A stretch of 64,000 nucleotides of DNA from the NCBI RefSeq assembly GCF_000367525.1, contig NZ_HF570956.1, forward strand, positions 1,305,185-1,369,184, read 5' to 3'. The DNA is from Phycicoccus elongatus Lp2 (GTDB lineage Bacteria; Actinomycetota; Actinomycetes; Actinomycetales; Dermatophilaceae). Shown here one piece after another: positions 1 through 64,000 of this stretch. The notes below the pieces were generated by a model. That model was not told where the DNA came from and searched no databases. It worked only from the letters and a program-made list of their open reading frames with translations. The translations under genes were made by a program, and so were the position numbers. Position 1 is the stretch's first letter. Each line of letters opens with the position of its first letter.

Positions 1-2
1 CC

Positions 3-2264
3 CGCCAGCTGGCGACGGCCCTGTCGGTGACCGACGCGGCCACCCTCGCCGAGCAGCAGGCTGGCGCGACCCTCGCCGCCGCCCGAGCCAGCGCCCAACT
101 GCGTGACAGGGGCCGGTGGGCCCGGTCGGCCCTCGCGGCCCTCGACGCAGCCCTTCCCGCCCACGCGGCGAGGATGGCCGAAGTCGAGGCTGCACGCCGT
201 GCCGCCGGGTTGGCCGGTCACCTGGCCGCCGTCCGCCGCACAGAGGCCGAGGTCGAGAGGGCGGCGACTGGCCTGCGGGCCAGCCTCACTGCCCTGACGG
301 CACGAGGCCTCCCCACCGAGCCGGAGACCCTGGACGACGTGCTACGCGCTGCCCGGGACCTGGACCCCACGGCACGCGAGCTCCAGGCATCGCTCGACGG
401 GGCCACCAGTGACGACCTGACGCTCCAGGCAGCACGAGACGCCGAGCGCACCGCCGCGGCTGCAGCCGAGGAGCGCAGTCACTTGGTCAGCGCCGCACAG
501 GGGCGGGTCGACGAGGTCACGCGTCGACTGGCAGCCGCCACCGAGGCCGAGCACGACCTCACGGCGGTCGATCGTGACCTCGCCGCCGCCCGAGACCAGC
601 AGACTCTCCTGGTGGCCAATGTTGCCGACCACGACACCCGATCTGGGCTGGTCGAGCAGCGCCGGGGGGCCCGGGACCACGCCCATGAAGCCCGCACCGC
701 TCACGCCGACCTGCGCGACCGGCAGTTCGAGGGCCGCGCCGCGCAGCTGGCGGCGGCACTCGTCGACGGGTCGCCCTGCGCCGTTTGTGGGGCAGTCGAG
801 CATCCCGCGCCGGCCTCGGATGCCGATCCGGTGAGCGACGTCGAACTGTCCGGCGCCGCCATGGCCGCTGATGAGGCACAGGCGCAGGTGGCGGCCCTCG
901 ATGTGCGGATCGCCGCGATCGAGGCGGCCATCGCCACCCGTGAGGCACAGTTGGACGGCCAGGACGTGGCGACGGTCGATGCACGGCTGGCTGAACTCAC
1001 CCAGCGTCGCGCGCGTGTGCTCGCCGCCCACGACCGGCTCGCCGCCCTCCGGGCGGAGGCAGCCGACAGCACCACAGCGCTGGTGTTGGCCTCGGAGGAG
1101 CACCAGCAGGCACAAAAGGCCCACGCTGCTGCCCTGGCCCTGCTCGAGCGCGCGCGGGAGGCACAGGCTCGGCACCGAACCACGGTCGAGCGACTCACTG
1201 GCGAGCATCAAGGGTGTCCGTGCCGTCCGGACGGCGTTGAGCGATGGACCATCGAGCACCACGACGGGGTGTGCGCGCTGCTGCAGGCCGCACTCCGCGC
1301 TCGAGAGACACTGCGCACGGCCGGTGATGCCCACCGGGCCGCCACCGACGCGGCCACCGAGGCCCTGGCCGAGGCCGGCTTCGAGAATGCCTCTGACGCG
1401 GCTGCCGCTCGCCTCTCGGCAGATGCGCTCGCCTCACGACTCGAGGCTATCCGTGAGCACGAGGAGCGGCGCGTGGCCGCGCGCACCACCCTCACGGACC
1501 CGGGCGTCTCCGCGGCGATGGCCGACCCGCCCGTGGACCTCGAGGCCATCGCCGCAGCTCACGAGTCCGCGCGCGTCGCTCTCGCCGCTGCCACCCGCGA
1601 CCAGGTCGATGCCGAGCGCACCGTCGCGGCACTTCGGCGGCTCACCCCGTCGGCGATCACCGCCGCTGCGGCCCGGGACGCAACCGTGGCCCGCCACGAC
1701 CGCGTGCAGGCGCTCGCCGACCTCGCGACCGGGGTCGGTGCGGACAACACGCTCAGGATGCGGCTGACCGCCTATGTCCTGGCGGCCCGCCTGGAGCGTG
1801 TCGTGGCCTTCGCCAATGACCGACTGGGCTCGCTCGGAGCGGGTCGCTACCTGCTCGAGCACACGGACACCCGCTCCGGTCAAGGCCGCTCCGGGCTCGG
1901 CCTGCGGGTCCTCGACCAGTGGACCGGGCAGGCGCGTGAGACCTCCTCACTCTCCGGAGGGGAGACGTTCATGGCCTCCTTGGCGCTCGCCCTCGGCCTG
2001 GCGGATGCGGTCCGATCCGAACTCGGCGGCCGCGACCTCGGCACCTTGTTCGTCGATGAGGGCTTCGGCACCCTCGACGACGAGAGCCTCGAGGACGTCA
2101 TGGCTCTCCTCGACGGACTGCAGTCCGGCGGGCGCATCGTCGGCATCGTCAGCCATGTCGCGGATCTGCGCGCACGGATCCCGCACCAACTCGTGGTGAC
2201 CAAGACGCCGGACGGCTCGACGGTCGACGTGGTGCGGGATGACGCCCTGCACCGCACCGCCTGA
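3..2264 (+). CDS. sbcC: Exonuclease subunit SbcC (Rad50-like SMC ATPase), 5'-truncated by window edge
   Basis: The reading frame is open from base 3, so the N-terminal Walker A part lies outside the window and only about 750 residues are seen. SbcC pairs with the nuclease SbcD to process hairpins and double-strand ends. Long Ala/Arg/Glu-rich helical stretches, typical of SMC coiled coils, surround a zinc hook CAVC (cysteines encoded at 777 and 786). The C-terminus holds the ABC signature SLSGGETF followed by Walker B FVDEGFGTLD and a switch histidine in IVSHV. These are the hallmarks of the SbcC/Rad50 family. A second Cys-containing stretch (GCPC, near 1216) in the descending coil is unusual but unexplained. 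It is convergent with gcvP, 26 bp away. Identity is confident; the true start is not visible. Confidence 0.93.
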   Translation, partial: RQLATALSVTDAATLAEQQAGATLAAARASAQLRDRGRWARSALAALDAALPAHAARMAEVEAARRAAGLAGHLAAVRRTEAEVERAATGLRASLTALTARGLPTEPETLDDVLRAARDLDPTARELQASLDGATSDDLTLQAARDAERTAAAAAEERSHLVSAAQGRVDEVTRRLAAATEAEHDLTAVDRDLAAARDQQTLLVANVADHDTRSGLVEQRRGARDHAHEARTAHADLRDRQFEGRAAQLAAALVDGSPCAVCGAVEHPAPASDADPVSDVELSGAAMAADEAQAQVAALDVRIAAIEAAIATREAQLDGQDVATVDARLAELTQRRARVLAAHDRLAALRAEAADSTTALVLASEEHQQAQKAHAAALALLERAREAQARHRTTVERLTGEHQGCPCRPDGVERWTIEHHDGVCALLQAALRARETLRTAGDAHRAATDAATEALAEAGFENASDAAAARLSADALASRLEAIREHEERRVAARTTLTDPGVSAAMADPPVDLEAIAAAHESARVALAAATRDQVDAERTVAALRRLTPSAITAAAARDATVARHDRVQALADLATGVGADNTLRMRLTAYVLAARLERVVAFANDRLGSLGAGRYLLEHTDTRSGQGRSGLGLRVLDQWTGQARETSSLSGGETFMASLALALGLADAVRSELGGRDLGTLFVDEGFGTLDDESLEDVMALLDGLQSGGRIVGIVSHVADLRARIPHQLVVTKTPDGSTVDVVRDDALHRTA

Positions 2265-2290
2265 GCGGGTTCCGGAGGCGACCGCTGCCG

Positions 2291-5161
<2,871 letters not shown>

Positions 5162-5220
5162 GTCGGGAGGCTCCTGGCACGCGAGATCGAACACGATCTC
5201 CCCTTCTGTCGCGCGGGGAC

Positions 5221-5340
5221 GCTCCAGAGGTGCCTGCTCCGCGTGGTCCTGGTGCCTGAGAGGTTCCGGGGAGTTTGCCCCTTCGGCGCCGGCAACAAAC
5301 CCGGGACGGGCTTGCCGGTCTCTCCCACGCGGGGTGAGCA
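5221..5340 (-). promoter_or_regulatory. Glycine riboswitch in the gcvP leader
   Basis: On the minus strand the leader contains the family signatures in order: GGAGAG, then GCCGAAGGGGCAA, then CCTCTCAGG, followed by an AGGACC...CTCTGGAG tail that could be a ghost second aptamer. It ends about 60 bases before the gcvP start. Glycine riboswitches (gcvT motif) usually activate glycine-catabolism genes when glycine binds, which fits the downstream gene. Whether there is one full aptamer plus a partial second helix, or a true tandem, needs covariance-model folding. Confidence 0.9.
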
Positions 5341-5427
5341 GCCCTCACAAGATATCAGTGCCCTGACGCAGCGGAGGTCCCACGACGGCCTGTGGCGCGT
5401 CTGGGACCTCGGTGCGGGTGGGCGCGG

Positions 5428-6015
5428 TCAGGCCATCTTGGCCTGCCGCCGGGCCCGCAACTCGTCACCGGGGACGGCGACCGGGGTCTCGTCCTCAGGT
5501 CGCTCGCTGGGCAGTTGGGCGAGTTCTCCCTCGACCTCGCGCCAGACCCTGCCGACCGCGATGCCGAAGACGCCCTGGCCACCGGCGAGAAGGTCGATGA
5601 CCTCCTCTGTGGAGGTGCACTCGTACACGGAGGCACCATCGCTCATCAGGGTGATCTCGGCAAGGTCGTCGACGCCGCGTTCACGCAGGACATGAACGGC
5701 CCCGCGGATCTGCTGCAGCGAGACGCCGGTGTCGAGCAGGCGCTTGACGACCTTGAGCGCCAGGATGTCGCGGAAGCCGTAGAGGCGCTGGGTGCCGGAG
5801 CCGGACGCGGTCCGAACGCTCGGCTCGACCAAACCTGTGCGTGCCCAGTAGTCGAGCTGCCGGTAGGTGATACCGGCCGCCTTGCACGCGGTCGGGCCAC
5901 GGTAGCCGCTCTCGGTGTCGTACTCCGGCAGGGCGTCGGTGAAGAGCACCCCCTGGCCGCCGGCGGGGACGACCGGACGCGGGGTGCTCCCCCGGGACTC
6001 CTCGATCGCGTTCAC
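5428..6015 (-). CDS. MerR-family transcriptional regulator (Rv1830-like)
   Basis: A 195-residue protein with an N-terminal MerR winged helix (ACKAAGITYRQLDYWARTGL, then a LYGFRDI turn) and a short coiled tail without effector-binding cysteines. The GTG at 6015 is preceded by GAGGAG, giving a better start than the longer frame. It occupies the position of mycobacterial Rv1830, between the bifunctional nuclease gene and gcvP. The second MerR of this locus in mycobacteria is linked to growth and antibiotic tolerance; a role here is inferred only from synteny. It could bind the nearby gcvP promoter, but no operator was identified. Confidence 0.85.
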   Translation of the reverse strand: MNAIEESRGSTPRPVVPAGGQGVLFTDALPEYDTESGYRGPTACKAAGITYRQLDYWARTGLVEPSVRTASGSGTQRLYGFRDILALKVVKRLLDTGVSLQQIRGAVHVLRERGVDDLAEITLMSDGASVYECTSTEEVIDLLAGGQGVFGIAVGRVWREVEGELAQLPSERPEDETPVAVPGDELRARRQAKMA

Positions 6016-6218
6016 TTCTGGCTCCTCAACCCTCAAACCGGCCCATGGAATGACATCAGCGTGACTACACCGACGTTGTTCTCCCTCGAAGGTACGGCGC
6101 ACGGCCCTGTAGGTCAATCACCAGTTGACTGTTGTCACTAGCGTGTCGCCAGCAACATTCGTAACAGTAAACCTGAAGTTGATCCTCAGGCTCGTGCATT
6201 CAGCCCTGCCGATCGTGC

Positions 6219-6740
6219 TCAGTTGGGACGTTGCTCCCCGGTCTCGAAGTCCTCGGGCGACACCGAGTCGAGGAATTCCTTGAACTCGGCGAGCACATCT
6301 TCGCTCGGCGTGTCGCCGGTCTCCCCGCCCTCGACCTCCGCCTCAGGGGCCATCGTCACCCCTACTTCGGCCAGGAGTGACTCACCCGCCTCGATCGGCG
6401 CCCCCGCGCGCAGGGCCAGGGCGATCGCATCAGAGGAGCGCGAGTCCACCCGGGTCTCGTGGCCGGCCTCGCTGCTGAGGACGAGCACCGCATGAAAGGC
6501 CCCGTCCTTGAGTTCGGTGATCTCGACCCGGCGCAGGGACGCTCCGAGTTGGACGAGGAGATCGGCCATCAGGTCGTGAGTCAGCGGGCGCGGCGGCACC
6601 ACGCCTTGCTGCGCGTAGGCGATGGCACTGGCCTCGGCCGCGCCGATCCAGATCGGCAGGTGCCGACTGCCTTCGCGCTCCTTGAGGAGCACGATGGGCT
6701 GATTGTTGGGGAGTTCGACCCGCACGCCGAGGACGTCCAT
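6219..6740 (-). CDS. Bifunctional nuclease family protein (DUF151, Rv1829-like)
   Basis: The 173 residues match the DUF151/BFN fold: an N-terminal ELPNNQPIVLL strand pair, LPIWIGAAEA, then a RPLTHDLMADLL helix and DSRSSDAIALALR. The last is the most conserved signature of the family. An acidic C-terminal tail follows (EDVLAEFKEFLDSVSPED). Plant and archaeal members have been reported to have DNase/RNase activity; in actinobacteria the role is unknown. It lies in the conserved gcvH–garA–ftsR–BFN–MerR order. The ATG at 6740 is the likely start, although a GTG two codons earlier is possible and neither has a strong ribosome-binding site. Confidence 0.85.
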   Translation of the reverse strand: MDVLGVRVELPNNQPIVLLKEREGSRHLPIWIGAAEASAIAYAQQGVVPPRPLTHDLMADLLVQLGASLRRVEITELKDGAFHAVLVLSSEAGHETRVDSRSSDAIALALRAGAPIEAGESLLAEVGVTMAPEAEVEGGETGDTPSEDVLAEFKEFLDSVSPEDFETGEQRPN

Positions 6741-6787
6741 GACTGCCACCCGACCACCGTAATCCCTGACCGCGTCAAGGTCACCGG

Positions 6788-7483
6788 TCAGGGAGTTCCG
6801 CGCAGTCCCGCCTTGAGCAGGGCCGCGTGCAACTGCAGGCACAATCGCGCCACGGCAGCTCGTTCAGCGGCCGCATCCTTGCTCGATCGCCCAGCAACCG
6901 CCTGCTCGACCAAGCCGACCTCCCGATCGACCGCAGTGCGAAACATGCGCAGGTGTCTGGCCTCGATGCCATAGGCCGACAGGGCACCGGCGGCATGGGC
7001 CGCCCGCAGTGCCAATTCGTCGAAATGGCCGGTCTCGTCGGGGGTCAGCATCCCGAAACCGACCATCGTGTCCACGAGCGAGGTGTCGATGGCTGCCGCC
7101 TTGGCGAGTTCGGGAGCGGTCAGTCGTAGGCGCCCACCGGTGCCGGCGGGTTCGGCGAGGTCGGGATCTGTCGTGGGCTGTGGTGGGCCCGGCCGACCCG
7201 ATTCCTGCATCGGCGGCGTCAGGCCGCGATCGAGGGCGTCCAAGGCCTCGCGGATGACCTTGAGGGGCCAGAAGTGCTCGCGTTGTGCTCGAAGGATGTA
7301 GCGCAGGCGCTCGACATCTCCTGGCCGATAGTGCCGGTAGCCCGATGGAGACCGATCAGGCGAGATCAGGCCCTCGGACTCGAGGAAGCGAATCTTCGAG
7401 ATCGAGACGTCCGGGAACTCCTCGCGCAGACCCTTGAGGACGGCCCCGATCGTCAGCGGTCGATCGACGGACGGGCGTGGCAC
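6788..7483 (-). CDS. ftsR: MerR-family cell-division regulator FtsR (Rv1828-like)
   Basis: A 231-residue regulator with a MerR DNA-binding domain near residues 8–75 (LTIGAVLKGLREEFPDVSIS, then FLESEGLI and SGYRHYRPGDVERL). A proline-rich linker leads to a second helical domain starting near LRLTAPELAKAAAI. The two-domain layout is that of Rv1828/FtsR, which activates ftsZ in corynebacteria. A GTG start at 7483 falls 7 bases after the garA stop, so translation is probably coupled. The longer open frame upstream simply reads through garA out of frame. ftsZ is not in the window, so the target is inferred from the family. Confidence 0.85.
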   Translation of the reverse strand: MPRPSVDRPLTIGAVLKGLREEFPDVSISKIRFLESEGLISPDRSPSGYRHYRPGDVERLRYILRAQREHFWPLKVIREALDALDRGLTPPMQESGRPGPPQPTTDPDLAEPAGTGGRLRLTAPELAKAAAIDTSLVDTMVGFGMLTPDETGHFDELALRAAHAAGALSAYGIEARHLRMFRTAVDREVGLVEQAVAGRSSKDAAAERAAVARLCLQLHAALLKAGLRGTP

Positions 7484-7490
7484 CGGCCGG

Positions 7491-7940
7491 TCAGGCCTTG
7501 GCGGCGTAGAAGACGAGGCGGTACTTGCCGATCTGGACCTCGTCACCCGTGGTGAGAACCGTCTCGTCGATCCGCTCCCGGTTGACATAGGTGCCATTGA
7601 GCGAGCCGACATCGCGCACGACAAATCGGCCGTCCTGACGGCTGAAGGTCGCGTGCTTGCGCGAAACGGTCACGTCGTCGAGGAAGATGTCGCTGTCCGG
7701 GTGCCGACCGCTGGACACCTCGTCATCATCGAGCAGGAAGCGGGCGCCGGTGTTGGGTCCACGAAGGACCACGAGCAGAGCGGTGCCCGGCCGGAGTGCA
7801 TCGACGGTCGCCTGGTCGGCGCGGGTGAGGACATGCTCCCCCTGCAGTGCCTCGGTGGACTCCTGTCCACCCAAGCCCGGGAAACGCATCGTCGTCGGCT
7901 CGTTGGGACCGACGCCGGCAGCCTCCTGACCGTCACTCAT
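7491..7940 (-). CDS. garA: FHA-domain regulator GarA / OdhI-type
   Basis: The 149-residue protein consists of a flexible N-terminus and a C-terminal FHA domain carrying SSGRHPDSDI, VSRKHA and GSLNGTYVN, the phosphothreonine-binding loops. The N-terminal EPTTMRF resembles the ETT motif that PknB/PknG phosphorylate in GarA. Phosphorylation causes intramolecular FHA binding and frees 2-oxoglutarate dehydrogenase and glutamate dehydrogenase from inhibition. The start ATG at 7940 has AGGAG about 10 bases upstream. It sits between gcvH and ftsR exactly as in mycobacteria (Rv1827). The phosphorylation motif is not identical (P for E, M/R for S/V), so kinase specificity is inference. Confidence 0.88.
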   Translation of the reverse strand: MSDGQEAAGVGPNEPTTMRFPGLGGQESTEALQGEHVLTRADQATVDALRPGTALLVVLRGPNTGARFLLDDDEVSSGRHPDSDIFLDDVTVSRKHATFSRQDGRFVVRDVGSLNGTYVNRERIDETVLTTGDEVQIGKYRLVFYAAKA

Positions 7941-8031
7941 GTGGCAGCACTCCTCGTCCATGGTTTACGGAGCACTCACCCTAAATCACGAGGTGAGTGT
8001 TGCGGTAGGGGGCCGTCGGCCCATTGCATGG

Positions 8032-8421
8032 TCAGCCGAGCTGACCCTCGTATGCCGTGGCGTCCATGAGGCCATCGATCGTGGCCGGGTCGGAGACCCT
8101 GACCTCGAAGATCCAGCCGTCGCCGTAGGGGTCGCTGTTGACCAATTCGGGGGTGGCATCCAGCGCGTCGTTGACGGCCACGACCTCGCCCGACAGGGGC
8201 GAGTAGAGGTCGCTGACGGACTTGGTGGACTCGACCTCGCCACAGCTGTCACCGGCAGTGACCGCGTCGCCGATGCTAGGGGCGGAGACGTAGACGACAT
8301 CCCCCAGTGCCTCCTGGGCAAAGGATGTGATGCCGACCCGCACGGTGTCCTCTCCAGTGCTCTTCACCCACTCGTGCTCGGCGGTGTAGCGCAGGTCCGT
8401 GGGGTAGCTGGCGTCGCTCAT
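8032..8421 (-). CDS. gcvH: Glycine cleavage system H-protein
   Basis: A 129-residue lipoyl carrier of the glycine cleavage complex that shuttles the aminomethyl group between the P, T and L proteins. The lipoylated lysine is in EVESTKSVSDLYSP. The start ATG at 8421 has AAGGAG six bases upstream (8427–8432). It is followed by garA and then the regulators that precede gcvP, so the H and P proteins belong to one conserved locus. Length and motif are canonical. Confidence 0.97.
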   Translation of the reverse strand: MSDASYPTDLRYTAEHEWVKSTGEDTVRVGITSFAQEALGDVVYVSAPSIGDAVTAGDSCGEVESTKSVSDLYSPLSGEVVAVNDALDATPELVNSDPYGDGWIFEVRVSDPATIDGLMDATAYEGQLG

Positions 8422-8446
8422 GATGCTCCTTGGGCCGGGATGTTGG

Positions 8447-9235
8447 TCATTTGCTGGGACTCGCCTGATTCTCGGGCAGAGCGTAGCGAGGGGTCGAAAG
8501 CGGCCGCAATGCGGTGATGTCGACCGTGTCCCGGATCAACACGGTCGTGTCGCCGCCCATGCGGCGCGCAGTCTCACTGACCCCTCCGGGTATTTCCATG
8601 GCCGCGGCGAGGGTGTTGTTGTCACCGATGGCCGTGATCACGAAGGGACGGGACAAGGTGCGCCCGTCCATGGTCACGGCCCCGCTGGCTCCGTCGGCGA
8701 ACCAGGTACTCGCCCCGACTCGGCCGTCGTTGATCTGCACGGCCTCGGCACCGGCATCCCGAAGTTCCTGCAGGGCGTCGAGCAGCATGGCGGCGGTGTA
8801 CTTCGCCTGCGGATCGCGGATCGTCATGACGATGCCCGGCCCACTGGCCGGTGTCGTGCCGGCCAGGATGCCCAGCGCGTCGAGTCGCTGTTGGGCAGCG
8901 GCCCGCGCCTGCTCGAGGTCCGTGCTCGTGGCGAGTTCGTCGCGCTGCACCTCGAGGCGGACGATCTCGTCACTGAGGCGGGAGTTGTCCTGGTTGACGG
9001 TGTCCAGCAGTCGGACCAGGTCACCCTCGCGCAGGCCCTCCAGACCGGCGTTGGACGTCTGTCGGACCTGCACCGCGATCGCGAAACCCAGGGCGACTGC
9101 GAGGACCCCTGCCAGCAGAGTTCCCTTGGTCGGGCGCGGACTCGCTGCACGGAGCAGGCGCCGCCACGCCGTGCGGGTCGAGGGTTGCACGTCCAGGTCG
9201 CGTCCATCCTCGGGAGTTTGGGGTATCTGGGTCAT
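8447..9235 (-). CDS. DUF881 membrane-anchored protein
   Basis: A 262-residue protein with one N-terminal membrane helix (TLLAGVLAVALGFAIAVQV), a short coiled coil (DEIVRLEVQRDELATSTDLE) and a DUF881 domain with the typical VMTIRDP and AGAEAVQINDGRVG strands. Family members are paired with DUF1290 in actinobacteria and Firmicutes; the biochemical role is unknown, but the location next to a phosphatidyltransferase suggests an envelope function. The ATG at 9235 follows the DUF1290 stop by 8 bases. The open frame extends far upstream, but that part overlaps DUF1290 and is not coding. Confidence 0.85.
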   Translation of the reverse strand: MTQIPQTPEDGRDLDVQPSTRTAWRRLLRAASPRPTKGTLLAGVLAVALGFAIAVQVRQTSNAGLEGLREGDLVRLLDTVNQDNSRLSDEIVRLEVQRDELATSTDLEQARAAAQQRLDALGILAGTTPASGPGIVMTIRDPQAKYTAAMLLDALQELRDAGAEAVQINDGRVGASTWFADGASGAVTMDGRTLSRPFVITAIGDNNTLAAAMEIPGGVSETARRMGGDTTVLIRDTVDITALRPLSTPRYALPENQASPSK

Positions 9236-9243
9236 CGCGAACG

Positions 9244-9576
9244 TCAGGCGTTGAAGAGGTGTCGGCGAATGGAGGCGACGTTCGAGAAGATCCGGACGCC
9301 GAGGACCACGACGACACCGGTCGAGAGTTGGCTCCCGACCCCCAACTTGTCGCCGAGGAAGACGATCAACGCCGCCACGAGCACATTGGACAGGAAGGAG
9401 ACGACGAAGACCTTGTCGTTGAAGATCCCGTCGAGCACCGCCCGGACGCCGCCGAAGACCGCGTCGAGCGCCGCAATCACGGCGATCGGCAAGTAGGGCT
9501 GCAGCCACAACGGCACCGTCGGCTGCAGGGCCAGACCGATGATGACGCCGAGGAGCAGACCGAGCGCAGGGATCAT
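9244..9576 (-). CDS. sbp: DUF1290 small basic membrane protein (Sbp)
   Basis: A 110-residue very hydrophobic protein with three predicted membrane helices and the characteristic DAVFGGVRAVLDGIF loop, ending in a basic RRHLFNA tail. It matches the small basic protein found next to division genes in Bacillus and between two DUF881 genes in actinobacteria (Rv1824 position). AGGAG precedes the ATG. Its start overlaps the upstream DUF881 stop in an ATGA tetramer, so the two are translationally coupled. Function is unknown. Confidence 0.88.
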   Translation of the reverse strand: MIPALGLLLGVIIGLALQPTVPLWLQPYLPIAVIAALDAVFGGVRAVLDGIFNDKVFVVSFLSNVLVAALIVFLGDKLGVGSQLSTGVVVVLGVRIFSNVASIRRHLFNA

Positions 9577-10529
9577 TTGCGGTCTCCTGAGGACGCTGAG
9601 GGCGATGCTGCGGGGGTGGATGACGAAGCGGGCGCAGGGGCTGGGACGGCGGGCGGGGAAGCGGAGCCGGCGGGCGGATGCGCGACCCTCGTCTGGATGC
9701 CGGCCAGCCCCGGCAGGGTGACGGACTCATTGGTCCGGGTCTCGACGCGGATGCCGAAGGAGCCCTTCAGGGTGGACACATAGGTCCCACCCGGGCCTTG
9801 GGCGAAGCGCGTGGGCAGCGACGCCGGATCGCCGATGGCGGTCACGGCATACGGAGGAACCAAGGGCCGGTAGTTCACCAGGATCGCCTCGCCGGCGAAA
9901 CGGATCGCGGAGGTGGCCGTGAGGCGCTGTCCGTTGATCATGATCGCCTCGGCCCCGGCCATCCAGAGACTGTTCGCGACGATCTGCAGGTCACGGGCCC
10001 GGACCACACCGTCCTGGGAGCGAGCGGAGTTGCGTGGATCGCTGTTGTTGCCCGCGGCGTTGGTGTCGGGCGCGTTGTCGAGGGTCACGACCAGTCCCGG
10101 TCCGGTGACCGTCGCGGAGCCGGTCACCAGGGCGAGCTCCCGGAGTCGCGAGGCGTCCTCGCCCGACTCCGCAGCCAGGATCTGGGCATCGCGCGCGGAC
10201 ACCTCGGCCGTCAGTGCCGCGACCCGGGCCGCTCGGCCGTCATGGGTGGAGCGGGCCGCGTCGATCTGCCGGATCAGCTCGCTGCGGGCCTCCGCCCGGG
10301 CGGTGGCGCTGCCACGCAGGGTGGAGGCGCCCAAGCCGATGACCGACCCGAGGACGACGAGGGTCACGACGAAGAGCGCAGAACGCGAGCCCCGGCTGGC
10401 GGGCAGCCCCGCGGCCACGCGGCGGCGGGCGAGCGCACCATAGGCAGGGTCGAGCGGTCGCTCGAGGATCTCGGTCAACAGGGTCATCGACTCATCGACG
10501 CGCCGCGGTGCCGACGGCGGTGCGTTCAT
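9573..10529 (-). CDS. DUF881 family protein, upstream paralogue
   Basis: The 318 residues comprise a cytoplasmic N-terminus, one membrane helix (SALFVVTLVVLGSVIGLGAS), a coiled coil rich in Arg/Ala, a DUF881 domain (LVVTLDNAP, AGAEAIMINGQRL, PPYAVTAIGDP) and a Pro/Ala/Ser-rich C-terminal tail. It is a paralogue of the DUF881 gene at 8447–9235, separated from it by DUF1290. The ATG at 10529 overlaps the phosphatidyltransferase stop in ATGA. It is probably extracytoplasmic after the helix; no enzymatic motif is seen. Confidence 0.85.
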   Translation of the reverse strand: MNAPPSAPRRVDESMTLLTEILERPLDPAYGALARRRVAAGLPASRGSRSALFVVTLVVLGSVIGLGASTLRGSATARAEARSELIRQIDAARSTHDGRAARVAALTAEVSARDAQILAAESGEDASRLRELALVTGSATVTGPGLVVTLDNAPDTNAAGNNSDPRNSARSQDGVVRARDLQIVANSLWMAGAEAIMINGQRLTATSAIRFAGEAILVNYRPLVPPYAVTAIGDPASLPTRFAQGPGGTYVSTLKGSFGIRVETRTNESVTLPGLAGIQTRVAHPPAGSASPPAVPAPAPASSSTPAASPSASSGDRK

Positions 10530-11107
10530 GCCGTCGCCGGTTCGGCCACGAGCAGCCGCAGCTGCACGGCATACAGGATTCCGGCCACCCAGTAGAGAAC
10601 GATGCCCCACCATGCGAAGCCCCACGCGATCGGTTGGGCGGCCGCCGCCACGGCGCCATCGCCGTCTGCCAACAACAGCAGGGGAAAGGCGTAGAGCAGG
10701 TTGAAGGTCGCGGCCTTGCCGACGAAGTGGACCGGGAGGCCGTTCCACCCGTGCTTCTTGGCGATGAGAACCACGACTGCCATGAAGGCTTCGCGCGCGA
10801 AGAGCACAATGACCACCCACCACGGGATGATCTCGCGCCAAGCCAGACAGAGCAGCGTCGAGACGATGTAGAGCCGGTCGGCGATCGGGTCCAGGAGCTG
10901 CCCGACACGAGAGACGAGGCCGAACTTGCGAGCGATCTTGCCGTCGAGGTAATCGGTGATCCCGGACAGCGTCAGGATGATCAACGCCAAGCCGTCGCGG
11001 TGGGTCAGGATCGCCCACACGAAGAGCGGCACCCCGAGCAGTCGCAATGCCGACAGGGCGTTCGGCAGGGTCAGGACCCGGCCACTCACCCCCAAGGTCT
11101 CCGGCAT
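10526..11107 (-). CDS. CDP-alcohol phosphatidyltransferase family protein
   Basis: A 193-residue integral membrane enzyme with about six helices. It carries the complete CDP-OH-P signature DYLDGKIAR, then eight residues, then GQLLDPIAD, that is D-x2-DG-x2-AR-x8-G-x3-D-x3-D. This family joins CDP-diacylglycerol to an alcohol such as glycerol-3-phosphate or inositol phosphate. Position at the head of the DUF881/DUF1290 block corresponds to mycobacterial pgsA2, but the substrate cannot be read from sequence. It is distinct from the second family member at the right end of the window. It is divergent from the PatB-like gene, with 38 bp between the starts. Confidence 0.9.
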   Translation of the reverse strand: MPETLGVSGRVLTLPNALSALRLLGVPLFVWAILTHRDGLALIILTLSGITDYLDGKIARKFGLVSRVGQLLDPIADRLYIVSTLLCLAWREIIPWWVVIVLFAREAFMAVVVLIAKKHGWNGLPVHFVGKAATFNLLYAFPLLLLADGDGAVAAAAQPIAWGFAWWGIVLYWVAGILYAVQLRLLVAEPATA

Positions 11108-11145
11108 GCGCTCAGCCTATGTGACCCCTCCCCTAGGGTTCCTCC

Positions 11146-12303
11146 ATGGCGCGCATCCTTGCCCGAGACGTGACCCAGCAGCGCCGGGACCGCACCAGCG
11201 TCAAGTGGACGCTCTGGGGCCCTGACGTGCTCCCCCTGTGGGTCGCGGAGATGGACGCCGCGCCCTGTCCGGCCGTCGTCGAGGCGGTGTCGTCGGCCAT
11301 GGCACGCGGCGACACCGGCTATCCGGACGGTCTGGCGTATCCCGCGGCCTACCGCCGGTATGCCGCGGACTCGTGGGGTTGGGACGTCCCCCTGGACGCG
11401 GCCCGCACCTGTTCGGACGTCATGGGTGGGATCGACGCAATCCTTCGGGTCACGACCGCGCCCGGCGACGCTGTCGTGGTCTCTCCCCCGGTCTACGACA
11501 ACTTCTTCAACCACATCGCTGCCGAGGGACGGCGGCGTATCGACGCGCCGCTCACGCCGGCGGGCCGGCTGGACCCCGACGCCCTGCGCTCCGCCTTCGC
11601 CGCAGCGATCGCGGGAAGTGGGCGCGCGGCATACCTGCTGTGCAACCCTCACAACCCGACCGGGACGGTCCCGAGCCGGGCCGAGTTGGAGACCCTCGCG
11701 GAGTTGGCGGACGAGTTCGGCGTGACGGTGGTGTCCGACGAGATCCACTCCCCCCTTGTGTATGCCGGTGGGCCGGGGTTCGTGCCATGGCTCACCGTGT
11801 CGGAGCGTGGGTTCGCCGTCTTCTCGGCCGGGAAGGCATGGAACCTCGCGGCGTTCAAAGCGGCCGTGCTCGTCGCCGGCGAACAGTCCCGCGAAGACCT
11901 GACCCGGCTCCCCCTGGTCGTGTCCTACGGGATGGGCCACATGGGGTCGATCGCGCACGTGGCGGCCCTCGACGCTGGGCGCGGATGGCTGGCCGAGGTG
12001 CTCAGCGAACTCGATGACAGTCGCGCTCTGCTTGCCCGCCTCGTCGCCGACCACCTGCCCGCCGTGTCCGTGAGGGTGCCGGATGCCACCTACCTGGCCT
12101 GGTTGGACTTTCGGGCGACCGATCTCGGGGAGGACCCGGCCACCGCGGTGCGCCAACGGGCCGGGGTCGCCCTGTCGTCCGGCCCGCACTATGGGGCCGT
12201 CGCGGGACGGGGCTTCGCCCGACTCAACTTCGCGACCGGCCCGGAGATCCTCGCCGAAGCGGTCACGCGGATCGCGTCCGTGGCGGGGAGCGCGATCGGC
12301 TGA
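11146..12303 (+). CDS. MalY/PatB-type PLP-dependent C-S lyase
   Basis: The 385 residues form a fold-type I aminotransferase-like enzyme. Visible elements are LWVAEMDAAPCP near the N-terminus, GYPDGLAYP, the NPHNPTGT loop, VVSDEIHS and the Schiff-base lysine K230 in FSAGKAWNLAAFK. These match cystathionine beta-lyases of the MalY/PatB group, which cleave cystathionine or related thioethers to a thiol, pyruvate and ammonia. The start ATG is close to the divergent phosphatidyltransferase start. It converges with the desaturase gene 9 bases away. Cystathionine as the physiological substrate is a family inference. Confidence 0.88.
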   Translation: MARILARDVTQQRRDRTSVKWTLWGPDVLPLWVAEMDAAPCPAVVEAVSSAMARGDTGYPDGLAYPAAYRRYAADSWGWDVPLDAARTCSDVMGGIDAILRVTTAPGDAVVVSPPVYDNFFNHIAAEGRRRIDAPLTPAGRLDPDALRSAFAAAIAGSGRAAYLLCNPHNPTGTVPSRAELETLAELADEFGVTVVSDEIHSPLVYAGGPGFVPWLTVSERGFAVFSAGKAWNLAAFKAAVLVAGEQSREDLTRLPLVVSYGMGHMGSIAHVAALDAGRGWLAEVLSELDDSRALLARLVADHLPAVSVRVPDATYLAWLDFRATDLGEDPATAVRQRAGVALSSGPHYGAVAGRGFARLNFATGPEILAEAVTRIASVAGSAIG

Positions 12304-12312
12304 TCCGGGGTA

Positions 12313-13251
12313 TCAGCCGATCTTCATGCGCTCCTTGAGGGTGTCGCGCTTGTCCTCGAACCGGCTCGCCTGCGTCTCGAGGGTGTCCATGAAGTCGGAG
12401 ACCTCCTGTCGGGCCGACTCTCCCGTCTCGTCGAGTCCTTCCAGGTCCCAGATCTTCCAGAAGCGGAGCACGGGAGCAACGACATCGTCCCGGTGGATCC
12501 GCAGGTCGTAGATGCCGGCGACCGCCATCTCCACGGCCTTGCGCTGGAAGCCGGGGATGTCCGTGCCGGGCATCTGGAAACCCGTGACGACGTCACGGAT
12601 CGCGGCCATCGCCTGATTCGGGCTGAGCTCGAGGGCCGCACCCAGCAGGTTGCGGTAGAAGATCATGTGGAGGTTCTCGTCGGCCGCGATCCGAGCCAGC
12701 AACTCCTCGCACATCGGGTCGGCGGTGAACGTGCCGGTGTTGCGGTGGGACACTCGGGTGGCGAGTTCCTGGAAACTCACGTAGGCCAGCGAGTGGACGA
12801 GTTCGCCAGAGTGCGCCGACTCGTAGCCCGTCGACATGTGGGTCATCCGGAAGCGCTCGAGGGCCACCGGGTCCACCATCCGCTTGACCAGCATGTAGTC
12901 CCGCATGGCGATCCCGTGCCGTCCCTCCTCGGCCGTCCACCGGTGCACCCACTCGCCCCAGGCGTCGTCCCGGCCGAAGATCTGGGCGATCTCGTGGTGG
13001 TAGCTGGGCAGGTTGTCCTCGGTCAGCAGGTTGACGATCAGGGCGCTGCGAGCGACATCGGACAGTGGCGCGTCGTCGGGACTCCACTCCTCGCCCCCCA
13101 TCCGGCCGTCGAAGTTGCGCCCCTCGCTCCATGGGATGAAGTCGTGGGGGAACCACTCCTTGGCGACCCTGAGGTGGCGGTTGAGCTCTCCCTCGACGAC
13201 CTGGTTCAACTCACGCAGCAGGTCGGTCTGGGTCAGGTCGACGGTCGTCAT
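12313..13251 (-). CDS. Acyl-ACP desaturase (type 2 fatty acid desaturase)
   Basis: A 312-residue ferritin-like diiron enzyme. Two metal-binding helices are visible: EEGRHG preceded by an upstream glutamate, and ADENLHM in the second pair. Overall length and the DFIPWSEGRNF segment match actinobacterial stearoyl-ACP desaturase relatives (DesA family), which introduce a double bond into acyl chains bound to acyl carrier protein. The ATG at 13251 has AGGAG seven bases upstream; the longer frame is unlikely. It is the last backbone gene before the integrated element. Confidence 0.92.
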   Translation of the reverse strand: MTTVDLTQTDLLRELNQVVEGELNRHLRVAKEWFPHDFIPWSEGRNFDGRMGGEEWSPDDAPLSDVARSALIVNLLTEDNLPSYHHEIAQIFGRDDAWGEWVHRWTAEEGRHGIAMRDYMLVKRMVDPVALERFRMTHMSTGYESAHSGELVHSLAYVSFQELATRVSHRNTGTFTADPMCEELLARIAADENLHMIFYRNLLGAALELSPNQAMAAIRDVVTGFQMPGTDIPGFQRKAVEMAVAGIYDLRIHRDDVVAPVLRFWKIWDLEGLDETGESARQEVSDFMDTLETQASRFEDKRDTLKERMKIG

Positions 13252-13378
13252 GGCGTGGCTCCTGGCGGGTGACACGGACGGCCTGCCTCGTAGCAGCCGT
13301 GAGCGCCAACCTACGCCTGCGTAAGTCCGCCGTCGCCCTACTCGTGAGTTGGGCTTCGGCGGCCCGCCTGAGACAGCT

Positions 13379-13413
13379 CAGGGGCGGCCTCGGATGCTCC
13401 GAGACCGCCCCTG
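13379..13413 (-). terminator. Strong hairpin downstream of the original tRNA-Pro
   Basis: Two 15-base arms (CAGGGGCGGCCTCGG and CCGAGACCGCCCCTG) pair with one mismatch around a 5-base loop. The hairpin lies 16 bases beyond the former 3' end of the tRNA-Pro gene, so it was probably that gene's terminator. No clear T-run follows on the minus strand; a weak pyrimidine tract follows on the plus strand. Confidence 0.6.
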
Positions 13414-13428
13414 ACCTTCTTCCTCTGG

Positions 13429-13470
13429 TCGGGCTGACAGGATTTGAACCTGCGGCCCCTTGACCCCCAG
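13429..13470 (-). other. attL: 3' half of the original tRNA-Pro gene
   Basis: This stretch encodes the T arm, the 3' acceptor strand and the 3' side of the anticodon arm of a tRNA-Pro. It breaks off after the 15-bp core CCCCTTGACCCCCAG (13456–13470). The matching 5' half is at 30934–30965 beside an identical core at 30919–30933. Joining the two gives a perfect 74-nt tRNA-Pro with anticodon GGG. It is therefore the left attachment site of the element and no longer a functional tRNA. Confidence 0.9.
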
Positions 13471-13563
13471 GCGTCCAGACGGCTCGATTCGAGCTGAAAG
13501 CCGCGTAGTTCCGCGGGTCAGATCATGCAGGGCACGTCATGAGATGCATGGTTTGCATGATTC

Positions 13564-13582
13564 TGGTCCCCTTTTGGTCCCC
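13564..13582 (+). repeat. Left arm-type integrase repeats (two copies of TGGTCCCC, 11-bp period)
   Basis: TGGTCCCC occurs at 13564–13571 and 13575–13582, about 100 bp inside attL. An identical pair lies at the right end (30631–30649), and inverted copies lie at 30717–30735. Repeats at one helical turn flanking a core are typical of the arm sites bound by the N-terminal domain of tyrosine integrases. This role is inferred. Confidence 0.6.
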
Positions 13583-13603
13583 CACGGAAATTATCGCGGA
13601 GGC

Positions 13604-15238
13604 TCACCAGCCTTGCCGCAAGACCTCTGCCTCTTCAAGACCTACTCGCGAAAACTCAGAGGACAGACGCTCCACCACCCTCTGCGCGTGATCAGTCTTG
13701 AGGTCGCCGACCCAGCGCCAAGACTTGCCTCTCCCTTTCACCTTCACCTCGGAAAACCGTCCGACTTTTCGGTACCAGCGAACTTGCACGGTTCCGGCTG
13801 GTCCCCCGTTGAAATCACGCATCAGAATCCGCGACGGCTTGGGCACTACCCGCAATCGCACGTAGCCACTTGATGCTTGAGGGTCGGGTACCGTCAAATC
13901 GCTCGGAGCGCGGTCGCCTTCGCTAACGACCTCAAGCGGCAACAACGGGAACATCCGGGACCCGTTGATCCTGACGCTGTCACAAAGTGGTTGGACACAC
14001 ACTGCGTACGTGCCTTCCTGTTCCACGATCGTTCCGAGCTGCATGACCGGCGAAGGCTTGGCATACCTGCTGCGTAGCGACATGCGCATTGAGAAGATCT
14101 GATCTGAACGCTGCTTCTCCTCTAGAGTCTCCACGAACAGGTGAGTTGCCTCGGCAGCGAGCTTCTTCTTTCCGATGCCAGCATCCTGCAACTCCTGCAC
14201 CGCTTCATGACTAAATCCTTCGGCAAGAAGCCGTAGTCGGAGTTCAGCGGTCATCGACTCGAAGGTCGATACGCCTCGCGAGCCAATCCCGCTCTTATGT
14301 TTTAGCCACTCACGGACCCGCGGTAAGCCCACATGCGACCCGACTTCATGGTCCTGTACGATCGCCGCTAGCTCCGAAGCAATCAGGCCTTCAACCTGTC
14401 GCTCGACGTCTTCTGGGTGGGCTAGCGATACGCGCTGGCCAAGCACGGCGCCATCGATCTCTGGCCCCAAGGCTGCCAGCAGTCGGTGAGCATCGTTGCG
14501 GATGCCGGCGAGGGCGGAGAGAGAAGCAGTCGTTACAAGCCCAAGACTGTGGCGACCGAACTCCTCGACAACCACTGTGGGCAGCGCGGAAATCGCCCGT
14601 CGGCGGTCAGCAAGCTCGGCCGGAATGCTCTGTACATGCTCCTTTGCGAAAACAGCAACGCGCACCGGGCCGCGGCTAAAAGCGACGTGACGATCATCGT
14701 CCCATTTCAGCTCATCCTCACCAAGGCTCTCACTCGTGGCGTTCGCGATGCGGTCCGTAATCTGTCTGAGGTCAGGTTCACCGGTATAGACGGTAACCAA
14801 CCGAAGACGTCGGCGCGGAGACTTGGTGTCTTCACGCAGAACCGCGCGAATGAGCTTTTCAGCCGTAGCACCATTGTCGCCGTTGAGGTTCCAATCGAGA
14901 ATAAGCGCGTCAGCTCGCTTCGCTGTCCGAACAAACGCCGGCCTGAAGTCTTCATTCTCTTCCGCCGACTGCGGAGACAAGATGGCGCATGACAGTGCCG
15001 CCTCCGCAAAGCTACGCGACACAGCTTGGACATCAAGTTCATCGCCCTCGGCCGAGGCCCCCGGAGCGACCAGTTTGAGCGCCGAACCTACCGGTGGAGT
15101 GTCATCGTCGGCCCAGTCTTCGTCTGCAGCCTGCTCCGGACCCGAATCTCTACGAAAGGCTTCGTCGTCGATCATCAAGATCGTCTGAAGGAACTCCAGC
15201 ACCTGGCGCCGTACGTGAAGCTCAAATCTCGTCGCCAC
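13604..15238 (-). CDS. Receiver-domain protein of the methyltransferase–GHKL cassette
   Basis: The 544-residue protein starts with a response-regulator receiver: acidic pair D24/D25 in LMIDDE, phosphoacceptor D115 in LILDWNLNG, a threonine in LVTVYTGE (T149 or T152) and lysine K199 in VFAKEH. An insertion of about 80 residues separates the first strand from the phosphoacceptor, unlike ordinary CheY domains. No HTH, GGDEF or nuclease motif is seen in the remaining 340 residues. Those contain a helical region and a beta-rich C-terminus (GTIVEQEGTYAVCVQPLCDS). The GTG at 15238 lies one base after the TGA of the GHKL gene, so it is translationally coupled and is likely phosphorylated by that kinase-like protein. 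Output function is unknown. Confidence 0.8.
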   Translation of the reverse strand: MATRFELHVRRQVLEFLQTILMIDDEAFRRDSGPEQAADEDWADDDTPPVGSALKLVAPGASAEGDELDVQAVSRSFAEAALSCAILSPQSAEENEDFRPAFVRTAKRADALILDWNLNGDNGATAEKLIRAVLREDTKSPRRRLRLVTVYTGEPDLRQITDRIANATSESLGEDELKWDDDRHVAFSRGPVRVAVFAKEHVQSIPAELADRRRAISALPTVVVEEFGRHSLGLVTTASLSALAGIRNDAHRLLAALGPEIDGAVLGQRVSLAHPEDVERQVEGLIASELAAIVQDHEVGSHVGLPRVREWLKHKSGIGSRGVSTFESMTAELRLRLLAEGFSHEAVQELQDAGIGKKKLAAEATHLFVETLEEKQRSDQIFSMRMSLRSRYAKPSPVMQLGTIVEQEGTYAVCVQPLCDSVRINGSRMFPLLPLEVVSEGDRAPSDLTVPDPQASSGYVRLRVVPKPSRILMRDFNGGPAGTVQVRWYRKVGRFSEVKVKGRGKSWRWVGDLKTDHAQRVVERLSSEFSRVGLEEAEVLRQGW

Positions 15239-15239
15239 C

Positions 15240-18179
15240 TCAAACCTCGCTCTCGTCCGGAAGAACGATCTCGAACCGAGCTCCTCGATCCGCGACGGGG
15301 GCGGCGAGGGTGATATCGGCACCGTCGCGCCGTAGGACCTCTCGCGCAACGAACAGGCCGTATCCCGATCCTGCGGGCTTTCGTGAAAAGCCCTGTTCGA
15401 AGACGGCCTCTTCATCGCCCAGGCTGATTCCGGTACCTGAGTCGGTTACGGTAATCACTCCAGGCTTTTTGTCGAGATAGATCACTCGATCCCCGGTGTA
15501 ACGACTAAGCCAATAGATGGCGTTATCAATCAGGTTGACAATTACCGGATACAGGGTCGAAGGGTACATACGAATACGCATTCCCTCAAACGCCTCAGAG
15601 ATGCTGAGCGTGATGCCTTGGTCGAGTAAGCGCTTCTCGAAAACATCATGAAGATAACGTTGAACGTCGACGCCACGTATCTCGACCGGCTCACGATAGA
15701 GCCGCCGATGAAGCGGAGTGAACAGCTTGAGGTATCCATCCAGATGATCGAACGAGACTCGCAGGTCCGTGTATAGGGGTCGCAAGCCGGCATTCTGTTG
15801 CGCCCACGATCGGAGTCTTCGCAAATTATCGCGAACTGACTTAATGCTGTTCTCGAACTCGTGAGTCACGATGTTGACAGCCATGCCGATTTGCACCAGT
15901 TCAAAGTCCTGTGCGGCACGATCAGTAAGCGCTTCAACGCGCGCCTCTAGCTGTTCCACTTGGTCGAGCAGGGATATGCGATCATTTCCGTCGCCTTCCG
16001 ACGACCATGCAACGGCACGTAGTTGCTCGGATATGGCGTTGAGCTCTTCTACTTGAGCGGCGGCCATACTCCGAACACGCCCTTCAAGCGAATTCCTCAG
16101 TAGTGTGAACGCGTTGTCATTCATGCTGGACACATCCGTCGCGCTCGCCTCCTGGAGCACGCCGACAGCAACATCCTCAAGAGCACGGTGAGCATCCCTG
16201 GCGACGTCCTTGGCTTGGCTTGCGACAGCGTTCGCACGTCCGCTGAGGTCCTGTCTCGCCTGGCCTGCGATGGTCCGACTCTCTGAAACTGCCTGACCAA
16301 TAGCCTGGTCGAGGCGGAGCCTCCTGTGCAATGCGGCGTCCAGGGCGAGGCCCGCCTCGCCAAGAACTGACTCGATCTCGCGTTCGGCCGGTTCGACAAC
16401 TGACGACAGAACCTCCGATCGAGCCGCTTCGTAAGCGACAGAACGACGGCTCAAGTCAGCACTCAACGCTACGCCACGGGGGCGCTTGACTTGGAGGTCT
16501 GAGGTCAGTTCACGAAGTTGCGTCCTAGCAGCCAGTTCGGCGCGAACGAGGCGGTCGGCCCCTGCCGCAGCGCTATCATCGCGCTTCGCTGTCTCAATGG
16601 CGGCCAGGATGCCGGCCCGTATTTCTTGAACTCTCGCTTCGGGAGCATGTGTGTCAACCGCATCAAAAAACTTGTCGAGCGCCGCGCTGTACTCTGATCG
16701 GCGGACGCGTACTTGTTTGCTTCGCGCTCGTCGCGCCTTTTCCATCCGTTCGTTTGCGAGACGCCCCTCCTCGTATATCTCAGCTTGAGCGCCACCTTCG
16801 CGGAAAAACTCGGCCGCGACCTGAAGCAGAAAATTCTGAAGAATAGCGCGGAACTGGCGATAAGCCTCGTTCGTGGCAAACCCTTCGCGCCCGGCCTTCT
16901 CTCGCAGGAGACTGTTCGCTTCGCGCGATATCTCGACCGCGCCGAACATGCGACGATAGGAGAAAAAGTGATCAGAAGCCGACTTAGTTCGCCTAAGCTC
17001 GACGTCCAACCAGTCGAACCTGCTGTCGCCGTATGGAAGGACTCTGATCCCGTCACGGTAGATGTAAAGTCCGCCGTAGCGATCTAGCTTTTCGATGATC
17101 AAGAAGTAGTCATTCGGGTCGAGCCTAGATTGCTTGGCCCTGCCCTGGATGTATGCGAGATTAAGCTTAAAAGGCCCGCATTGGGTCTTGACTCCTCGGG
17201 CGGCGGGCCAAGCGAGCGGAAACGGGATTGGATCGCCACCGAAAATCGATACCGTCCCCGTGAATTGCCCATACTCGTCAAACTGGCCCTGAAAATGATG
17301 ATCGGCATTCAGAAACTCTTCAACGGTAAAGAACTCCTGTTCGTCGATCAGATCGCGAATGTTGTCCGGAGCATGATGATCCCGAAATACCGTTCTCAGC
17401 TCCGGAGCGCTGTGACCAGGAGTCATCGTGTTTGCGAATCCGATTAGGGTTCTGAGCAACGGAGCCGCCTCTTTTGGGGTCGGCGGCTCAAGGTCGGCTT
17501 CTAAGTCTGGCGACGTGGGCAGGATTATGAAGGCCGTCCCGGCGTCGAATGTGGCTAGATCAAATCCCGCCATTCGAGCAATCTCGACGATATCGGTCTT
17601 ACTCCAGCGCGCAATGTCCTTCTCGATGCGCTCATAAAGACCTTCATCATCGACAGTAACAAGTTCGCGTAAATTCGAAAGAATCCGACTTCCCATACTC
17701 TGGACGTCGGGAGACTCACCCTCCGACAGTTCTTCGACTGGAACAGCGAGTTGCGATAGATCAGCATGGGATAGCTCAAAGACACCCCAATGGATCAGAG
17801 AGACAACGCGGCGGTGTCCACGCGCCTTCGTTATGACCAGGGTCTGTGGCCCGATTGCTGCGATCGCGAGCCGGCCGATCCCCTTTTCGCCCAGAATCGC
17901 GCGTTTGGGGCCGGGGTGAGCTTGGACCGTCGAACTCTGTGCCGACTTAAAGGAGGTGCCGAGTGTGAGCCAGCGTCCCTCGAAGTCTTGCCGCGACATC
18001 CCGTCGCCATCATCCCTGATTACAAACGCATCTTTGAACCTAATGAAGTCTGCTTCAGCTCTTTCGGCGTACGCATCATGCGCATTCTTGAATAGTTCGC
18101 TAATCGCGCTAGGGATTCCCGCGATCTGCTGTCGGCCCAGCATGTCGACGGCCCGGGCGCTCGTCTTGAACTCAGCCAT
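15240..18179 (-). CDS. Dual GHKL protein: MutL/MORC-like ATPase plus histidine-kinase module
   Basis: The 979 residues contain two separate GHKL ATP sites. The N-terminal one (residues 28–105) has ELFKNAHDAY, DDGDGM and GEKGIGRLA, the pattern of Hsp90/MutL/MORC ATPases. A long Glu/Arg/Ala-rich coiled-coil region (roughly 480–760) follows. The C-terminal module has an H-box-like VTHEFEN (H773), an N box NLIDNA (882–887), a G1 box DSGTGI (913–918) and a G2 box GSGYGL (937–942), as in sensor histidine kinases. No membrane helix is seen, so it is cytoplasmic. The ATG at 18179 overlaps the methyltransferase stop by 8 bases, and the receiver gene follows directly. It probably couples ATP-driven DNA or protein clamping to phosphotransfer; this is inference. 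Confidence 0.85.
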   Translation of the reverse strand: MAEFKTSARAVDMLGRQQIAGIPSAISELFKNAHDAYAERAEADFIRFKDAFVIRDDGDGMSRQDFEGRWLTLGTSFKSAQSSTVQAHPGPKRAILGEKGIGRLAIAAIGPQTLVITKARGHRRVVSLIHWGVFELSHADLSQLAVPVEELSEGESPDVQSMGSRILSNLRELVTVDDEGLYERIEKDIARWSKTDIVEIARMAGFDLATFDAGTAFIILPTSPDLEADLEPPTPKEAAPLLRTLIGFANTMTPGHSAPELRTVFRDHHAPDNIRDLIDEQEFFTVEEFLNADHHFQGQFDEYGQFTGTVSIFGGDPIPFPLAWPAARGVKTQCGPFKLNLAYIQGRAKQSRLDPNDYFLIIEKLDRYGGLYIYRDGIRVLPYGDSRFDWLDVELRRTKSASDHFFSYRRMFGAVEISREANSLLREKAGREGFATNEAYRQFRAILQNFLLQVAAEFFREGGAQAEIYEEGRLANERMEKARRARSKQVRVRRSEYSAALDKFFDAVDTHAPEARVQEIRAGILAAIETAKRDDSAAAGADRLVRAELAARTQLRELTSDLQVKRPRGVALSADLSRRSVAYEAARSEVLSSVVEPAEREIESVLGEAGLALDAALHRRLRLDQAIGQAVSESRTIAGQARQDLSGRANAVASQAKDVARDAHRALEDVAVGVLQEASATDVSSMNDNAFTLLRNSLEGRVRSMAAAQVEELNAISEQLRAVAWSSEGDGNDRISLLDQVEQLEARVEALTDRAAQDFELVQIGMAVNIVTHEFENSIKSVRDNLRRLRSWAQQNAGLRPLYTDLRVSFDHLDGYLKLFTPLHRRLYREPVEIRGVDVQRYLHDVFEKRLLDQGITLSISEAFEGMRIRMYPSTLYPVIVNLIDNAIYWLSRYTGDRVIYLDKKPGVITVTDSGTGISLGDEEAVFEQGFSRKPAGSGYGLFVAREVLRRDGADITLAAPVADRGARFEIVLPDESEV

Positions 18180-19275
18180 GATCGCCGAACCGGGACGCCT
18201 GCAAGCGCTCGACGATGTGCTCACCCATCGCTTTCGAGACGAGCACGGGCACGGCGTTTCCGATCTGTCGCGTCACCGACTTCAAGCTGCCGAGGAACTT
18301 GAAGTCCGGAGGGAAGGTCTGCAACAAAGCAGCCTCACGGACGCTGATCGCGCGGTGTTGCGTCGGATGCCCATATCGGCCGTTGGTTATGTCCGTGCAC
18401 TTAGTCGTGAGGACCGGCGCCGTGTCATCGTATTTCATTCGACCGTATGTGTCCTGGTGCCCCTTGCTGTTTCGGTGGCAATCTAGCCAGAGATCCGCCG
18501 GCCATTCCGATCTGCTTCCCCCCTCAGGAAGCGCCATGATTCGACGCAGGTTCAGATCGCCAAGTGCCCCGGAACGATGGAGTGGATCGTCTGGGTGCGC
18601 TTCGCCAGCCTCAATGGCTGGCAGGGAGCCGATCCAGTCTCGTACCGTTGAATACGGCTGTCGATCGCGTCCATGAGTTGGTTCGGGCAGGTCGATGGAA
18701 CCGTGTCGGGACGCGAGCAGAACCAGCCGCTTACGCCGCTGGGGCACACCGTAGTCGCGGCAATCTACTACCTCCCACCGAGTCGAGTAGCCAGCGCGAG
18801 CTAGGTACCGCAGGAATCGGTTCCAGGTGGAGCCACCGGGAATCTTCTGCAGACCCGGAACATTCTCGACAATAAGAGCATCCGGCTTTAGCCGATCCAT
18901 GAACGGAATGAGCGTGAGTAGCAACGATCGCTCTTGCGGACGGGCCCGCGATGCGGACGGTCGCATCGAACTGTATGGCTGACAAGGAGCGCAGGCAGAG
19001 AACACGAGCGGAGCATCCTTCTCGATCAAGTGGTCGAAGACATCAACCCCAAGCTTGCGAATGTCGACTTCGTGAAACTCCGCTTCTGGGAAGTTGGCTC
19101 GATAGGTAGCCGACGCCGCAGCATCGAAATCGACTGCCGCGGCGATTCGCATACCCGCGTCGCGCAGACCAGCGCTGGTTCCTCCGCAGCCGGCGAAGAA
19201 GTCAATGACAGTCGGCTGGTGTCCCAGATACTCAGGGACCGTAGAGGTGACGACCTCTGTCAGTGCCGCGGTCAT
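18172..19275 (-). CDS. C5 DNA cytosine methyltransferase
   Basis: A 367-residue complete Dcm/HhaI-type enzyme that transfers methyl from S-adenosylmethionine to cytosine C5. Motif I is DFFAGCGGTSAG (25–36), motif IV is APCQP with catalytic C98, motif VI is VENVP (136–140), motif VIII is QRRKR, and motif X is QIGNAVP near the C-terminus. The target recognition region lies between VIII and IX and is not interpretable by eye. Its start overlaps the upstream HTH gene in ATGA, and its end overlaps the GHKL gene by 8 bases. No restriction endonuclease is visible nearby, which is notable. Confidence 0.95.
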   Translation of the reverse strand: MTAALTEVVTSTVPEYLGHQPTVIDFFAGCGGTSAGLRDAGMRIAAAVDFDAAASATYRANFPEAEFHEVDIRKLGVDVFDHLIEKDAPLVFSACAPCQPYSSMRPSASRARPQERSLLLTLIPFMDRLKPDALIVENVPGLQKIPGGSTWNRFLRYLARAGYSTRWEVVDCRDYGVPQRRKRLVLLASRHGSIDLPEPTHGRDRQPYSTVRDWIGSLPAIEAGEAHPDDPLHRSGALGDLNLRRIMALPEGGSRSEWPADLWLDCHRNSKGHQDTYGRMKYDDTAPVLTTKCTDITNGRYGHPTQHRAISVREAALLQTFPPDFKFLGSLKSVTRQIGNAVPVLVSKAMGEHIVERLQASRFGDHG

Positions 19276-19475
19276 CCATCTCCTCCCTTCCGTCCACGCT
19301 TGCTATCGGCTCCGCGCACGAAGGACAGAACATCGCTCCGCAGGAAGCGCCACGCTCGCCCGACCTTCTCTCCGGGCAACGCGCCCGAGTTGGCTAGGGA
19401 CAGCACGGTCTTCGTGCTGACACGAAGAAGCGCTGCCGCCTCGTCGGTGGTCAACACCTCGTGCTCTTCCGTCAT
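19272..19475 (-). CDS. Small excisionase-type helix-turn-helix protein heading the cassette
   Basis: The 67 residues form a MerR-like/excisionase HTH: TTDEAAALLRVSTKTVLSL followed by a wing GRAWRFLRSDVLSFV. It is the first gene of the four-gene cassette, and its TGA overlaps the methyltransferase ATG. Start ATG at 19475 was chosen on domain fit; a long open frame upstream reads antisense into the relaxase region. It probably autoregulates the cassette, but it could also be a site-specific DNA-recognition subunit. It is not adjacent to the integrase, which has its own HTH partner. Confidence 0.85.
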   Translation of the reverse strand: MTEEHEVLTTDEAAALLRVSTKTVLSLANSGALPGEKVGRAWRFLRSDVLSFVRGADSKRGRKGGDG

Positions 19476-19509
19476 CTTCCCGCAATCTCTCACTGTCGGC
19501 CGTAAGTTC

Positions 19510-19515
19510 AGTCTA
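19510..19515 (-). promoter_or_regulatory. Possible -10 element for the methyltransferase cassette
   Basis: TAGACT on the minus strand lies 35 bases before the HTH start codon in the otherwise empty 150-bp gap that separates it from the relaxase gene. A convincing -35 hexamer is not seen, so this is a weak prediction. Confidence 0.3.
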
Positions 19516-19627
19516 GCCAGCGACACAGACGTCCCAGGCCCTAACCCGACGGCGCGCCGCGGGCAGGAGTGAGCTGCTGCCGGCGTGTCTGTGGGGGATG
19601 CACCACTGCTTGAACTCTCTCGACCCG

Positions 19628-21823
19628 CTAGGCGAGCCGATCGGATCGTTCGTCTGGATCGGGCTCGGGATGCGAACGCCGGAGCAAGTAGGCGAGTGTT
19701 ACGGGTCCGATCCAGAGAAACTTGAAGGCGTTCCAGACGAACAGCAGGACCAGCAGGTACAGCCAGCCGGGGCCGCCATCGTTGATGATCGTGGTGCAGA
19801 TCGCGGCCGCATAGAAGTAGACCGCGGCCAGGAGCATGGCGGGGATGCCCCACTTGAGGCCGGGCAGGGCTTTCGCTCCGGCCTTCTCGACCTCGCGGGT
19901 GATCCGGTCCAGCGAGGCGGTGCCGGCGAGGGAGGCTTCGTCGATGATGACGAGCTGACCCGCCTCGACCGTGGTTCCGTGCATGAGGTGGTTCTGCCAC
20001 CACTTCGCCGTGTTCTCGGTCGCGATCCCCAGATCGTCGGCGAGGACCTGCGCGGCGACCGCCGAGGGCGCGAGCCCGACCACGGACCCGGCGCCGTGCT
20101 CCTTCTCCCATGCCCGGCGCAGCGCGTTCATAGCGGTGGTCTTCCCGGCGCCTGCCGGGCCGACCAGCACGTCCACGACCCGACCAGAGACGGCGATCGC
20201 GGACAGGGCGGCGGCTTGATCCTCGCCGAGCACCCGGCCGCGGGCGTCGGGCGTGCGGGCGACCCGCTCCACCGTCTCCAACAGCACCGTGGGTCCGGTT
20301 GGCGCGTCGGCGCGGGCCAGGAGGCGGTCTTCGGCGGCCAGCAGCGCCTCGGACGAGAACAGCGTCGAGTGCCGAGGCCGGAACCGGGTGGTGCCGTCCG
20401 GGCGGCGGAACTTGAGCGGGCTGGTCGCCAGCTCCGGCGGAGTGAGCCGCAGAGATGCACGCTCGGCCGCGTCCACGACCAGGCCGGTGATCGCTTCGCG
20501 GTCTTCGATGCTGGCGAACCGCCAGCCCATCAACTGTCGGGAGGCTTCCGCGTGCAGGTTCCACCGGGTCCAGGTCGAACGCTTTTCACCGACCGTCTCC
20601 ATCACGGCCTGCCCGACCTCGCCCACCACGTCCAACGGCACATCATCGGCACGCAGCACCCGATGGGGAGTTGCACCGCTGGTGAGGGTGCGCGCCCATC
20701 CGGTCACGTTCTGGCCGAGCACGCGGCCGGCGCGCTGCCGCCACTCGCCGGTGAGGTCGGCCAGCGACCTGACCTGCTTCTCCGGCCTCGTGGTGAGCGT
20801 CGCTTGCGCCCGCAGTTTCAGCACCGTCCGCGCCGAGGGCTGCCGGCCGTGCTTGGCGACGTACTCCGCGATCAGGCGATCCTTCTCGGCCTCGATGTGC
20901 CGGGAGCGGGTAGAGAACTCGGCCACCAGCTCCTCGGGCACGCGCTCGACCTCCCACGCCGGGTTCCGATCCCGACCCCGCTCCCGCGCATCCCAACCCA
21001 GCCCGAGCGTGCGGGTCAGCCGGTCAGCCAGGGCCGCGTTGTACAGCTCGGAGACCGCCACGACCGCCGAGTGCATCGGCCGTCCGGCGAGAGTCCGCCA
21101 GCGGCCGTCTTGGACGGTCAGCACCTTGTTGCTGATGACGACATGGGTGTGCAACTGCGGGTCACCGGAGCGGCTGTCGTAGTGATCGAACGCCGCCGCG
21201 ACGACCCCGGCGACATCGACGTGTGCAACCGCTCCGTCCGGGCCGGTTGCACCGACACGGGTTGCTGCAACCTCGCGTTCGAGGAACGCAACCAGCTCTG
21301 CAAGCGCCGCATGATGCGCGTCCGCGATCAGCGCTTGCGTGCCCGCGTCCGCGACCGCCCAGATCGCGGAAACCGACTTCGGCACGCTGAACGTGAAGTC
21401 GAACCCCGCCACCGCACGTCGGGTCCCGCGCTCGGCTTCCTCCGCCTCGATCGCGGTCACTTCCTGTGCCCGCGCCGCTGGACCGAGTTCGGGATCGAGC
21501 GCGTCGACGCGCTGCTTGACCCGTTCGGCGATCGACGCGAACTGCTGGTAGGCGCGTCCGAGCGGTTCGCCGGTGATCGGGTCGTGACCCGTCCCGATCA
21601 AGAGCCGTAGTTGGGCCTCCGAGACCTGAGCACCTTCGCCCAGCTCGCCGCGCCCGAGACGGCCCAGGCCCGAGCCCATCCAGAACCCCGGCGGCGCGCC
21701 CGCCTCGGCGTAGTAGCGAGTCAGCGGCGTGCTGAGACTCCGGTCGCCGTCGCCCGCGGCGACCGACTTCAACAGGTACTTGTAGCCATCACCGGCCGAC
21801 ATCACACGCATCGAAACCGTCAC
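19628..21823 (-). CDS. MobF (TraA/TrwC) relaxase, truncated and fused to a small membrane protein
   Basis: The 731-residue frame starts at GTG 21823 with MSAGDGYKYL and a TRYYAEAG catalytic-tyrosine region, then the HUH motif LHTHVVIS, typical of relaxases that nick oriT. A RecD-like helicase follows with Walker A VGPAGAGKTTA and Walker B VIIDEAS. Directly after Walker B, at about 19,870, the sequence changes to ALPGLKWGIPAMLLA and a strongly hydrophobic segment with two or three membrane helices. That segment resembles a separate small membrane protein of actinobacterial mobile elements. Full MobF relaxases are usually well over 1,000 residues, so most of the helicase is missing. It looks like a deletion fusion, and conjugative function is doubtful. 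Confidence 0.88.
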   Translation of the reverse strand: MTVSMRVMSAGDGYKYLLKSVAAGDGDRSLSTPLTRYYAEAGAPPGFWMGSGLGRLGRGELGEGAQVSEAQLRLLIGTGHDPITGEPLGRAYQQFASIAERVKQRVDALDPELGPAARAQEVTAIEAEEAERGTRRAVAGFDFTFSVPKSVSAIWAVADAGTQALIADAHHAALAELVAFLEREVAATRVGATGPDGAVAHVDVAGVVAAAFDHYDSRSGDPQLHTHVVISNKVLTVQDGRWRTLAGRPMHSAVVAVSELYNAALADRLTRTLGLGWDARERGRDRNPAWEVERVPEELVAEFSTRSRHIEAEKDRLIAEYVAKHGRQPSARTVLKLRAQATLTTRPEKQVRSLADLTGEWRQRAGRVLGQNVTGWARTLTSGATPHRVLRADDVPLDVVGEVGQAVMETVGEKRSTWTRWNLHAEASRQLMGWRFASIEDREAITGLVVDAAERASLRLTPPELATSPLKFRRPDGTTRFRPRHSTLFSSEALLAAEDRLLARADAPTGPTVLLETVERVARTPDARGRVLGEDQAAALSAIAVSGRVVDVLVGPAGAGKTTAMNALRRAWEKEHGAGSVVGLAPSAVAAQVLADDLGIATENTAKWWQNHLMHGTTVEAGQLVIIDEASLAGTASLDRITREVEKAGAKALPGLKWGIPAMLLAAVYFYAAAICTTIINDGGPGWLYLLVLLFVWNAFKFLWIGPVTLAYLLRRSHPEPDPDERSDRLA

Positions 21824-21927
21824 CGTCGCGCCCCTTCCTCTGGCGCCAGGTGGGCGTGACACGACCAGTCAACGCCGCTCCATCACGCCGCCCTCGGGCG
21901 GCGTCGGCCTCGTCTGAAAGACGTGTG

Positions 21928-22583
21928 ATGGCTCGGGGAGTCGGCGCCGTACTCGGCGACCTGGCCGACCTGCGGTATGACGCGGAATGGGTCGGCCTAC
22001 CAGCGTCCCATGTCGGTGCTCCTCATCCCAGGCTCCGCATCTTCATCGCCGCCCGCAACCAAGGCACTGTTCAGGACGCCGCTCGCCACGGACTCGACGC
22101 GCGGCGGAGAGTCACTGGAACAGGTGAGGGCACGGCGGGGAACGATCGCGCTCTCGCATCAGATCATCGACCTCGCTCTCAACGGGGCGGCTGGCTCGCA
22201 GAGCAGGGGCAGCGAAGCGGAGATGCTGTGGTCGCTGGTCGAAGACATCTTCATCGCTGGGGACGCTACGCCCCGCGATCGCCCAGTGGGAGCACATCTC
22301 GGGAAGATCGGCTCCCGCACCAGCACTCCTGACTGGCGATTCCGGGCCACGTCCGGCGCCGGAGTTCGTGGAGTGGCGGATGGGTCTCGAAGCCGGATGG
22401 GTCACCGACGTTCGTCACGGGCTTAGCCCGAACCAGCAGCTAACGGCCCTCGGCAACGGGGTGCTCCCGCTCCAGGCCGTCGCCGCCCTCACCGAGCTCA
22501 AGCTGTCTTGGGAGCCGACACGACCGGCTTCGGTGCCTGGCAGTCTCGACGCCGGATACACATCTGTGCTGAGCGTTGATTGA
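21928..22583 (+). pseudogene. Decayed phage-type C5 cytosine methyltransferase
   Basis: Three consecutive frames carry pieces of one family. Frame 1 has VLGDLADLRYDAEW and GAPHPRLRIFI (from 21928). Frame 2 has RTPLATDSTRGGESLEQ and TIALSHQIIDLAL (about 22,070–22,190). Frame 3 has FVEWRMGLEAGWVTD and QQLTALGNGVLPLQA (22,360–22,500). At least two frameshifts separate them, and the N-terminal SAM-binding and PCQ motifs are absent. It resembles methyltransferases common in actinophages. It is separate from the intact methyltransferase at 18172–19275. Confidence 0.75.
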
Positions 22584-22791
22584 GGGTTTTCGTGATCCAT
22601 GTGAGCTGCTAACTGCACAGAGTCTCAACCTAATGTGCAGTGATAGGATTGATGTCTGTGGCGCACCGAGTCACTGCTCGCGACGGCCACAGGCGTTTCC
22701 GTCCTGCCTGCTGAGCTGCGCCATCTGCGTGGTCAGCGTCACCGCCGGCGTCGCCTCAGACACCGCCGAAGAACGTGGAAGAGGAATGTGA

Positions 22792-23349
22792 ATGACAGCA
22801 GATGCGACCGACTGGCTCGACCAAACGAGGTCGAAGCTGAAGCGTGGAAATGTGGTTCTGTTCCCCAAGAACAGTCCGCTGTTCGGTGAGCTGAGCCACA
22901 TCATCGACCGCGAGAGCCACAAGGTGATGGTTCTCTGGGCGTTCGACTTCGCCTCGCAGGCCGTCGAAACACTGAGGCGACGTTACCCAGAAGAGACGCG
23001 CCCACAAGTTGCTCTCGACACGACTCGTGCATGGGCGGCTGGCGAGGTCAAGATGCCAGTTGCAAAGCGGGCTATCCTGGCCTGTCACGCGTTCGCGAAG
23101 GAGTTGGAATCCCCCAGCGATATTGCCCTGTGTCATGCCGTCGGGCAAGCTTGCGGAGTCGTCCACGCGAATGGGCATGCACTCGGGTTTCCGGTTTACG
23201 ACCTCACTGCGATCGTGCTGGGTAGCGGAGTCGACAACTGTCGAGAACCTGTCGAGCGGCGTGTCAGCGAGTACATCGATCGCATCACGTACTGGCGGGA
23301 ACACCAGGCGGACTACAAGGGTCCATGGGCGCAGTTCATGACGCGATAG
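22792..23349 (+). CDS. Imm-5-like putative immunity protein
   Basis: The 185-residue all-helical protein has VLWAFDFASQAVETL, RRYPEETRPQVALDTTRAWA and an Ala/His-rich AKRAILACHAFAKE stretch with HANGHALGF. These match the Imm-5-like family often annotated as putative immunity protein. Family members are frequently encoded next to TioE-type MerR regulators, and one is present 80 bases downstream in opposite orientation. A purine-rich stretch precedes the ATG. No toxin is seen nearby, so a polymorphic-toxin role is unsupported; the actual function is unknown. Confidence 0.65.
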   Translation: MTADATDWLDQTRSKLKRGNVVLFPKNSPLFGELSHIIDRESHKVMVLWAFDFASQAVETLRRRYPEETRPQVALDTTRAWAAGEVKMPVAKRAILACHAFAKELESPSDIALCHAVGQACGVVHANGHALGFPVYDLTAIVLGSGVDNCREPVERRVSEYIDRITYWREHQADYKGPWAQFMTR

Positions 23350-23431
23350 CGACCTGCCACAGGGTGCTCGCAGCTCAGGTAGGCGATATCGATGCTCTTC
23401 TGGCGCATTGAGCGGACCGAAGATCGGTCCG

Positions 23432-24142
23432 TCAAGCACCTATGGCATTGATGTACGCGAAGAGTCGGGCAGCACCGTTCATCTGGGCGAGTCCGCGCAG
23501 TCTGAGCTGACTCCGCCATTCGGCCAACATCCCTTTGAGTGCCTGGATGCTGCCAGCGTCTCGAAGCTCGACCAAGACGGTTCTGATGGTGCTGAGCGGT
23601 TGGCCTCCCCGGCGGAGCAGGTGCGCCAGCTCGGCGTCACGAACATCCTGAGCGTGGTACTGGCGGTGTCCGGTGTGTGCGTCGCGCTGCGGATTGAGCA
23701 CTCCGGCGCGTTCCCAGGCCCTTAGCGTGGCTGGGCTGATCCTGAGGTGGCCGGCAAGTTCGCCGATGCTGTACCTGACCCGTGTTCCGCGCACTTCTGG
23801 CGGGATGTCCGCCCCGAGATGTTTCAACGCCGTCTCGACTGTTCTGAGCGTGTCGCGGTCACGAGCCAAGAGGGCATGGCCCTGATCGACGAGTTCTAGC
23901 GCCTCGTCTAGGGCGCCACGGGTTACGGCAAGCATGATGCGACGGCTGAACGGATAGCCGCAGGCGGGGATGAGGGCCATATAGGCTGCCACGCCCGCCG
24001 CATGAGCGGCGGTGTAGTCCCGGTAGCCGCTTGGGCTGCGCTGAGCCCGAGGGATGAGGCCGGCTTCCTCGTAGTTGCGGATCGCCTGCGTGGAGAGGCC
24101 GTGCTCGCGGGCGATGTCGATGGACCTCACCTTGACCTCCAT
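23432..24142 (-). CDS. TioE-type regulator with tandem MerR domains
   Basis: A 236-residue protein with two successive MerR helix-turn-helix units. The first has IDIAREHGLSTQAIRNYEEA and SGYRDY. The second has YSIGELAGHLRISPATLRAWE and GHRQYHAQDV. Tandem MerR domains are the mark of TioE-family regulators. It is divergent from the Imm-5-like fusion gene, with an intergenic dyad between them, and convergent with the other Imm-5-like gene. The ATG at 24142 lacks a strong ribosome-binding site. It probably regulates both neighbours; the ligand is unknown. Confidence 0.82.
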   Translation of the reverse strand: MEVKVRSIDIAREHGLSTQAIRNYEEAGLIPRAQRSPSGYRDYTAAHAAGVAAYMALIPACGYPFSRRIMLAVTRGALDEALELVDQGHALLARDRDTLRTVETALKHLGADIPPEVRGTRVRYSIGELAGHLRISPATLRAWERAGVLNPQRDAHTGHRQYHAQDVRDAELAHLLRRGGQPLSTIRTVLVELRDAGSIQALKGMLAEWRSQLRLRGLAQMNGAARLFAYINAIGA

Positions 24143-24172
24143 TTGAGGGTTGGAGTGGCACCTGGCGGGCTT

Positions 24173-24184
24173 CTTGTCGACAAG
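24173..24184. promoter_or_regulatory. Palindrome between the divergent TioE-type and Imm-5-like genes
   Basis: CTTGTCGACAAG is a perfect 12-bp dyad about 30 bases upstream of both start codons. TGGCA (24155–24159) and TGCCA (24185–24189) form an outer inverted pair around it. MerR proteins bind such dyads in long-spacer promoters, so this is a reasonable operator candidate, based on position and symmetry only. Confidence 0.4.
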
Positions 24185-24213
24185 TGCCAACGGATTATTC
24201 AAGGATACTATTG

Positions 24214-25164
24214 ATGAACATGGCACAGCACAGCGGCACCGTACCGGGAGACTTCGATCTGACGATAGGCGAGCTCCGCACCGTCGTGCGTTACGTGGTG
24301 ATGCATGCCGAGGACGTGCTCGATGTGTTCGAGCAGGCCGTGCCCGATGATCCGCGTCCCCGTGCCGCGATCGAGGCGGCCTGGACGTTCGTCAACGGGG
24401 CGAACCGAACCAAGCTGCAGCGCGTCGCGTCGCTCGACGCTCACCGGGCCGCTCGCTCTGCTCCCTCCGAAGCTGCACGGCTCGCCGCACAGTCAGCCGG
24501 GGATGCGGCGTCCGCGGCGTACCTGCATCCGATCGCTCAGGCGAGCCAGGTCGGTCACATCCTGCGTGCTGCGGCAAATGCGGCCCACATCGCGGAGCTG
24601 ACAGCCGGAGGCGACCCCACCCTCGGCGATGCGTTGCTGAACAGGTCTCGACAGCGAGCGACAGCGGTGCTCAGTGATGTCCTCCGCCGGTATCCGCACC
24701 CCCCGCGTGGGCGAAGTCGCGTCAGCCAGTTGATTCATGCACTGGATCAATCTTTGCGCCAGTCTGACGGCGCCGACCCAGGTCGAGCGCAGCTCGCGAA
24801 GGACCGGCCAAGAACCAAGACACCGGGCGCACTCACTCTCAGTGAGAACGACCGCCGAATCCTGGCCTTGTGGGCCGCTGACTGTGCCGAGCGTACGTTG
24901 CCGCTGTTCTTGGCCGAGGCGCCCGATGACCCGAGGCCACGCGAAGCTATCGAAGGAGCGGGAGGATGGACGCACACTGGCGGCTGGCGAGACACTACGG
25001 GCTGGCGAACCTGCTCGTGTTCCACAAGCTCACCGACTTGGAGAACGTCGGCGACGCAGGGTCGGCGAACCGGGCGCTGGCGAACAGCCTGCTGGCAAAT
25101 GCGGAGACGAGGATCGTCTACCGGCAGGAGACCGATCAGCTCGGCCCGACTGCCGCGGCGCTAG
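24214..25164 (+). CDS. Imm-5-like protein with a broken second domain
   Basis: Starts at ATG 24214 with AAGGAT seven bases upstream. The first 195 or so residues form a complete Imm-5-like protein (LTIGELRTVVRYVVMHAEDV, PDDPRPRAAIEAAWTF, RTKLQRVASLDAHRAA, HPIAQASQVGHILRAAANAA). A second Imm-5-like unit begins at WAADCAERTLPLF but stops after PRPREAIEG. From there the frame reads out of phase through a VirB4 remnant (GGWTHTGGW onward), giving an Arg/Ser/Thr-rich tail that is not a real domain. The break is near 24,960. The first domain may still fold; the C-terminus is an artefact of a deletion junction. Confidence 0.65.
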   Translation: MNMAQHSGTVPGDFDLTIGELRTVVRYVVMHAEDVLDVFEQAVPDDPRPRAAIEAAWTFVNGANRTKLQRVASLDAHRAARSAPSEAARLAAQSAGDAASAAYLHPIAQASQVGHILRAAANAAHIAELTAGGDPTLGDALLNRSRQRATAVLSDVLRRYPHPPRGRSRVSQLIHALDQSLRQSDGADPGRAQLAKDRPRTKTPGALTLSENDRRILALWAADCAERTLPLFLAEAPDDPRPREAIEGAGGWTHTGGWRDTTGWRTCSCSTSSPTWRTSATQGRRTGRWRTACWQMRRRGSSTGRRPISSARLPRR

Positions 25165-25343
25165 GACTGACCGGCACCGAACAACGCCTGCTGCCCGGAC
25201 TCGGCACCGGGCAAGGCTTGTGGCGCATCAAGGATCGCTCGTTTGTGGTGCAGCACCAGCTCCACCCCGCCGAGCTGGCCGCGTTCGACACGACTGCCCG
25301 CATGACCGGCATTCAGGATCATGCGCGGGCCTCCGTGAACTGA
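24966..25343 (+). pseudogene. C-terminal remnant of a VirB4/TraC-type conjugation ATPase
   Basis: The frame encodes 125 residues resembling the last part of actinobacterial VirB4-like ATPases: HWRLARHYGLANLLVFHKLTDL, AETRIVYRQETDQLG, then LLPGLGTGQGLWRI and FVVQHQLHPAELAAFDT. Walker A and B regions are absent, and the sequence begins abruptly where the Imm-5-like gene is cut off. It overlaps that gene's tail in another frame. It shows that the element once carried a type IV secretion module. Confidence 0.72.
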
Positions 25344-26134
25344 AGCATTGCAATCGGCACGGGCGCACTTGGTGTCTTGGGAAGATCGACTACGGGGAGT
25401 GCAACGGACACGTTGGCTGGGTCATCGACTCCGAGCTCCAACCAGTCGGTGCAGTCGACGTGGGGGAACGAGCCAACCAGTTGTCGGTCAGCAAGGAGCA
25501 GGCTGAAAGGCGGGAAGTGAATCACCGCGGATGGCGCCGGCGTAGTCGTGCTTGACCACCCACCGCTCTCGCTGTCCTGTGACATGCGGACAACGAGAGC
25601 CTCGTGGCTTCCCTCCACATGGGCCGAGCTTCCGTCCGGTGCGATGGCTACCAAGAATCGCATGTCTTGGGGCGCCTGGATCGGGATGCCCTCGCGCACA
25701 GCACGCACAAGGTCAGAGTGCGAGTCGATGAGGTTCGGCGTCAGCGCGGTCATGCCCGCAATGGCCGCGCGGATGAATCTGCCAGGACGCACATCGGTCA
25801 GCTCGCCCGCGATGTGGGTCCGCTCGCCCTTCCATTGCGATCTGAGCAGGTGGCCGGCAAAACAGTGCGCCCATCGGATGTACTCGTCATCCCAGGGGGA
25901 CGTGTGTGCGCGGCAAGCCTCACAGTGCGCGTACAGGCTCGCGCCTCCGAGCTTGGGCCGTCCGTAGCCGAGGCTGTTGTCTTCTGTCGTGCCGCCCCAA
26001 GCGAAGCTTCCCTGGTTGAAAGCGGCCCTCGGCGGAACGTGAGCTTTGGTCAGCCGGGCTCGGTTCCCGCACAGGGTGCACCTGCCTGTCCTGGTCCGCC
26101 GACCAGTCGGCCGAAACCCCTCCTGTCCAGTGAT
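25319..26134 (-). CDS. HNH-like zinc-binding protein without a canonical start codon
   Basis: The minus-strand frame is open for 271 codons after a TAG at 26147–26149. Its N-terminus has CTLCGNRARLTKAHVPPR, a CxxC followed by an HVPP motif typical of HNH-type endonucleases. A second zinc pair, CEAC, follows about 45 residues later. No ATG, GTG or TTG occurs before these motifs. The best Shine-Dalgarno, GAGGAGGAG, is followed by ATC at 26134, used here as a provisional start. A GTG at 25792 would give only 157 residues and lose both zinc pairs. It may be an HNH nuclease with a non-standard start, or a 5'-truncated gene. Confidence 0.5.
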   Translation of the reverse strand: MTGQEGFRPTGRRTRTGRCTLCGNRARLTKAHVPPRAAFNQGSFAWGGTTEDNSLGYGRPKLGGASLYAHCEACRAHTSPWDDEYIRWAHCFAGHLLRSQWKGERTHIAGELTDVRPGRFIRAAIAGMTALTPNLIDSHSDLVRAVREGIPIQAPQDMRFLVAIAPDGSSAHVEGSHEALVVRMSQDSESGGWSSTTTPAPSAVIHFPPFSLLLADRQLVGSFPHVDCTDWLELGVDDPANVSVALPVVDLPKTPSAPVPIAMLQFTEARA

Positions 26135-26220
26135 CTTCTCCTCCTCCTAGAAGGCTAACGGCGGAAGCCGAGTTCGCCGTGGGTCGTCCGGCCGGGTGCG
26201 GTTCTGGCTCACCTTGCGGC

Positions 26221-26727
26221 ATGAGGAAACCCGAGCCTGAGCCCGTCCCGGTCTCCATCCCGCTCGTCGTGCTCGACGTGCACGAGGACGGCACCGTGAC
26301 CGTCACCGTCGACGGGAAACGGCTGGACCCCGACCCTTTCGCGCCGCCGTGGCGACGATCCTCGTTCGGGCAGATCATCGACCGCGCCACGAACGACCGG
26401 ACGACACCGGCCAGGGTCGAGGTCCGCGAAGCGGACGGCACGACCTTCACCGACATCATCGCCGCGCGTCGCCGGCGTTCCCGCCCCGAGCCCGAACCGG
26501 AGGTGCCGGCCGGGCCGGTGTTCCACGCCGTCGAGGGCGAGGGGTTCGTTCCCGGCGAGGACGTGGCGGTCGCCGTCGTCACCGGGCATACCGACGCCGC
26601 CCACACCGGCACCGCGCGCGCCCTCATCGACCCGGCCGGGGTCGGCGTCGACCGGGCCGGCGGGGTCATCGAGGTCATCCTGTTCGGCCGTGTCTCCGGC
26701 ACCACGATCATCCGGCGGCTGCCGTGA
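26221..26727 (+). CDS. Conserved hypothetical protein upstream of the coupling protein
   Basis: A 168-residue protein starting at ATG 26221. It has an N-terminal segment PLVVLDVHEDGTVTVTVDG, a short basic region (AARRRRSRPEPEPEVP) and a C-terminal beta-rich half (GEDVAVAVVTGHTDAA, GVIEVILFGRV). No enzymatic motif is seen. Its TGA overlaps the coupling-protein GTG (GTGA), so it belongs to the transfer operon and may be an accessory conjugation protein. Confidence 0.7.
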   Translation: MRKPEPEPVPVSIPLVVLDVHEDGTVTVTVDGKRLDPDPFAPPWRRSSFGQIIDRATNDRTTPARVEVREADGTTFTDIIAARRRRSRPEPEPEVPAGPVFHAVEGEGFVPGEDVAVAVVTGHTDAAHTGTARALIDPAGVGVDRAGGVIEVILFGRVSGTTIIRRLP

Positions 26728-28502
26728 ACGAGCAGGGCCGGCAGACCGGCTCGTTCGGAGACGAGTTGACCAACGCCGCGATGATCGGGCTGGTCGTCCT
26801 GTTCGGCGTCGCGCTGATCCTGCGCGCCGCTGGATCGGTGGCCGCGTTCCTGACCGGCACACCCCAGCCGGCCGGCGATCCCGCCTCCGGGGTCGGAGTG
26901 CTGTTCCGCCCCGGCGATCCCGGCTCGGCGCTCGACGCGGACGGCCTGAACCCGGTCGTCTACTGGATCGTCTTCGGGCTGCTGCTCGCCGGCCTCGTCT
27001 CCGGCGGGCTATGGGCGTGGCAACGGCTGCGCCGTCACACCCACCGGATCGAAGCCGATCCGCGCCGCATGGCCGGCATCGCCACCCGGCACGAAGTCGC
27101 CGCCGCTGCATCTGACAAGGCGCTCCTGCGCCGCGCGGGAAGCCTGCGCCCCGGCCTCAGCGACCCGAAGCCGCAGGACGTGGGCTACAGGCTCGGCACC
27201 TCCAAGGGCACCAGCGTGTGGGCCTCGGTCGAGGACTCGATCATGGTCATCGGCCCGCCCCGCTCCGGGAAGGGCCTGCATCTGGTGATCCCAGCGATCC
27301 TCGACGCCCCCGGCGCCGTCGTCGTCACGTCGACCAGGCCGGACAACCTGACCGCGACCATGCGTGCCCGCCGCAGGATCGGCCCTGTCGCGATCTTCGA
27401 CCCGCAACACTTGGCCGATGGTCTGCCCGCCGGTCTGCGCTGGTCACCCATCCGGGGCTGTGAGTCACCGCAGACGGCGCTGATCCGCGCCGCCGGCCTC
27501 GCCGCCGGCACCGGCCTGTCCGCGGGCAGTGTCGATGGCTGAGGCTTCTGGGAGGGCAAGACACGGGCGGCGCTCCAAGCCCTGCTGCACGCGGCGGCGA
27601 TCGACAACCGACCACCGGCCGAGCTGTTCCGGTGGACTCTCGATCCGACCGCGGCCGCTGACGCGGTGGCGATCCTGACCGGCTCCACCCAGGCCGCTAC
27701 CGGATGGGCCGAGTCCCTGGAAGCAATGATCGACTCCGACCCCCGCACCCGCGACTCCATCTGGCAGGGCGTCTCCCTGGCTCTCGGCTCGCTGGCCGAC
27801 CCGCGCGTGCTCGACGCCGTATCACCCGGCCCCGGCGAGGGCTTCGACCCCGAAGCATTCATCCGCGACCGCGGCACGTTGTTCCTCCTGGCAACCGGCT
27901 CCGGTGCCGGAGCCAGCGCCGCGCTGGTCGCCGCGCTCGTGGAAGACCTCATCGAGACCGCCCGCCGCCTGGCCGCACGATCGGCCGGCGCCCGGCTCGA
28001 TCCGCCGATGCTGCTCGCGCTGGACGAGATAGCCAACCTCTCGCCGTTGCCGTCGCTGCCAACGCTGATGGCCGAAGGCGGCGGGTCGGGCATCACGACG
28101 ATGCCGGTGCTCCAATCGCTCGCGCAGGCGCGGGACAAGTGGAACGAGCACCAGGCGAACGCGATCTGGGACGCCTCCATCGTCAAGATCATCCTCGGCG
28201 GCGCATCCAACAGCCGAGACCTGCAAGACCTGAGCGCCCTGGTCGGCGAACGCGACGAATACACCGACTCCGTGACGCTGGGCGACCACGGCACCCGCTC
28301 CAACCAGCGCTCCGTGCGTCGGGTGCCGATCTTCCCGCCCGACCGCATCCGCCGTCTCCCGTTCGGGACCGGGATCGTGCTGCTGCGCTCCGCACCCCCG
28401 ATCGTCACCGACCTGCACCCCTGGCCCAAGCGCCCCGACGCCGCCCAGCTCACCGCCGACCGCACCGAGATCGAAGCCCTGCTGCGCCGCTCCGACACCT
28501 GA
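26724..28502 (+). pseudogene. VirD4/TraG-type coupling protein interrupted by an in-frame TGA
   Basis: The full frame would give 592 residues. Two N-terminal membrane helices (IGLVVLFGVALILRAAG and VYWIVFGLLLAGLVSGG) precede Walker A GPPRSGKG (177–184). Walker B LLALDEIANL and the TraG-like GGSGITTMPVLQSLAQARD follow in the second part. A TGA at 27540–27542, between SAGSVDG and GFWEGKTRAAL, splits it without a frame change. A single base change from GGA, CGA or TGG would explain it. The downstream half has no obvious start or ribosome-binding site, so the ATPase is probably non-functional unless the stop is read through or is an assembly error. Confidence 0.85.
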
Positions 28503-28581
28503 ACGCCGGTCGCGGCAAGGAGCACCTGCCCGCCACAACGGCCCGGCACCACCGGGGCCGGAGAGCAGACAGGAGTACAGC

Positions 28582-29166
28582 ATGTCCGACGAACCTCACG
28601 GCGACGCCACGACGAACGACGTTCCCGACTCGAATGTGGACGAGATGGACGACGGCTACGACGAGCTGCTGATCGCCGAGCCGCCGCACCCGATCAACTG
28701 GAACCTACTGAGCGCCGAGGGCGCCGAGGCCGAGTGGCTGGAACTCAACCGCTGGGTGGACTGGCTGCGCCACACCTACGGGCTCCCCGCCTCCGTGATC
28801 CCGCCCGCCTGGCACATGCACCCCGAGCTGCTGTGGGAGCTGAGCGCACTGCACCTCCACTGGCTCTGCGCCTACGACCCCGACCAGAACGGCAGCGCAC
28901 CGCTCGGCTGGCACCGCGACTTCGCCGACGCCCGGCAGCGGCTCCGCGAATGGGTCGCCGCCTGCGGCACCCGGCTCGACCACGACCGCCCCACCAGGCA
29001 GACCGTCTGGCCCGGCGAGGAACCGAGAGACCCGATCGAGGACATCCCGATCATCGACCGCGACGCCGAGTTCGTGGAGTTCGTCATGGCCGACGTCCAG
29101 GCCCGCCGCGAGGCCGAGGAAGCCTTCTACCGCGACCTCGACCCGGACACCGGAGAAGTGTCGTGA
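28582..29166 (+). CDS. DUF4913 family protein
   Basis: A 194-residue protein with an acidic N-terminus and a conserved core: WLELNRWVDWLRHTYGLP, PPAWHMHPELLWELSALH and GWHRDFADARQRLREW. This pattern is DUF4913, found in actinobacterial plasmids and integrative elements near transfer and integrase genes. Function is unknown. It follows the coupling protein by 79 bases and overlaps the next HTH gene (GTGA at 29163–29166). Confidence 0.85.
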   Translation: MSDEPHGDATTNDVPDSNVDEMDDGYDELLIAEPPHPINWNLLSAEGAEAEWLELNRWVDWLRHTYGLPASVIPPAWHMHPELLWELSALHLHWLCAYDPDQNGSAPLGWHRDFADARQRLREWVAACGTRLDHDRPTRQTVWPGEEPRDPIEDIPIIDRDAEFVEFVMADVQARREAEEAFYRDLDPDTGEVS

Positions 29167-29378
29167 GCGACAAGACCGAGGCACTGGTCGTCTCGCCACT
29201 GCTGGACAGCCGGGAGGTGGCGGCGTACTTGAAGGTCTCGGAGTCCACCCTGTCGCGGTGGCGCTCAGCCGGCACCGGCCCGCCGTTCCTGCGGCTGGGA
29301 GGGATCGCCCGGTACCGGCTCGATGCGATGGACCGCTGGCTGAGCGAGCTGGAACACGACCATGCCTCGGAGATCTGA
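29163..29378 (+). CDS. xis: Excisionase-like helix-turn-helix protein
   Basis: The 71 residues begin at a GTG overlapping the DUF4913 stop. They carry SREVAAYLKVSESTLSRWRS and a wing IARYRLDAMDRWLSEL, a MerR/excisionase-type DNA-binding domain. It overlaps the integrase start by 17 bases, the usual xis–int arrangement. It probably directs excision of the element from tRNA-Pro by bending DNA at the arm sites. Confidence 0.85.
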   Translation: MSDKTEALVVSPLLDSREVAAYLKVSESTLSRWRSAGTGPPFLRLGGIARYRLDAMDRWLSELEHDHASEI

Positions 29379-30591
29379 GCCGCAGCCGACCGCTGAACCC
29401 AAGCCGGTCCCGCCGATCGGTGTGAAGGTCTCCACGGACATGGAGCGTCGCTCCTACGGCATCCGCGCCCGCGCCCGGTGGACGGACCCGACCACCAAGC
29501 GCCGGGTGATCCGATCGGAGATCGTGCGGGACGAAGCGGCCGCGCACGCGTTCTTCGACCAGCTCCGCAACTCCTCGACCAAGGGCATGGACGTGTGCAT
29601 GACGCTGCTGGAGTTCGTCACCTCCATCGGCGACCGGTGGGCGCGTGGCCTGGACCCGACCTCCACCGGCGAGACCTACGGGTACGGGCTGAAGCTGCGG
29701 GTGCTGCCCGCGCTCGGGCATCTGCCGGTCACCCAGATCACCGCGGGGATCATCGACCGCACCATTGATGAGTGGGAACAGCGTCACGGCGCCTCAACCA
29801 TCAAGAACACCATCGCCCCGCTCGTGCGGGTGCTTGATGAAGCCGTGCGGGACGGGCTGATCCAGATCAACCCCGCGAAGAACCGTGCCAAGCGGAGCCT
29901 GAACCGCAACGCCTTCCGCAGCCAGTCCGCCGAACACGCCTCCCCGCGGGCACACGCAATCCCGGACATGAAGACCCTCAACCGCCTCGCCAGGGCGTGC
30001 GGAAAGGTGCATCAGTCCTACAGCGACTTTGTGATGCTCGCCGCGCTGCTCGCCGCACGGTCCTCGGAAGTGTCCGGGTTGCAGGTAGGGGACGTGGACT
30101 TCAGTAAGAACCTCGTCGTGATCCGCCGGCAGGTGTTCCCCGGCAAGGGTGGCCTGGTCACCAAGCCGACCAAGAGCCGCAAGGAACGCCGCGTGCCGAT
30201 CCTGGAACCGCTCCGTCCTGTGCTGAAACGCCTCACCGATGGCAAGCAGCCGGAGGACTCGTTGCTGGTCGGCCCGAAGGGCGGCTACCTCACCACCGCG
30301 ACCGTCCGCGACGCCACCAACTGGGACGGCGTCGTCGCGAAGCTCGGACTGCCGGACCTCACCCGGCACGGGCTACGTCACACCGGGGCGACCTGGATGG
30401 CCGATGCCGGTATCCCGCTGCACGTCCTCCAAGACATCCTCGGGCACGCCTCGATGGAGACCACACGCGGCTACCTGCACCCCGACGACCGTCACCTCGC
30501 CTCCGCCGCCGAGCAGGCCAACGCCTTCCTCTCCGCCGCCGGACAACGCAAGCACGCCCGGCGCAGCAGCCCCGCGACCAGGGGCCTGTGA
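29362..30591 (+). CDS. int: Tyrosine site-specific integrase of the element
   Basis: A 409-residue phage-type integrase. An N-terminal arm-binding region (YGIRARARWTDPTTKRR) and a SAM-like core-binding domain precede the catalytic domain. Catalytic residues are R233 (AARSSEV), a lysine near 268–271, H336 and R339 (TRHGLRHTGATW), H362 (GHASMETT) and nucleophile Y371 (RGYLHPDD). All are present, so recombination activity is likely retained although the conjugation genes are damaged. It is 210 bases from the element-borne tRNA-Pro and about 330 bases from attR. Confidence 0.95.
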   Translation: MPRRSEPQPTAEPKPVPPIGVKVSTDMERRSYGIRARARWTDPTTKRRVIRSEIVRDEAAAHAFFDQLRNSSTKGMDVCMTLLEFVTSIGDRWARGLDPTSTGETYGYGLKLRVLPALGHLPVTQITAGIIDRTIDEWEQRHGASTIKNTIAPLVRVLDEAVRDGLIQINPAKNRAKRSLNRNAFRSQSAEHASPRAHAIPDMKTLNRLARACGKVHQSYSDFVMLAALLAARSSEVSGLQVGDVDFSKNLVVIRRQVFPGKGGLVTKPTKSRKERRVPILEPLRPVLKRLTDGKQPEDSLLVGPKGGYLTTATVRDATNWDGVVAKLGLPDLTRHGLRHTGATWMADAGIPLHVLQDILGHASMETTRGYLHPDDRHLASAAEQANAFLSAAGQRKHARRSSPATRGL

Positions 30592-30630
30592 TGCGCTCCG
30601 ACGCCCGCGGGAGTGCTCCCGGAAGCGTTC

Positions 30631-30649
30631 TGGTCCCCTTTTGGTCCCC
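30631..30649 (+). repeat. Right arm-type integrase repeats, direct pair
   Basis: TGGTCCCC at 30631–30638 and 30642–30649 repeats the left-end pair exactly, including the 11-bp period and the CTTTT-like spacer. It lies just after the integrase stop. Confidence 0.6.
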
Positions 30650-30716
30650 TTATCCACAGGAAGCGGGTTCAAGGCGCCCCGTTCGGCCACAGGTGACCGC
30701 CGGCGAGAGCGCCAGG

Positions 30717-30735
30717 GGGGACCAGATGGGGACCA
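30717..30735 (-). repeat. Right arm-type integrase repeats, inverted pair
   Basis: GGGGACCA at 30717–30724 and 30728–30735 is the same word in inverse orientation, again spaced 11 bp. Together with 30631–30649 it brackets an 80-bp stretch between int and the tRNA, a layout expected for integrase and excisionase binding. Confidence 0.55.
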
Positions 30736-30761
30736 CGAAAGACGACCGCCGGACATGATGA

Positions 30762-30797
30762 AGCCCAGGCGAGAAACCTGCTCTCACCTGGGCTTTT
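30762..30797 (-). terminator. Hairpin downstream of the element-borne tRNA-Pro
   Basis: AGCCCAGG (30762–30769) pairs with CCTGGGCT (30787–30794), extended by GAG/CTC inside. It lies 4–40 bases past the tRNA 3' end, so it probably ends the tRNA transcript. A TTTT immediately follows on the plus strand, so it may also end integrase transcription. Confidence 0.65.
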
Positions 30798-30800
30798 ACG

Positions 30801-30874
30801 TCGGGCTGACAGGATTTGAACCTGCGACCCCCTGACCCCCAGTCAGGTGCGCTACCAAGCTGCGCCACAGCCCG
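30801..30874 (-). tRNA. tRNA-Pro (anticodon GGG), complete copy carried by the element
   Basis: The minus-strand sequence folds as a full cloverleaf of 74 nt without encoded CCA. It has acceptor CGGGCTG/CAGCCCG, D arm GCGCAGCTTGGTAGCGC, anticodon stem CCTGA/TCAGG with loop CTGGGGG, and T arm GCAGGTTCAAATCCTGT. The anticodon GGG reads CCC and CCU proline codons. It lies inside attL–attR, so the element brought it. Its anticodon stem differs from the disrupted chromosomal copy (CTTGA/TCAAG), showing a separate origin. Confidence 0.95.
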
Positions 30875-30917
30875 TGGCATAAATTTTCAGTTGTTCGGGC
30901 CGACCAGAGCGGGGTAA

Positions 30918-30965
<48 letters not shown>

Positions 30966-31102
30966 AGAGGGTGCCTTCCGTGGAAGGGCGTGCCAACTTT
31001 AGCCCATGGGAACCGGTGGTCCGAATCGGTTCCGGCGGTGCGGCATCCGGGGCAGCGTGCCGGTCGATGCGTCCTGGGATGCCTCAGGACGGACTCCGGA
31101 TG

Positions 31103-32590
31103 TCAGCGGCGGGAACGCTTCTCGCGGACCCGGACCGAGAGCTCGATCGGGGTTCCTTCGAAACCGAACTCCTCGCGCAGGCGGCGCTCGATGAAGCGGC
31201 GATACCCGGCCTCAATGAAGCCCGAGGCAAAGACGACGAATCGCGGGGGGCGCGTCCCGGCCTGGGTCGCGAAGAGGATGCGCGGCTGCTTCCCGCCGCG
31301 CACCGGGTGCGGGTGGGCCGAGACGACCTCGCCGAGAAAGGCGTTGAGGCGCCCGGTGGGAACTCGGGTCTCCCACGAGTCCAGGGCGGTCTCGATGGCC
31401 GGGACCAACTTCTCCAGGTGGCGGCCGGTGCGTGCCGACACGTTGACCCGTGGGGCCCACGGAATCTGCACGAGGTCGCGCTCGATCTCCCGCTCGAGGT
31501 AGTAGCGCCGTTCCTCGTCGGTCAGGTCCCACTTGTTGTAGGCGAGCACGAGTCCGCGCCCGGCCTCGATGACCTGACTGATGATCCGCACGTCCTGCTC
31601 GGTGAGCGGGTTGGCGGCGTCGAGGAGCACCACGGCAACCTCGGCCTTCTCTAGAGCCGTCTGCGTGCGCAGCGAGGCGTAGAAGTCGGCGCCGCGAGTC
31701 TGGTGCACCCGACGCCGGATGCCCGCGGTGTCGACGAATCGCCACGTCTTGCCGCCGAGTTCAATGAGCTCGTCGACCGGGTCGCGCGTGGTGCCCGCCA
31801 TCTCGTCGACGACGACGCGCTCCTCCCCGGCGAGTTTGTTGAGGAGACTGGACTTGCCGACGTTGGGGCGGCCGAGGAGCGCCACGCGGCGCGGGCCGCC
31901 TCGCTGGTAGGCGCCGGACACGGAGGACTTCTCGGGCAGCACCTCGAGCAGAGCATCGAGGGCGTCCCCGGTGCCGCGACCGTGAAGCGCCGAGACCGGC
32001 CATGGCTGGCCCAGACCGAGGTTCCAGAGCGCTGCGGCGTCGGCCTCGCCGCGCTGGTCGTCGACCTTGTTGGCGATGAGGATGACCGGCTTGCCGCTGC
32101 GCCGCAGCAGCTTCACGACGGCCTCGTCGTCGTCGGTGGCCCCCACCGTGGCATCGACGACGAAGAGCACGGCGTCCGCCAGGTCGACGGCGACCTCGGC
32201 CTGCTCGGCCACGCGCAGGTGGATGCCGGTCGCGTCGATCTCCCAGCCGCCGGTATCGACCAGGGTGAAGTTGCGGCCTGACCAGTCGCCGTCATAGGCC
32301 ACCCGGTCGCGGGTCACTCCCGGGACGTCCTCGACGACGGCCTCGCGCCGACCGATGATCCGATTGACGAGGGTCGACTTGCCCACATTGGGGCGCCCGA
32401 TGATGGCCACGACCGGTCGGGTCGCCTCCTCGTCATCGGCGACGTCGTCCCCGTCGTCGCGCCCGAGAAGGGCAAGGTCCTCGTCGGAGAGGTCGAAATC
32501 GTCGAGCCCTGCGCGCAGGGCGTCAGCCACCTGGGACTCGTCGGCCGCGGTCTCGTCGGTGCTACTCGGCTGGACCTGGTCGGCGTTCAT
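31103..32590 (-). CDS. der: Ribosome-assembly GTPase Der (EngA)
   Basis: A 495-residue tandem GTPase required for 50S subunit maturation. The first G domain starts at [13 protein letters not shown] (about 65), after an acidic N-terminal extension common in actinobacteria. The second has [14 protein letters not shown] and TRDPVDE, and a C-terminal KH-like domain ends in a basic tail. It is the first backbone gene after the element; 137 empty bases separate it from attR. It is last in the parA–scpA–scpB–rluB–tyrA–cmk–plsC–der run. Confidence 0.96.
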
Positions 32591-32635
32591 CCCTCCATTG
32601 TCCCGTATGCCGCGGGGTCGCCCGACCGCTCGGTC

Positions 32636-33322
32636 TCAGGTCCCGACCAGACCCTCGGGGATGTCCTCGGGCAGGGGTATGCCGTGTCGCCGACTCGCCT
32701 CGGCCACGTGCCCGGCCAGGGCGAGCCTCACCTGCTCACCGGCGAGGTGGAGTCGCTGCCGGCCCGGGATGCCGTCGGGAAGCTCGAGGACCACCGGGGC
32801 ACCGAAGTCGACGACCAGCCGGCTGCGCACGCGCGGCCAGGAGTCGGCGTGCTCACCGGTCGCTCGGGTGCCCAAGCAGGCGGTGGGGATGATCGTGGCG
32901 CGGCCGTTGATCGCGAGCCACGCAACCCCCCGGCCGGCCTCGGCAAGGTCTCCCCTGCCCCGCCCGCCTTCGGGAAAGATGCCGATGACGCCATCCCGCC
33001 GCAGCACCTCGATGGCCCGTCCGAGCGCCGTGCGATCCCCGACCTTCTGGTCGAGGGGGATCTGGCCAGAGGCGCGCAGCAGCGGCCCGGCCACGGTGTC
33101 GAAGGTGTCGGTCAGCACGAGGAAGTGGGCCGGTCGCGGGCTCATCGAGGCCACGAGGGCGCCGTCGAGGTAGCCGGTGTGGTTCGCGGCGAGGAGGACC
33201 GGCCCGCGGCGCGGGACACGCGTGACGCCGTGGCGCTCCACGGCATACAACACCTCGAAGAGCCCACGCCCGACGACGTGCCCCCACGTGGCCTTCCACG
33301 CGGAGGGGGCCGGGGTGCTCAC
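32636..33322 (-). CDS. plsC: 1-acyl-sn-glycerol-3-phosphate acyltransferase (PlsC family)
   Basis: A 228-residue acyltransferase with the catalytic NHTGYLDG (NH-x4-D) and the substrate-binding FPEGGRGRG motifs in the correct spacing. It probably acylates lysophosphatidic acid at the membrane during phospholipid synthesis. The GTG start at 33322 overlaps the cmk stop (GTGA). The cmk–plsC–der order is common in actinobacteria. Confidence 0.9.
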   Translation of the reverse strand: MSTPAPSAWKATWGHVVGRGLFEVLYAVERHGVTRVPRRGPVLLAANHTGYLDGALVASMSPRPAHFLVLTDTFDTVAGPLLRASGQIPLDQKVGDRTALGRAIEVLRRDGVIGIFPEGGRGRGDLAEAGRGVAWLAINGRATIIPTACLGTRATGEHADSWPRVRSRLVVDFGAPVVLELPDGIPGRQRLHLAGEQVRLALAGHVAEASRRHGIPLPEDIPEGLVGT

Positions 33323-34017
33323 CGAGGGACTCGACCAGTGCGGTCGGTCACCACAGTGAGGACGGCGTCGACGCTGCCCTCGAAATCGAGGTCTGAGGTG
33401 TCCACGGTGACGACGCCGTCGGAGGCGGTTGTGAACTGCGAGACCGTGGCGTCGGCGGCATCGCGCTTGACGATCGAGTCCCGGGTGGCCGCCACGGCCT
33501 CGGCCTCGGCATGACCGTGCAGTTCGGTCGAGCGGCGCCGCAGCCGGGCCTCCTCCGACGCGGTGAGCAGGATGCGCACGTGGGCGTCGGGAGCCACGAC
33601 GGTCGTGATGTCCCGACCCTCGGCGACACAGCCACCGGTGTCCTCGGCTATGGCCGCCATCAGGTCGCGCTGGGCCAGCTGGAGGATCGGTCGGACGTCG
33701 GTGTTCGTCGCCACCTTGGTCACGGCAGCGGTGACCTCGGGCGTGCGGATCGCCTGGGTCACGTCGGTGTCACCGACCTGCACCACCGGGTCCTCGGGGT
33801 CGGTGCCGATGGCCAAGGGGTAGTCGCCGGCCGCGTCGGTGACGGCGTCCCGGTCGTCGAGGTCGATGCCTTGATCGAGGCACCACCAGGTGAGAGCGCG
33901 ATACATCGCCCCGGTGTCGAGATAGCCCACCCCCAGTCGGCTGGCGACCGCCCGGGACACGCTGGACTTGCCGGAGCCCGATGGCCCGTCGATGGCGATG
34001 ATCAGTTGCTCAGGCAT
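33319..34017 (-). CDS. cmk: Cytidylate kinase
   Basis: The 232-residue kinase phosphorylates CMP/dCMP with ATP. P-loop DGPSGSGKSS is at residues 10–19, followed by YLDTGAMYRALTW, AEGRDITTVV and the LID-like RRRSTELHG region. The ATG at 34017 overlaps the tyrA stop by 8 bases; the longer upstream frame is an out-of-frame read of tyrA. Confidence 0.96.
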   Translation of the reverse strand: MPEQLIIAIDGPSGSGKSSVSRAVASRLGVGYLDTGAMYRALTWWCLDQGIDLDDRDAVTDAAGDYPLAIGTDPEDPVVQVGDTDVTQAIRTPEVTAAVTKVATNTDVRPILQLAQRDLMAAIAEDTGGCVAEGRDITTVVAPDAHVRILLTASEEARLRRRSTELHGHAEAEAVAATRDSIVKRDAADATVSQFTTASDGVVTVDTSDLDFEGSVDAVLTVVTDRTGRVPR

Positions 34018-35104
34018 GCAGGGTCCATCCCTTTCGTTGCAACGCCTCGGCGAGTCCCTCGGCGGCCGCCGGGACCACGTAGACCTCGCCGACACCGAAC
34101 TGCCCGCCGAGACCGTGGTCGATGATGAATTCCTCGATGTTGGTGCCGGTGTCCCCCACGTCCTGGAAGAGCCTTCCGAGTTGGCCCGGCTCGTCGGGGA
34201 TGAGGACGCGCACGACGCCGTACTGCGTCGGCGCCGCACCGTGCTTGCCCGGGATCCGGGCGTGGCCGGCGTTGCCGTTCGCGATCGTCGTGGCGAGTAT
34301 GCCGCGGGCACCGGGTGCGTCGTCACCGTCACCCAGTTGGCCCAGGGCCCCGATGACGGCTTCGAGATCGCCGGAGAATGCCTTGAGCTCGTCACGCACA
34401 GCCCGGGGGTTGGCGGCGAGGATCTGCGTCCAGAGCCCGGGGTCGCTCGCCGCGATCCGGGTGACATCGCGCAGGCCCTGGCCGGCGAGACCGACCGCCT
34501 CCTCGGGCAGGTCACGCAGCCGGGCCGCAGCCAGGGAGGCCACCACCTGGGGAACGTGGGAGACGGCAGCAACCGCAGCGTCGTGGGACGCAGGGTCCAG
34601 GACCGTCACGGCCGACCCGACGAGCCGGGCGAGTTCCTGCACGGTGGCCAGTGCGTCGGCGGCGGTCGCATCGGTGGGGGTGACGACCCATGGTCGGCCC
34701 TCGAAGAGGTCGGCGCGCGCGGCAATGGCCCCGGACCGCTCGCGCCCGGCCATTGGGTGGGAGCCGCAGTAGCGACGGAGGTCCCCGGATCCACCGCCGC
34801 GCTGCTCCAGGGCGCGCACGATCGACCCCTTGACCGAGGCGACGTCGGTCACCACCGCGGACGGCCACCGGTCGAGCGCACCCGCGACGATTCCGGCGGT
34901 GACATCAGGGGGCGTGGCCGCGACGACGACATCGGGTGTGTCGAGCGGTTCGGGTAGGGCCCCCGCCCCGAGGTCGCGAGCCAGGGCGGCGTTGGTCGAC
35001 GAAATGTCCTCCAGGGTCACGTGGACTCCGCGCCGGGAGAGCGCCAGACCCAGGCTGCTCCCGATGAGGCCGGAGCCGATGACGTGGACGCGCTGGATCG
35101 TCAC
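34010..35104 (-). CDS. tyrA: Prephenate dehydrogenase with ACT domain
   Basis: The 364 residues oxidatively decarboxylate prephenate to 4-hydroxyphenylpyruvate for tyrosine synthesis. The N-terminus has the NAD-binding VIGSGLIGSSLGLAL, followed by SHPMAGRERSG and the conserved SHVPQ helix. A C-terminal ACT domain (VRVLIPDEPGQLGRLF) suggests feedback by tyrosine. Its GTG start overlaps the rluB stop. Confidence 0.94.
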   Translation of the reverse strand: MTIQRVHVIGSGLIGSSLGLALSRRGVHVTLEDISSTNAALARDLGAGALPEPLDTPDVVVAATPPDVTAGIVAGALDRWPSAVVTDVASVKGSIVRALEQRGGGSGDLRRYCGSHPMAGRERSGAIAARADLFEGRPWVVTPTDATAADALATVQELARLVGSAVTVLDPASHDAAVAAVSHVPQVVASLAAARLRDLPEEAVGLAGQGLRDVTRIAASDPGLWTQILAANPRAVRDELKAFSGDLEAVIGALGQLGDGDDAPGARGILATTIANGNAGHARIPGKHGAAPTQYGVVRVLIPDEPGQLGRLFQDVGDTGTNIEEFIIDHGLGGQFGVGEVYVVPAAAEGLAEALQRKGWTLHA

Positions 35105-36033
35105 AGGTCGGCTGCCTTGTAGAGCGCTCCGACCTCGCTCGCCGTCAGGGCTCGCCAGCGGCCGGACTTGGTGTCACCCAAGCGAATCGGTCCGACCTGC
35201 GTGCGGACGAGGGAGAGCACCGGGTGCCCGACCTCGGCCAACATGCGCCGGACAATGTGCTTGCGCCCCTCATGGAGGACCACCTCGACCAGGGCCTTGC
35301 CCGGCTGGGAGTCCACCACCTTGAAGGAGTCGACGGCCACCATGCCGTCCTCCAATTCGATCCCCTGTCGCAGGCGCTTGCCCAGGTCACGGGGCACCGG
35401 CCCGGGAATCTGGGCGAGGTAGGTCTTGAGGACGCCATAGCGTGGGTGCTGGAGCCGATGAGCGAGTTCACCATCGTTGGTGAGCAGGAGCAGGCCCTCG
35501 GTGTCGGCGTCGAGACGACCCACATGGAAGAGCCGTTCCTTGCGGTTGGCGACGTAGTCGCCGATGTCGATCCGGCCGAGTTCGTCGTTCATGCTCGTCA
35601 CGACACCCAAGGGCTTGTTGAAGGCCAGGTAGACGCGGGACTCATCGAGTTGGACCCGCACCCCGTCCACGTGGACGACCTGGCCCGGGTTGATCCGGAC
35701 CCCGAGCTCACGGACCACCTGGCCATCGACCTCGACGCGACCGTCGGCGATCAGCTGCTCACACACCCGCCGCGAGCCGACGCCAGCGGCGGCCAGCATC
35801 TTCTGCAGGCGCGTGCCCTCCGGGTCATGGACGTCGACGAAGGGTTTGCGCGGCCATTGAGGGGCCTTGGTCGGCTGTGAGGGCTTGGTCGTGCCCGATC
35901 CGCCCTTCTCCCGGCGAGGGCGGCCAGCCCCACGCGATTGCCCGGACCCCCCCTTTGCTGGGCCACCGCGGCCCGCTCCGCCCGTCGGGCGACCGCTTCC
36001 GCCACCACCACGGCGCGGGGCGCCGGGGGTCAT
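35101..36033 (-). CDS. rluB: 23S/16S rRNA pseudouridine synthase (RsuA/RluB family)
   Basis: A 310-residue protein. A Gly/Arg/Lys-rich disordered N-terminus of about 70 residues precedes an S4 RNA-binding domain (RLQKMLAAAGVGSRRVCEQL) and the catalytic GRLDADTEGLLLLTND with the nucleophilic aspartate. The position after scpB is the conserved actinobacterial one. The exact rRNA uridine cannot be told from sequence. Confidence 0.92.
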   Translation of the reverse strand: MTPGAPRRGGGGSGRPTGGAGRGGPAKGGSGQSRGAGRPRREKGGSGTTKPSQPTKAPQWPRKPFVDVHDPEGTRLQKMLAAAGVGSRRVCEQLIADGRVEVDGQVVRELGVRINPGQVVHVDGVRVQLDESRVYLAFNKPLGVVTSMNDELGRIDIGDYVANRKERLFHVGRLDADTEGLLLLTNDGELAHRLQHPRYGVLKTYLAQIPGPVPRDLGKRLRQGIELEDGMVAVDSFKVVDSQPGKALVEVVLHEGRKHIVRRMLAEVGHPVLSLVRTQVGPIRLGDTKSGRWRALTASEVGALYKAADL

Positions 36034-36680
36034 GACCGGCCCCGCTCGATGATCTCGTCGAGCACGTCGACATCGGGCAGGTAGGGCGCCAGGGCAGGCA
36101 ACTCGTCCAGGCTGGACAGACCCATGCGCTCCAGGAAGTGGCTCGTCGTGCCGTAGAGGATGGCCGTGGACTCGGTGTCGTGCCCGACCTCCTCGATCAA
36201 GCCGCGGGAGAGCAGCGTCCTGATCACGCCGTCGACGTTGACCCCCCGCACGGCCGACACGCGGGACCGGGACACCGGCTGGCGGTAGGCGATGACCGCG
36301 AGCGTCTCGAGCGCCGCCTGGGTGAGACGTGCCTGTTGTCCGTCGAGCAGGAATCGTTCGACGACAGGGGCATAGTCGGCACGGCTGTAGTAGCGCCAGC
36401 CGTCCCCGACCCGGCGCAGCGAGAACCCGCGGAACTGCGCGGCATACTCCTCCTCCATGGCGGCGAGCTCGGCCTCGACGTCCGGCACCGGCACCTCGAG
36501 CGCCGACGCGAGAGCGACGGCAGACAGCGGCTCGTCGACCACCATGAGCACCGCTTCGAGGGCCCCACGCACACCACCGGGAAAGGCGTGGACGTCAAAG
36601 GCCAGTTGCGTGTCCTCCGGCGGCGCCTCGGGGATTGCCTCATCGACCGCGCTGGTCGCCTCACTCATCACGGGCTCCAT
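36030..36680 (-). CDS. scpB: Segregation and condensation protein B
   Basis: The 216-residue protein forms the winged-helix dimer of the Smc–ScpA–ScpB condensin. Family features are the N-terminal ALEAVLMVVDEPLS, the LTQAALETLAVIAYRQPVSR helix and RGLIEEVGHD. The start overlaps scpA by 20 bases; an in-frame ATG at 36668 is an alternative. ATGA joins it to rluB. Confidence 0.95.
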   Translation of the reverse strand: MEPVMSEATSAVDEAIPEAPPEDTQLAFDVHAFPGGVRGALEAVLMVVDEPLSAVALASALEVPVPDVEAELAAMEEEYAAQFRGFSLRRVGDGWRYYSRADYAPVVERFLLDGQQARLTQAALETLAVIAYRQPVSRSRVSAVRGVNVDGVIRTLLSRGLIEEVGHDTESTAILYGTTSHFLERMGLSSLDELPALAPYLPDVDVLDEIIERGRS

Positions 36681-37593
36681 CCTCTGGCTGTGCGTGTGAA
36701 TCGACGTCCTCGTCGAACTCGTCGTCGACCTCGATCTCCCCGTCGAGGGCCCCGGTCCATCGGACCGTCAACTCCCCCAGCGCCTCGGCCTGCTCGAAGC
36801 CGACGCTGTTGTCGCGAGCCAATTCGAGCAGGGCCAGGAAGCGGGCCACGACGACGAGGGTCGAATCGGCGTCGGCAACCAAGGCCCGGAAGGTCGACGG
36901 TCCGCGCCGGAGCCGCTCGCCGATGATCCCCGCTTGCTCCCGGACGCTGACGGCCGGGGCGTGCAGGTGGGCAAGGCCGACGTTCTCGGGCACCTTGGGC
37001 GTGAGGGCGCGCGCGGCGAGCATGGCGAACTGCTCAGGGGTGATGGTCATGACGAGCTCGGGCAGGAGCTTGGCGAACGCCGCTTCGAGACCGACCACGC
37101 GCGGCTGCATGCGGCCGGCCGTTGCCATCCGCTCACCGAAGGTGTGGGCGAGGTCCTTGTAGGCGCGGTACTGCAGGAGGCGGGCGAAGAGCAGGTCGCG
37201 GGCCTCGATGAGGGCGAGGTCGTCGTCGTCCTCGGGTCCGGTCTGCGGCAACAGCCGGGCCGCCTTGAGGTCCAGCAGGGTCGCCGCCACGAGCACGAAC
37301 TCGGAGGCCTGCGACAGGTCCCACCCGGCCTCGGATGACTGTGCTGCCCGGATGTGCGCCATGAACTCGTCGGTGACCTTGGCCAGCGAGATCTCGGTGA
37401 TGTCGAGCTTGTGCTTGGCGATGAGACCGAGCAACAGGTCGAAGGGCCCTGAGTAGACATCGAGGTGCACCTCGAAGGCCTGGGTGGGTACGCGCCGGGT
37501 CAGGACACCACCCGGGGTCACCTGGTCGGGATCGGGGCCGGGCAGCCCGGGAAGGGCCTGCGGTGCGGGCCCGACCGGAGCGGTCGTGTCCAT
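36661..37593 (-). CDS. scpA: Segregation and condensation protein A
   Basis: The 310-residue kleisin bridges Smc heads. The N-terminal FEVHLDVYSGPFDLLLGLI and the KHKLDITEISLAKVT helix are the Smc-neck binding region, and the C-terminal winged helix contains FRALVADADSTLVVVARFLALLELAR. A Pro/Gly-rich leader of about 35 residues and an acidic tail are common in actinobacteria. It lies 3 bases after parA. Confidence 0.95.
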   Translation of the reverse strand: MDTTAPVGPAPQALPGLPGPDPDQVTPGGVLTRRVPTQAFEVHLDVYSGPFDLLLGLIAKHKLDITEISLAKVTDEFMAHIRAAQSSEAGWDLSQASEFVLVAATLLDLKAARLLPQTGPEDDDDLALIEARDLLFARLLQYRAYKDLAHTFGERMATAGRMQPRVVGLEAAFAKLLPELVMTITPEQFAMLAARALTPKVPENVGLAHLHAPAVSVREQAGIIGERLRRGPSTFRALVADADSTLVVVARFLALLELARDNSVGFEQAEALGELTVRWTGALDGEIEVDDEFDEDVDSHAQPEDGARDE

Positions 37594-37596
37594 CGC

Positions 37597-38535
37597 TCAG
37601 GCCGCGCCGCCGCGAGCGATCAACTCACGGGCCAGCTGGCGGTAGGCACCGGCCCCCTTGTGCGTCGAGTCGTAGGTGGTGATCGGCTTGCCCTCGAGGG
37701 TGGCGTCCGGGAACTTCACCGTGCGGCTGATGACCGTGTGGAAGACGGTCTCGCCGAAGTGCTCGACGACGCTCTGGACGACTTCGCGCGAGTGCAGGGT
37801 GCGCCCGTCGTACATGGTCGCCAGGATGCCGTCGATCTCGAGCCGGGGGTTGAGCCGATCGGTGATCTTCTCGATCGTCTCGACGAGGAGCGCGACACCC
37901 CGCATCGCGAAGTACTCGCACTCCAAGGGAATGATCACTCCGTGGGCTGCCGTCAGGGCGTTGACCGTGAGCAGGCCCAGGGAAGGCTGGCAGTCGATCA
38001 GCACGACGTCGTAGTCGTCCAGCACCGGCCGAAGGACGCGGGCCAGGATCTGCTCACGAGCAACCTCGCCGACCAGTTGCACCTCGGCGGCCGACAGGTC
38101 GATGTTGGCGGGGATGATGTCCAGTCCCTCGACCGCGGTGTGCTGGATGACATCGCGGACATCGTGACCGCGCTCGGTCATCAGGTTGTAGATGGTCACG
38201 TCGAGTTGGTTGGGAGTGATCCCCAGCCCCACGGACAGGGCGCCCTGCGGGTCGAAGTCGACGAGGAGGACCCTGCGCCCGCACTCGGCCAGGGCGGCTC
38301 CCAGGTTGATCGTCGTCGTCGTCTTGCCGACCCCACCCTTCTGGTTGCACATCGCGATGACGCGGGCCGGGCCGTGGGCGCTGAGGGGCGTGGGCTCCGG
38401 GAAGTGAGGCAAGGGACGCCCGGTCGGCCCGATCTGGCCGACTCCGGCCTCGCGGATGCCGGGCAGGTGACCGTCGCTCCCGCCCTCCTCGGTCGCCTCG
38501 GGGGCGCCGCTGTGGGCTGCGGTCTCGACGTCCAT
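37597..38535 (-). CDS. parA: ParA/Soj-family chromosome-partitioning ATPase
   Basis: The 312-residue Walker-type ATPase has a deviant P-loop CNQKGGVGKTTTT, switch LLVDFDPQGAL and YDVVLIDCQPSLGLL. The ATG at 38535 has GGGAG five bases upstream. Located before scpAB, it is the second ParA-like protein typical of actinobacteria (Rv1708 position) rather than the origin-proximal parAB pair; no parB is adjacent. Confidence 0.92.
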   Translation of the reverse strand: MDVETAAHSGAPEATEEGGSDGHLPGIREAGVGQIGPTGRPLPHFPEPTPLSAHGPARVIAMCNQKGGVGKTTTTINLGAALAECGRRVLLVDFDPQGALSVGLGITPNQLDVTIYNLMTERGHDVRDVIQHTAVEGLDIIPANIDLSAAEVQLVGEVAREQILARVLRPVLDDYDVVLIDCQPSLGLLTVNALTAAHGVIIPLECEYFAMRGVALLVETIEKITDRLNPRLEIDGILATMYDGRTLHSREVVQSVVEHFGETVFHTVISRTVKFPDATLEGKPITTYDSTHKGAGAYRQLARELIARGGAA

Positions 38536-38591
38536 TTCACTCCCAACGTGCACGTGCAACGGTCAGCGTCCCGCTGATCGGGTCGACCCTA

Positions 38592-39260
38592 TCAGCGCGC
38601 CCGGGGGTGGCTCTGGGCATAGACCTCCCGCAGTTGCTGCACGGTCACCAGGGTGTAGATCTGAGTCGTTGTCACCGACGCATGGCCGAGCAACTCCTGG
38701 ACCACCCGGACATCGGCGCCGCCCTCCAGGAGGTGGGTGGCGAAGGAGTGTCGCAGGGTGTGCGGTGACAAGTGGCCACCGAGGCCGGCCCGCTCGGCCG
38801 CACCCCGCAGGATGCTCCACGCGCTCTGCCGAGAGAGCCGCCCGCCGCGCTGGTTGAGGAAGATGGCGGGGGTTCCCTTCCCCTTGCCGGCCAGCGTGGG
38901 GCGTCCCCGGACGAGGTATGCCGCGAGCGCGGCAGAGGCGTAGGACCCCAGCGGCACGAGGCGTTCCTTGCCGCCCTTGCCGCGCAGCCGCACGACCCCC
39001 TCTTGCGTCGCCACATCGTCGATGTCCAGCCCCGTGGCCTCGGAGATCCGGGCGCCGGTGCCGTAGAGCACCTCCAGCAGGGCTCGGTCACGAAGCGCGG
39101 CGGGGGTGTCGCCCACGGCAGCCGCTTCGAGCAGGCGCTCCACCTCGGTCACGCTGATGGCCTTGGGAAGTCGGCCAGGTGGCCGGGGCGGGCTCACAGC
39201 GGCGGACGGGTCGGCCGGCACCTCGCCTTCGAGCGCGAGGAATCGGTGCAGTCCGCGCAC
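38592..39260 (-). CDS. xerD: XerD-like tyrosine recombinase lacking its N-terminal core-binding domain
   Basis: The catalytic domain is intact: arginine in GARISEA, lysine in [37 protein letters not shown] with the nucleophilic tyrosine. XerD proteins are about 300 residues and begin with a SAM-like core-binding domain of some 100 residues. Here homology begins around DPSHGG and [12 protein letters not shown], only 60 bp from the ald stop, so there is no room for that domain. A GTG at 39260 gives 222 residues; the frame stays open to 39401 inside ald. Either a deletion removed the 5' end or the assembly lost sequence. A dif-processing role is doubtful in this form. Confidence 0.75.
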
Positions 39261-39321
39261 CGCGACGCCCGGTCGACCGCCGTGGGAGGGGTCGACCGGG
39301 CCGTGGTGGTCGGGGGGTGGT

Positions 39322-40437
39322 TCAGGAGAGAGCCTCCTCGAGGCTGATCGAGTCCATGCCGAAGGCGTCGCCAACCGCTGCGTAGGTGATCTGCCCGGCA
39401 TCGGTGTTCAGGCCCTTGGCCAGCGCCGGGTCGGCACGCATGGCGTCCTTCCAACCCTGGTCGGCGAGCTTGACGGCATACGACAAGGTGGCGTTGGTGA
39501 GCGCCCAGGTCGAGGTGTGCGGCACGGCCCCCGGCATGTTGGCCACGCAGTAGTAGATCGAGTCGTGGACGGTGAAGGTCGGGTCCGCGTGCGTCGTCGG
39601 GCGCGAGCCCTCGAAGCAGCCGCCCTGGTCGATGGCCACGTCGACGAGCACCGAACCGGGCTTCATCTGCGCCACCATGTCGTCGGTCACGAGTTTGGGT
39701 GCCTTCGCCCCGGGGATGAGCACCGTGCCGATGACCAGGTCAGCCTGGAGAACCTGCTCGCGGACGGACAGCGAGGAGGAGGCGATCTGGTGCACGCGGT
39801 TGTCGTAGCGCCAGAACGACATCCGCAGCTTGTCGAGGTCGGTGTCGAGAAGGGTGACATCGGCCCCCATACCCAGCGCGATGTTGGCGGCGTTCTGGCC
39901 GGCAACCCCGGCCCCCAGGACGACGACCTTGGAGTTGGCGACGCCCCCGACGCCGCCCATGAGGACGCCGCGCCCGCCATTGGCCCGCAGCAGCGCCATC
40001 GCACCGACCTGCGGGGCGAGGCAGCCGGCCACCTCGGACATCGGGTAGAGCAGCGGGAGCATCCCGCTGGGCAACTGCACCGTCTCGTAGGCAACCGCTG
40101 TGACCTTCTTGGCGACCAGTTCCTCGGTCAGCGGCTCGTCGGCAGCCAGGTGCAGGTAGGTGTAGAGCAGCAGGTCCTCGCGCAGGCGGTGGTATTCCTC
40201 AGCCACCGGCTCCTTGACCTTCATGACCATGTCGGACTCGCCCCAGACGTCATCGGCCGAGTCGAGGATCTGGGCACCTTGCCCGACGAAGTCCTCATCG
40301 GTGATCGAGGAGCCGACACCGGCGTCCTTCTCGATGTAGACGGTGTGGCCGTGGTTGACCAACTCGTGCACGCCCACGGGAGTGATCCCGACGCGGAACT
40401 CGTTGTTCTTGACCTCGCGGGGGATGCCGATCTTCAC
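39322..40437 (-). CDS. ald: Alanine dehydrogenase
   Basis: A 371-residue NAD-dependent enzyme that interconverts alanine and pyruvate plus ammonia. The N-terminal [15 protein letters not shown], the catalytic KVKEP, the Rossmann motif [16 protein letters not shown] and [11 protein letters not shown] are all present. The GTG at 40437 is preceded by GAGG; the longer frame is not coding. Typical length. Confidence 0.96.
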
Positions 40438-40537
40438 AACTGCCGTCCTCGCTTGCTCGTAGGCCGCGTCCGCGCCATTGCGTCCGCGAGCCACCGCCAT
40501 GGGTGGCACCTGCCACTCTATTGCCCGGCGTGAGCGA

Positions 40538-41875
40538 TCAGTCCGTGCGCAGCGCCGGCCGCAGGTCCTCGTCGGGGCAGGTCCACGTCTGCGCCTGGGC
40601 GGGCACCTGCGCACCCGACCGGATGTCCTTGACCTGGTCCCCGTCGTCATCCCCGGTCCCCGGGAACCAGACGTAGGGGATGCCGCGGCGGTCGGCATAC
40701 CGGATCTGCTTGCCGAACCGGTCAGCCTTGGGCGCCACCTCGCACGGTATGCCGCGGGCGCGCAGGGCGGTCGCGACGGCGGCGGACCGGGGTCGGCCCG
40801 CATCGTCGGTCACGGCCACGAGCACGGCCGAGGGGGTCGAGCGCGTGGTGGTCAGCCCTCGTCGGGCAATGAGCAACTGCACCAGCCGGGTGATGCCGAC
40901 CGAGATGCCGACGCCCGGATAGGTCGTTGCTCCATCCGAGGCCAGCGCGTCATAGCGGCCACCACCAGCGACCGAACCCCAGGACTCGAAACCGACCAGC
41001 TGGGTCTCGTAGACCGTCCCTGTGTAGTAATCGAGCCCCCGCGCCACGGACAGGTCGGCGACCACGCGACCGGGACGCGTCGCCGCGCTCGCGGCCGACA
41101 TCACCTCGGCCAGCGTCTGGAGCCCCTCCTGGAGGAGGGGGTGGTCGACACCGAGCGCCCGGACCTGGTCGACGAAGCCACCGTCGGCGGTGCTGATCTC
41201 GGCCAGAGCCAAACACTGTTCGGCCTGCTGAGCAGTGGCACCGGCCTCAACGAGCATGGCCCGGACGCCAGCGGCCCCGACCTTGTCGAGTTTGTCGACG
41301 ATGCGCAAGGTGGTCACGATGTCGGTCAAGCCGATCCCGAGATAGAAGCCCTGAGGGATCTTGCGGTTGTTGCACCGCACCCTGAAGTCCCCCACGGGGA
41401 GTTGCTCGAAGATCTCCGCGAGGACGATCGGCATCTCGGCCTCGAAGTGTGCCGGGAGGCTGCCGATGTCGACGACATCGATGTCGGCCTGCGTGAACTC
41501 CCGGAAGCGGCCCTCCTGGGGGCGCTCCCCCCGCCAGGACTTCTGGATCTGGTACCGCCGGAAGGGGAAGTCGAGTTTCCCCGCGTTCTCGAGCACGTAA
41601 CGCGCGAAGGGAACGGTGAGGTCGAAGTGCAGGCCGAGCGAGGCATCGCGGGCGTCCTCGCCACCAGCCAGTCTGGACACCGCATAGATCTCCTTGTCGG
41701 CGTCACCGCCCTTCCCGACGAGGCGCTCGACGGGTTCCACGGCGCGCGTCTCGATCCCGGCATACCCGTGCAACTCGAAGGTGCGGCGCACGACGTCCAA
41801 GACGTGCTGCTCGGCGAAGCGTTCACGAGGCAGCAACTCGGGGAAACCGGAGATCGGCGTGATCTTGGTGGCCAT
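40538..41875 (-). CDS. hisS: Histidyl-tRNA synthetase
   Basis: The 445-residue class II synthetase charges tRNA-His. Motif 2 region (FRRYQIQKSWRGERPQEGRFREFTQ) and the histidine-binding GLDYYTGTVYE are visible, as is motif 3 GISVGITRL. A C-terminal anticodon-binding domain follows. The start is ATG 41875, 4 bases before the stop of the upstream hydrolase gene. Confidence 0.96.
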   Translation of the reverse strand: MATKITPISGFPELLPRERFAEQHVLDVVRRTFELHGYAGIETRAVEPVERLVGKGGDADKEIYAVSRLAGGEDARDASLGLHFDLTVPFARYVLENAGKLDFPFRRYQIQKSWRGERPQEGRFREFTQADIDVVDIGSLPAHFEAEMPIVLAEIFEQLPVGDFRVRCNNRKIPQGFYLGIGLTDIVTTLRIVDKLDKVGAAGVRAMLVEAGATAQQAEQCLALAEISTADGGFVDQVRALGVDHPLLQEGLQTLAEVMSAASAATRPGRVVADLSVARGLDYYTGTVYETQLVGFESWGSVAGGGRYDALASDGATTYPGVGISVGITRLVQLLIARRGLTTTRSTPSAVLVAVTDDAGRPRSAAVATALRARGIPCEVAPKADRFGKQIRYADRRGIPYVWFPGTGDDDGDQVKDIRSGAQVPAQAQTWTCPDEDLRPALRTD

Positions 41876-41879
41876 GAGG

Positions 41880-42575
41880 TCAGAGTCCTTGCAGGTAGGG
41901 GTTGGTCGCACGTTCGCGGCGCATTGTCGTGGCGGGGCCGTGGCCGGTGAGCACGAGGGTGTCGTCGGGCAGCGGCAACACCACCTCGCGCAACGATCGC
42001 GTCATCAGGTCGGCGGATCCGCCGGGCAGGTCGGTGCGACCGATCGAGCCGGCGAAGAGCACGTCGCCGGAGACCATTGTCCGGGTCAGCTCCTCCCCTG
42101 CCTCGACGCCGGCCGGGATGCCCTCGAGCCCGAACATCACCGAACCCTCGGTGTGGCCGGGGGCGTGCAGGACGTCGACCTCGAGGCCGGCCAGCGTCAG
42201 GTGCTGGCGGTCGGTGACCTCGACCACGCGGTCGGGCTCCCGCCACGTCGCGCGCTGCCCGAACTGCTGTTCCATCATGGCCAGCATTCCCGGATTGACC
42301 AGAGCGAGGGGGTCCTGGAGGCGGTAGCGGTCATCGCCGTGGATGTAGGCCGCGGTGTTGCCTCCGCAGACGGGAGCCACGGCATAAACGTGGTCGAGAT
42401 GACCGTGGGTGAGCAGGACGGCGGCCGGTTTCAGGCGGTATTGCGCCAGAACCTCCGCGACGGTGTCCTCGACGCCGATGCCGGGGTCGACGATCAGGCA
42501 CTCCTCCCCTTCCCCGGGCGCGATCACATAACAGTTGGTCGCGAAGGCCTGGGCGGGGAAGGCAATGGCGAGCAC
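41880..42575 (-). CDS. MBL-fold metallo-hydrolase (GloB-like)
   Basis: The 231-residue hydrolase has the metal motif THGHLDHVYA, followed by HAPGHTEGS, SGDVLF and TGHGP. This is the glyoxalase II-like group found beside hisS in actinobacteria (Rv2581c position). Substrate may be a mycothiol or glutathione-type thioester, but this is not proven. The GTG at 42575 is the probable start; no strong ribosome-binding site is seen. It is divergent from the cyclophilin gene. Confidence 0.85.
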   Translation of the reverse strand: MLAIAFPAQAFATNCYVIAPGEGEECLIVDPGIGVEDTVAEVLAQYRLKPAAVLLTHGHLDHVYAVAPVCGGNTAAYIHGDDRYRLQDPLALVNPGMLAMMEQQFGQRATWREPDRVVEVTDRQHLTLAGLEVDVLHAPGHTEGSVMFGLEGIPAGVEAGEELTRTMVSGDVLFAGSIGRTDLPGGSADLMTRSLREVVLPLPDDTLVLTGHGPATTMRRERATNPYLQGL

Positions 42576-42626
42576 GATGAGCAAGCCTAGACTGCCCGGG
42601 ACGACCGTCGCCCGGAGTAGGAACAG

Positions 42627-43409
42627 ATGACCAAAGCACAGGAGCGCGCCCGCGCCCGCCGCCGCTACGAGAAGGTCCAGGCCAAGCAGGCCCGCAAGGC
42701 CGCCGATGCCGCACGCTTCCGACGCGTGCTGGCGGTCCTGGGTGTCGTGGCCGTCGTCGCCGCAGGCCTGGCTGTGCTCGGCCTCAAGCTGTCGAAGGTC
42801 GACCCTGCTCCGGCGGTCAATGCCGCCGGCTGCCAGGCACCTCCGACGTCGCTCGGAACCGGTGCCCAGTTGACCCTTCCCGACAAGGCGAGCGCCGAGG
42901 GCAAGACGTTCACTGCCGTTCTGACGACGAACTGCGGTGACATCACCATGGAGTTGGACGGCACGAAGGCTCCACAAGCCGTCGCGTCCTTCGTGCAGCT
43001 GGCCAACGAGAACTACTGGCTCAACGCCCCCTGTCACCGCGTCGTGCGCTCAACCGCGATGACGGTCCTGCAGTGTGGCGACCCGACAGGCACCGGCCAG
43101 GGTGGCCCCGGCTATGGCTTCGGGGTCGAGAATCCACCGGCCGACGGCACCTACGAGCGCGGCACCGTCGCGATGGCCAGGACCTCGGATCCGCAACAGG
43201 GCAACGGTGGCCAGTTCTTCATCGTGGACGCCAAGACGTCCCTGCCGGACCCGAACGGTTACACGGTGTTCGGGAAAGTGGTGGCCGGGTTGGATATTGT
43301 CGACCGCATCGTTGCCGAGGGCGTGGCCGGAGGCAATGGCGCCACCGACGGTGCACCCGCCGCACCCATCAGCATCCTGCGTGTTGCTGTCACCGAGAAG
43401 AAGGCCTGA
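42627..43409 (+). CDS. Membrane-anchored cyclophilin-type peptidyl-prolyl isomerase
   Basis: The 260 residues comprise a basic cytoplasmic N-terminus (KAQERARARRRYEKVQAKQAR), one membrane helix (about 33–55) and an external cyclophilin domain: ITMELDGTKAPQAVASFV, CHRVV, GGPGYGFGVEN and GGQFFIV. It probably helps folding of exported proteins. It is followed two bases later by the DUF349 gene. Confidence 0.92.
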   Translation: MTKAQERARARRRYEKVQAKQARKAADAARFRRVLAVLGVVAVVAAGLAVLGLKLSKVDPAPAVNAAGCQAPPTSLGTGAQLTLPDKASAEGKTFTAVLTTNCGDITMELDGTKAPQAVASFVQLANENYWLNAPCHRVVRSTAMTVLQCGDPTGTGQGGPGYGFGVENPPADGTYERGTVAMARTSDPQQGNGGQFFIVDAKTSLPDPNGYTVFGKVVAGLDIVDRIVAEGVAGGNGATDGAPAAPISILRVAVTEKKA

Positions 43410-43411
43410 GC

Positions 43412-44866
43412 GTGTCCGAGCAGACCCCCACTCCAGACCCAACCGAGACCAGCGAAAGCGCCGGAACCACCGAGACCGTCGAGCCGACCGCAGCGCCTGC
43501 ACCGTCGCCGGCTTCGATTCCGACACCGGCGGCGATCCCTTCACCCAGTGCGATCGCCGCCCGGATGGCCTCTCGCCCGCCGGCCCAACCTGCCGCCGCA
43601 CCCACGCCCGCCTCCGAATCGGCTCGCTTCGGCCGGGTGGAACCGGACGGCACGGTGTTCGTCACCATCGAGGGTGAGGAGCGCGAGGTCGGCTCCTACC
43701 CCGGCGCCGAGCCCGAGGACGCGCTGCAGTACTTCGCTCGCAAGTTCGACGAACTGTCAGGCACCGCTGATCTGATCGCCGCTCGCGCCGAGAAACCGGA
43801 GGTGCCGGCCAAGGAACTCAGCGACGCGCTCAAGGCCCTCAAGGAGCATCTCGAGGAGGGCAAGGTCGTCGGTGACGTGGCCGCCCTCAGGTCACGGGTG
43901 GGTGCGCTGGATGCCGTCGTCGCGGAACGCCGGGAGCACGAGAGCGCTCAACGGGCCGCGGCCCGGGCCGAGGCGATCACGACCCGCGAGGCGCTCGTCG
44001 CGGAGGCCGAGCAGATCGCCGCCCAGCCCGAGGGGTCGACCCAGTGGAAGCGCAGCAGCGAGCGTATGCGGGAGTTGCTGGACGCCTGGAAGACCCACCA
44101 ACGCCAAGGTGCCCGCATCGACAAGCCGACCGAGAATGCCCTGTGGCAGCGGTTCAGCCATGCCCGCAACTCCTTCGACAAGGCGCGCAAGGGCCACTTC
44201 GCCACCCTCGAGCAGAGCCGCGGTGAGGCCAAGGCCACCAAGGAGCGGCTCGTCGGCGAGGCCGAACGTCTCTCGTCCAGCAAGGACTGGGCGTCGACCG
44301 CTCGCGCATTCAAGGACCTGATGGGTCAGTGGCGGACCGCCGGTCGCGCCGCACGAGGCGATGACGACGCGCTCTGGGAGCGTTTCAAGTCCGCACAGGA
44401 CTCGTTCTTCGCCGCCAAGGACCAGGTGGCCGCCGCCGAGGACGAGGAATTCCGGGGCAACCTGGGCGTCAAGGAGGGGTTGATCGCCGAGGCGGAGTCG
44501 CTTCTGCCGATCACCGACCTCGAAGCGGCCAAGGCGGCGCTCCGCACGATCCAGGACAAGTGGGACCGGGCCGGCAAGGTGCCCCGGGCTGACATCGACC
44601 GGACCGAGAAGGCCCTGCGTCGCGTCGAGTCGGCCGTCCGCGAGGCCGAGGACAAGAAGTGGAAGGCCTCCAACCCGGAGGTGGCCGCACGGGCCAACTC
44701 AATGGTCACCCAGCTCGAATCCTCGATTGCCTCACTGACCGATGATGTGGCCAAGGCACGCGCGAAGGGCAACGAGAAGAAGGTTGCCGAACTCACGGCC
44801 AAGATCGAGGCCCAGCAGCAGTGGCTGGACCAGGCGAAGGCGGGACTGGACGAATTCGGTCGCTGA
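43412..44866 (+). CDS. DUF349 domain-containing protein
   Basis: The 484-residue protein has a Pro/Ala/Thr-rich N-terminus of about 65 residues, then repeated charged helices with the recurrent W-x-x-A/G pattern (LWQRFSHARNSFDKA, LWERFKSAQDSFFAAKD, IQDKWDRAGKVPR) typical of DUF349 repeats, and a C-terminal coiled coil. Function is unknown in most bacteria. The GTG at 43412 is set by the end of the cyclophilin gene. It converges with relA. Confidence 0.88.
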   Translation: MSEQTPTPDPTETSESAGTTETVEPTAAPAPSPASIPTPAAIPSPSAIAARMASRPPAQPAAAPTPASESARFGRVEPDGTVFVTIEGEEREVGSYPGAEPEDALQYFARKFDELSGTADLIAARAEKPEVPAKELSDALKALKEHLEEGKVVGDVAALRSRVGALDAVVAERREHESAQRAAARAEAITTREALVAEAEQIAAQPEGSTQWKRSSERMRELLDAWKTHQRQGARIDKPTENALWQRFSHARNSFDKARKGHFATLEQSRGEAKATKERLVGEAERLSSSKDWASTARAFKDLMGQWRTAGRAARGDDDALWERFKSAQDSFFAAKDQVAAAEDEEFRGNLGVKEGLIAEAESLLPITDLEAAKAALRTIQDKWDRAGKVPRADIDRTEKALRRVESAVREAEDKKWKASNPEVAARANSMVTQLESSIASLTDDVAKARAKGNEKKVAELTAKIEAQQQWLDQAKAGLDEFGR

Positions 44867-44890
44867 GCCTGTGAGGTCGCAGCCGCGAAC

Positions 44891-47194
44891 TCAGTCGCGG
44901 CCGCCCTGGTCGCGTTGCACGTCGAGGACCCCGTCGACCTTGCGCACGGTGCGGATGACGTGGTCGAGGTGACCGGGATCGCCCATTTCGAAGGTGAACT
45001 TCAACGCGGCGACCCGATTGCGCGATGTGGTCACCGACGCCGAGAGGATGTTGACCCCACTGTCGCTCAGGACTCGCGTGACATCGGAGAGAAGTCGCGA
45101 CCGGTCGAGCGCCTCCACGTGCAGCTGGACCAGGAACACACTGCTGGCCGTCGGTGCCCATTCGACGTCGATGATCTTCTCGGACTGACGCAAGAGCGAC
45201 TCGGCGTTCGTGCAATTGCGCCGGTGGATGGACACCCCGTTGCCCCGCGTCACGAAACCGAGGATCTCGTCCCCCGGCACCGGGGTGCAGCACCGCGCCA
45301 ACTTCACATACACGTCCGACATGCCCTTGACCACGACGCCGGGGTCACCCGAACGGCTGCGTCGGGGCCGGCCCGGCGTCGTGACCGTCGTCTCGGCCAG
45401 GTCCTCGACGCCACCCTCCTCGCCCCCCATGGCAGCGAGCAGCCGACTGACCACGTGCTGGGCCGAGACGTGACCTTCGCCGATCGCGGCATACAGACCG
45501 TCGATGTCGATCAGGTGCAGCTCCTCGGCGACGCCGGTGAGAGACTCGACCGAGGCCAGGCGTTGGAGGGGCACACCCTTCTTGCGCATCGCCTTGGCCA
45601 AGGCCTCCTTGCCGTCCTCGACCATCTCCTCGCGGCGCTCGCGGGTGAACCACTGCTTGATCTTGTGTCGGGCACGTGCCGACTTCACGAAGTGCAACCA
45701 GTCGCGTGAGGGCCCGGCCGTGTCGGCCCGGGAGGTCAGCACCTCGACGAGGTCACCGTTGTCGAGCGTGGACTCCAAGGGCACGAGGCGGCCGTTGACC
45801 CGGGCCCCGATGCAGTGATGGCCGACCTCGGTGTGCACGGCGTACGCGAAATCGATGGGGGTGGACCCCGCGGGCAGGCCGACGAGCTGCCCCTTGGGCG
45901 TGAAGACGTAGACCTCGCTCGCGTTGATCTCGAAACGCAGGGACTCGAGGAACTCGCCGGGGTCGGATGTCTCCTGCTGCCAGTCGAGCAACTGACGAAG
46001 CCAGGCCATGTCGTTGGCCGAGTTGCCGGAGCGCGCCGAGGGGCCGGTGGCACCGGCCAGGCCTTCTTCCTTGTACTTCCAGTGGGCTGCCACACCGTAC
46101 TCGGCGCGGCGGTGCATGGTGTGGGTGCGGATCTGGATCTCCACCGGCTTGCCGCTGGGGCCGATGACCGTCGTGTGCAGCGATTGGTACATGTTGAACT
46201 TCGGCATCGCGATGTAGTCCTTGAACCGGCCCGGCACCGGATTCCAGCGCGCATGCATCGACCCCAGGGCGGCATAACAGTCACGGACCGTCTCGACGAG
46301 CACCCGCACTGCCACCAGGTCGTAGATCTGGTCGAAGTCGCGGCCCCCGTGCACCATCTTCTGGTAGATGGAGTAGTAGTGCTTCGGGCGACCCGTGACG
46401 GTCGCCTTGATCTTGGCGTCGCGCAGGTCAGCACCCACCTGGTCACGAACCTTCGCGAGGTACTCCTCGCGCGCCGGTGCGCGCTCGGCCACGAGCCGGA
46501 CGATCTCGTCATAGACCTTGGGATAGAGCGTCTGGAAGCTGAGGTCCTCCAGTTCCCACTTGATCGTGTTCATGCCCAGCCGATGCGCCAGCGGGGCGTA
46601 GATCTCGAGGGTCTCCTTGGCCTTGCGCTGGGCAGACTCGCGGCTGACGTAACGCCAGGTCCGGGCGTTGTGGAGTCGATCGGCGAGTTTGATGACGAGA
46701 ACGCGGATGTCGCGGGCCATCGCGATGACCATCTTGCGGACCGTCTCCGCCTGGGCGGCAGCGCCGTAGGTGACCTTGTCGAGCTTGGTGACCCCGTCGA
46801 CGAGAGCAGCGATCTCCGCACCGAAGTCGCGCTCGAGCTGGCTGAGGTCGTAGTCGGTGTCCTCGACCGTGTCGTGCAGGAGGGCCGCGGCAAGCGTCGG
46901 CGGCGTCATGCCGAGTTCCGCGAGGATGGTCGTGACGGCCAGCGGGTGGGTGATGTAGGCGTCACCGCTCTTGCGCATCTGGCCCTCGTGGGCCCGCTCG
47001 GCCACGGCATACGCCCGCTCGATGACGGTCGTGTCCGCCTTGGGGTGGGTGGTGCGGACGCTCTGGAGCAGGGGGGCCAACACCGGGTTGGCGGCCTCTC
47101 GCTGGCCACCGAAGAAGGCCAGCCGCGCGCGAGCCCGCGCACGGCTGGAGGACCCACCACCGGGCAGCGGGATCTGGGTGGTGTCCTCCGTCAT
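44891..47194 (-). CDS. relA: Bifunctional (p)ppGpp synthetase/hydrolase RelA/SpoT
   Basis: The 767-residue Rel enzyme governs the stringent response. The hydrolase HD domain shows ITHPLAVT and [13 protein letters not shown] (107–115). The synthetase region has [13 protein letters not shown] and [13 protein letters not shown] domain ([16 protein letters not shown]) and a C-terminal ACT domain follow. HD residues are intact, so both activities are expected. The apt gene lies upstream in the same direction, the usual actinobacterial pair. Confidence 0.97.
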
Positions 47195-47227
47195 GGACGG
47201 AGTCTAGGTGACGGCGCGAGCTGCCTG

Positions 47228-47752
47228 TCAGACGGTGAGGAGGGCGTGGACGTCGCGACCCGCGAGCCGCTCGCGCCCACCCAACGCGGCGAGTTCGATG
47301 ATGACCTCGAAGCCGGTGACCTCGGCCCCGACCGACTCGAGGAGATCCCACGCGGCCACGGCCGTGCCGCCGGTCGCCAGGACGTCGTCGACGAGCAGCA
47401 CTCGGGCGCCGCCCGGGATGTCGTCGGCATGGACCTCGATGGTCGCCGAACCGTATTCGAGGTCGTAGCTCAACGACGCGGTGCGTCCGGGCAACTTCCC
47501 CGCCTTGCGCACCGGGATGAAGCCGACGCCGAGCGCATGCGCGAGAGCAGCACCGATGACGAACCCGCGTGCCTCCACCCCGGCGACGAGCTGGACGGCG
47601 CGATGGCGGGCAGCCATGTCGGCGATGACCGCGGCGAACGCCGTGGGGTCGGCCAGCAGCGGGGTGATGTCCTTGAAGAGGACACCCGGTGCCGGGAAGT
47701 CAGGGATGTCGCGCAGAGCTCCCTCGACGAGCTCGGCGATGGTTCGGCTCAT
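47228..47752 (-). CDS. apt: Adenine phosphoribosyltransferase
   Basis: The 174-residue enzyme salvages adenine with PRPP. It has FPAPGVLFKDITPLL, EARGFVIGAALA and the PRPP loop VLLVDDVLATGGTA. The ATG at 47752 overlaps the secF stop (ATGA). Confidence 0.96.
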   Translation of the reverse strand: MSRTIAELVEGALRDIPDFPAPGVLFKDITPLLADPTAFAAVIADMAARHRAVQLVAGVEARGFVIGAALAHALGVGFIPVRKAGKLPGRTASLSYDLEYGSATIEVHADDIPGGARVLLVDDVLATGGTAVAAWDLLESVGAEVTGFEVIIELAALGGRERLAGRDVHALLTV

Positions 47753-48975
47753 CGCCGTGACTTCGGGGTCCGTTTGGGCTGGTTGCGCGGCCCGGTCTGG
47801 CCGGTCTGGCCTGCTTGAACCCACTTGTGGACCGCGCGGCCGGTGACCGTGGACGCGCCGTCGACGCCTTCGGCGCCCGAGGGACGGTATGCCGTGGCCT
47901 CACCGTCGACGCCCGCTGCGGGCTCGCTCGGCGCGGTCGGCGAGGACTCATCGCTGGAGTCGGACCCCGTCCCCCCCGTGCGTGCCGCGACCTTCGCCCG
48001 AGCGGCCTGCGACCGCTTGGCACGCTTCTCGAGGTCCACAACCGCCGGATCCCTGCGCCGCAACGAGACCAGGATCGGAGTCGCGATGAAGATCGAGCTG
48101 TAGGCACCGACGACCAGGCCGATGAACAGCACGAGCGACAGGTCGAGCAGAACGCCCGGGCCGAGCCACACGATGCCGACGATCAGAACGGCCAGGATCG
48201 GGAGCGCCCCGACGACAGTCGTGTTGATCGAGCGGACCATCGTCTGGTTGACGGCGAGGTTGGCGGCCTGGGCATAGGTGGATCGCCCATTGGCGAAGGC
48301 TTCCGCGGTGTTCTCGCGCACCTTGTCGAAGACGACGACCGTGTCGTAGATCGAGTAGCCCAGGACCGTGAGGAAACCGATCATGGTCGCGGGTGAGACC
48401 TCGAAACCGGTGAGGGCGTAGACGCCCACGGTGATGACCATGTCGTGTCCCAGGGCAACCAGGGCTGCCGCCGCCATCTTCCAGGTGCGGAAGTACAACG
48501 CCATCACGAGCGCGACGAGCAGCAAGAAGATGACGAGCGCCTGGAGCGCCTTCTGACTGACCGTCGTCCCCCAGGAGGGGCCGATGAAGGTCGCGCTGAC
48601 GTCCTTGTCCTGCACACCAAAGGTCTGGACGAGAGCGGCCTTGACCTTCGCGCTCGCCTCATCGGAGAGTCGCTCGGTCTGGATCCGGATTGTGCCGGTG
48701 CCGAGCTTGGTGATGTTGGCCGAGTTGCCCTCGCCCGAGCTGCGGACGGCTTCGCGTGCCTTGGCCTCGTAGTCCGCAGGAGCGCTCGTGGCCGCCACCC
48801 GGAACTCGGATCCGCCGCGGAACTCGAGCCCGAGATTGAGTCCCTTGAACAGCAGGCCACCGACGGCGATCGCCAGCACGACGAGCGAGACCAGGTAGAA
48901 CCGGCGACGCTGGGGAACGACGGGGACCGAGCGCTTGCCGCTGTAGAGGTCATTGCCGAAGGTGGAGAAGCTCAC
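47749..48975 (-). CDS. secF: Protein translocase subunit SecF
   Basis: A 408-residue membrane protein of the SecDF auxiliary complex that uses the proton gradient to pull exported proteins. Six helices are expected; visible signatures are GLNLGLEFRGGSEF and the GYSIYDTVVVFDKVREN loop. A long Ser/Gly/Ala-rich cytoplasmic tail extends beyond residue 330. Its GTG overlaps the secD stop. Confidence 0.96.
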   Translation of the reverse strand: MSFSTFGNDLYSGKRSVPVVPQRRRFYLVSLVVLAIAVGGLLFKGLNLGLEFRGGSEFRVAATSAPADYEAKAREAVRSSGEGNSANITKLGTGTIRIQTERLSDEASAKVKAALVQTFGVQDKDVSATFIGPSWGTTVSQKALQALVIFLLLVALVMALYFRTWKMAAAALVALGHDMVITVGVYALTGFEVSPATMIGFLTVLGYSIYDTVVVFDKVRENTAEAFANGRSTYAQAANLAVNQTMVRSINTTVVGALPILAVLIVGIVWLGPGVLLDLSLVLFIGLVVGAYSSIFIATPILVSLRRRDPAVVDLEKRAKRSQAARAKVAARTGGTGSDSSDESSPTAPSEPAAGVDGEATAYRPSGAEGVDGASTVTGRAVHKWVQAGQTGQTGPRNQPKRTPKSRR

Positions 48976-50771
48976 GACGCGCTCCCTTCACTCGTGGCCA
49001 CGGCTCGCCCGGGATTGGGCACGAACCGGCCGCGACCGGCATACGAGGTCCGCTTCTGGGCGCCCAGCTTCGTCGGATCCAGGCCGGACCACGGGTGGCC
49101 ATCCCTGAAGAACTTCCGGCGCGCCAGGAGGGCCACGAGCGGATGAGAGAACAGGAAGGTGACGAGCAGGTCGATCAAGGTGGTCAGGCCGAGGGTGAAG
49201 GCGAAGCCCCGGACACCCGACGACGCCAGGAGGTAGAGGACGACGGCGGCGAGGAAGTTGACCCCGTCGGCGGCCAGGATGGTCCGCTTGGCGCGGTTCC
49301 ACCCCGTGGCGACCGCACTCTCCAAGGAACGTCCCGAGCGCAACTCGTCCCGGATCCGCTCGAAGTAGACGATGAACGAATCAGCGGTGAAGCCGATGGC
49401 GATGATCAGACCGGTGACACCGGCCATGTCGAGGCGGTAGTTGTGCGACCACCCGAGGATGGTGATGGCCAGGTAGGTCAGCAGCCCGGCGAACACGATG
49501 GACGCGACCGTCACCAGGCCGAGCACGCGGTACTGGGCCAGCGAGTAGAGGAAGACCAGGAGGAGACCGGCCAGGCCGGCCAGCAGGCCGTAGCGCAACT
49601 GCTCGGAACCCAGCGTCGGGCTGATCTCCTCGCGGGTCTGGAGGTCGAAACTGATCGGCAGGGCGCCGAACTTCAACTGCTGGGCCAGGTCGCGGGCCGT
49701 TTCGATGGTGAACCCGCCGGTGATGCTCGCGCGGCCGTCGAGGATGGCCTCATTGAAGCGCGGCGCGACGATGACCTTCGAGTCGAGCGTGGCCGCGAGC
49801 TGGTTCTGCGGTTCGGAGAGGCTCACCATCTTGCGCGAGATGTCGGCGTACTCCTTGGCACCGGTTGACTTGAGGGTCAACTGGATTTCGACGATGTTGC
49901 TCATCTGGCCACTGGGGAGCGCCTGGTAGCCGGCGGCCGCGTCCTGGATCTCGGATCCGGGAACGACAACCGGTCCGAGGATGTACTTGACCGCACCGGT
50001 CTGGTCGCACGTGACCAACGGCTTGGCCGGGTCGTCGATGAGGGAGTCGACGGCGCCGGGGTCGGCACAGTTGAGCGCCGCAAAGAGGGTCTGGAGCTCG
50101 GGAGTGACCCACTCGAGACTGGTGGGGTCCGGTGCCGACGAGTTGCTGCCTGATGCGCTGGCCGATGGTGACGGCGAGGGCGTGGCGGCCGGCGAGGCAC
50201 TGTCTGTCGCTGCCGGGGTGGGGGTGTCCATGAGCGCGCCGGGGATCGCACTCTGGGCCGTGGGGCTCGCCTCGGGCGCCGGGCTCACGACCGGCGCCTC
50301 GGTGGTCGACGGCGCCGGGCTGGCACTCGGGTCGACCGTGGGCGACGCCGAGTCCGTCGGGGTCGGGGCGAGGACGCCGTCCGCGATCGCCAGGACCGGC
50401 CGGAACTGCATCTGTGACGAGCGGCGGATCGCGTTCAGGGTCGACTCGGTTGGCGTCCCGGGGATGCTGACGACGATGTTGCGGCCTCCTTGCGTCGTGA
50501 CCTCCGCGCCGGAGATGCCACCGGCATCGACACGCTGCACGATGATGTCGCGGGCCTGGTCGATCTGCTCGGCGCTCACTGTGCTCGCGCCGGTCAGCCG
50601 CGGCTCGAGGATCATCTGGGTGCCGCCCTCGAGGTCGAGGCCGAGCTTGGGGGTCCACCGAGCGTCCCCCCACTGGTGGGCTCCGGTGAGCAGGCCCAGG
50701 AGGGCGACAGTGATCAGCACCATCGCCAGCAGGGCTCGGCGGGCAGCAGTGTGCGCCGAGGTCTGGGCCAC
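48972..50771 (-). CDS. secD: Protein translocase subunit SecD
   Basis: A 599-residue partner of SecF. The first helix is followed by LGLDLEGGTQMIL and the P1 head. A low-complexity Ser/Pro/Ala/Thr insert of about 80 residues (roughly 145–220) interrupts the periplasmic domain, longer than in most homologues. The C-terminal GFTADSFIVYFERIRDE and the last helices are conserved. Starts with GTG, 3 bases after yajC. Confidence 0.96.
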   Translation of the reverse strand: MAQTSAHTAARRALLAMVLITVALLGLLTGAHQWGDARWTPKLGLDLEGGTQMILEPRLTGASTVSAEQIDQARDIIVQRVDAGGISGAEVTTQGGRNIVVSIPGTPTESTLNAIRRSSQMQFRPVLAIADGVLAPTPTDSASPTVDPSASPAPSTTEAPVVSPAPEASPTAQSAIPGALMDTPTPAATDSASPAATPSPSPSASASGSNSSAPDPTSLEWVTPELQTLFAALNCADPGAVDSLIDDPAKPLVTCDQTGAVKYILGPVVVPGSEIQDAAAGYQALPSGQMSNIVEIQLTLKSTGAKEYADISRKMVSLSEPQNQLAATLDSKVIVAPRFNEAILDGRASITGGFTIETARDLAQQLKFGALPISFDLQTREEISPTLGSEQLRYGLLAGLAGLLLVFLYSLAQYRVLGLVTVASIVFAGLLTYLAITILGWSHNYRLDMAGVTGLIIAIGFTADSFIVYFERIRDELRSGRSLESAVATGWNRAKRTILAADGVNFLAAVVLYLLASSGVRGFAFTLGLTTLIDLLVTFLFSHPLVALLARRKFFRDGHPWSGLDPTKLGAQKRTSYAGRGRFVPNPGRAVATSEGSAS

Positions 50772-50774
50772 GAC

Positions 50775-51080
50775 TCAGCTCTCCGCGTCGGGTGCGGTGC
50801 TCGCCGGACCAGAGGGCGTCGCCGGTGGCCGCGTCACGGCGCGCCGGTCGTAGCGGACGTTGACGCCGGGGGCGACCTCGAGGGTCGCGATCGAGTCGTC
50901 GAGGGCGACGATGCGGCCGTAGAGACCCGAACTGGTCATGACCTCGTCGCCCACCGTGAGCGAGGCGTTGATCGCCTGCATGTCACGCGAGCGCTTGCGC
51001 TGGGTCCACATGAGAAAGCCGAGCAGCAGCAGGGGAAGGAGGAGCAACAGCAGGTTGCCGGTGCCGGCACCAGAAGACAT
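50775..51080 (-). CDS. yajC: Preprotein translocase subunit YajC
   Basis: The 101-residue protein has one N-terminal membrane helix (LLLLLLPLLLLGFLMW), a basic QRKRSRDM turn and a beta-rich domain with LTVGDEVMTSSGLYGRIV. It belongs to the yajC–secD–secF operon and associates with SecDF. Confidence 0.95.
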   Translation of the reverse strand: MSSGAGTGNLLLLLLPLLLLGFLMWTQRKRSRDMQAINASLTVGDEVMTSSGLYGRIVALDDSIATLEVAPGVNVRYDRRAVTRPPATPSGPASTAPDAES

Positions 51081-51231
51081 CGAGAAGGCCCTTCACGTCG
51101 TGCGCGCGGTCCCCGACGGGGACGCGGGAGCGGCCCGGGCACGCCGGGCCGTCGGTCCATCGTAAGCGAGGCGCACGAGCCCTCCCAATGGGACGCGCCC
51201 GGAACACCACCGAGCCGGGTCCGTGGTGCCG

Positions 51232-52347
51232 TCAGTCGGTGGCCGAGCCCAGGCGCCCCGGCCCGTCGTCCAGCGGCAGCACGTCCTGGGTCGTCGAGCC
51301 GACCGGAGGTGTGAGGTTCAGGTGCTCCCAGGCCCGACGAGTGGCTGCTCGGCCCCGGGGTGTGCGGACCATGAAGCCCTCCCTCACCAGATAGGGCTCG
51401 GCCACCGTCTCGACGGTGTCGGTCTCCTCCCCCACGGCGACGGCGAGGGTGGAGAGTCCGACCGGGCCGCCCGCGAAGCGTCGGCAGAGGGCCTCGAGCA
51501 CGGCACGGTCGAGCCGGTCCAGACCGGCCGCGTCCACATCGAAGAGGCGCAGCGCAGCGAGCGCGGCAACCTGGTCCACGCGGCCGGATCCGTGCACCTG
51601 CGCCCAGTCCCGCACCCTGCGCAGCAAGCGGTTGGCGATCCGAGGGGTGCCGCGACTGCGCCCGGCGATCTCGGCGATGCCCTCCCCGTCCGCGTCGACA
51701 CCGAGCAGACGTGCCGAACGATGCAGGATCGTCTCGAGGTCGGCGGCATCGTAGTAGTCGAGGTGCCCGGTGAAGCCGAAGCGATCGCGCAGCGGGGCCG
51801 GCAGCAGGCCGGCACGCGTCGTCGCGCCGACGACCGTGAAGGGGGGCAATTCGAGCGGAATGGCGGTGGCCCCCGGGCCCTTGCCGACGATGACGTCGAC
51901 GCGGAAGTCCTCCATCGCCAGGTAGAGCATTTCCTCGGCTGCTCGACTCATCCGGTGGATCTCGTCGAGGAAGAGCACCTCGCCCTCGTCGAGACTGGAC
52001 AGTACGGCGGCAAGGTCACCGGCGTGCTGAATCGCTGGCCCACTCGTCACTCGGATCGGCCGCTCGATCTCGGCTGCGACGATCATCGCCAACGTCGTCT
52101 TGCCCAGTCCCGGAGGTCCGGAGAGCAGCACGTGATCAGGAGTGCTGCCTCGCTGCTTGGCTGCCCGGAGGACCAATCCCAACTGGTCACGGACACGGGG
52201 TTGGCCGGGGAACTCGGCCAACCGCTTGGGCCGCAGCGCCGCCTCGACGATGCGTTCGTCGTCGTCCCCGCCCGCATCGACGACGCGTGCTGTCGCCTCG
52301 AGCGAACCGTCGGACTCGCGGATCTCGCTGCGAAAGCCCTCGGTCAT
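51232..52347 (-). CDS. ruvB: Holliday junction helicase subunit RuvB
   Basis: A 371-residue AAA+ motor for branch migration. Walker [12 protein letters not shown], Walker B FLDEIHR, sensor 1 ATTRAGLL and the arginine-containing PLRDRF are present, and a winged-helix C-terminus ends in [10 protein letters not shown]. It overlaps ruvA by 4 bases. Confidence 0.97.
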
Positions 52348-52949
52348 CGCCGCAACTCTCGGAGGGCAAGACGCAGGTATGCCGCGATCTCAGCGTCTGC
52401 GGGGGCGGTCACCGCGACCCGCTCGACGGCATCGCCGGCCTGCTTGGCGTTCCAGCCCAGCCCGACCAGCGCCTCGGCGACCTGGTCGCGCCAGCCGTCG
52501 GTGGTGACAGCCGCGGACCCCGGCGTGGTCGCGGTGGTGGCCCGCGGCATACCTGCCACCTTGTCCTTGAGTTCCAGGACGAGGCGTTGTGCGGATTTCA
52601 CGCCGATCCCCGGGACCGTTGTCAGGGCCTTGGTGTCACCGGCCGAGAGGGCAGCGGCCAGATCGTCCGGCCCCATGACCGAGAGCATGGCCAGAGCAAT
52701 CCGTGGGCCGACGCCGGAGACGGACTGCACCGTCTCGAACATGTCACGTTCGTCAGTCGTCAGGAATCCGAAGAGGGTCAGCGAGTCCTCACGGACGACC
52801 AGACTGGTCGCCAGCGTCACCTCATCCCCGCGATGGCTCGCCGCGGCCGCCGCAGGGGTGGTGTGGACGAGCAGCCCGACCCCGCCGACGACGACGGTCA
52901 CGCGATCGAGACCGGCCTGCCCGATGGTGCCGGTCACACTGGCGATCAT
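52344..52949 (-). CDS. ruvA: Holliday junction helicase subunit RuvA
   Basis: The 201-residue tetramer subunit binds the four-way junction. The N-terminal [11 protein letters not shown] fold, the helix-hairpin-helix [13 protein letters not shown] and [13 protein letters not shown], and the C-terminal RuvB-binding three-helix domain are seen. The ATG at 52949 overlaps the ruvC stop (ATGA). Confidence 0.97.
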
Positions 52950-53458
52950 CGCCGGCTCCCCGCTGCCAGCGCGGTCAGGCGGTTCTCGGCCTGGCCACGC
53001 CACAGATGACAGATCGCCAATGCCAGGGCATCAGCAGCGTCGGCCGGCTTGGGCGCGGTGTCGAGGGCGAGGATACGCGTCACCATGGTGGCGACCTGGG
53101 CCTTGTCCGCACGGCCGGAACCGGTGACCGCGGCCTTGACCTCCGTGGGGGTGTGCAGGTGCACGGGAAGACCGCGTTTGGTGGCGGCCAGCATGGCGAT
53201 CGCGGAGGCGTGGGCGGTGGTCATGACCGAGGCGACATTGACGTCGGCGAATACTCGCTCGATCGCCACGACGTCCGGGGCGAACCGGTCCAGCCAGGTC
53301 TCGAGTTCTTGCTCGAGGTAGACCAGCCGCTCGCCGGTCGCTGCGGCGCTCGGCGTGCGCACCACACCCACGGCGACCATGGTGGCTCGTCCGGCGCGGC
53401 CCTCGACGACACCGAGCCCACACCGGGTGAGACCGGGGTCGACACCGAGCACGCGCAC
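52946..53458 (-). CDS. ruvC: Holliday junction resolvase RuvC
   Basis: The 170-residue endonuclease has the acidic catalytic set: aspartate in [11 protein letters not shown], glutamate in AIERVF and the aspartates in [15 protein letters not shown]. The start is GTG 53458. It leads the ruvCAB operon and has a LexA-type box 48 bases upstream. Confidence 0.97.
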
Positions 53459-53505
53459 GAGGTCTCCTTGGTCCGGCGAGGCGGCCCCAACGGCATACCG
53501 CTGGG

Positions 53506-53521
53506 GTGAACAGATGTTCGA
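53506..53521 (-). promoter_or_regulatory. LexA (SOS) box upstream of ruvCAB
   Basis: The minus-strand sequence TCGAACATCTGTTCAC matches the actinobacterial SOS consensus TCGAAC-N4-GTTCGA in 10 of 12 fixed positions. It lies 48 bases before the ruvC start codon in the promoter region. ruv genes are SOS-regulated in many bacteria, so LexA repression is likely. Confidence 0.7.
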
Positions 53522-53579
53522 TCACCCACGCTACCCCGCGTGCCCCACGCGTCACCTCCGCGACACGCGCGGAGGCAGT

Positions 53580-54335
53580 TCACTCCTCGTCGAGCGCTGC
53601 CAGCACCTCGTCGGGGATGTCGCCGTTGGCGAAGACGTCCTGGACGTCATCGGAGTCCTCGAGGGCCTCGATGACGCGGATCATCTTCTTGGCGCCCTCG
53701 AGGTCGAGCGGCACCTGCAGGTTCGGCACCCACGAGGCCTCGGCCGAGTCGTAGTCGACACCGGCCTCCTGGACCGCCTTGCGGACCGAGACGAAGTCGG
53801 TGGCCTCGGAGACGATCTCCCAGGAGTCACCGTTGTCGTTGACCTCCTCGGCACCCGCGTCGAGGACGATCTCGAGGATGTCGTCCTCGCTGCGGTCACC
53901 CTTGGGGATGATGACGACGCCCTTGCGGTCGAAGACGTAGGCGACCGAGCCGGGATCCGCGAGGTTGCCGCCGTTGCGCGACAGCGCGGTGCGAACCTCG
54001 GCTGCCGCCCGGTTGCGGTTGTCGGTCAGGCACTCGATGAGGAGGGCGACACCCCCGGGCGCGTAGCCCTCATAGGTGATGTTCTGCCAGTCGCTTCCGC
54101 CGGCCTCGGCACCGGAGCCGCGCTTGACGGCGCGGTCGATGTTGTCATTGGGGACCGAGGACTTCTTCGCCTTCTGGATCGCGTCGTAGAGGGTCGGGTT
54201 GCCCCCGGGGTCACCACCGCCCTGCTTGGCCGCGACCTCGATGTTCTTGATCAGCTTGGCGAAGAGCTTGCCCCGCTTGGCGTCGATGGCGGCCTTCTTG
54301 TGCTTGGTGGTCGCCCATTTGGAGTGGCCGGACAC
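53580..54335 (-). CDS. yebC: YebC/PmpR-family protein
   Basis: The 251-residue protein begins [21 protein letters not shown], the invariant YebC N-terminus, and has the acidic middle domain [13 protein letters not shown]. Members have been described as DNA-binding regulators and, more recently, as translation factors at proline-rich stretches. It lies upstream of ruvC as usual. The start codon is GTG. Confidence 0.95.
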
Positions 54336-54432
54336 GTCGGTCTCCTGCTCGTGGTTCTCGGTTCTCGATCGCCGAGCATCCTAACCCCGGCCTGCCCGGC
54401 ACCTCGTGCGCAGAGCGGCATACCGTCGTCGC

Positions 54433-54874
54433 ATGGCGCACCGCTTCCGTTTCGCGACCACCTGGCGGGGCGCCGGCCGGCGCGGCGACACTCTTCGACA
54501 CCCTCGCCGACGTCGACGCGTATGCCGCGTGGTGGCCGGAGGTGTGCGGCGTCGCCCGGCTGTCGGCGGACGCCGGTCGCGTGTCGATCCGCTCGGTGCT
54601 GCCGTGGACCCTGGACCTGGTCATCACCCGAACCGTGGAGGACCGGCCCTCGGGGATCCTGCGGGTCGACCTGGCCGGGGACCTGGCCGGCTGGGCGCAG
54701 TGGGTCGTGCGCGACGGCCGTGCCGACTACGACCAGGCCTGCGACGTGCGCACCCCGGTGCTGCGGAGACTTCCCCGGGCACTCGACCCGCTCATGCGGT
54801 GGAACCACGCCGCGATGATGAGCTCGGGCGAGGCGGGGCTGCGCCGGCACCTGGCCGGGCACGAGGGGAGCTGA
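54433..54874 (+). pseudogene. Frameshifted SRPBCC (polyketide cyclase-like) protein
   Basis: Starts at ATG 54433 with AHRFRFATTW. The family sequence then continues one frame later as GAATLFDTLADVDAYAAWWPEV and VSIRSVLPWTLDLVITRTV to a stop at 54874. The shift falls in the G-rich run near 54,473–54,480. SRPBCC proteins bind hydrophobic ligands in a helix-grip fold. It could be a pseudogene or a single-base assembly error. Confidence 0.7.
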
Positions 54875-54957
54875 CCGCGCCACGCCCCCGGACGCCATCG
54901 GTTCAGAGCGGTCGAGCCCCCACCCGCGAGGAGCGCGGAGGCCGACGAACAGATCAC

Positions 54958-55569
54958 TCACGCCACCACGGTGCCCCGGACGGTCGCCACGAAGTGGGAG
55001 TGGAAGCGGTGGTCGCCGGTCACCTCGGGATGGAACGAGGTGGCGAGCAGGTTGCCCTGCCGCACCGCCACAGGATGCTCGCGACCCAGGGGACGGACGG
55101 ACGCGAGCACCTCGACCTCACTCCCCCACTGCTCGACCCAGGGCGCGCGGATGAAGACCGCACGAACCGGCTGGGGACCGAGTTGCCGGATGTGCAGGTC
55201 CTCCTCGTATGAGTCGACCTGGCGCCCGAAGGCGTTGCGCCGCACCGTGATGTCGAGACCGCCGAGCGTCTGCTGGTCGCTCGTGCCATCAGTGATCCGG
55301 TCCGCGAGCATGATCATCCCGGCACAGGAGCCGTAGACCGGGAGCCCGTCCCGGATGGCCGTGACCAGCGGGTCCCGCAGCTCGAAGGCGCGCACGAGCT
55401 TGTCCATGACGGTGGACTCGCCGCCGGGGATGACCAGGCCGTCGATCTCCTCCAGCTCACGGGGGCGACGGATGGCCCGGGTGGCCGCACCCGCGGACTC
55501 CAGCGCACGGACGTGCTCGCGCACGTCGCCCTGGACGGCGAGGACGCCGATGACCGGCATGCCGCTCAC
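54958..55569 (-). CDS. pdxT: Pyridoxal 5'-phosphate synthase glutaminase subunit PdxT
   Basis: The 203-residue class I glutaminase supplies ammonia to PdxS. It has [13 protein letters not shown], nucleophile [10 protein letters not shown] and the His/Glu dyad in SFHPEVTGD. The GTG at 55569 overlaps the stop of a hydrolase remnant; an ATG three codons on is an alternative. pdxS is 4.4 kb away rather than adjacent. Confidence 0.95.
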
Positions 55570-55910
55570 GGCCAGCCGCCCTCGTCGACGCCACCGGGGA
55601 TGTCGGCGTCCACGGCATACGGGGTGCGGGAGAAGCGGAACGACGCGAGGTCGAGGTGCGAGGGCGTCCCGTCGGCGACGTGCAGGGGCTCGCCGGCGAA
55701 GTAGCCGTCCATGATCGAGCCCATGCGGTACTGCACGTCCTCGCCCGGCACGGGTCCGGTGGCGCGGCCGTCGAGGGTCCCGGCGGCCCCGGACCAGACG
55801 AGCTCTCCGCCACGCACGACGCCGGCGACCATCGAGGGGGTACCCCCCTCGCGCTGGGCGGAGGCCAGCGTGTGGTCCAGGCGCGTGCGGGTGCGTTCGG
55901 TCAGGCTCAC
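55566..55910 (-). pseudogene. Serine hydrolase (beta-lactamase-like) with large internal deletion
   Basis: The 114-residue frame joins the N-terminal part of a beta-lactamase-family hydrolase ([19 protein letters not shown], then QYRMGSI) directly to its C-terminal end ([37 protein letters not shown]). The expected S-x-x-K catalytic motif should follow YRMGSI and is missing, as are some 200–250 central residues. The deletion keeps the frame. It cannot be an active hydrolase. Confidence 0.75.
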
Positions 55911-55992
55911 GACATCAGAGGGTATGCCGCGCGGGAACCTCCCGTCGCCGCCGGTCGTTGACACCCGCTCCCGACGAAAGGACACCACCCCG

Positions 55993-56622
55993 GTGCCGCT
56001 CCCCCCAGCTGCTGACCAGGCCCGACGACTCATCGACCTCGGGATCGCCGACGTGGCGGGAGTCGACCCGCAGGCGGTGCTCGCCCTGGCCGGTGGGGCA
56101 GCCGATGGCGACCTCGTCGTCCTCCCCGCACCGGCGTCCGTGCTTGCCCCACTCCTCGGGCTCGGCGGGCGGCCCGGCTTCGTCGTCGAGGACATGACCG
56201 ACGTCGACGAGTTCGTGCCGACGATGGCGATGCCGGGAGGGCCGTACGTGGTACGCGGGCTCGACCGTGGAGACGAGTTCGCGAGCGTCCGACCGGCCGA
56301 CGCGGTGCCGGTCATCGAGGAACGAGGGCGGTCGCCACTGACCCTCGTCGAGGGCCTCCATTGGGCGATCCAGGACGACGGGGTGCTGGAGCGCAACCAC
56401 TGCTACATGACGATCGGGTCGCGAAAGCAGCGGGCGAACGGGACGTTCGACGCGCGCACGCCGGCGCTGTGGATCAGCAACGGCACCGGCCGCGACGGCC
56501 GGGAGCGCAAGGGCGCACCAAAGGTCGGCTGGTGCTGGTGGCGCAACCACCACACCTGGCTGGGAATCGCCTCGTGCGCGGCGCGCAGTGCCCTTCAGCC
56601 AGCCAGTAGTGGGCGCCGGTAG
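55993..56622 (+). CDS. DUF5701 family protein
   Basis: A 209-residue protein from GTG 55993, with a purine-rich GAAAGGA about 10 bases upstream. Conserved segments are GPYVVRGLDRGDEFASVRP, LTLVEGLHWAI, RNHCYMTIGSRK, ALWIS and PKVGWCWWRNHHTWLGIAS, typical of this actinobacterial family of unknown function. Its end overlaps the converging GNAT gene by 28 bases. Confidence 0.85.
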   Translation: MPLPPAADQARRLIDLGIADVAGVDPQAVLALAGGAADGDLVVLPAPASVLAPLLGLGGRPGFVVEDMTDVDEFVPTMAMPGGPYVVRGLDRGDEFASVRPADAVPVIEERGRSPLTLVEGLHWAIQDDGVLERNHCYMTIGSRKQRANGTFDARTPALWISNGTGRDGRERKGAPKVGWCWWRNHHTWLGIASCAARSALQPASSGRR

Positions 56623-57395
56623 ACCGTCCACGTCGGGCGGTCCGGCTCGAAGCCCACGCCCCGGTAGACGCGGCCGGCAGGATTGTCGACCCCCGTGACG
56701 ATGACGAAGCGCGTGACCCCCTGGGTCGCCGCCCACTGCGCTGCGACACCGAGCAGGTGGGCCGCGAGGCCTCGGCGCCGGTGCTCCGGGCGGGTGCCGA
56801 CGTCCTGGTACCTCGCCAGACCGTCACCGACGACGATCCCCAGGTCCGCGGCGAGCCGCCCGTCGCCGTCGAAGGCGCCGACGAAGAGCGCCCCACCGGC
56901 CGCAACGACCTCGCGCTGGATGTCGGTCCGGGCCCTGACGAAGCGCTCGTGGCTGCTCGCTTCGTACTCCCCGCTCTCCTCGTTCTCCGCGAGCTCGACC
57001 GCGATGCGGGCCCCCCAGTCGGCGTCCGTGGTGAGCGGGCGGACGGCATACCCCTGCGGGCAGGGCGCCAGACGCGGGAGACCGGCCATGGCGAGGGACT
57101 CGTCCTCCTCGAGCTCGACACCGTGACCGTCCCAGGCGCTCGGCGTCGGGGCGCCCACGAGGCCGATGCTCACCCAGTCCGCCTCGGCAAAGACATCGGC
57201 GTGGCGGGCCAGCCAGCGGGCTGCGTCGTCGCTGGCACTGGGGTCGGTGACGAGGACGAAGTTCCCCCAGTGGTAACCGGGGTTGCGGGGGGTCCGGACG
57301 ACGAGGTGGTCGTCGTGGCGCTCGACGTGCGACCCACTCGCCTCCAGCACGGTGAGGTCGGTGGCCCAACGGGCGGGCAGCGGGGAGGGGTCCAC
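56595..57395 (-). CDS. GNAT-family N-acetyltransferase
   Basis: The 266-residue protein has a C-terminal GNAT domain: YQDVGTRPEHRRRGLAAHLL (acetyl-CoA loop) and VDNPAGRVYRGVGFEP. The N-terminal 120 residues are a second, degenerate GNAT-like unit (HWGNFVLVTDP). Substrate unknown. The start is GTG 57395, 53 bases from the divergent kynU start. Confidence 0.87.
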   Translation of the reverse strand: MDPSPLPARWATDLTVLEASGSHVERHDDHLVVRTPRNPGYHWGNFVLVTDPSASDDAARWLARHADVFAEADWVSIGLVGAPTPSAWDGHGVELEEDESLAMAGLPRLAPCPQGYAVRPLTTDADWGARIAVELAENEESGEYEASSHERFVRARTDIQREVVAAGGALFVGAFDGDGRLAADLGIVVGDGLARYQDVGTRPEHRRRGLAAHLLGVAAQWAATQGVTRFVIVTGVDNPAGRVYRGVGFEPDRPTWTVYRRPLLAG

Positions 57396-57448
57396 CCGTC
57401 GAGGGTATCGAGGTCGGGGCCCGACCTTCGATGCAATACCGTCCAGTC

Positions 57449-58693
57449 ATGGTCGATGACGCCCTCGCTGCCCGCGCTCGCTCCCTCGACGAGGAGCACC
57501 ATGACACCGATCTCCGCGGCCGGTTCCGGTTGCCGGCGGGCACGACCTACCTCGACGGCAACTCACTGGGCGCACTCCCGGTCGGCGTGGCGGAGGCGGT
57601 CGCTGACGCAGTCACCCGGCAGTGGGGCAACGACCTCATCGCGAGCTGGAACACCGCCGACTGGTGGGGTGCGTCGGCGCGGGTGGGCGATCGGATCGGT
57701 GCCCTCGTGGGGTCCGCACCGGGCCAGGTCCTCGTGGCCGACTCGACGAGCGTGAACCTCTTCAAGGTCGTCGTCGCCGCGGCCCGGATGCGGCCCGGCC
57801 GGGACATCCTCCTCACCGACGGCGACTCCTTCCCCACCGACGTCCACATCGCCGAGGGTGCGGCACGGGTCGCCGGGCTGGTCGTCGAACGGGTCTCCCC
57901 AGCCGACGCGCCGGCGCGAATCGCCGAGCTGGGCGACCGGATGGCGCTGGCGGCCTACAGCTCGGTGGACTACCGCACCGGTGAGCTGTGGGACCTGCCC
58001 GCGATCACGCGCGCGGCCCACGACGTCGGGGCCTTGGTCTGCTGGGACCTCTGCCACAGCGCAGGTGCCATGGAAGTCGGCCTGGACGGCCATGACGCCG
58101 ACTTCGCGGTGGGCTGCGGCTACAAGTACCTCAACGGCGGGCCCGGCGCGCCGGCGTTCATCCACGTTGCGGCACAGCACATCTCGTCGTTCGACCAGCC
58201 ACTGACCGGGTGGAACGGTCACGCCGAGCCTTTCGCGATGTCGCCCGACTATGCACCGGCCCCCACGATCGAGCGCGCCCGGGTGGGCACTCCCCCCGTG
58301 CTCGGCGTCCTTGCCCTGGAGGCCGCGCTCAAGGCGTTCGACGGCGTCGGAATGGCCGGCGTCCGCCGGCGGCGGTCCCTGGCGCTGACCGGGTTCTTCC
58401 TCGAGTGCGTCGACGCCCTTGTCCCCGGCATCGTCGTCGCCTCGCCGCGTGACGACGCGCGACGCGGCTCCCAGGTCAGCCTGAGGCACCCCCACGCGTA
58501 TGCCGTCGTGCAGGCCCTCATCGCCCGCCGCGTCATCGGCGACTTCCGCGAACCGGACATCATCCGACTCGGTTTCGCGCCGCTGTACCTGACCCACGCC
58601 GACGTGCTGCGGGCAGCGGAGCACCTGCGCGAGGTGCTGGGGACACGCGAGTTCGCGCGCCCCGAGTTCTCGGTGCGCGGGGCGGTCACTTGA
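57449..58693 (+). CDS. kynU: Kynureninase
   Basis: The 414-residue PLP enzyme hydrolyses kynurenine to anthranilate and alanine. It has YLDGNSLGALP, WDLCHSAGAMEV and the Schiff-base lysine in CGYKYLNGGPGAPAF, with the C-terminal FREPDIIRLGFAPLY. Other kynurenine-pathway genes are not in the window. An ATG at 57431 is an alternative start. Its 3' end overlaps the next GNAT gene by 8 bases, tail to tail. Confidence 0.94.
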   Translation: MVDDALAARARSLDEEHHDTDLRGRFRLPAGTTYLDGNSLGALPVGVAEAVADAVTRQWGNDLIASWNTADWWGASARVGDRIGALVGSAPGQVLVADSTSVNLFKVVVAAARMRPGRDILLTDGDSFPTDVHIAEGAARVAGLVVERVSPADAPARIAELGDRMALAAYSSVDYRTGELWDLPAITRAAHDVGALVCWDLCHSAGAMEVGLDGHDADFAVGCGYKYLNGGPGAPAFIHVAAQHISSFDQPLTGWNGHAEPFAMSPDYAPAPTIERARVGTPPVLGVLALEAALKAFDGVGMAGVRRRRSLALTGFFLECVDALVPGIVVASPRDDARRGSQVSLRHPHAYAVVQALIARRVIGDFREPDIIRLGFAPLYLTHADVLRAAEHLREVLGTREFARPEFSVRGAVT

Positions 58694-59777
58694 GTCGGCG
58701 GCGCGCCTCGACCTCGTCGCCGTTCATCGTGCCGGTCAGTTCGAAACCGCTGCGGAGGTAGAACTCCTTCGGACCGCCGCGGTCGTCGACGAAGGAGACC
58801 ATCAGGACACGATGCCCCTCGGAAGCCAGGGCCGTCGCCAGCAGGTCGAGCGCCATCCGGCCGATCCCGCGTCCTTGGTGCTTGGCATCGACGAGCAACC
58901 GCCAGAGGTAGGGCTCGGGAACGGTCTCGTTGGCCGCGGCATACATGAGGAAACCCGCGGGTTCCGTGTCCGCGGCGATGCCCCGGAGCACCGGGACGAG
59001 CGGGACGCACTGCTCCTCCGGCGGGAAGAGCGCATCGCCGTAGTTGCCGAGCATCGGCGCGACGAGCCGCCGTTGGCCCTCGTGGGCAGCCAGGCCGGCG
59101 TAGGCCTCCTGGTTCTCGGACGTGATCTCGACGAGCTCGACCTCGTCGACCGGGGTCGCCTGCAGGCGCCGCCACTCGCACCAGTCCTCGGCCGTGGTCG
59201 AATAGGTCGTGTTGTCCGTCCATTCGCCCCGCCAGAAGAAGGACTTCTTCGTCGTCACCTCGTGCCGCAGCCCGATCCGCTCCAGCACTCGGGCGGAGGC
59301 CGTGTTCGGCGGGTCGAGCTCTCCGATGACGCGGATCACCCCGACCCGGTCGACGAGGTCGGCCAGCACCGCGCCGGCCGCCTCGGTGGCATATCCGTGC
59401 CCCCAGTGCTCACGCGCCAAGGTGAAGCCGATCTCGGCGACCTTGCCGGTGGCATCGAGGTGGAGGGCGACGTCGCCGATGACCTCCCCGTCGTGCTCGA
59501 TCGCCAATTGCGTCCAGCGCCCGGCGACGACATCGGAGCGGTCCGCTTGGTCGTCGAGGTCTCCGTGCGCGTCGTCGTCCGTGTAGGGCAGATCCCACAA
59601 CTGGTGGCGAGCCACGTCGGGGTCGTTGCGGTAGGCGGCGAACGTGGGGATGTCGTGCGGACGCATCACCCGCACGACGAGCCGGTCGGTCGTCAGCGGG
59701 TTTGCCGTGTCACCCCACTCGGCCACCGGATCAGGTGGGGCTACCGCGGTGACCGGACGTGCTGCTCCCGGACCCAC
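58686..59777 (-). CDS. Tandem GNAT acetyltransferase
   Basis: The 363 residues contain two GNAT domains. The first is RimJ-like (TTDRLVVRVMRPHDIPTF, EHWGHGYATEAAG, NTASARVLERIGLR). The second has VDAKHQGRGIGRMALDLL and FYLRSGFELTG. The first resembles ribosomal-protein acetyltransferases; the substrate is unknown. A GTG at 59726 is an alternative start that would avoid overlapping the small membrane-protein gene upstream. Confidence 0.87.
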   Translation of the reverse strand: MGPGAARPVTAVAPPDPVAEWGDTANPLTTDRLVVRVMRPHDIPTFAAYRNDPDVARHQLWDLPYTDDDAHGDLDDQADRSDVVAGRWTQLAIEHDGEVIGDVALHLDATGKVAEIGFTLAREHWGHGYATEAAGAVLADLVDRVGVIRVIGELDPPNTASARVLERIGLRHEVTTKKSFFWRGEWTDNTTYSTTAEDWCEWRRLQATPVDEVELVEITSENQEAYAGLAAHEGQRRLVAPMLGNYGDALFPPEEQCVPLVPVLRGIAADTEPAGFLMYAAANETVPEPYLWRLLVDAKHQGRGIGRMALDLLATALASEGHRVLMVSFVDDRGGPKEFYLRSGFELTGTMNGDEVEARRRLK

Positions 59778-59877
59778 TCTTGAGCCGGCCGGTCGCCCAC
59801 AGGACGAGGGCGACGACGCCGACGAAGGCGATCGCCGCGAGGATCGCGAGGGCGATGACGACGAACCAGGAGACCAT
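59731..59877 (-). CDS. Small single-helix membrane protein
   Basis: A 48-residue frame from ATG 59877. It has one long hydrophobic helix (VVIALAILAAIAFVGVVALV) followed by a basic and Gly/Ser-rich tail. It lies between pdxS and the tandem GNAT gene and overlaps the latter's longest start. No homology can be claimed; coding is supported by start, helix and spacing only. Confidence 0.45.
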   Translation of the reverse strand: MVSWFVVIALAILAAIAFVGVVALVLWATGRLKSGSGSSTSGHRGSPT

Positions 59878-59924
59878 GCGCCAAGCCTAGGCCGCGGGAC
59901 TCACCGGAGTACCCGCTCCGGCGC

Positions 59925-60827
59925 TCACCAACCGCGCTCGGCGAGCCGGTGTGGCTGCGGGATCTCGTCGACGTTGAGGCCGACCATGGCCTCGCCGAGC
60001 CCCCGGGAGACCTTGGCGATCACGTCGGGGTCGTCGTAGAACGTCGTCGCCTTGACGATGGCCTCAGCGCGCTGCGCGGGGTTGCCGGACTTGAAGATCC
60101 CCGAGCCGACGAAAACTCCCTCCGCACCCAGCTGCATCATCATGGCCGCATCGGCCGGGGTGGCGATGCCTCCGGCGGTGAAGAGCACGACAGGGAGCTT
60201 CCCGGCCTCCGCGACCTCCTTGACCAGGTCATAGGGAGCCTGCAGTTCCTTGGCGGCGACGTAGAGCTCGTCCTCGGGGAGGTTCTGGAGGCGGCGGATC
60301 TCCTGGCGGATCTGGCGCATGTGGGTCGTCGCGTTCGAGACGTCACCGGTGCCCGCCTCACCCTTGGAGCGGATCATGGCCGCGCCTTCGGTGATCCGGC
60401 GCAGCGCCTCACCGAGGTTGGTGGCACCGCAGACGAACGGGACCGTGAAGGCCCACTTGTCGATGTGGTTGGCGTAGTCGGCCGGGGTGAGCACCTCGGA
60501 CTCGTCGATGTAGTCCACACCCAGGCTCTGCAGGACCTGCGCCTCGACGAAGTGTCCGATCCGGGCCTTGGCCATGACCGGAATGGACACAGTGTTGATG
60601 ATCCCGTCGATCATGTCCGGGTCGCTCATCCTCGAGACTCCGCCCTGGGCGCGGATGTCGGCCGGCACCCGCTCGAGAGCCATGACGGCAACGGCGCCGG
60701 CGTCCTCGGCGATCTTTGCCTGCTCCGGGGTGACGACATCCATGATGACGCCGCCCTTGAGCATCTCGGCCATTCCTCGCTTGACGCGGGTGGTGCCGGT
60801 GCCGGTCGTGGTCGTGTTCTCGTTCAT
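59925..60827 (-). CDS. pdxS: Pyridoxal 5'-phosphate synthase lyase subunit PdxS
   Basis: The 300-residue TIM barrel makes PLP from ribose 5-phosphate, glyceraldehyde 3-phosphate and PdxT-derived ammonia. It has [33 protein letters not shown] with a catalytic lysine, and [22 protein letters not shown] precedes ATG 60827. Confidence 0.97.
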
Positions 60828-60908
60828 CGGGGTCCTTGCCGGTGGTTGCGCGGGTTTCTCGAAGTCTAGGTCCGCTGCGACGGCACGCTGACCACCCCTG
60901 CCGCTGCG

Positions 60909-60916
60909 GTATGCCG
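60909..60916. repeat. Example of the dispersed CGGCATAC word (intergenic)
   Basis: One intergenic instance (GTATGCCG, reverse complement of CGGCATAC) of a word that recurs about 35 times in the backbone of this window in both orientations but only about twice, in weaker form, in the element. Other intergenic copies lie at 32605, 53491, 54416 and 55922. Confidence 0.6.
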
Positions 60917-60933
60917 TCGGGCCCCCCAGCGGG

Positions 60934-61530
60934 TCAGGCGCCTGCCCCGGGAAGGCGGTCGTCGAAGTCGACCAGGTCGGGTAGCGCGGCATGCCCGGCG
61001 AGCCGGAAGACCCGCACGACCGTCTTGGCCCGCACCCTGCGGACCTGGGCGACGGCGTCGTTGTGGAACTGCCGGGCCAGTTGCACCCGCAGGGCGGACG
61101 CCTCGACCCGCTCCAGAGCCTCGAGAGCCACCGGGTCCCCGTCATTGCCCCGCAGGACTGCTTGTTGGTCATCGCTGAGCACCGTGGCCAGGGCCGAGCT
61201 CAGATCGGACTCCACGCCCTCGCGGCCGGCGAAGTGCTGCCCGTCGAGCGGGTCGTCCCCGATCGGATGCTCCGTGCGCCTCCGAATGGCGCCCGATGCG
61301 GCGTCCGCGAGGAAGAGCGATGAGGCCGGGTCGAGGGCACCGCTGGTGGCGAGCTCCAGGCTGGCCTCGGCCCGGCGCACCAATTGGGCGTCCAGGACCG
61401 ACATGGCCCCTTCGACCTTGGCGTGGAGACGGTCCAGCCGGGCCGCGCTGTAGGACAGGTACCAGCCCAAGGCGATGAGCAGCGCAAGCACCACCAGAGC
61501 GATGACGAGCAGGTCGTTCTCAGCGCTCAT
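60934..61530 (-). CDS. LemA-like membrane-anchored protein
   Basis: The 198 residues have one N-terminal helix ([19 protein letters not shown]) followed by [24 protein letters not shown], the LemA-like long-helix pattern. A second helical hairpin ([28 protein letters not shown]) follows. It is coupled to pimA (ATGA). Function unknown. Confidence 0.75.
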
Positions 61531-62732
61531 GCGTCACCCCCGCCCAAGCCGAGCTTGTGCGCACGTCGGCGGACGCGCGCCACGATCCCCGTGGACTCGG
61601 CCGCGAGCGGCGCCGCTTCGACGCCCTCGACGACCGTCTCGTAGACCGCCATGATCCGTGCCGCAACGGACTCCCAGTCGAAGTCGCCGGCCCGCTCGCG
61701 TCCGGCCCGGGACATCCGCGCCCTCAGGTCATCATCCCCGAGGACCTGACGCAGTCGCTCCGCCAGACCCGCCGGCTCGGAGACCGGGAAGGTCACGCCT
61801 GCGCCGGTGTCGCCGAGCACGCTGCAGAAGGCCTCGAGATCGCTGGCGATGACGGGTGCGCCGGCCGCCATGGCCTCGATCAGCACGATCCCAAAACTCT
61901 CGCCGCCGGTGTGCGGGGCGATGTAGGCATCCACCGACGCGAGCAGGGCGGCCTTGTCGGGCTCGCTCACCAGGCCGAGGAACTCGACCCGATCGGTGAG
62001 GGCAGCCGGCACGGAATCGGCCGCTTCGGCGACGTCACCGGGGCCGGCCACGAAGAGGTGGGGGACCTCGGACCCCGACGTGTCGAGTTCGGCGAGCGCG
62101 GCCAGCAGGATGGCCAGGCCTTTTCGAGGTTCGTCGATCCGTCCCAGAAAAGCGACCGTGCGTCGGCCCGGGCGGCCGACGAAGCGGGGGTCTCGTCGGG
62201 CCGACCCGAAGGCGGCGACATCGACGCCGTTGGGGATCACGTACGCGTCGGCCTTCAGGTGGGTCAGCACGGTCTGTCGAGCGGCCTCACTGACGGCGAT
62301 ACGCGCGTTGATCTTCTCCATCGACGGGCGCAGCAGCGGGTTCGCCGCGTGCATGGCGCGTGATCGCAGGGTTGAGGTGTGGAAGGTGGCGACGACCGGG
62401 AGCCTGGCCGCCCAAAGGGCCAGGACCGATGCGCTGGGGGTCACGGGCTCGTGGATGTGGAGCAGGTCGAAGTCCCCCTCGTCGACCCAGCGGCCCACCC
62501 GCGCCGAGGTCACCGGACCGAAGGTCAGCCGGGCCACGGAGCCGTTGTAGGGCACAGCGACCGGCCGGCCGCACGAGGTGAACCATGCGGGGTGGCTCTC
62601 GTCCTCCTCCGAGGGGGCGAGCACCAGGACATCGTGACCCTGTGCGCGGAAGTGCTCGGCGAGGTCTCGGACGTGAAATTGGACGCCGCCTGGCACATCG
62701 AAGGAGTAGGGGCAGACCATGCCGATTCTCAT
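61527..62732 (-). CDS. pimA: Phosphatidylinositol mannosyltransferase PimA
   Basis: The 401-residue GT-B glycosyltransferase (family 4) adds the first mannose to phosphatidylinositol. The N-terminal MVCPYSFDVPGGVQFHVRDL, the PNGVDVAAF linker and the donor site GGESFGIVLIEAMAAGAPVIASD are present. It lies downstream of pgsA and the acyltransferase, the conserved PIM cluster, with ATGA overlaps on both sides. Confidence 0.94.
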   Translation of the reverse strand: MRIGMVCPYSFDVPGGVQFHVRDLAEHFRAQGHDVLVLAPSEEDESHPAWFTSCGRPVAVPYNGSVARLTFGPVTSARVGRWVDEGDFDLLHIHEPVTPSASVLALWAARLPVVATFHTSTLRSRAMHAANPLLRPSMEKINARIAVSEAARQTVLTHLKADAYVIPNGVDVAAFGSARRDPRFVGRPGRRTVAFLGRIDEPRKGLAILLAALAELDTSGSEVPHLFVAGPGDVAEAADSVPAALTDRVEFLGLVSEPDKAALLASVDAYIAPHTGGESFGIVLIEAMAAGAPVIASDLEAFCSVLGDTGAGVTFPVSEPAGLAERLRQVLGDDDLRARMSRAGRERAGDFDWESVAARIMAVYETVVEGVEAAPLAAESTGIVARVRRRAHKLGLGGGDA

Positions 62733-63661
62733 CGGTGGCCGCTCCCGATCCGCTCCAGATCGAGGTCGTCCTCGAAGACGCGCTGGAGCATGTGCCAGTC
62801 CTGCGGGCTGTCGGTGATCGCCGCCGCGAGTGCATCGGCGCAGGACTGGGTCATCGCCTCGACGCGGTCGCGAGTCGTCCCGGTTGCCGGCACGGCCACC
62901 TCGTCGTGGAAGGTGATGACGATCCCCCAGGAGCGGCCACGCCGCTCGTGTCGGATCGAGACCGGGAAGAGCGGTCGCTGCTCCACCAACGCCAGCGCCG
63001 CCGGCCCAGGGGCCATCCGGGCCCGATGGCCACAGAAGTCGACGGCCACGCCGCTGTGCGTGAGGTCCCGGTCGGCGAGCAGCGGGATCAAGCCCGGTCG
63101 ACGCGCCGCCTCACGAAGCAACGGGAAGGGCGCCGGTCCTCCTGTCAGGGGCAGGATCGTCATTCCCAGGCCCTCGCGAAACTCGAGAAACTCACGGAAG
63201 ACCTCTTCGGGCTTCAGCCGCTCGGCGACCGTCGTGACGGCGGTCCAGTGCACGCTGGCCCAGGCACCGGCGAGATCCCAGTTGCCCATGTGTCCGAGGA
63301 AGCAGATCGCCGATCCCCCCGCATCGATGACCTCACGCACGGGCGCGTCACCCTCCGTGCGGACCCTCACGGCGAGTTCCTCCGGGCTCAGCACCGGGAG
63401 GCGGAAGGCCTCGCCGTAATACCTCAGGTAGGACCGCATGCCGGTGAGGACGAGGTCATGGAGTTCGCCATCGGTCAGGTCGGGCCGGACCTTGCGATAG
63501 TTCGCCGCGAGGCGTCGGGCTCCCCCACGCAGAACCGTCACGTCGGCGATCCGGTCGAAGAGGGCGTATGCCGCGGGCTCGGGCAGCCAGCGGACTCCCG
63601 TCCACGCCGCACGGAAACCAGCCGCGGTGATCAGATCCCCCGCTCCCCCCAGCAGGTTCAT
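62729..63661 (-). CDS. Phosphatidylinositol mannoside acyltransferase (LpxL/HtrB-like, PatA)
   Basis: The 310-residue acyltransferase has LGHMGNWDLAG (H-x4-D catalytic motif) and LADRDLTHSGVAVDFCG. It probably acylates PIM at the inner leaflet, as PatA does in mycobacteria. The ATG at 63661 overlaps the pgsA stop in ATGA. The open frame runs on upstream only because pgsA is frameshifted. Confidence 0.9.
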   Translation of the reverse strand: MNLLGGAGDLITAAGFRAAWTGVRWLPEPAAYALFDRIADVTVLRGGARRLAANYRKVRPDLTDGELHDLVLTGMRSYLRYYGEAFRLPVLSPEELAVRVRTEGDAPVREVIDAGGSAICFLGHMGNWDLAGAWASVHWTAVTTVAERLKPEEVFREFLEFREGLGMTILPLTGGPAPFPLLREAARRPGLIPLLADRDLTHSGVAVDFCGHRARMAPGPAALALVEQRPLFPVSIRHERRGRSWGIVITFHDEVAVPATGTTRDRVEAMTQSCADALAAAITDSPQDWHMLQRVFEDDLDLERIGSGHR

Positions 63662-64000
63662 CCCCTGGACGCCAGCGCTTGGGCCCGCACTGTGAGCATG
63701 CGTTGGAAGACGGTGACCAGGCTGGCCACCGCGAGCAGGGCGAGGACGACACCCAGGACGACCTGGGGCAGCCCGAGACCGACGAACCCGGTGACGACGA
63801 GCACGGCCACGAGGCGGGTCGGCGCGCTCGGCGATGCCGACGTTGGCCGTCATGCCCAGTCCTTCTGCCCGGGCCTTGGCATAGGAGACGACGCTGCCCA
63901 GGATGAGGCAGGCCAGCGCGAGCCCGGCCAGCACGGTCTGGTCGCCGTCCCCGGCATACCAGAGCACCAGGCCACCGAAGATGGCCGCATCGCCCACCCG
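63658..64000 (-). pseudogene. pgsA: Phosphatidylinositol phosphate synthase (PgsA) C-terminal part, frameshifted and cut by window edge
   Basis: Reading from the window edge, GDAAIFGGLVLWYAG and SYAKARAEGLGMTANVGIAERAD match the C-terminal half of the CDP-alcohol phosphatidyltransferase of PIM synthesis. The expected continuation LVAVLVVTGFVGLGLPQVVL lies one frame away, so a C appears inserted in the run near 63,815. The corrected frame ends at TGA 63660–63658, overlapping the acyltransferase ATG. The gene is essential in mycobacteria, so a sequencing or assembly indel is more likely than real loss. Confidence 0.75.

Follow-up and report, generated by a model that had tools for sequence, protein, structure and literature searches.

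Do the four closely packed genes carried by a mobile element of Phycicoccus elongatus Lp2 form one functional unit, and what might such a unit do? We analyzed a 64,000-nucleotide stretch of contig NZ_HF570956.1 (hereafter the window), in which these genes form a minus-strand operon in the order HTH gene, C5-cytosine DNA methyltransferase (C5 MTase), GHKL kinase, and receiver protein (Table 1). The coordinates bore out the operon described in the initial annotation: the HTH and MTase genes overlap by 4 nt, the MTase and kinase genes overlap by 8 nt, and a 1-nt gap separates the kinase and receiver genes. The GC content of the module was approximately 58% compared with 66–71% in its surroundings, in agreement with the A/T-rich composition noted earlier relative to the rest of the element. 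Predicted promoter and terminator signals were no more frequent than expected by chance, and the tRNA was the only RNA family detected. On comparison with the copy in Dermacoccus abyssi, dN/dS ranged from 0.05 to 0.08 across all four genes (HTH, 0.076; MTase, 0.066); by this measure, purifying selection acts on all of them. Because the gene order recurs across phyla and dN/dS lies in this range, the arrangement is more than a chance one, and the proposal that the genes constitute one functional unit was supported.

Table 1. Features of the module and of the element that carries it (positions in the window).
Feature	Position	Strand	Evidence or remark
Attachment-site repeat	13428..13470		Copied 3' end of tRNA-Pro, at the module end of the element
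Response_reg_2 receiver protein, 544 aa	13604..15238	-	Pfam Response_reg_2, 3.9e-45
HEF_HK kinase, 979 aa	15240..18179	-	Pfam HATPase_c_3 + HEF_HK + HATPase_c
C5-cytosine DNA methyltransferase, 367 aa	18172..19275	-	DNA_methylase PF00145, 7.7e-58
HTH_17 / excisionase-like small regulator, 67 aa	19272..19475	-	First gene of the operon; Pfam HTH_17, 7.4e-15
Cargo block common with Dermacoccus abyssi	13421..19862		Module and adjacent attachment end; blastn, 79.7% nt identity
Intact tRNA-Pro(ggg)	30800..30874	-	Integration target; 30800-30842 matches 13428-13470

The module is real, conserved, and already published. HEF_HK (PF19191) and Response_reg_2 (PF19192) have been reported to make up a two-component-like pair with links to C5 methylases and restriction-modification (R-M) genes (Bellieny-Rabelo et al. 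2021, PMC8011034). The initial annotation had presented the locus as an undescribed system; this was ruled out by that publication, in which HEF_HK, Response_reg_2, and the C5 MTase appear together. The existence of the gene pair was thus already known, and the module is a further copy of the published family. Both domains scored far over their Pfam cut-offs (HEF_HK, 98 bits vs 24.1; Response_reg_2, 154.6 bits vs 27), their genes are adjacent, HATPase_c_3 is N-terminal and HATPase_c is C-terminal in the kinase (group 1 architecture), and the C5 MTase lies upstream. The HEF_HK proteins of group 2 in PMC8011034 are devoid of the N-terminal ATPase. The copy in P. elongatus differs from the published system in having an additional HTH gene and in that no Vsr or HNH partner was found. 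The MTase is a neighbourhood gene in PMC8011034, whereas it is a near-constant third gene in our comparison. Our literature search found no published functional test of the HEF_HK/Response_reg_2 system and no experiment linking it to phage or plasmid resistance; the phage-defence literature yielded only PMC8011034.

A receiver-anchored scan with the receiver alignment yielded 44 loci from genome contigs and 7 from viral contigs (51 loci), which by their record titles span at least 11 bacterial phyla. The kinase gene was located directly upstream of the receiver gene in 50 of the 51 loci, the remaining locus being cut by a contig end. Of the 45 loci whose flanks were long enough to be informative, 44 had a C5 MTase, mostly upstream on the same strand and downstream in a few. 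The co-occurrence that had been suggested as a check was therefore found, and the homologues do not usually occur apart from each other. Vsr relatives, called by clustering (Pfam verified two of the members), were found no more than five genes away in 23/51 loci, and HNH-type nucleases were found near a few. Since the MTase, kinase, and receiver are near-constant and the Vsr and HNH genes are variable, the core consists of three genes and the nucleases are optional. This methylase, kinase, and receiver core is new in the present analysis.

Besides the Vibrio centre, a separate kinase-anchored sample of 369 genomes contained three sets complete with MTase, kinase, and receiver: L092, which is typical, and L093 and L095, which are divergent. 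A further hit (L094) was without either partner, and three weak hits were without the module. The divergent kinases of L093 and L095 (HEF_HK, 31–35 bits) still adjoin an MTase and a diverged receiver; the two loci form a remote branch within the three-gene set. Exactly one HEF_HK was found in each of 24 genomes. Between-locus distances were correlated for all three pairs of proteins (Spearman: MTase–kinase, 0.49; MTase–receiver, 0.42; kinase–receiver, 0.69; p 0.002). The distribution was patchy, the receiver being carried by 2/188 genomes of the family and 3/396 of the phylum. A plain listing of the genes around the loci includes integrases, R-M genes of type I, and HNH nucleases, and the module also occurs on predicted viral contigs. 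The sole informative locus without an MTase (L049/L091, Rhizobium rhizogenes) encodes a kinase of 765 aa without the N-terminal ATP-binding half; for this co-loss at a single locus, we claim no link between the ATPase and the MTase.

The HTH gene had been counted as part of the conserved set, a view that its distribution contradicts: it is present only in the window and in the D. abyssi copy (L012), which gave the only phmmer match beyond the window among the loci compared. On this sequence comparison, the HTH is a lineage-specific add-on outside the conserved set, and it is probably the repressor or activator of the operon. As in MADS, a small MAD1-related HTH gene stands first and adjoins a methyltransferase gene. 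However, the HTH scored 49.4 bits with the MAD1 model, under the NCBIfam cut-off of 80 bits, the methylase is of the C5 type, and the four proteins yielded no other mad gene; MADS was therefore rejected. The MTase of the module was the sole C5 MTase match in the P. elongatus genome, in which no Vsr gene was found. With a single C5 MTase and no Vsr detected, this host would have no Vsr repair of 5-methylcytosine that is deaminated at the sites methylated by the module.

The kinase consists of an N-terminal MORC/Hsp90-type GHKL+S5 ATPase (residues ~10-469), a long coiled coil (~440-760), a DHp domain with H773, and a CA domain (874-976). In the predicted structure (mean pLDDT 78), residues 10-469 fitted MORC3 (5ix2; Z 18.1, rmsd 4.2, 324 residues aligned), and the N-terminus also fitted SMCHD1 (6mw7, E 1.1e-9) and Hsp90; MORC3 and SMCHD1 were the closest structures, indicating likeness to MORC ATPases. 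Residues 768-978 of the same model matched histidine kinases (Z 17-19). The earlier observation that both ATP sites keep their key residues extends to the whole family sample: the N-terminal site (E28, N32, D35, D56, G58, G60, and G97-K99-G100-G102), the C-terminal site (N882/D885/N886 and G937/G939/G941), and H773-E774 were each conserved in 40/40 sequences. The label "dual-GHKL kinase" holds as far as the two ATP sites are concerned; according to the structure matches, the protein is better described as a MORC/Hsp90-type ATPase plus a histidine kinase, and it models as one such ATPase joined to one true histidine kinase.

The receiver protein comprises a REC domain (residues 16-232, predicted phospho-acceptor D115), a helical middle region (~207-390), and a conserved, beta-rich C-terminal output domain (~400-544; window positions 13604-14056). 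Structure prediction (pLDDT 84.5), which had been recommended for the C-terminus, recognised the REC domain at the N-terminus, where residues 16-232 matched REC domains with a Z of 11.6 to PmrA; the C-terminus was without a sequence match. The REC residues D24, D115, T/S152, and K199 were conserved in 40/40 sequences (T or S at 152). With the catalytic residues of both partners conserved to this extent, the kinase is likely to pass phosphate to the receiver, as had been suggested. The output domain carries the motif C414-x4-C419-D-x2-R423, in which C419 and R423 occur in 40/40 sequences. No Pfam domain was found in the C-terminal 340 residues, searches of Pfam (E up to 5), PHROGs, and PDB sequence profiles returned nothing consistent that would identify the effector chemistry of the output domain, and the domain was found in no other protein across 24 genomes. 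Foldseek with the whole receiver model as the query gave no match below E 0.001 in PDB and BFVD, a result that does not prove a new output fold because one domain fills the match list in such a query; the VIA-align rows for the model likewise cover residues 16-232 only.

Several named systems share parts of this organization. MORC proteins in R-M operons (paraMORC; Iyer et al. 2008, PMC2292703) have the same N-terminal GHKL+S5 with an intact ATP site, and lie beside C5 methylases and Vsr/HNH genes; here, in contrast, a histidine kinase is fused C-terminally, a receiver gene follows, and there is no helicase gene. The module has an R-M-type C5 MTase in common with Type II R-M systems, and the MORC-type half of its kinase resembles the N-terminus of the BbrUII/HgiDII restriction enzymes, but it has a kinase and a receiver, and no restriction nuclease gene was found. 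In Shedu VcSduA (PMC12137116), a GHKL ATPase is likewise proposed as the controller of a defence effector; that effector is a fused PD-(D/E)xK nuclease, whereas the module has a histidine kinase, with the receiver encoded by its own gene. In PADLOC-DB 2.0.0, no model matched the receiver and the kinase matched one model in part, at 21.9 bits (90 residues of a REase_II model), so that the comparison advised earlier ended with neither protein matching a model over its full length. Druantia and DISARM were rejected, as only the MTase matches DruM/DrmMII profiles and the HTH, kinase, and receiver do not. A Pfam scan detected no nuclease family in the four module proteins and ten ORFs of the element. 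Because the scan covered these, the claim that no restriction nuclease is present is limited to the module and the genes near it.

The placement of the module on mobile DNA was supported by an integrase, a tRNA-Pro gene, and a 43-bp repeat. The element is a tRNA-Pro integrant bounded by a 43-bp direct repeat with 2 mismatches; its tyrosine integrase gene (29362-30591) adjoins tRNA-Pro, and the module occupies the opposite end. The D. abyssi copy lies at the same attachment site, that of tRNA-Pro, and its element is shorter. The TrwC relaxase gene (19628-21862, minus strand) is truncated in its helicase part, and its frame enters a membrane-protein fragment near 19862. The similarity to D. abyssi begins near this same position, which points to a cargo exchange in which the incoming block truncated the relaxase. 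The element may no longer be able to mobilise itself. A partial second copy of the 5' half of tRNA-Pro was observed from 30938 onward, outside the intact tRNA (25-base exact match to 30847-30871); it is perhaps the remnant of an older integration. The element also carries two neighbouring putative immunity genes of the Imm5_like type (22792-23349 and 24184-25164, plus strand), the second of which is apparently frameshifted near 24960.

What would such a module do? We consider that there is about an even chance that it is a methylation-guarded DNA-surveillance phosphorelay on mobile elements, probably restricting foreign DNA or causing an abortive response. The co-conservation of MTase, kinase, and receiver, the phosphorelay residues, and the fusion of ATPase and kinase are supported by sequence comparison and predicted models; from there onward, we infer DNA-state sensing, phosphate transfer, effector action of the output domain, and a defence purpose. 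The C5 MTase, from the function of its family, would mark host DNA. The MORC-type ATPase of the kinase would dimerise, engage DNA, and respond to unmarked or abnormally structured DNA, and the long coiled coil would relay the ATPase state to the DHp/CA histidine kinase. H773 is predicted, from the conserved residues and the models, to be autophosphorylated and to hand its phosphate on to receiver residue D115, and phosphorylation may then free or activate the C-terminal output domain as an effector or effector recruiter. A Vsr repair nuclease or an HNH nuclease would be an optional partner that joined in some lineages; the system as a whole would probably defend against mobile DNA. For the defence phosphorelay we count the three-gene core, the single HEF_HK per genome, the 40/40 residues, the domain fits, the correlated distances, the patchy distribution, the integrative element and viral contigs, the integrase, R-M, and HNH neighbours, and the purifying selection. 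Against it, Vsr by 23/51 loci would suit mismatch repair equally, and the ATPase at the kinase N-terminus could act without binding DNA.

The 2021 authors speculated that the pair is a signalling system that controls R-M (PMC8011034). A two-component system of this kind would regulate the R-M/methylase or other genes according to nucleotide or DNA state, with the receiver as a regulator and not an immune effector. This proposal is in keeping with HK and REC domains that are canonical and retain their conserved residues, and with the reported stress upregulation in Pectobacterium (PMC8011034). However, sequence profiles detected no known DNA-binding output family in the receiver, most loci are without a separate R gene to control, and a MORC-type ATPase is not the sensor one would expect where simple regulation is the task; we therefore regard it as unlikely. 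Alternatively, the locus could be an R-M system in which the C-terminal domain of the receiver is a cryptic restriction enzyme activated by phosphorylation. Such an enzyme would suit a near-constant MTase with an optional separate nuclease, the near-invariant C419, D420, R423, E538, and R541 of the output domain (39 or 40 of 40), and the BbrUII/HgiDII-like half of the kinase, but a nuclease motif or family match is absent, the paired conserved Cys residues are not those of a standard nuclease, and the whole-model Foldseek search against PDB returned nothing below E 0.001. We hold this explanation, too, to be unlikely.

A role in repair or epigenome maintenance, in which a MutL/MORC-like ATPase, Vsr, and the C5 MTase police T:G mismatches arising from 5-methylcytosine deamination, draws on the Vsr relatives lying within five genes, on the membership of MutL among GHKL+S5 ATPases, and on a published link between R-M, MORC, and Vsr (PMC2292703). 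With more than half of the loci devoid of Vsr, a host genome that has the MTase and in which no Vsr was found, and no obvious repair role for a phosphorelay, it is very improbable. Returning to the defence phosphorelay, a stronger form of it would be an immune class in which C5 methylation serves as the self mark, a MORC-type ATPase checks DNA state against it, and a His-Asp phosphorelay carries the signal to a receiver whose output domain has a new effector fold, restriction being switched on by the cascade with no dedicated nuclease. The idea that no dedicated nuclease is needed was supported; we hold the class as a whole to be a tentative and rather doubtful proposal.

If the defence phosphorelay is true, a His-Asp phosphorelay would control a methylation-guarded immune response. 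It would also provide a bacterial MORC-type ATPase with a testable signalling output, which bears on chromatin and DNA-state sensing by MORC proteins. The module lends itself to direct testing, given its core of three genes, its invariant residues H773 and D115, and an output domain without a match.
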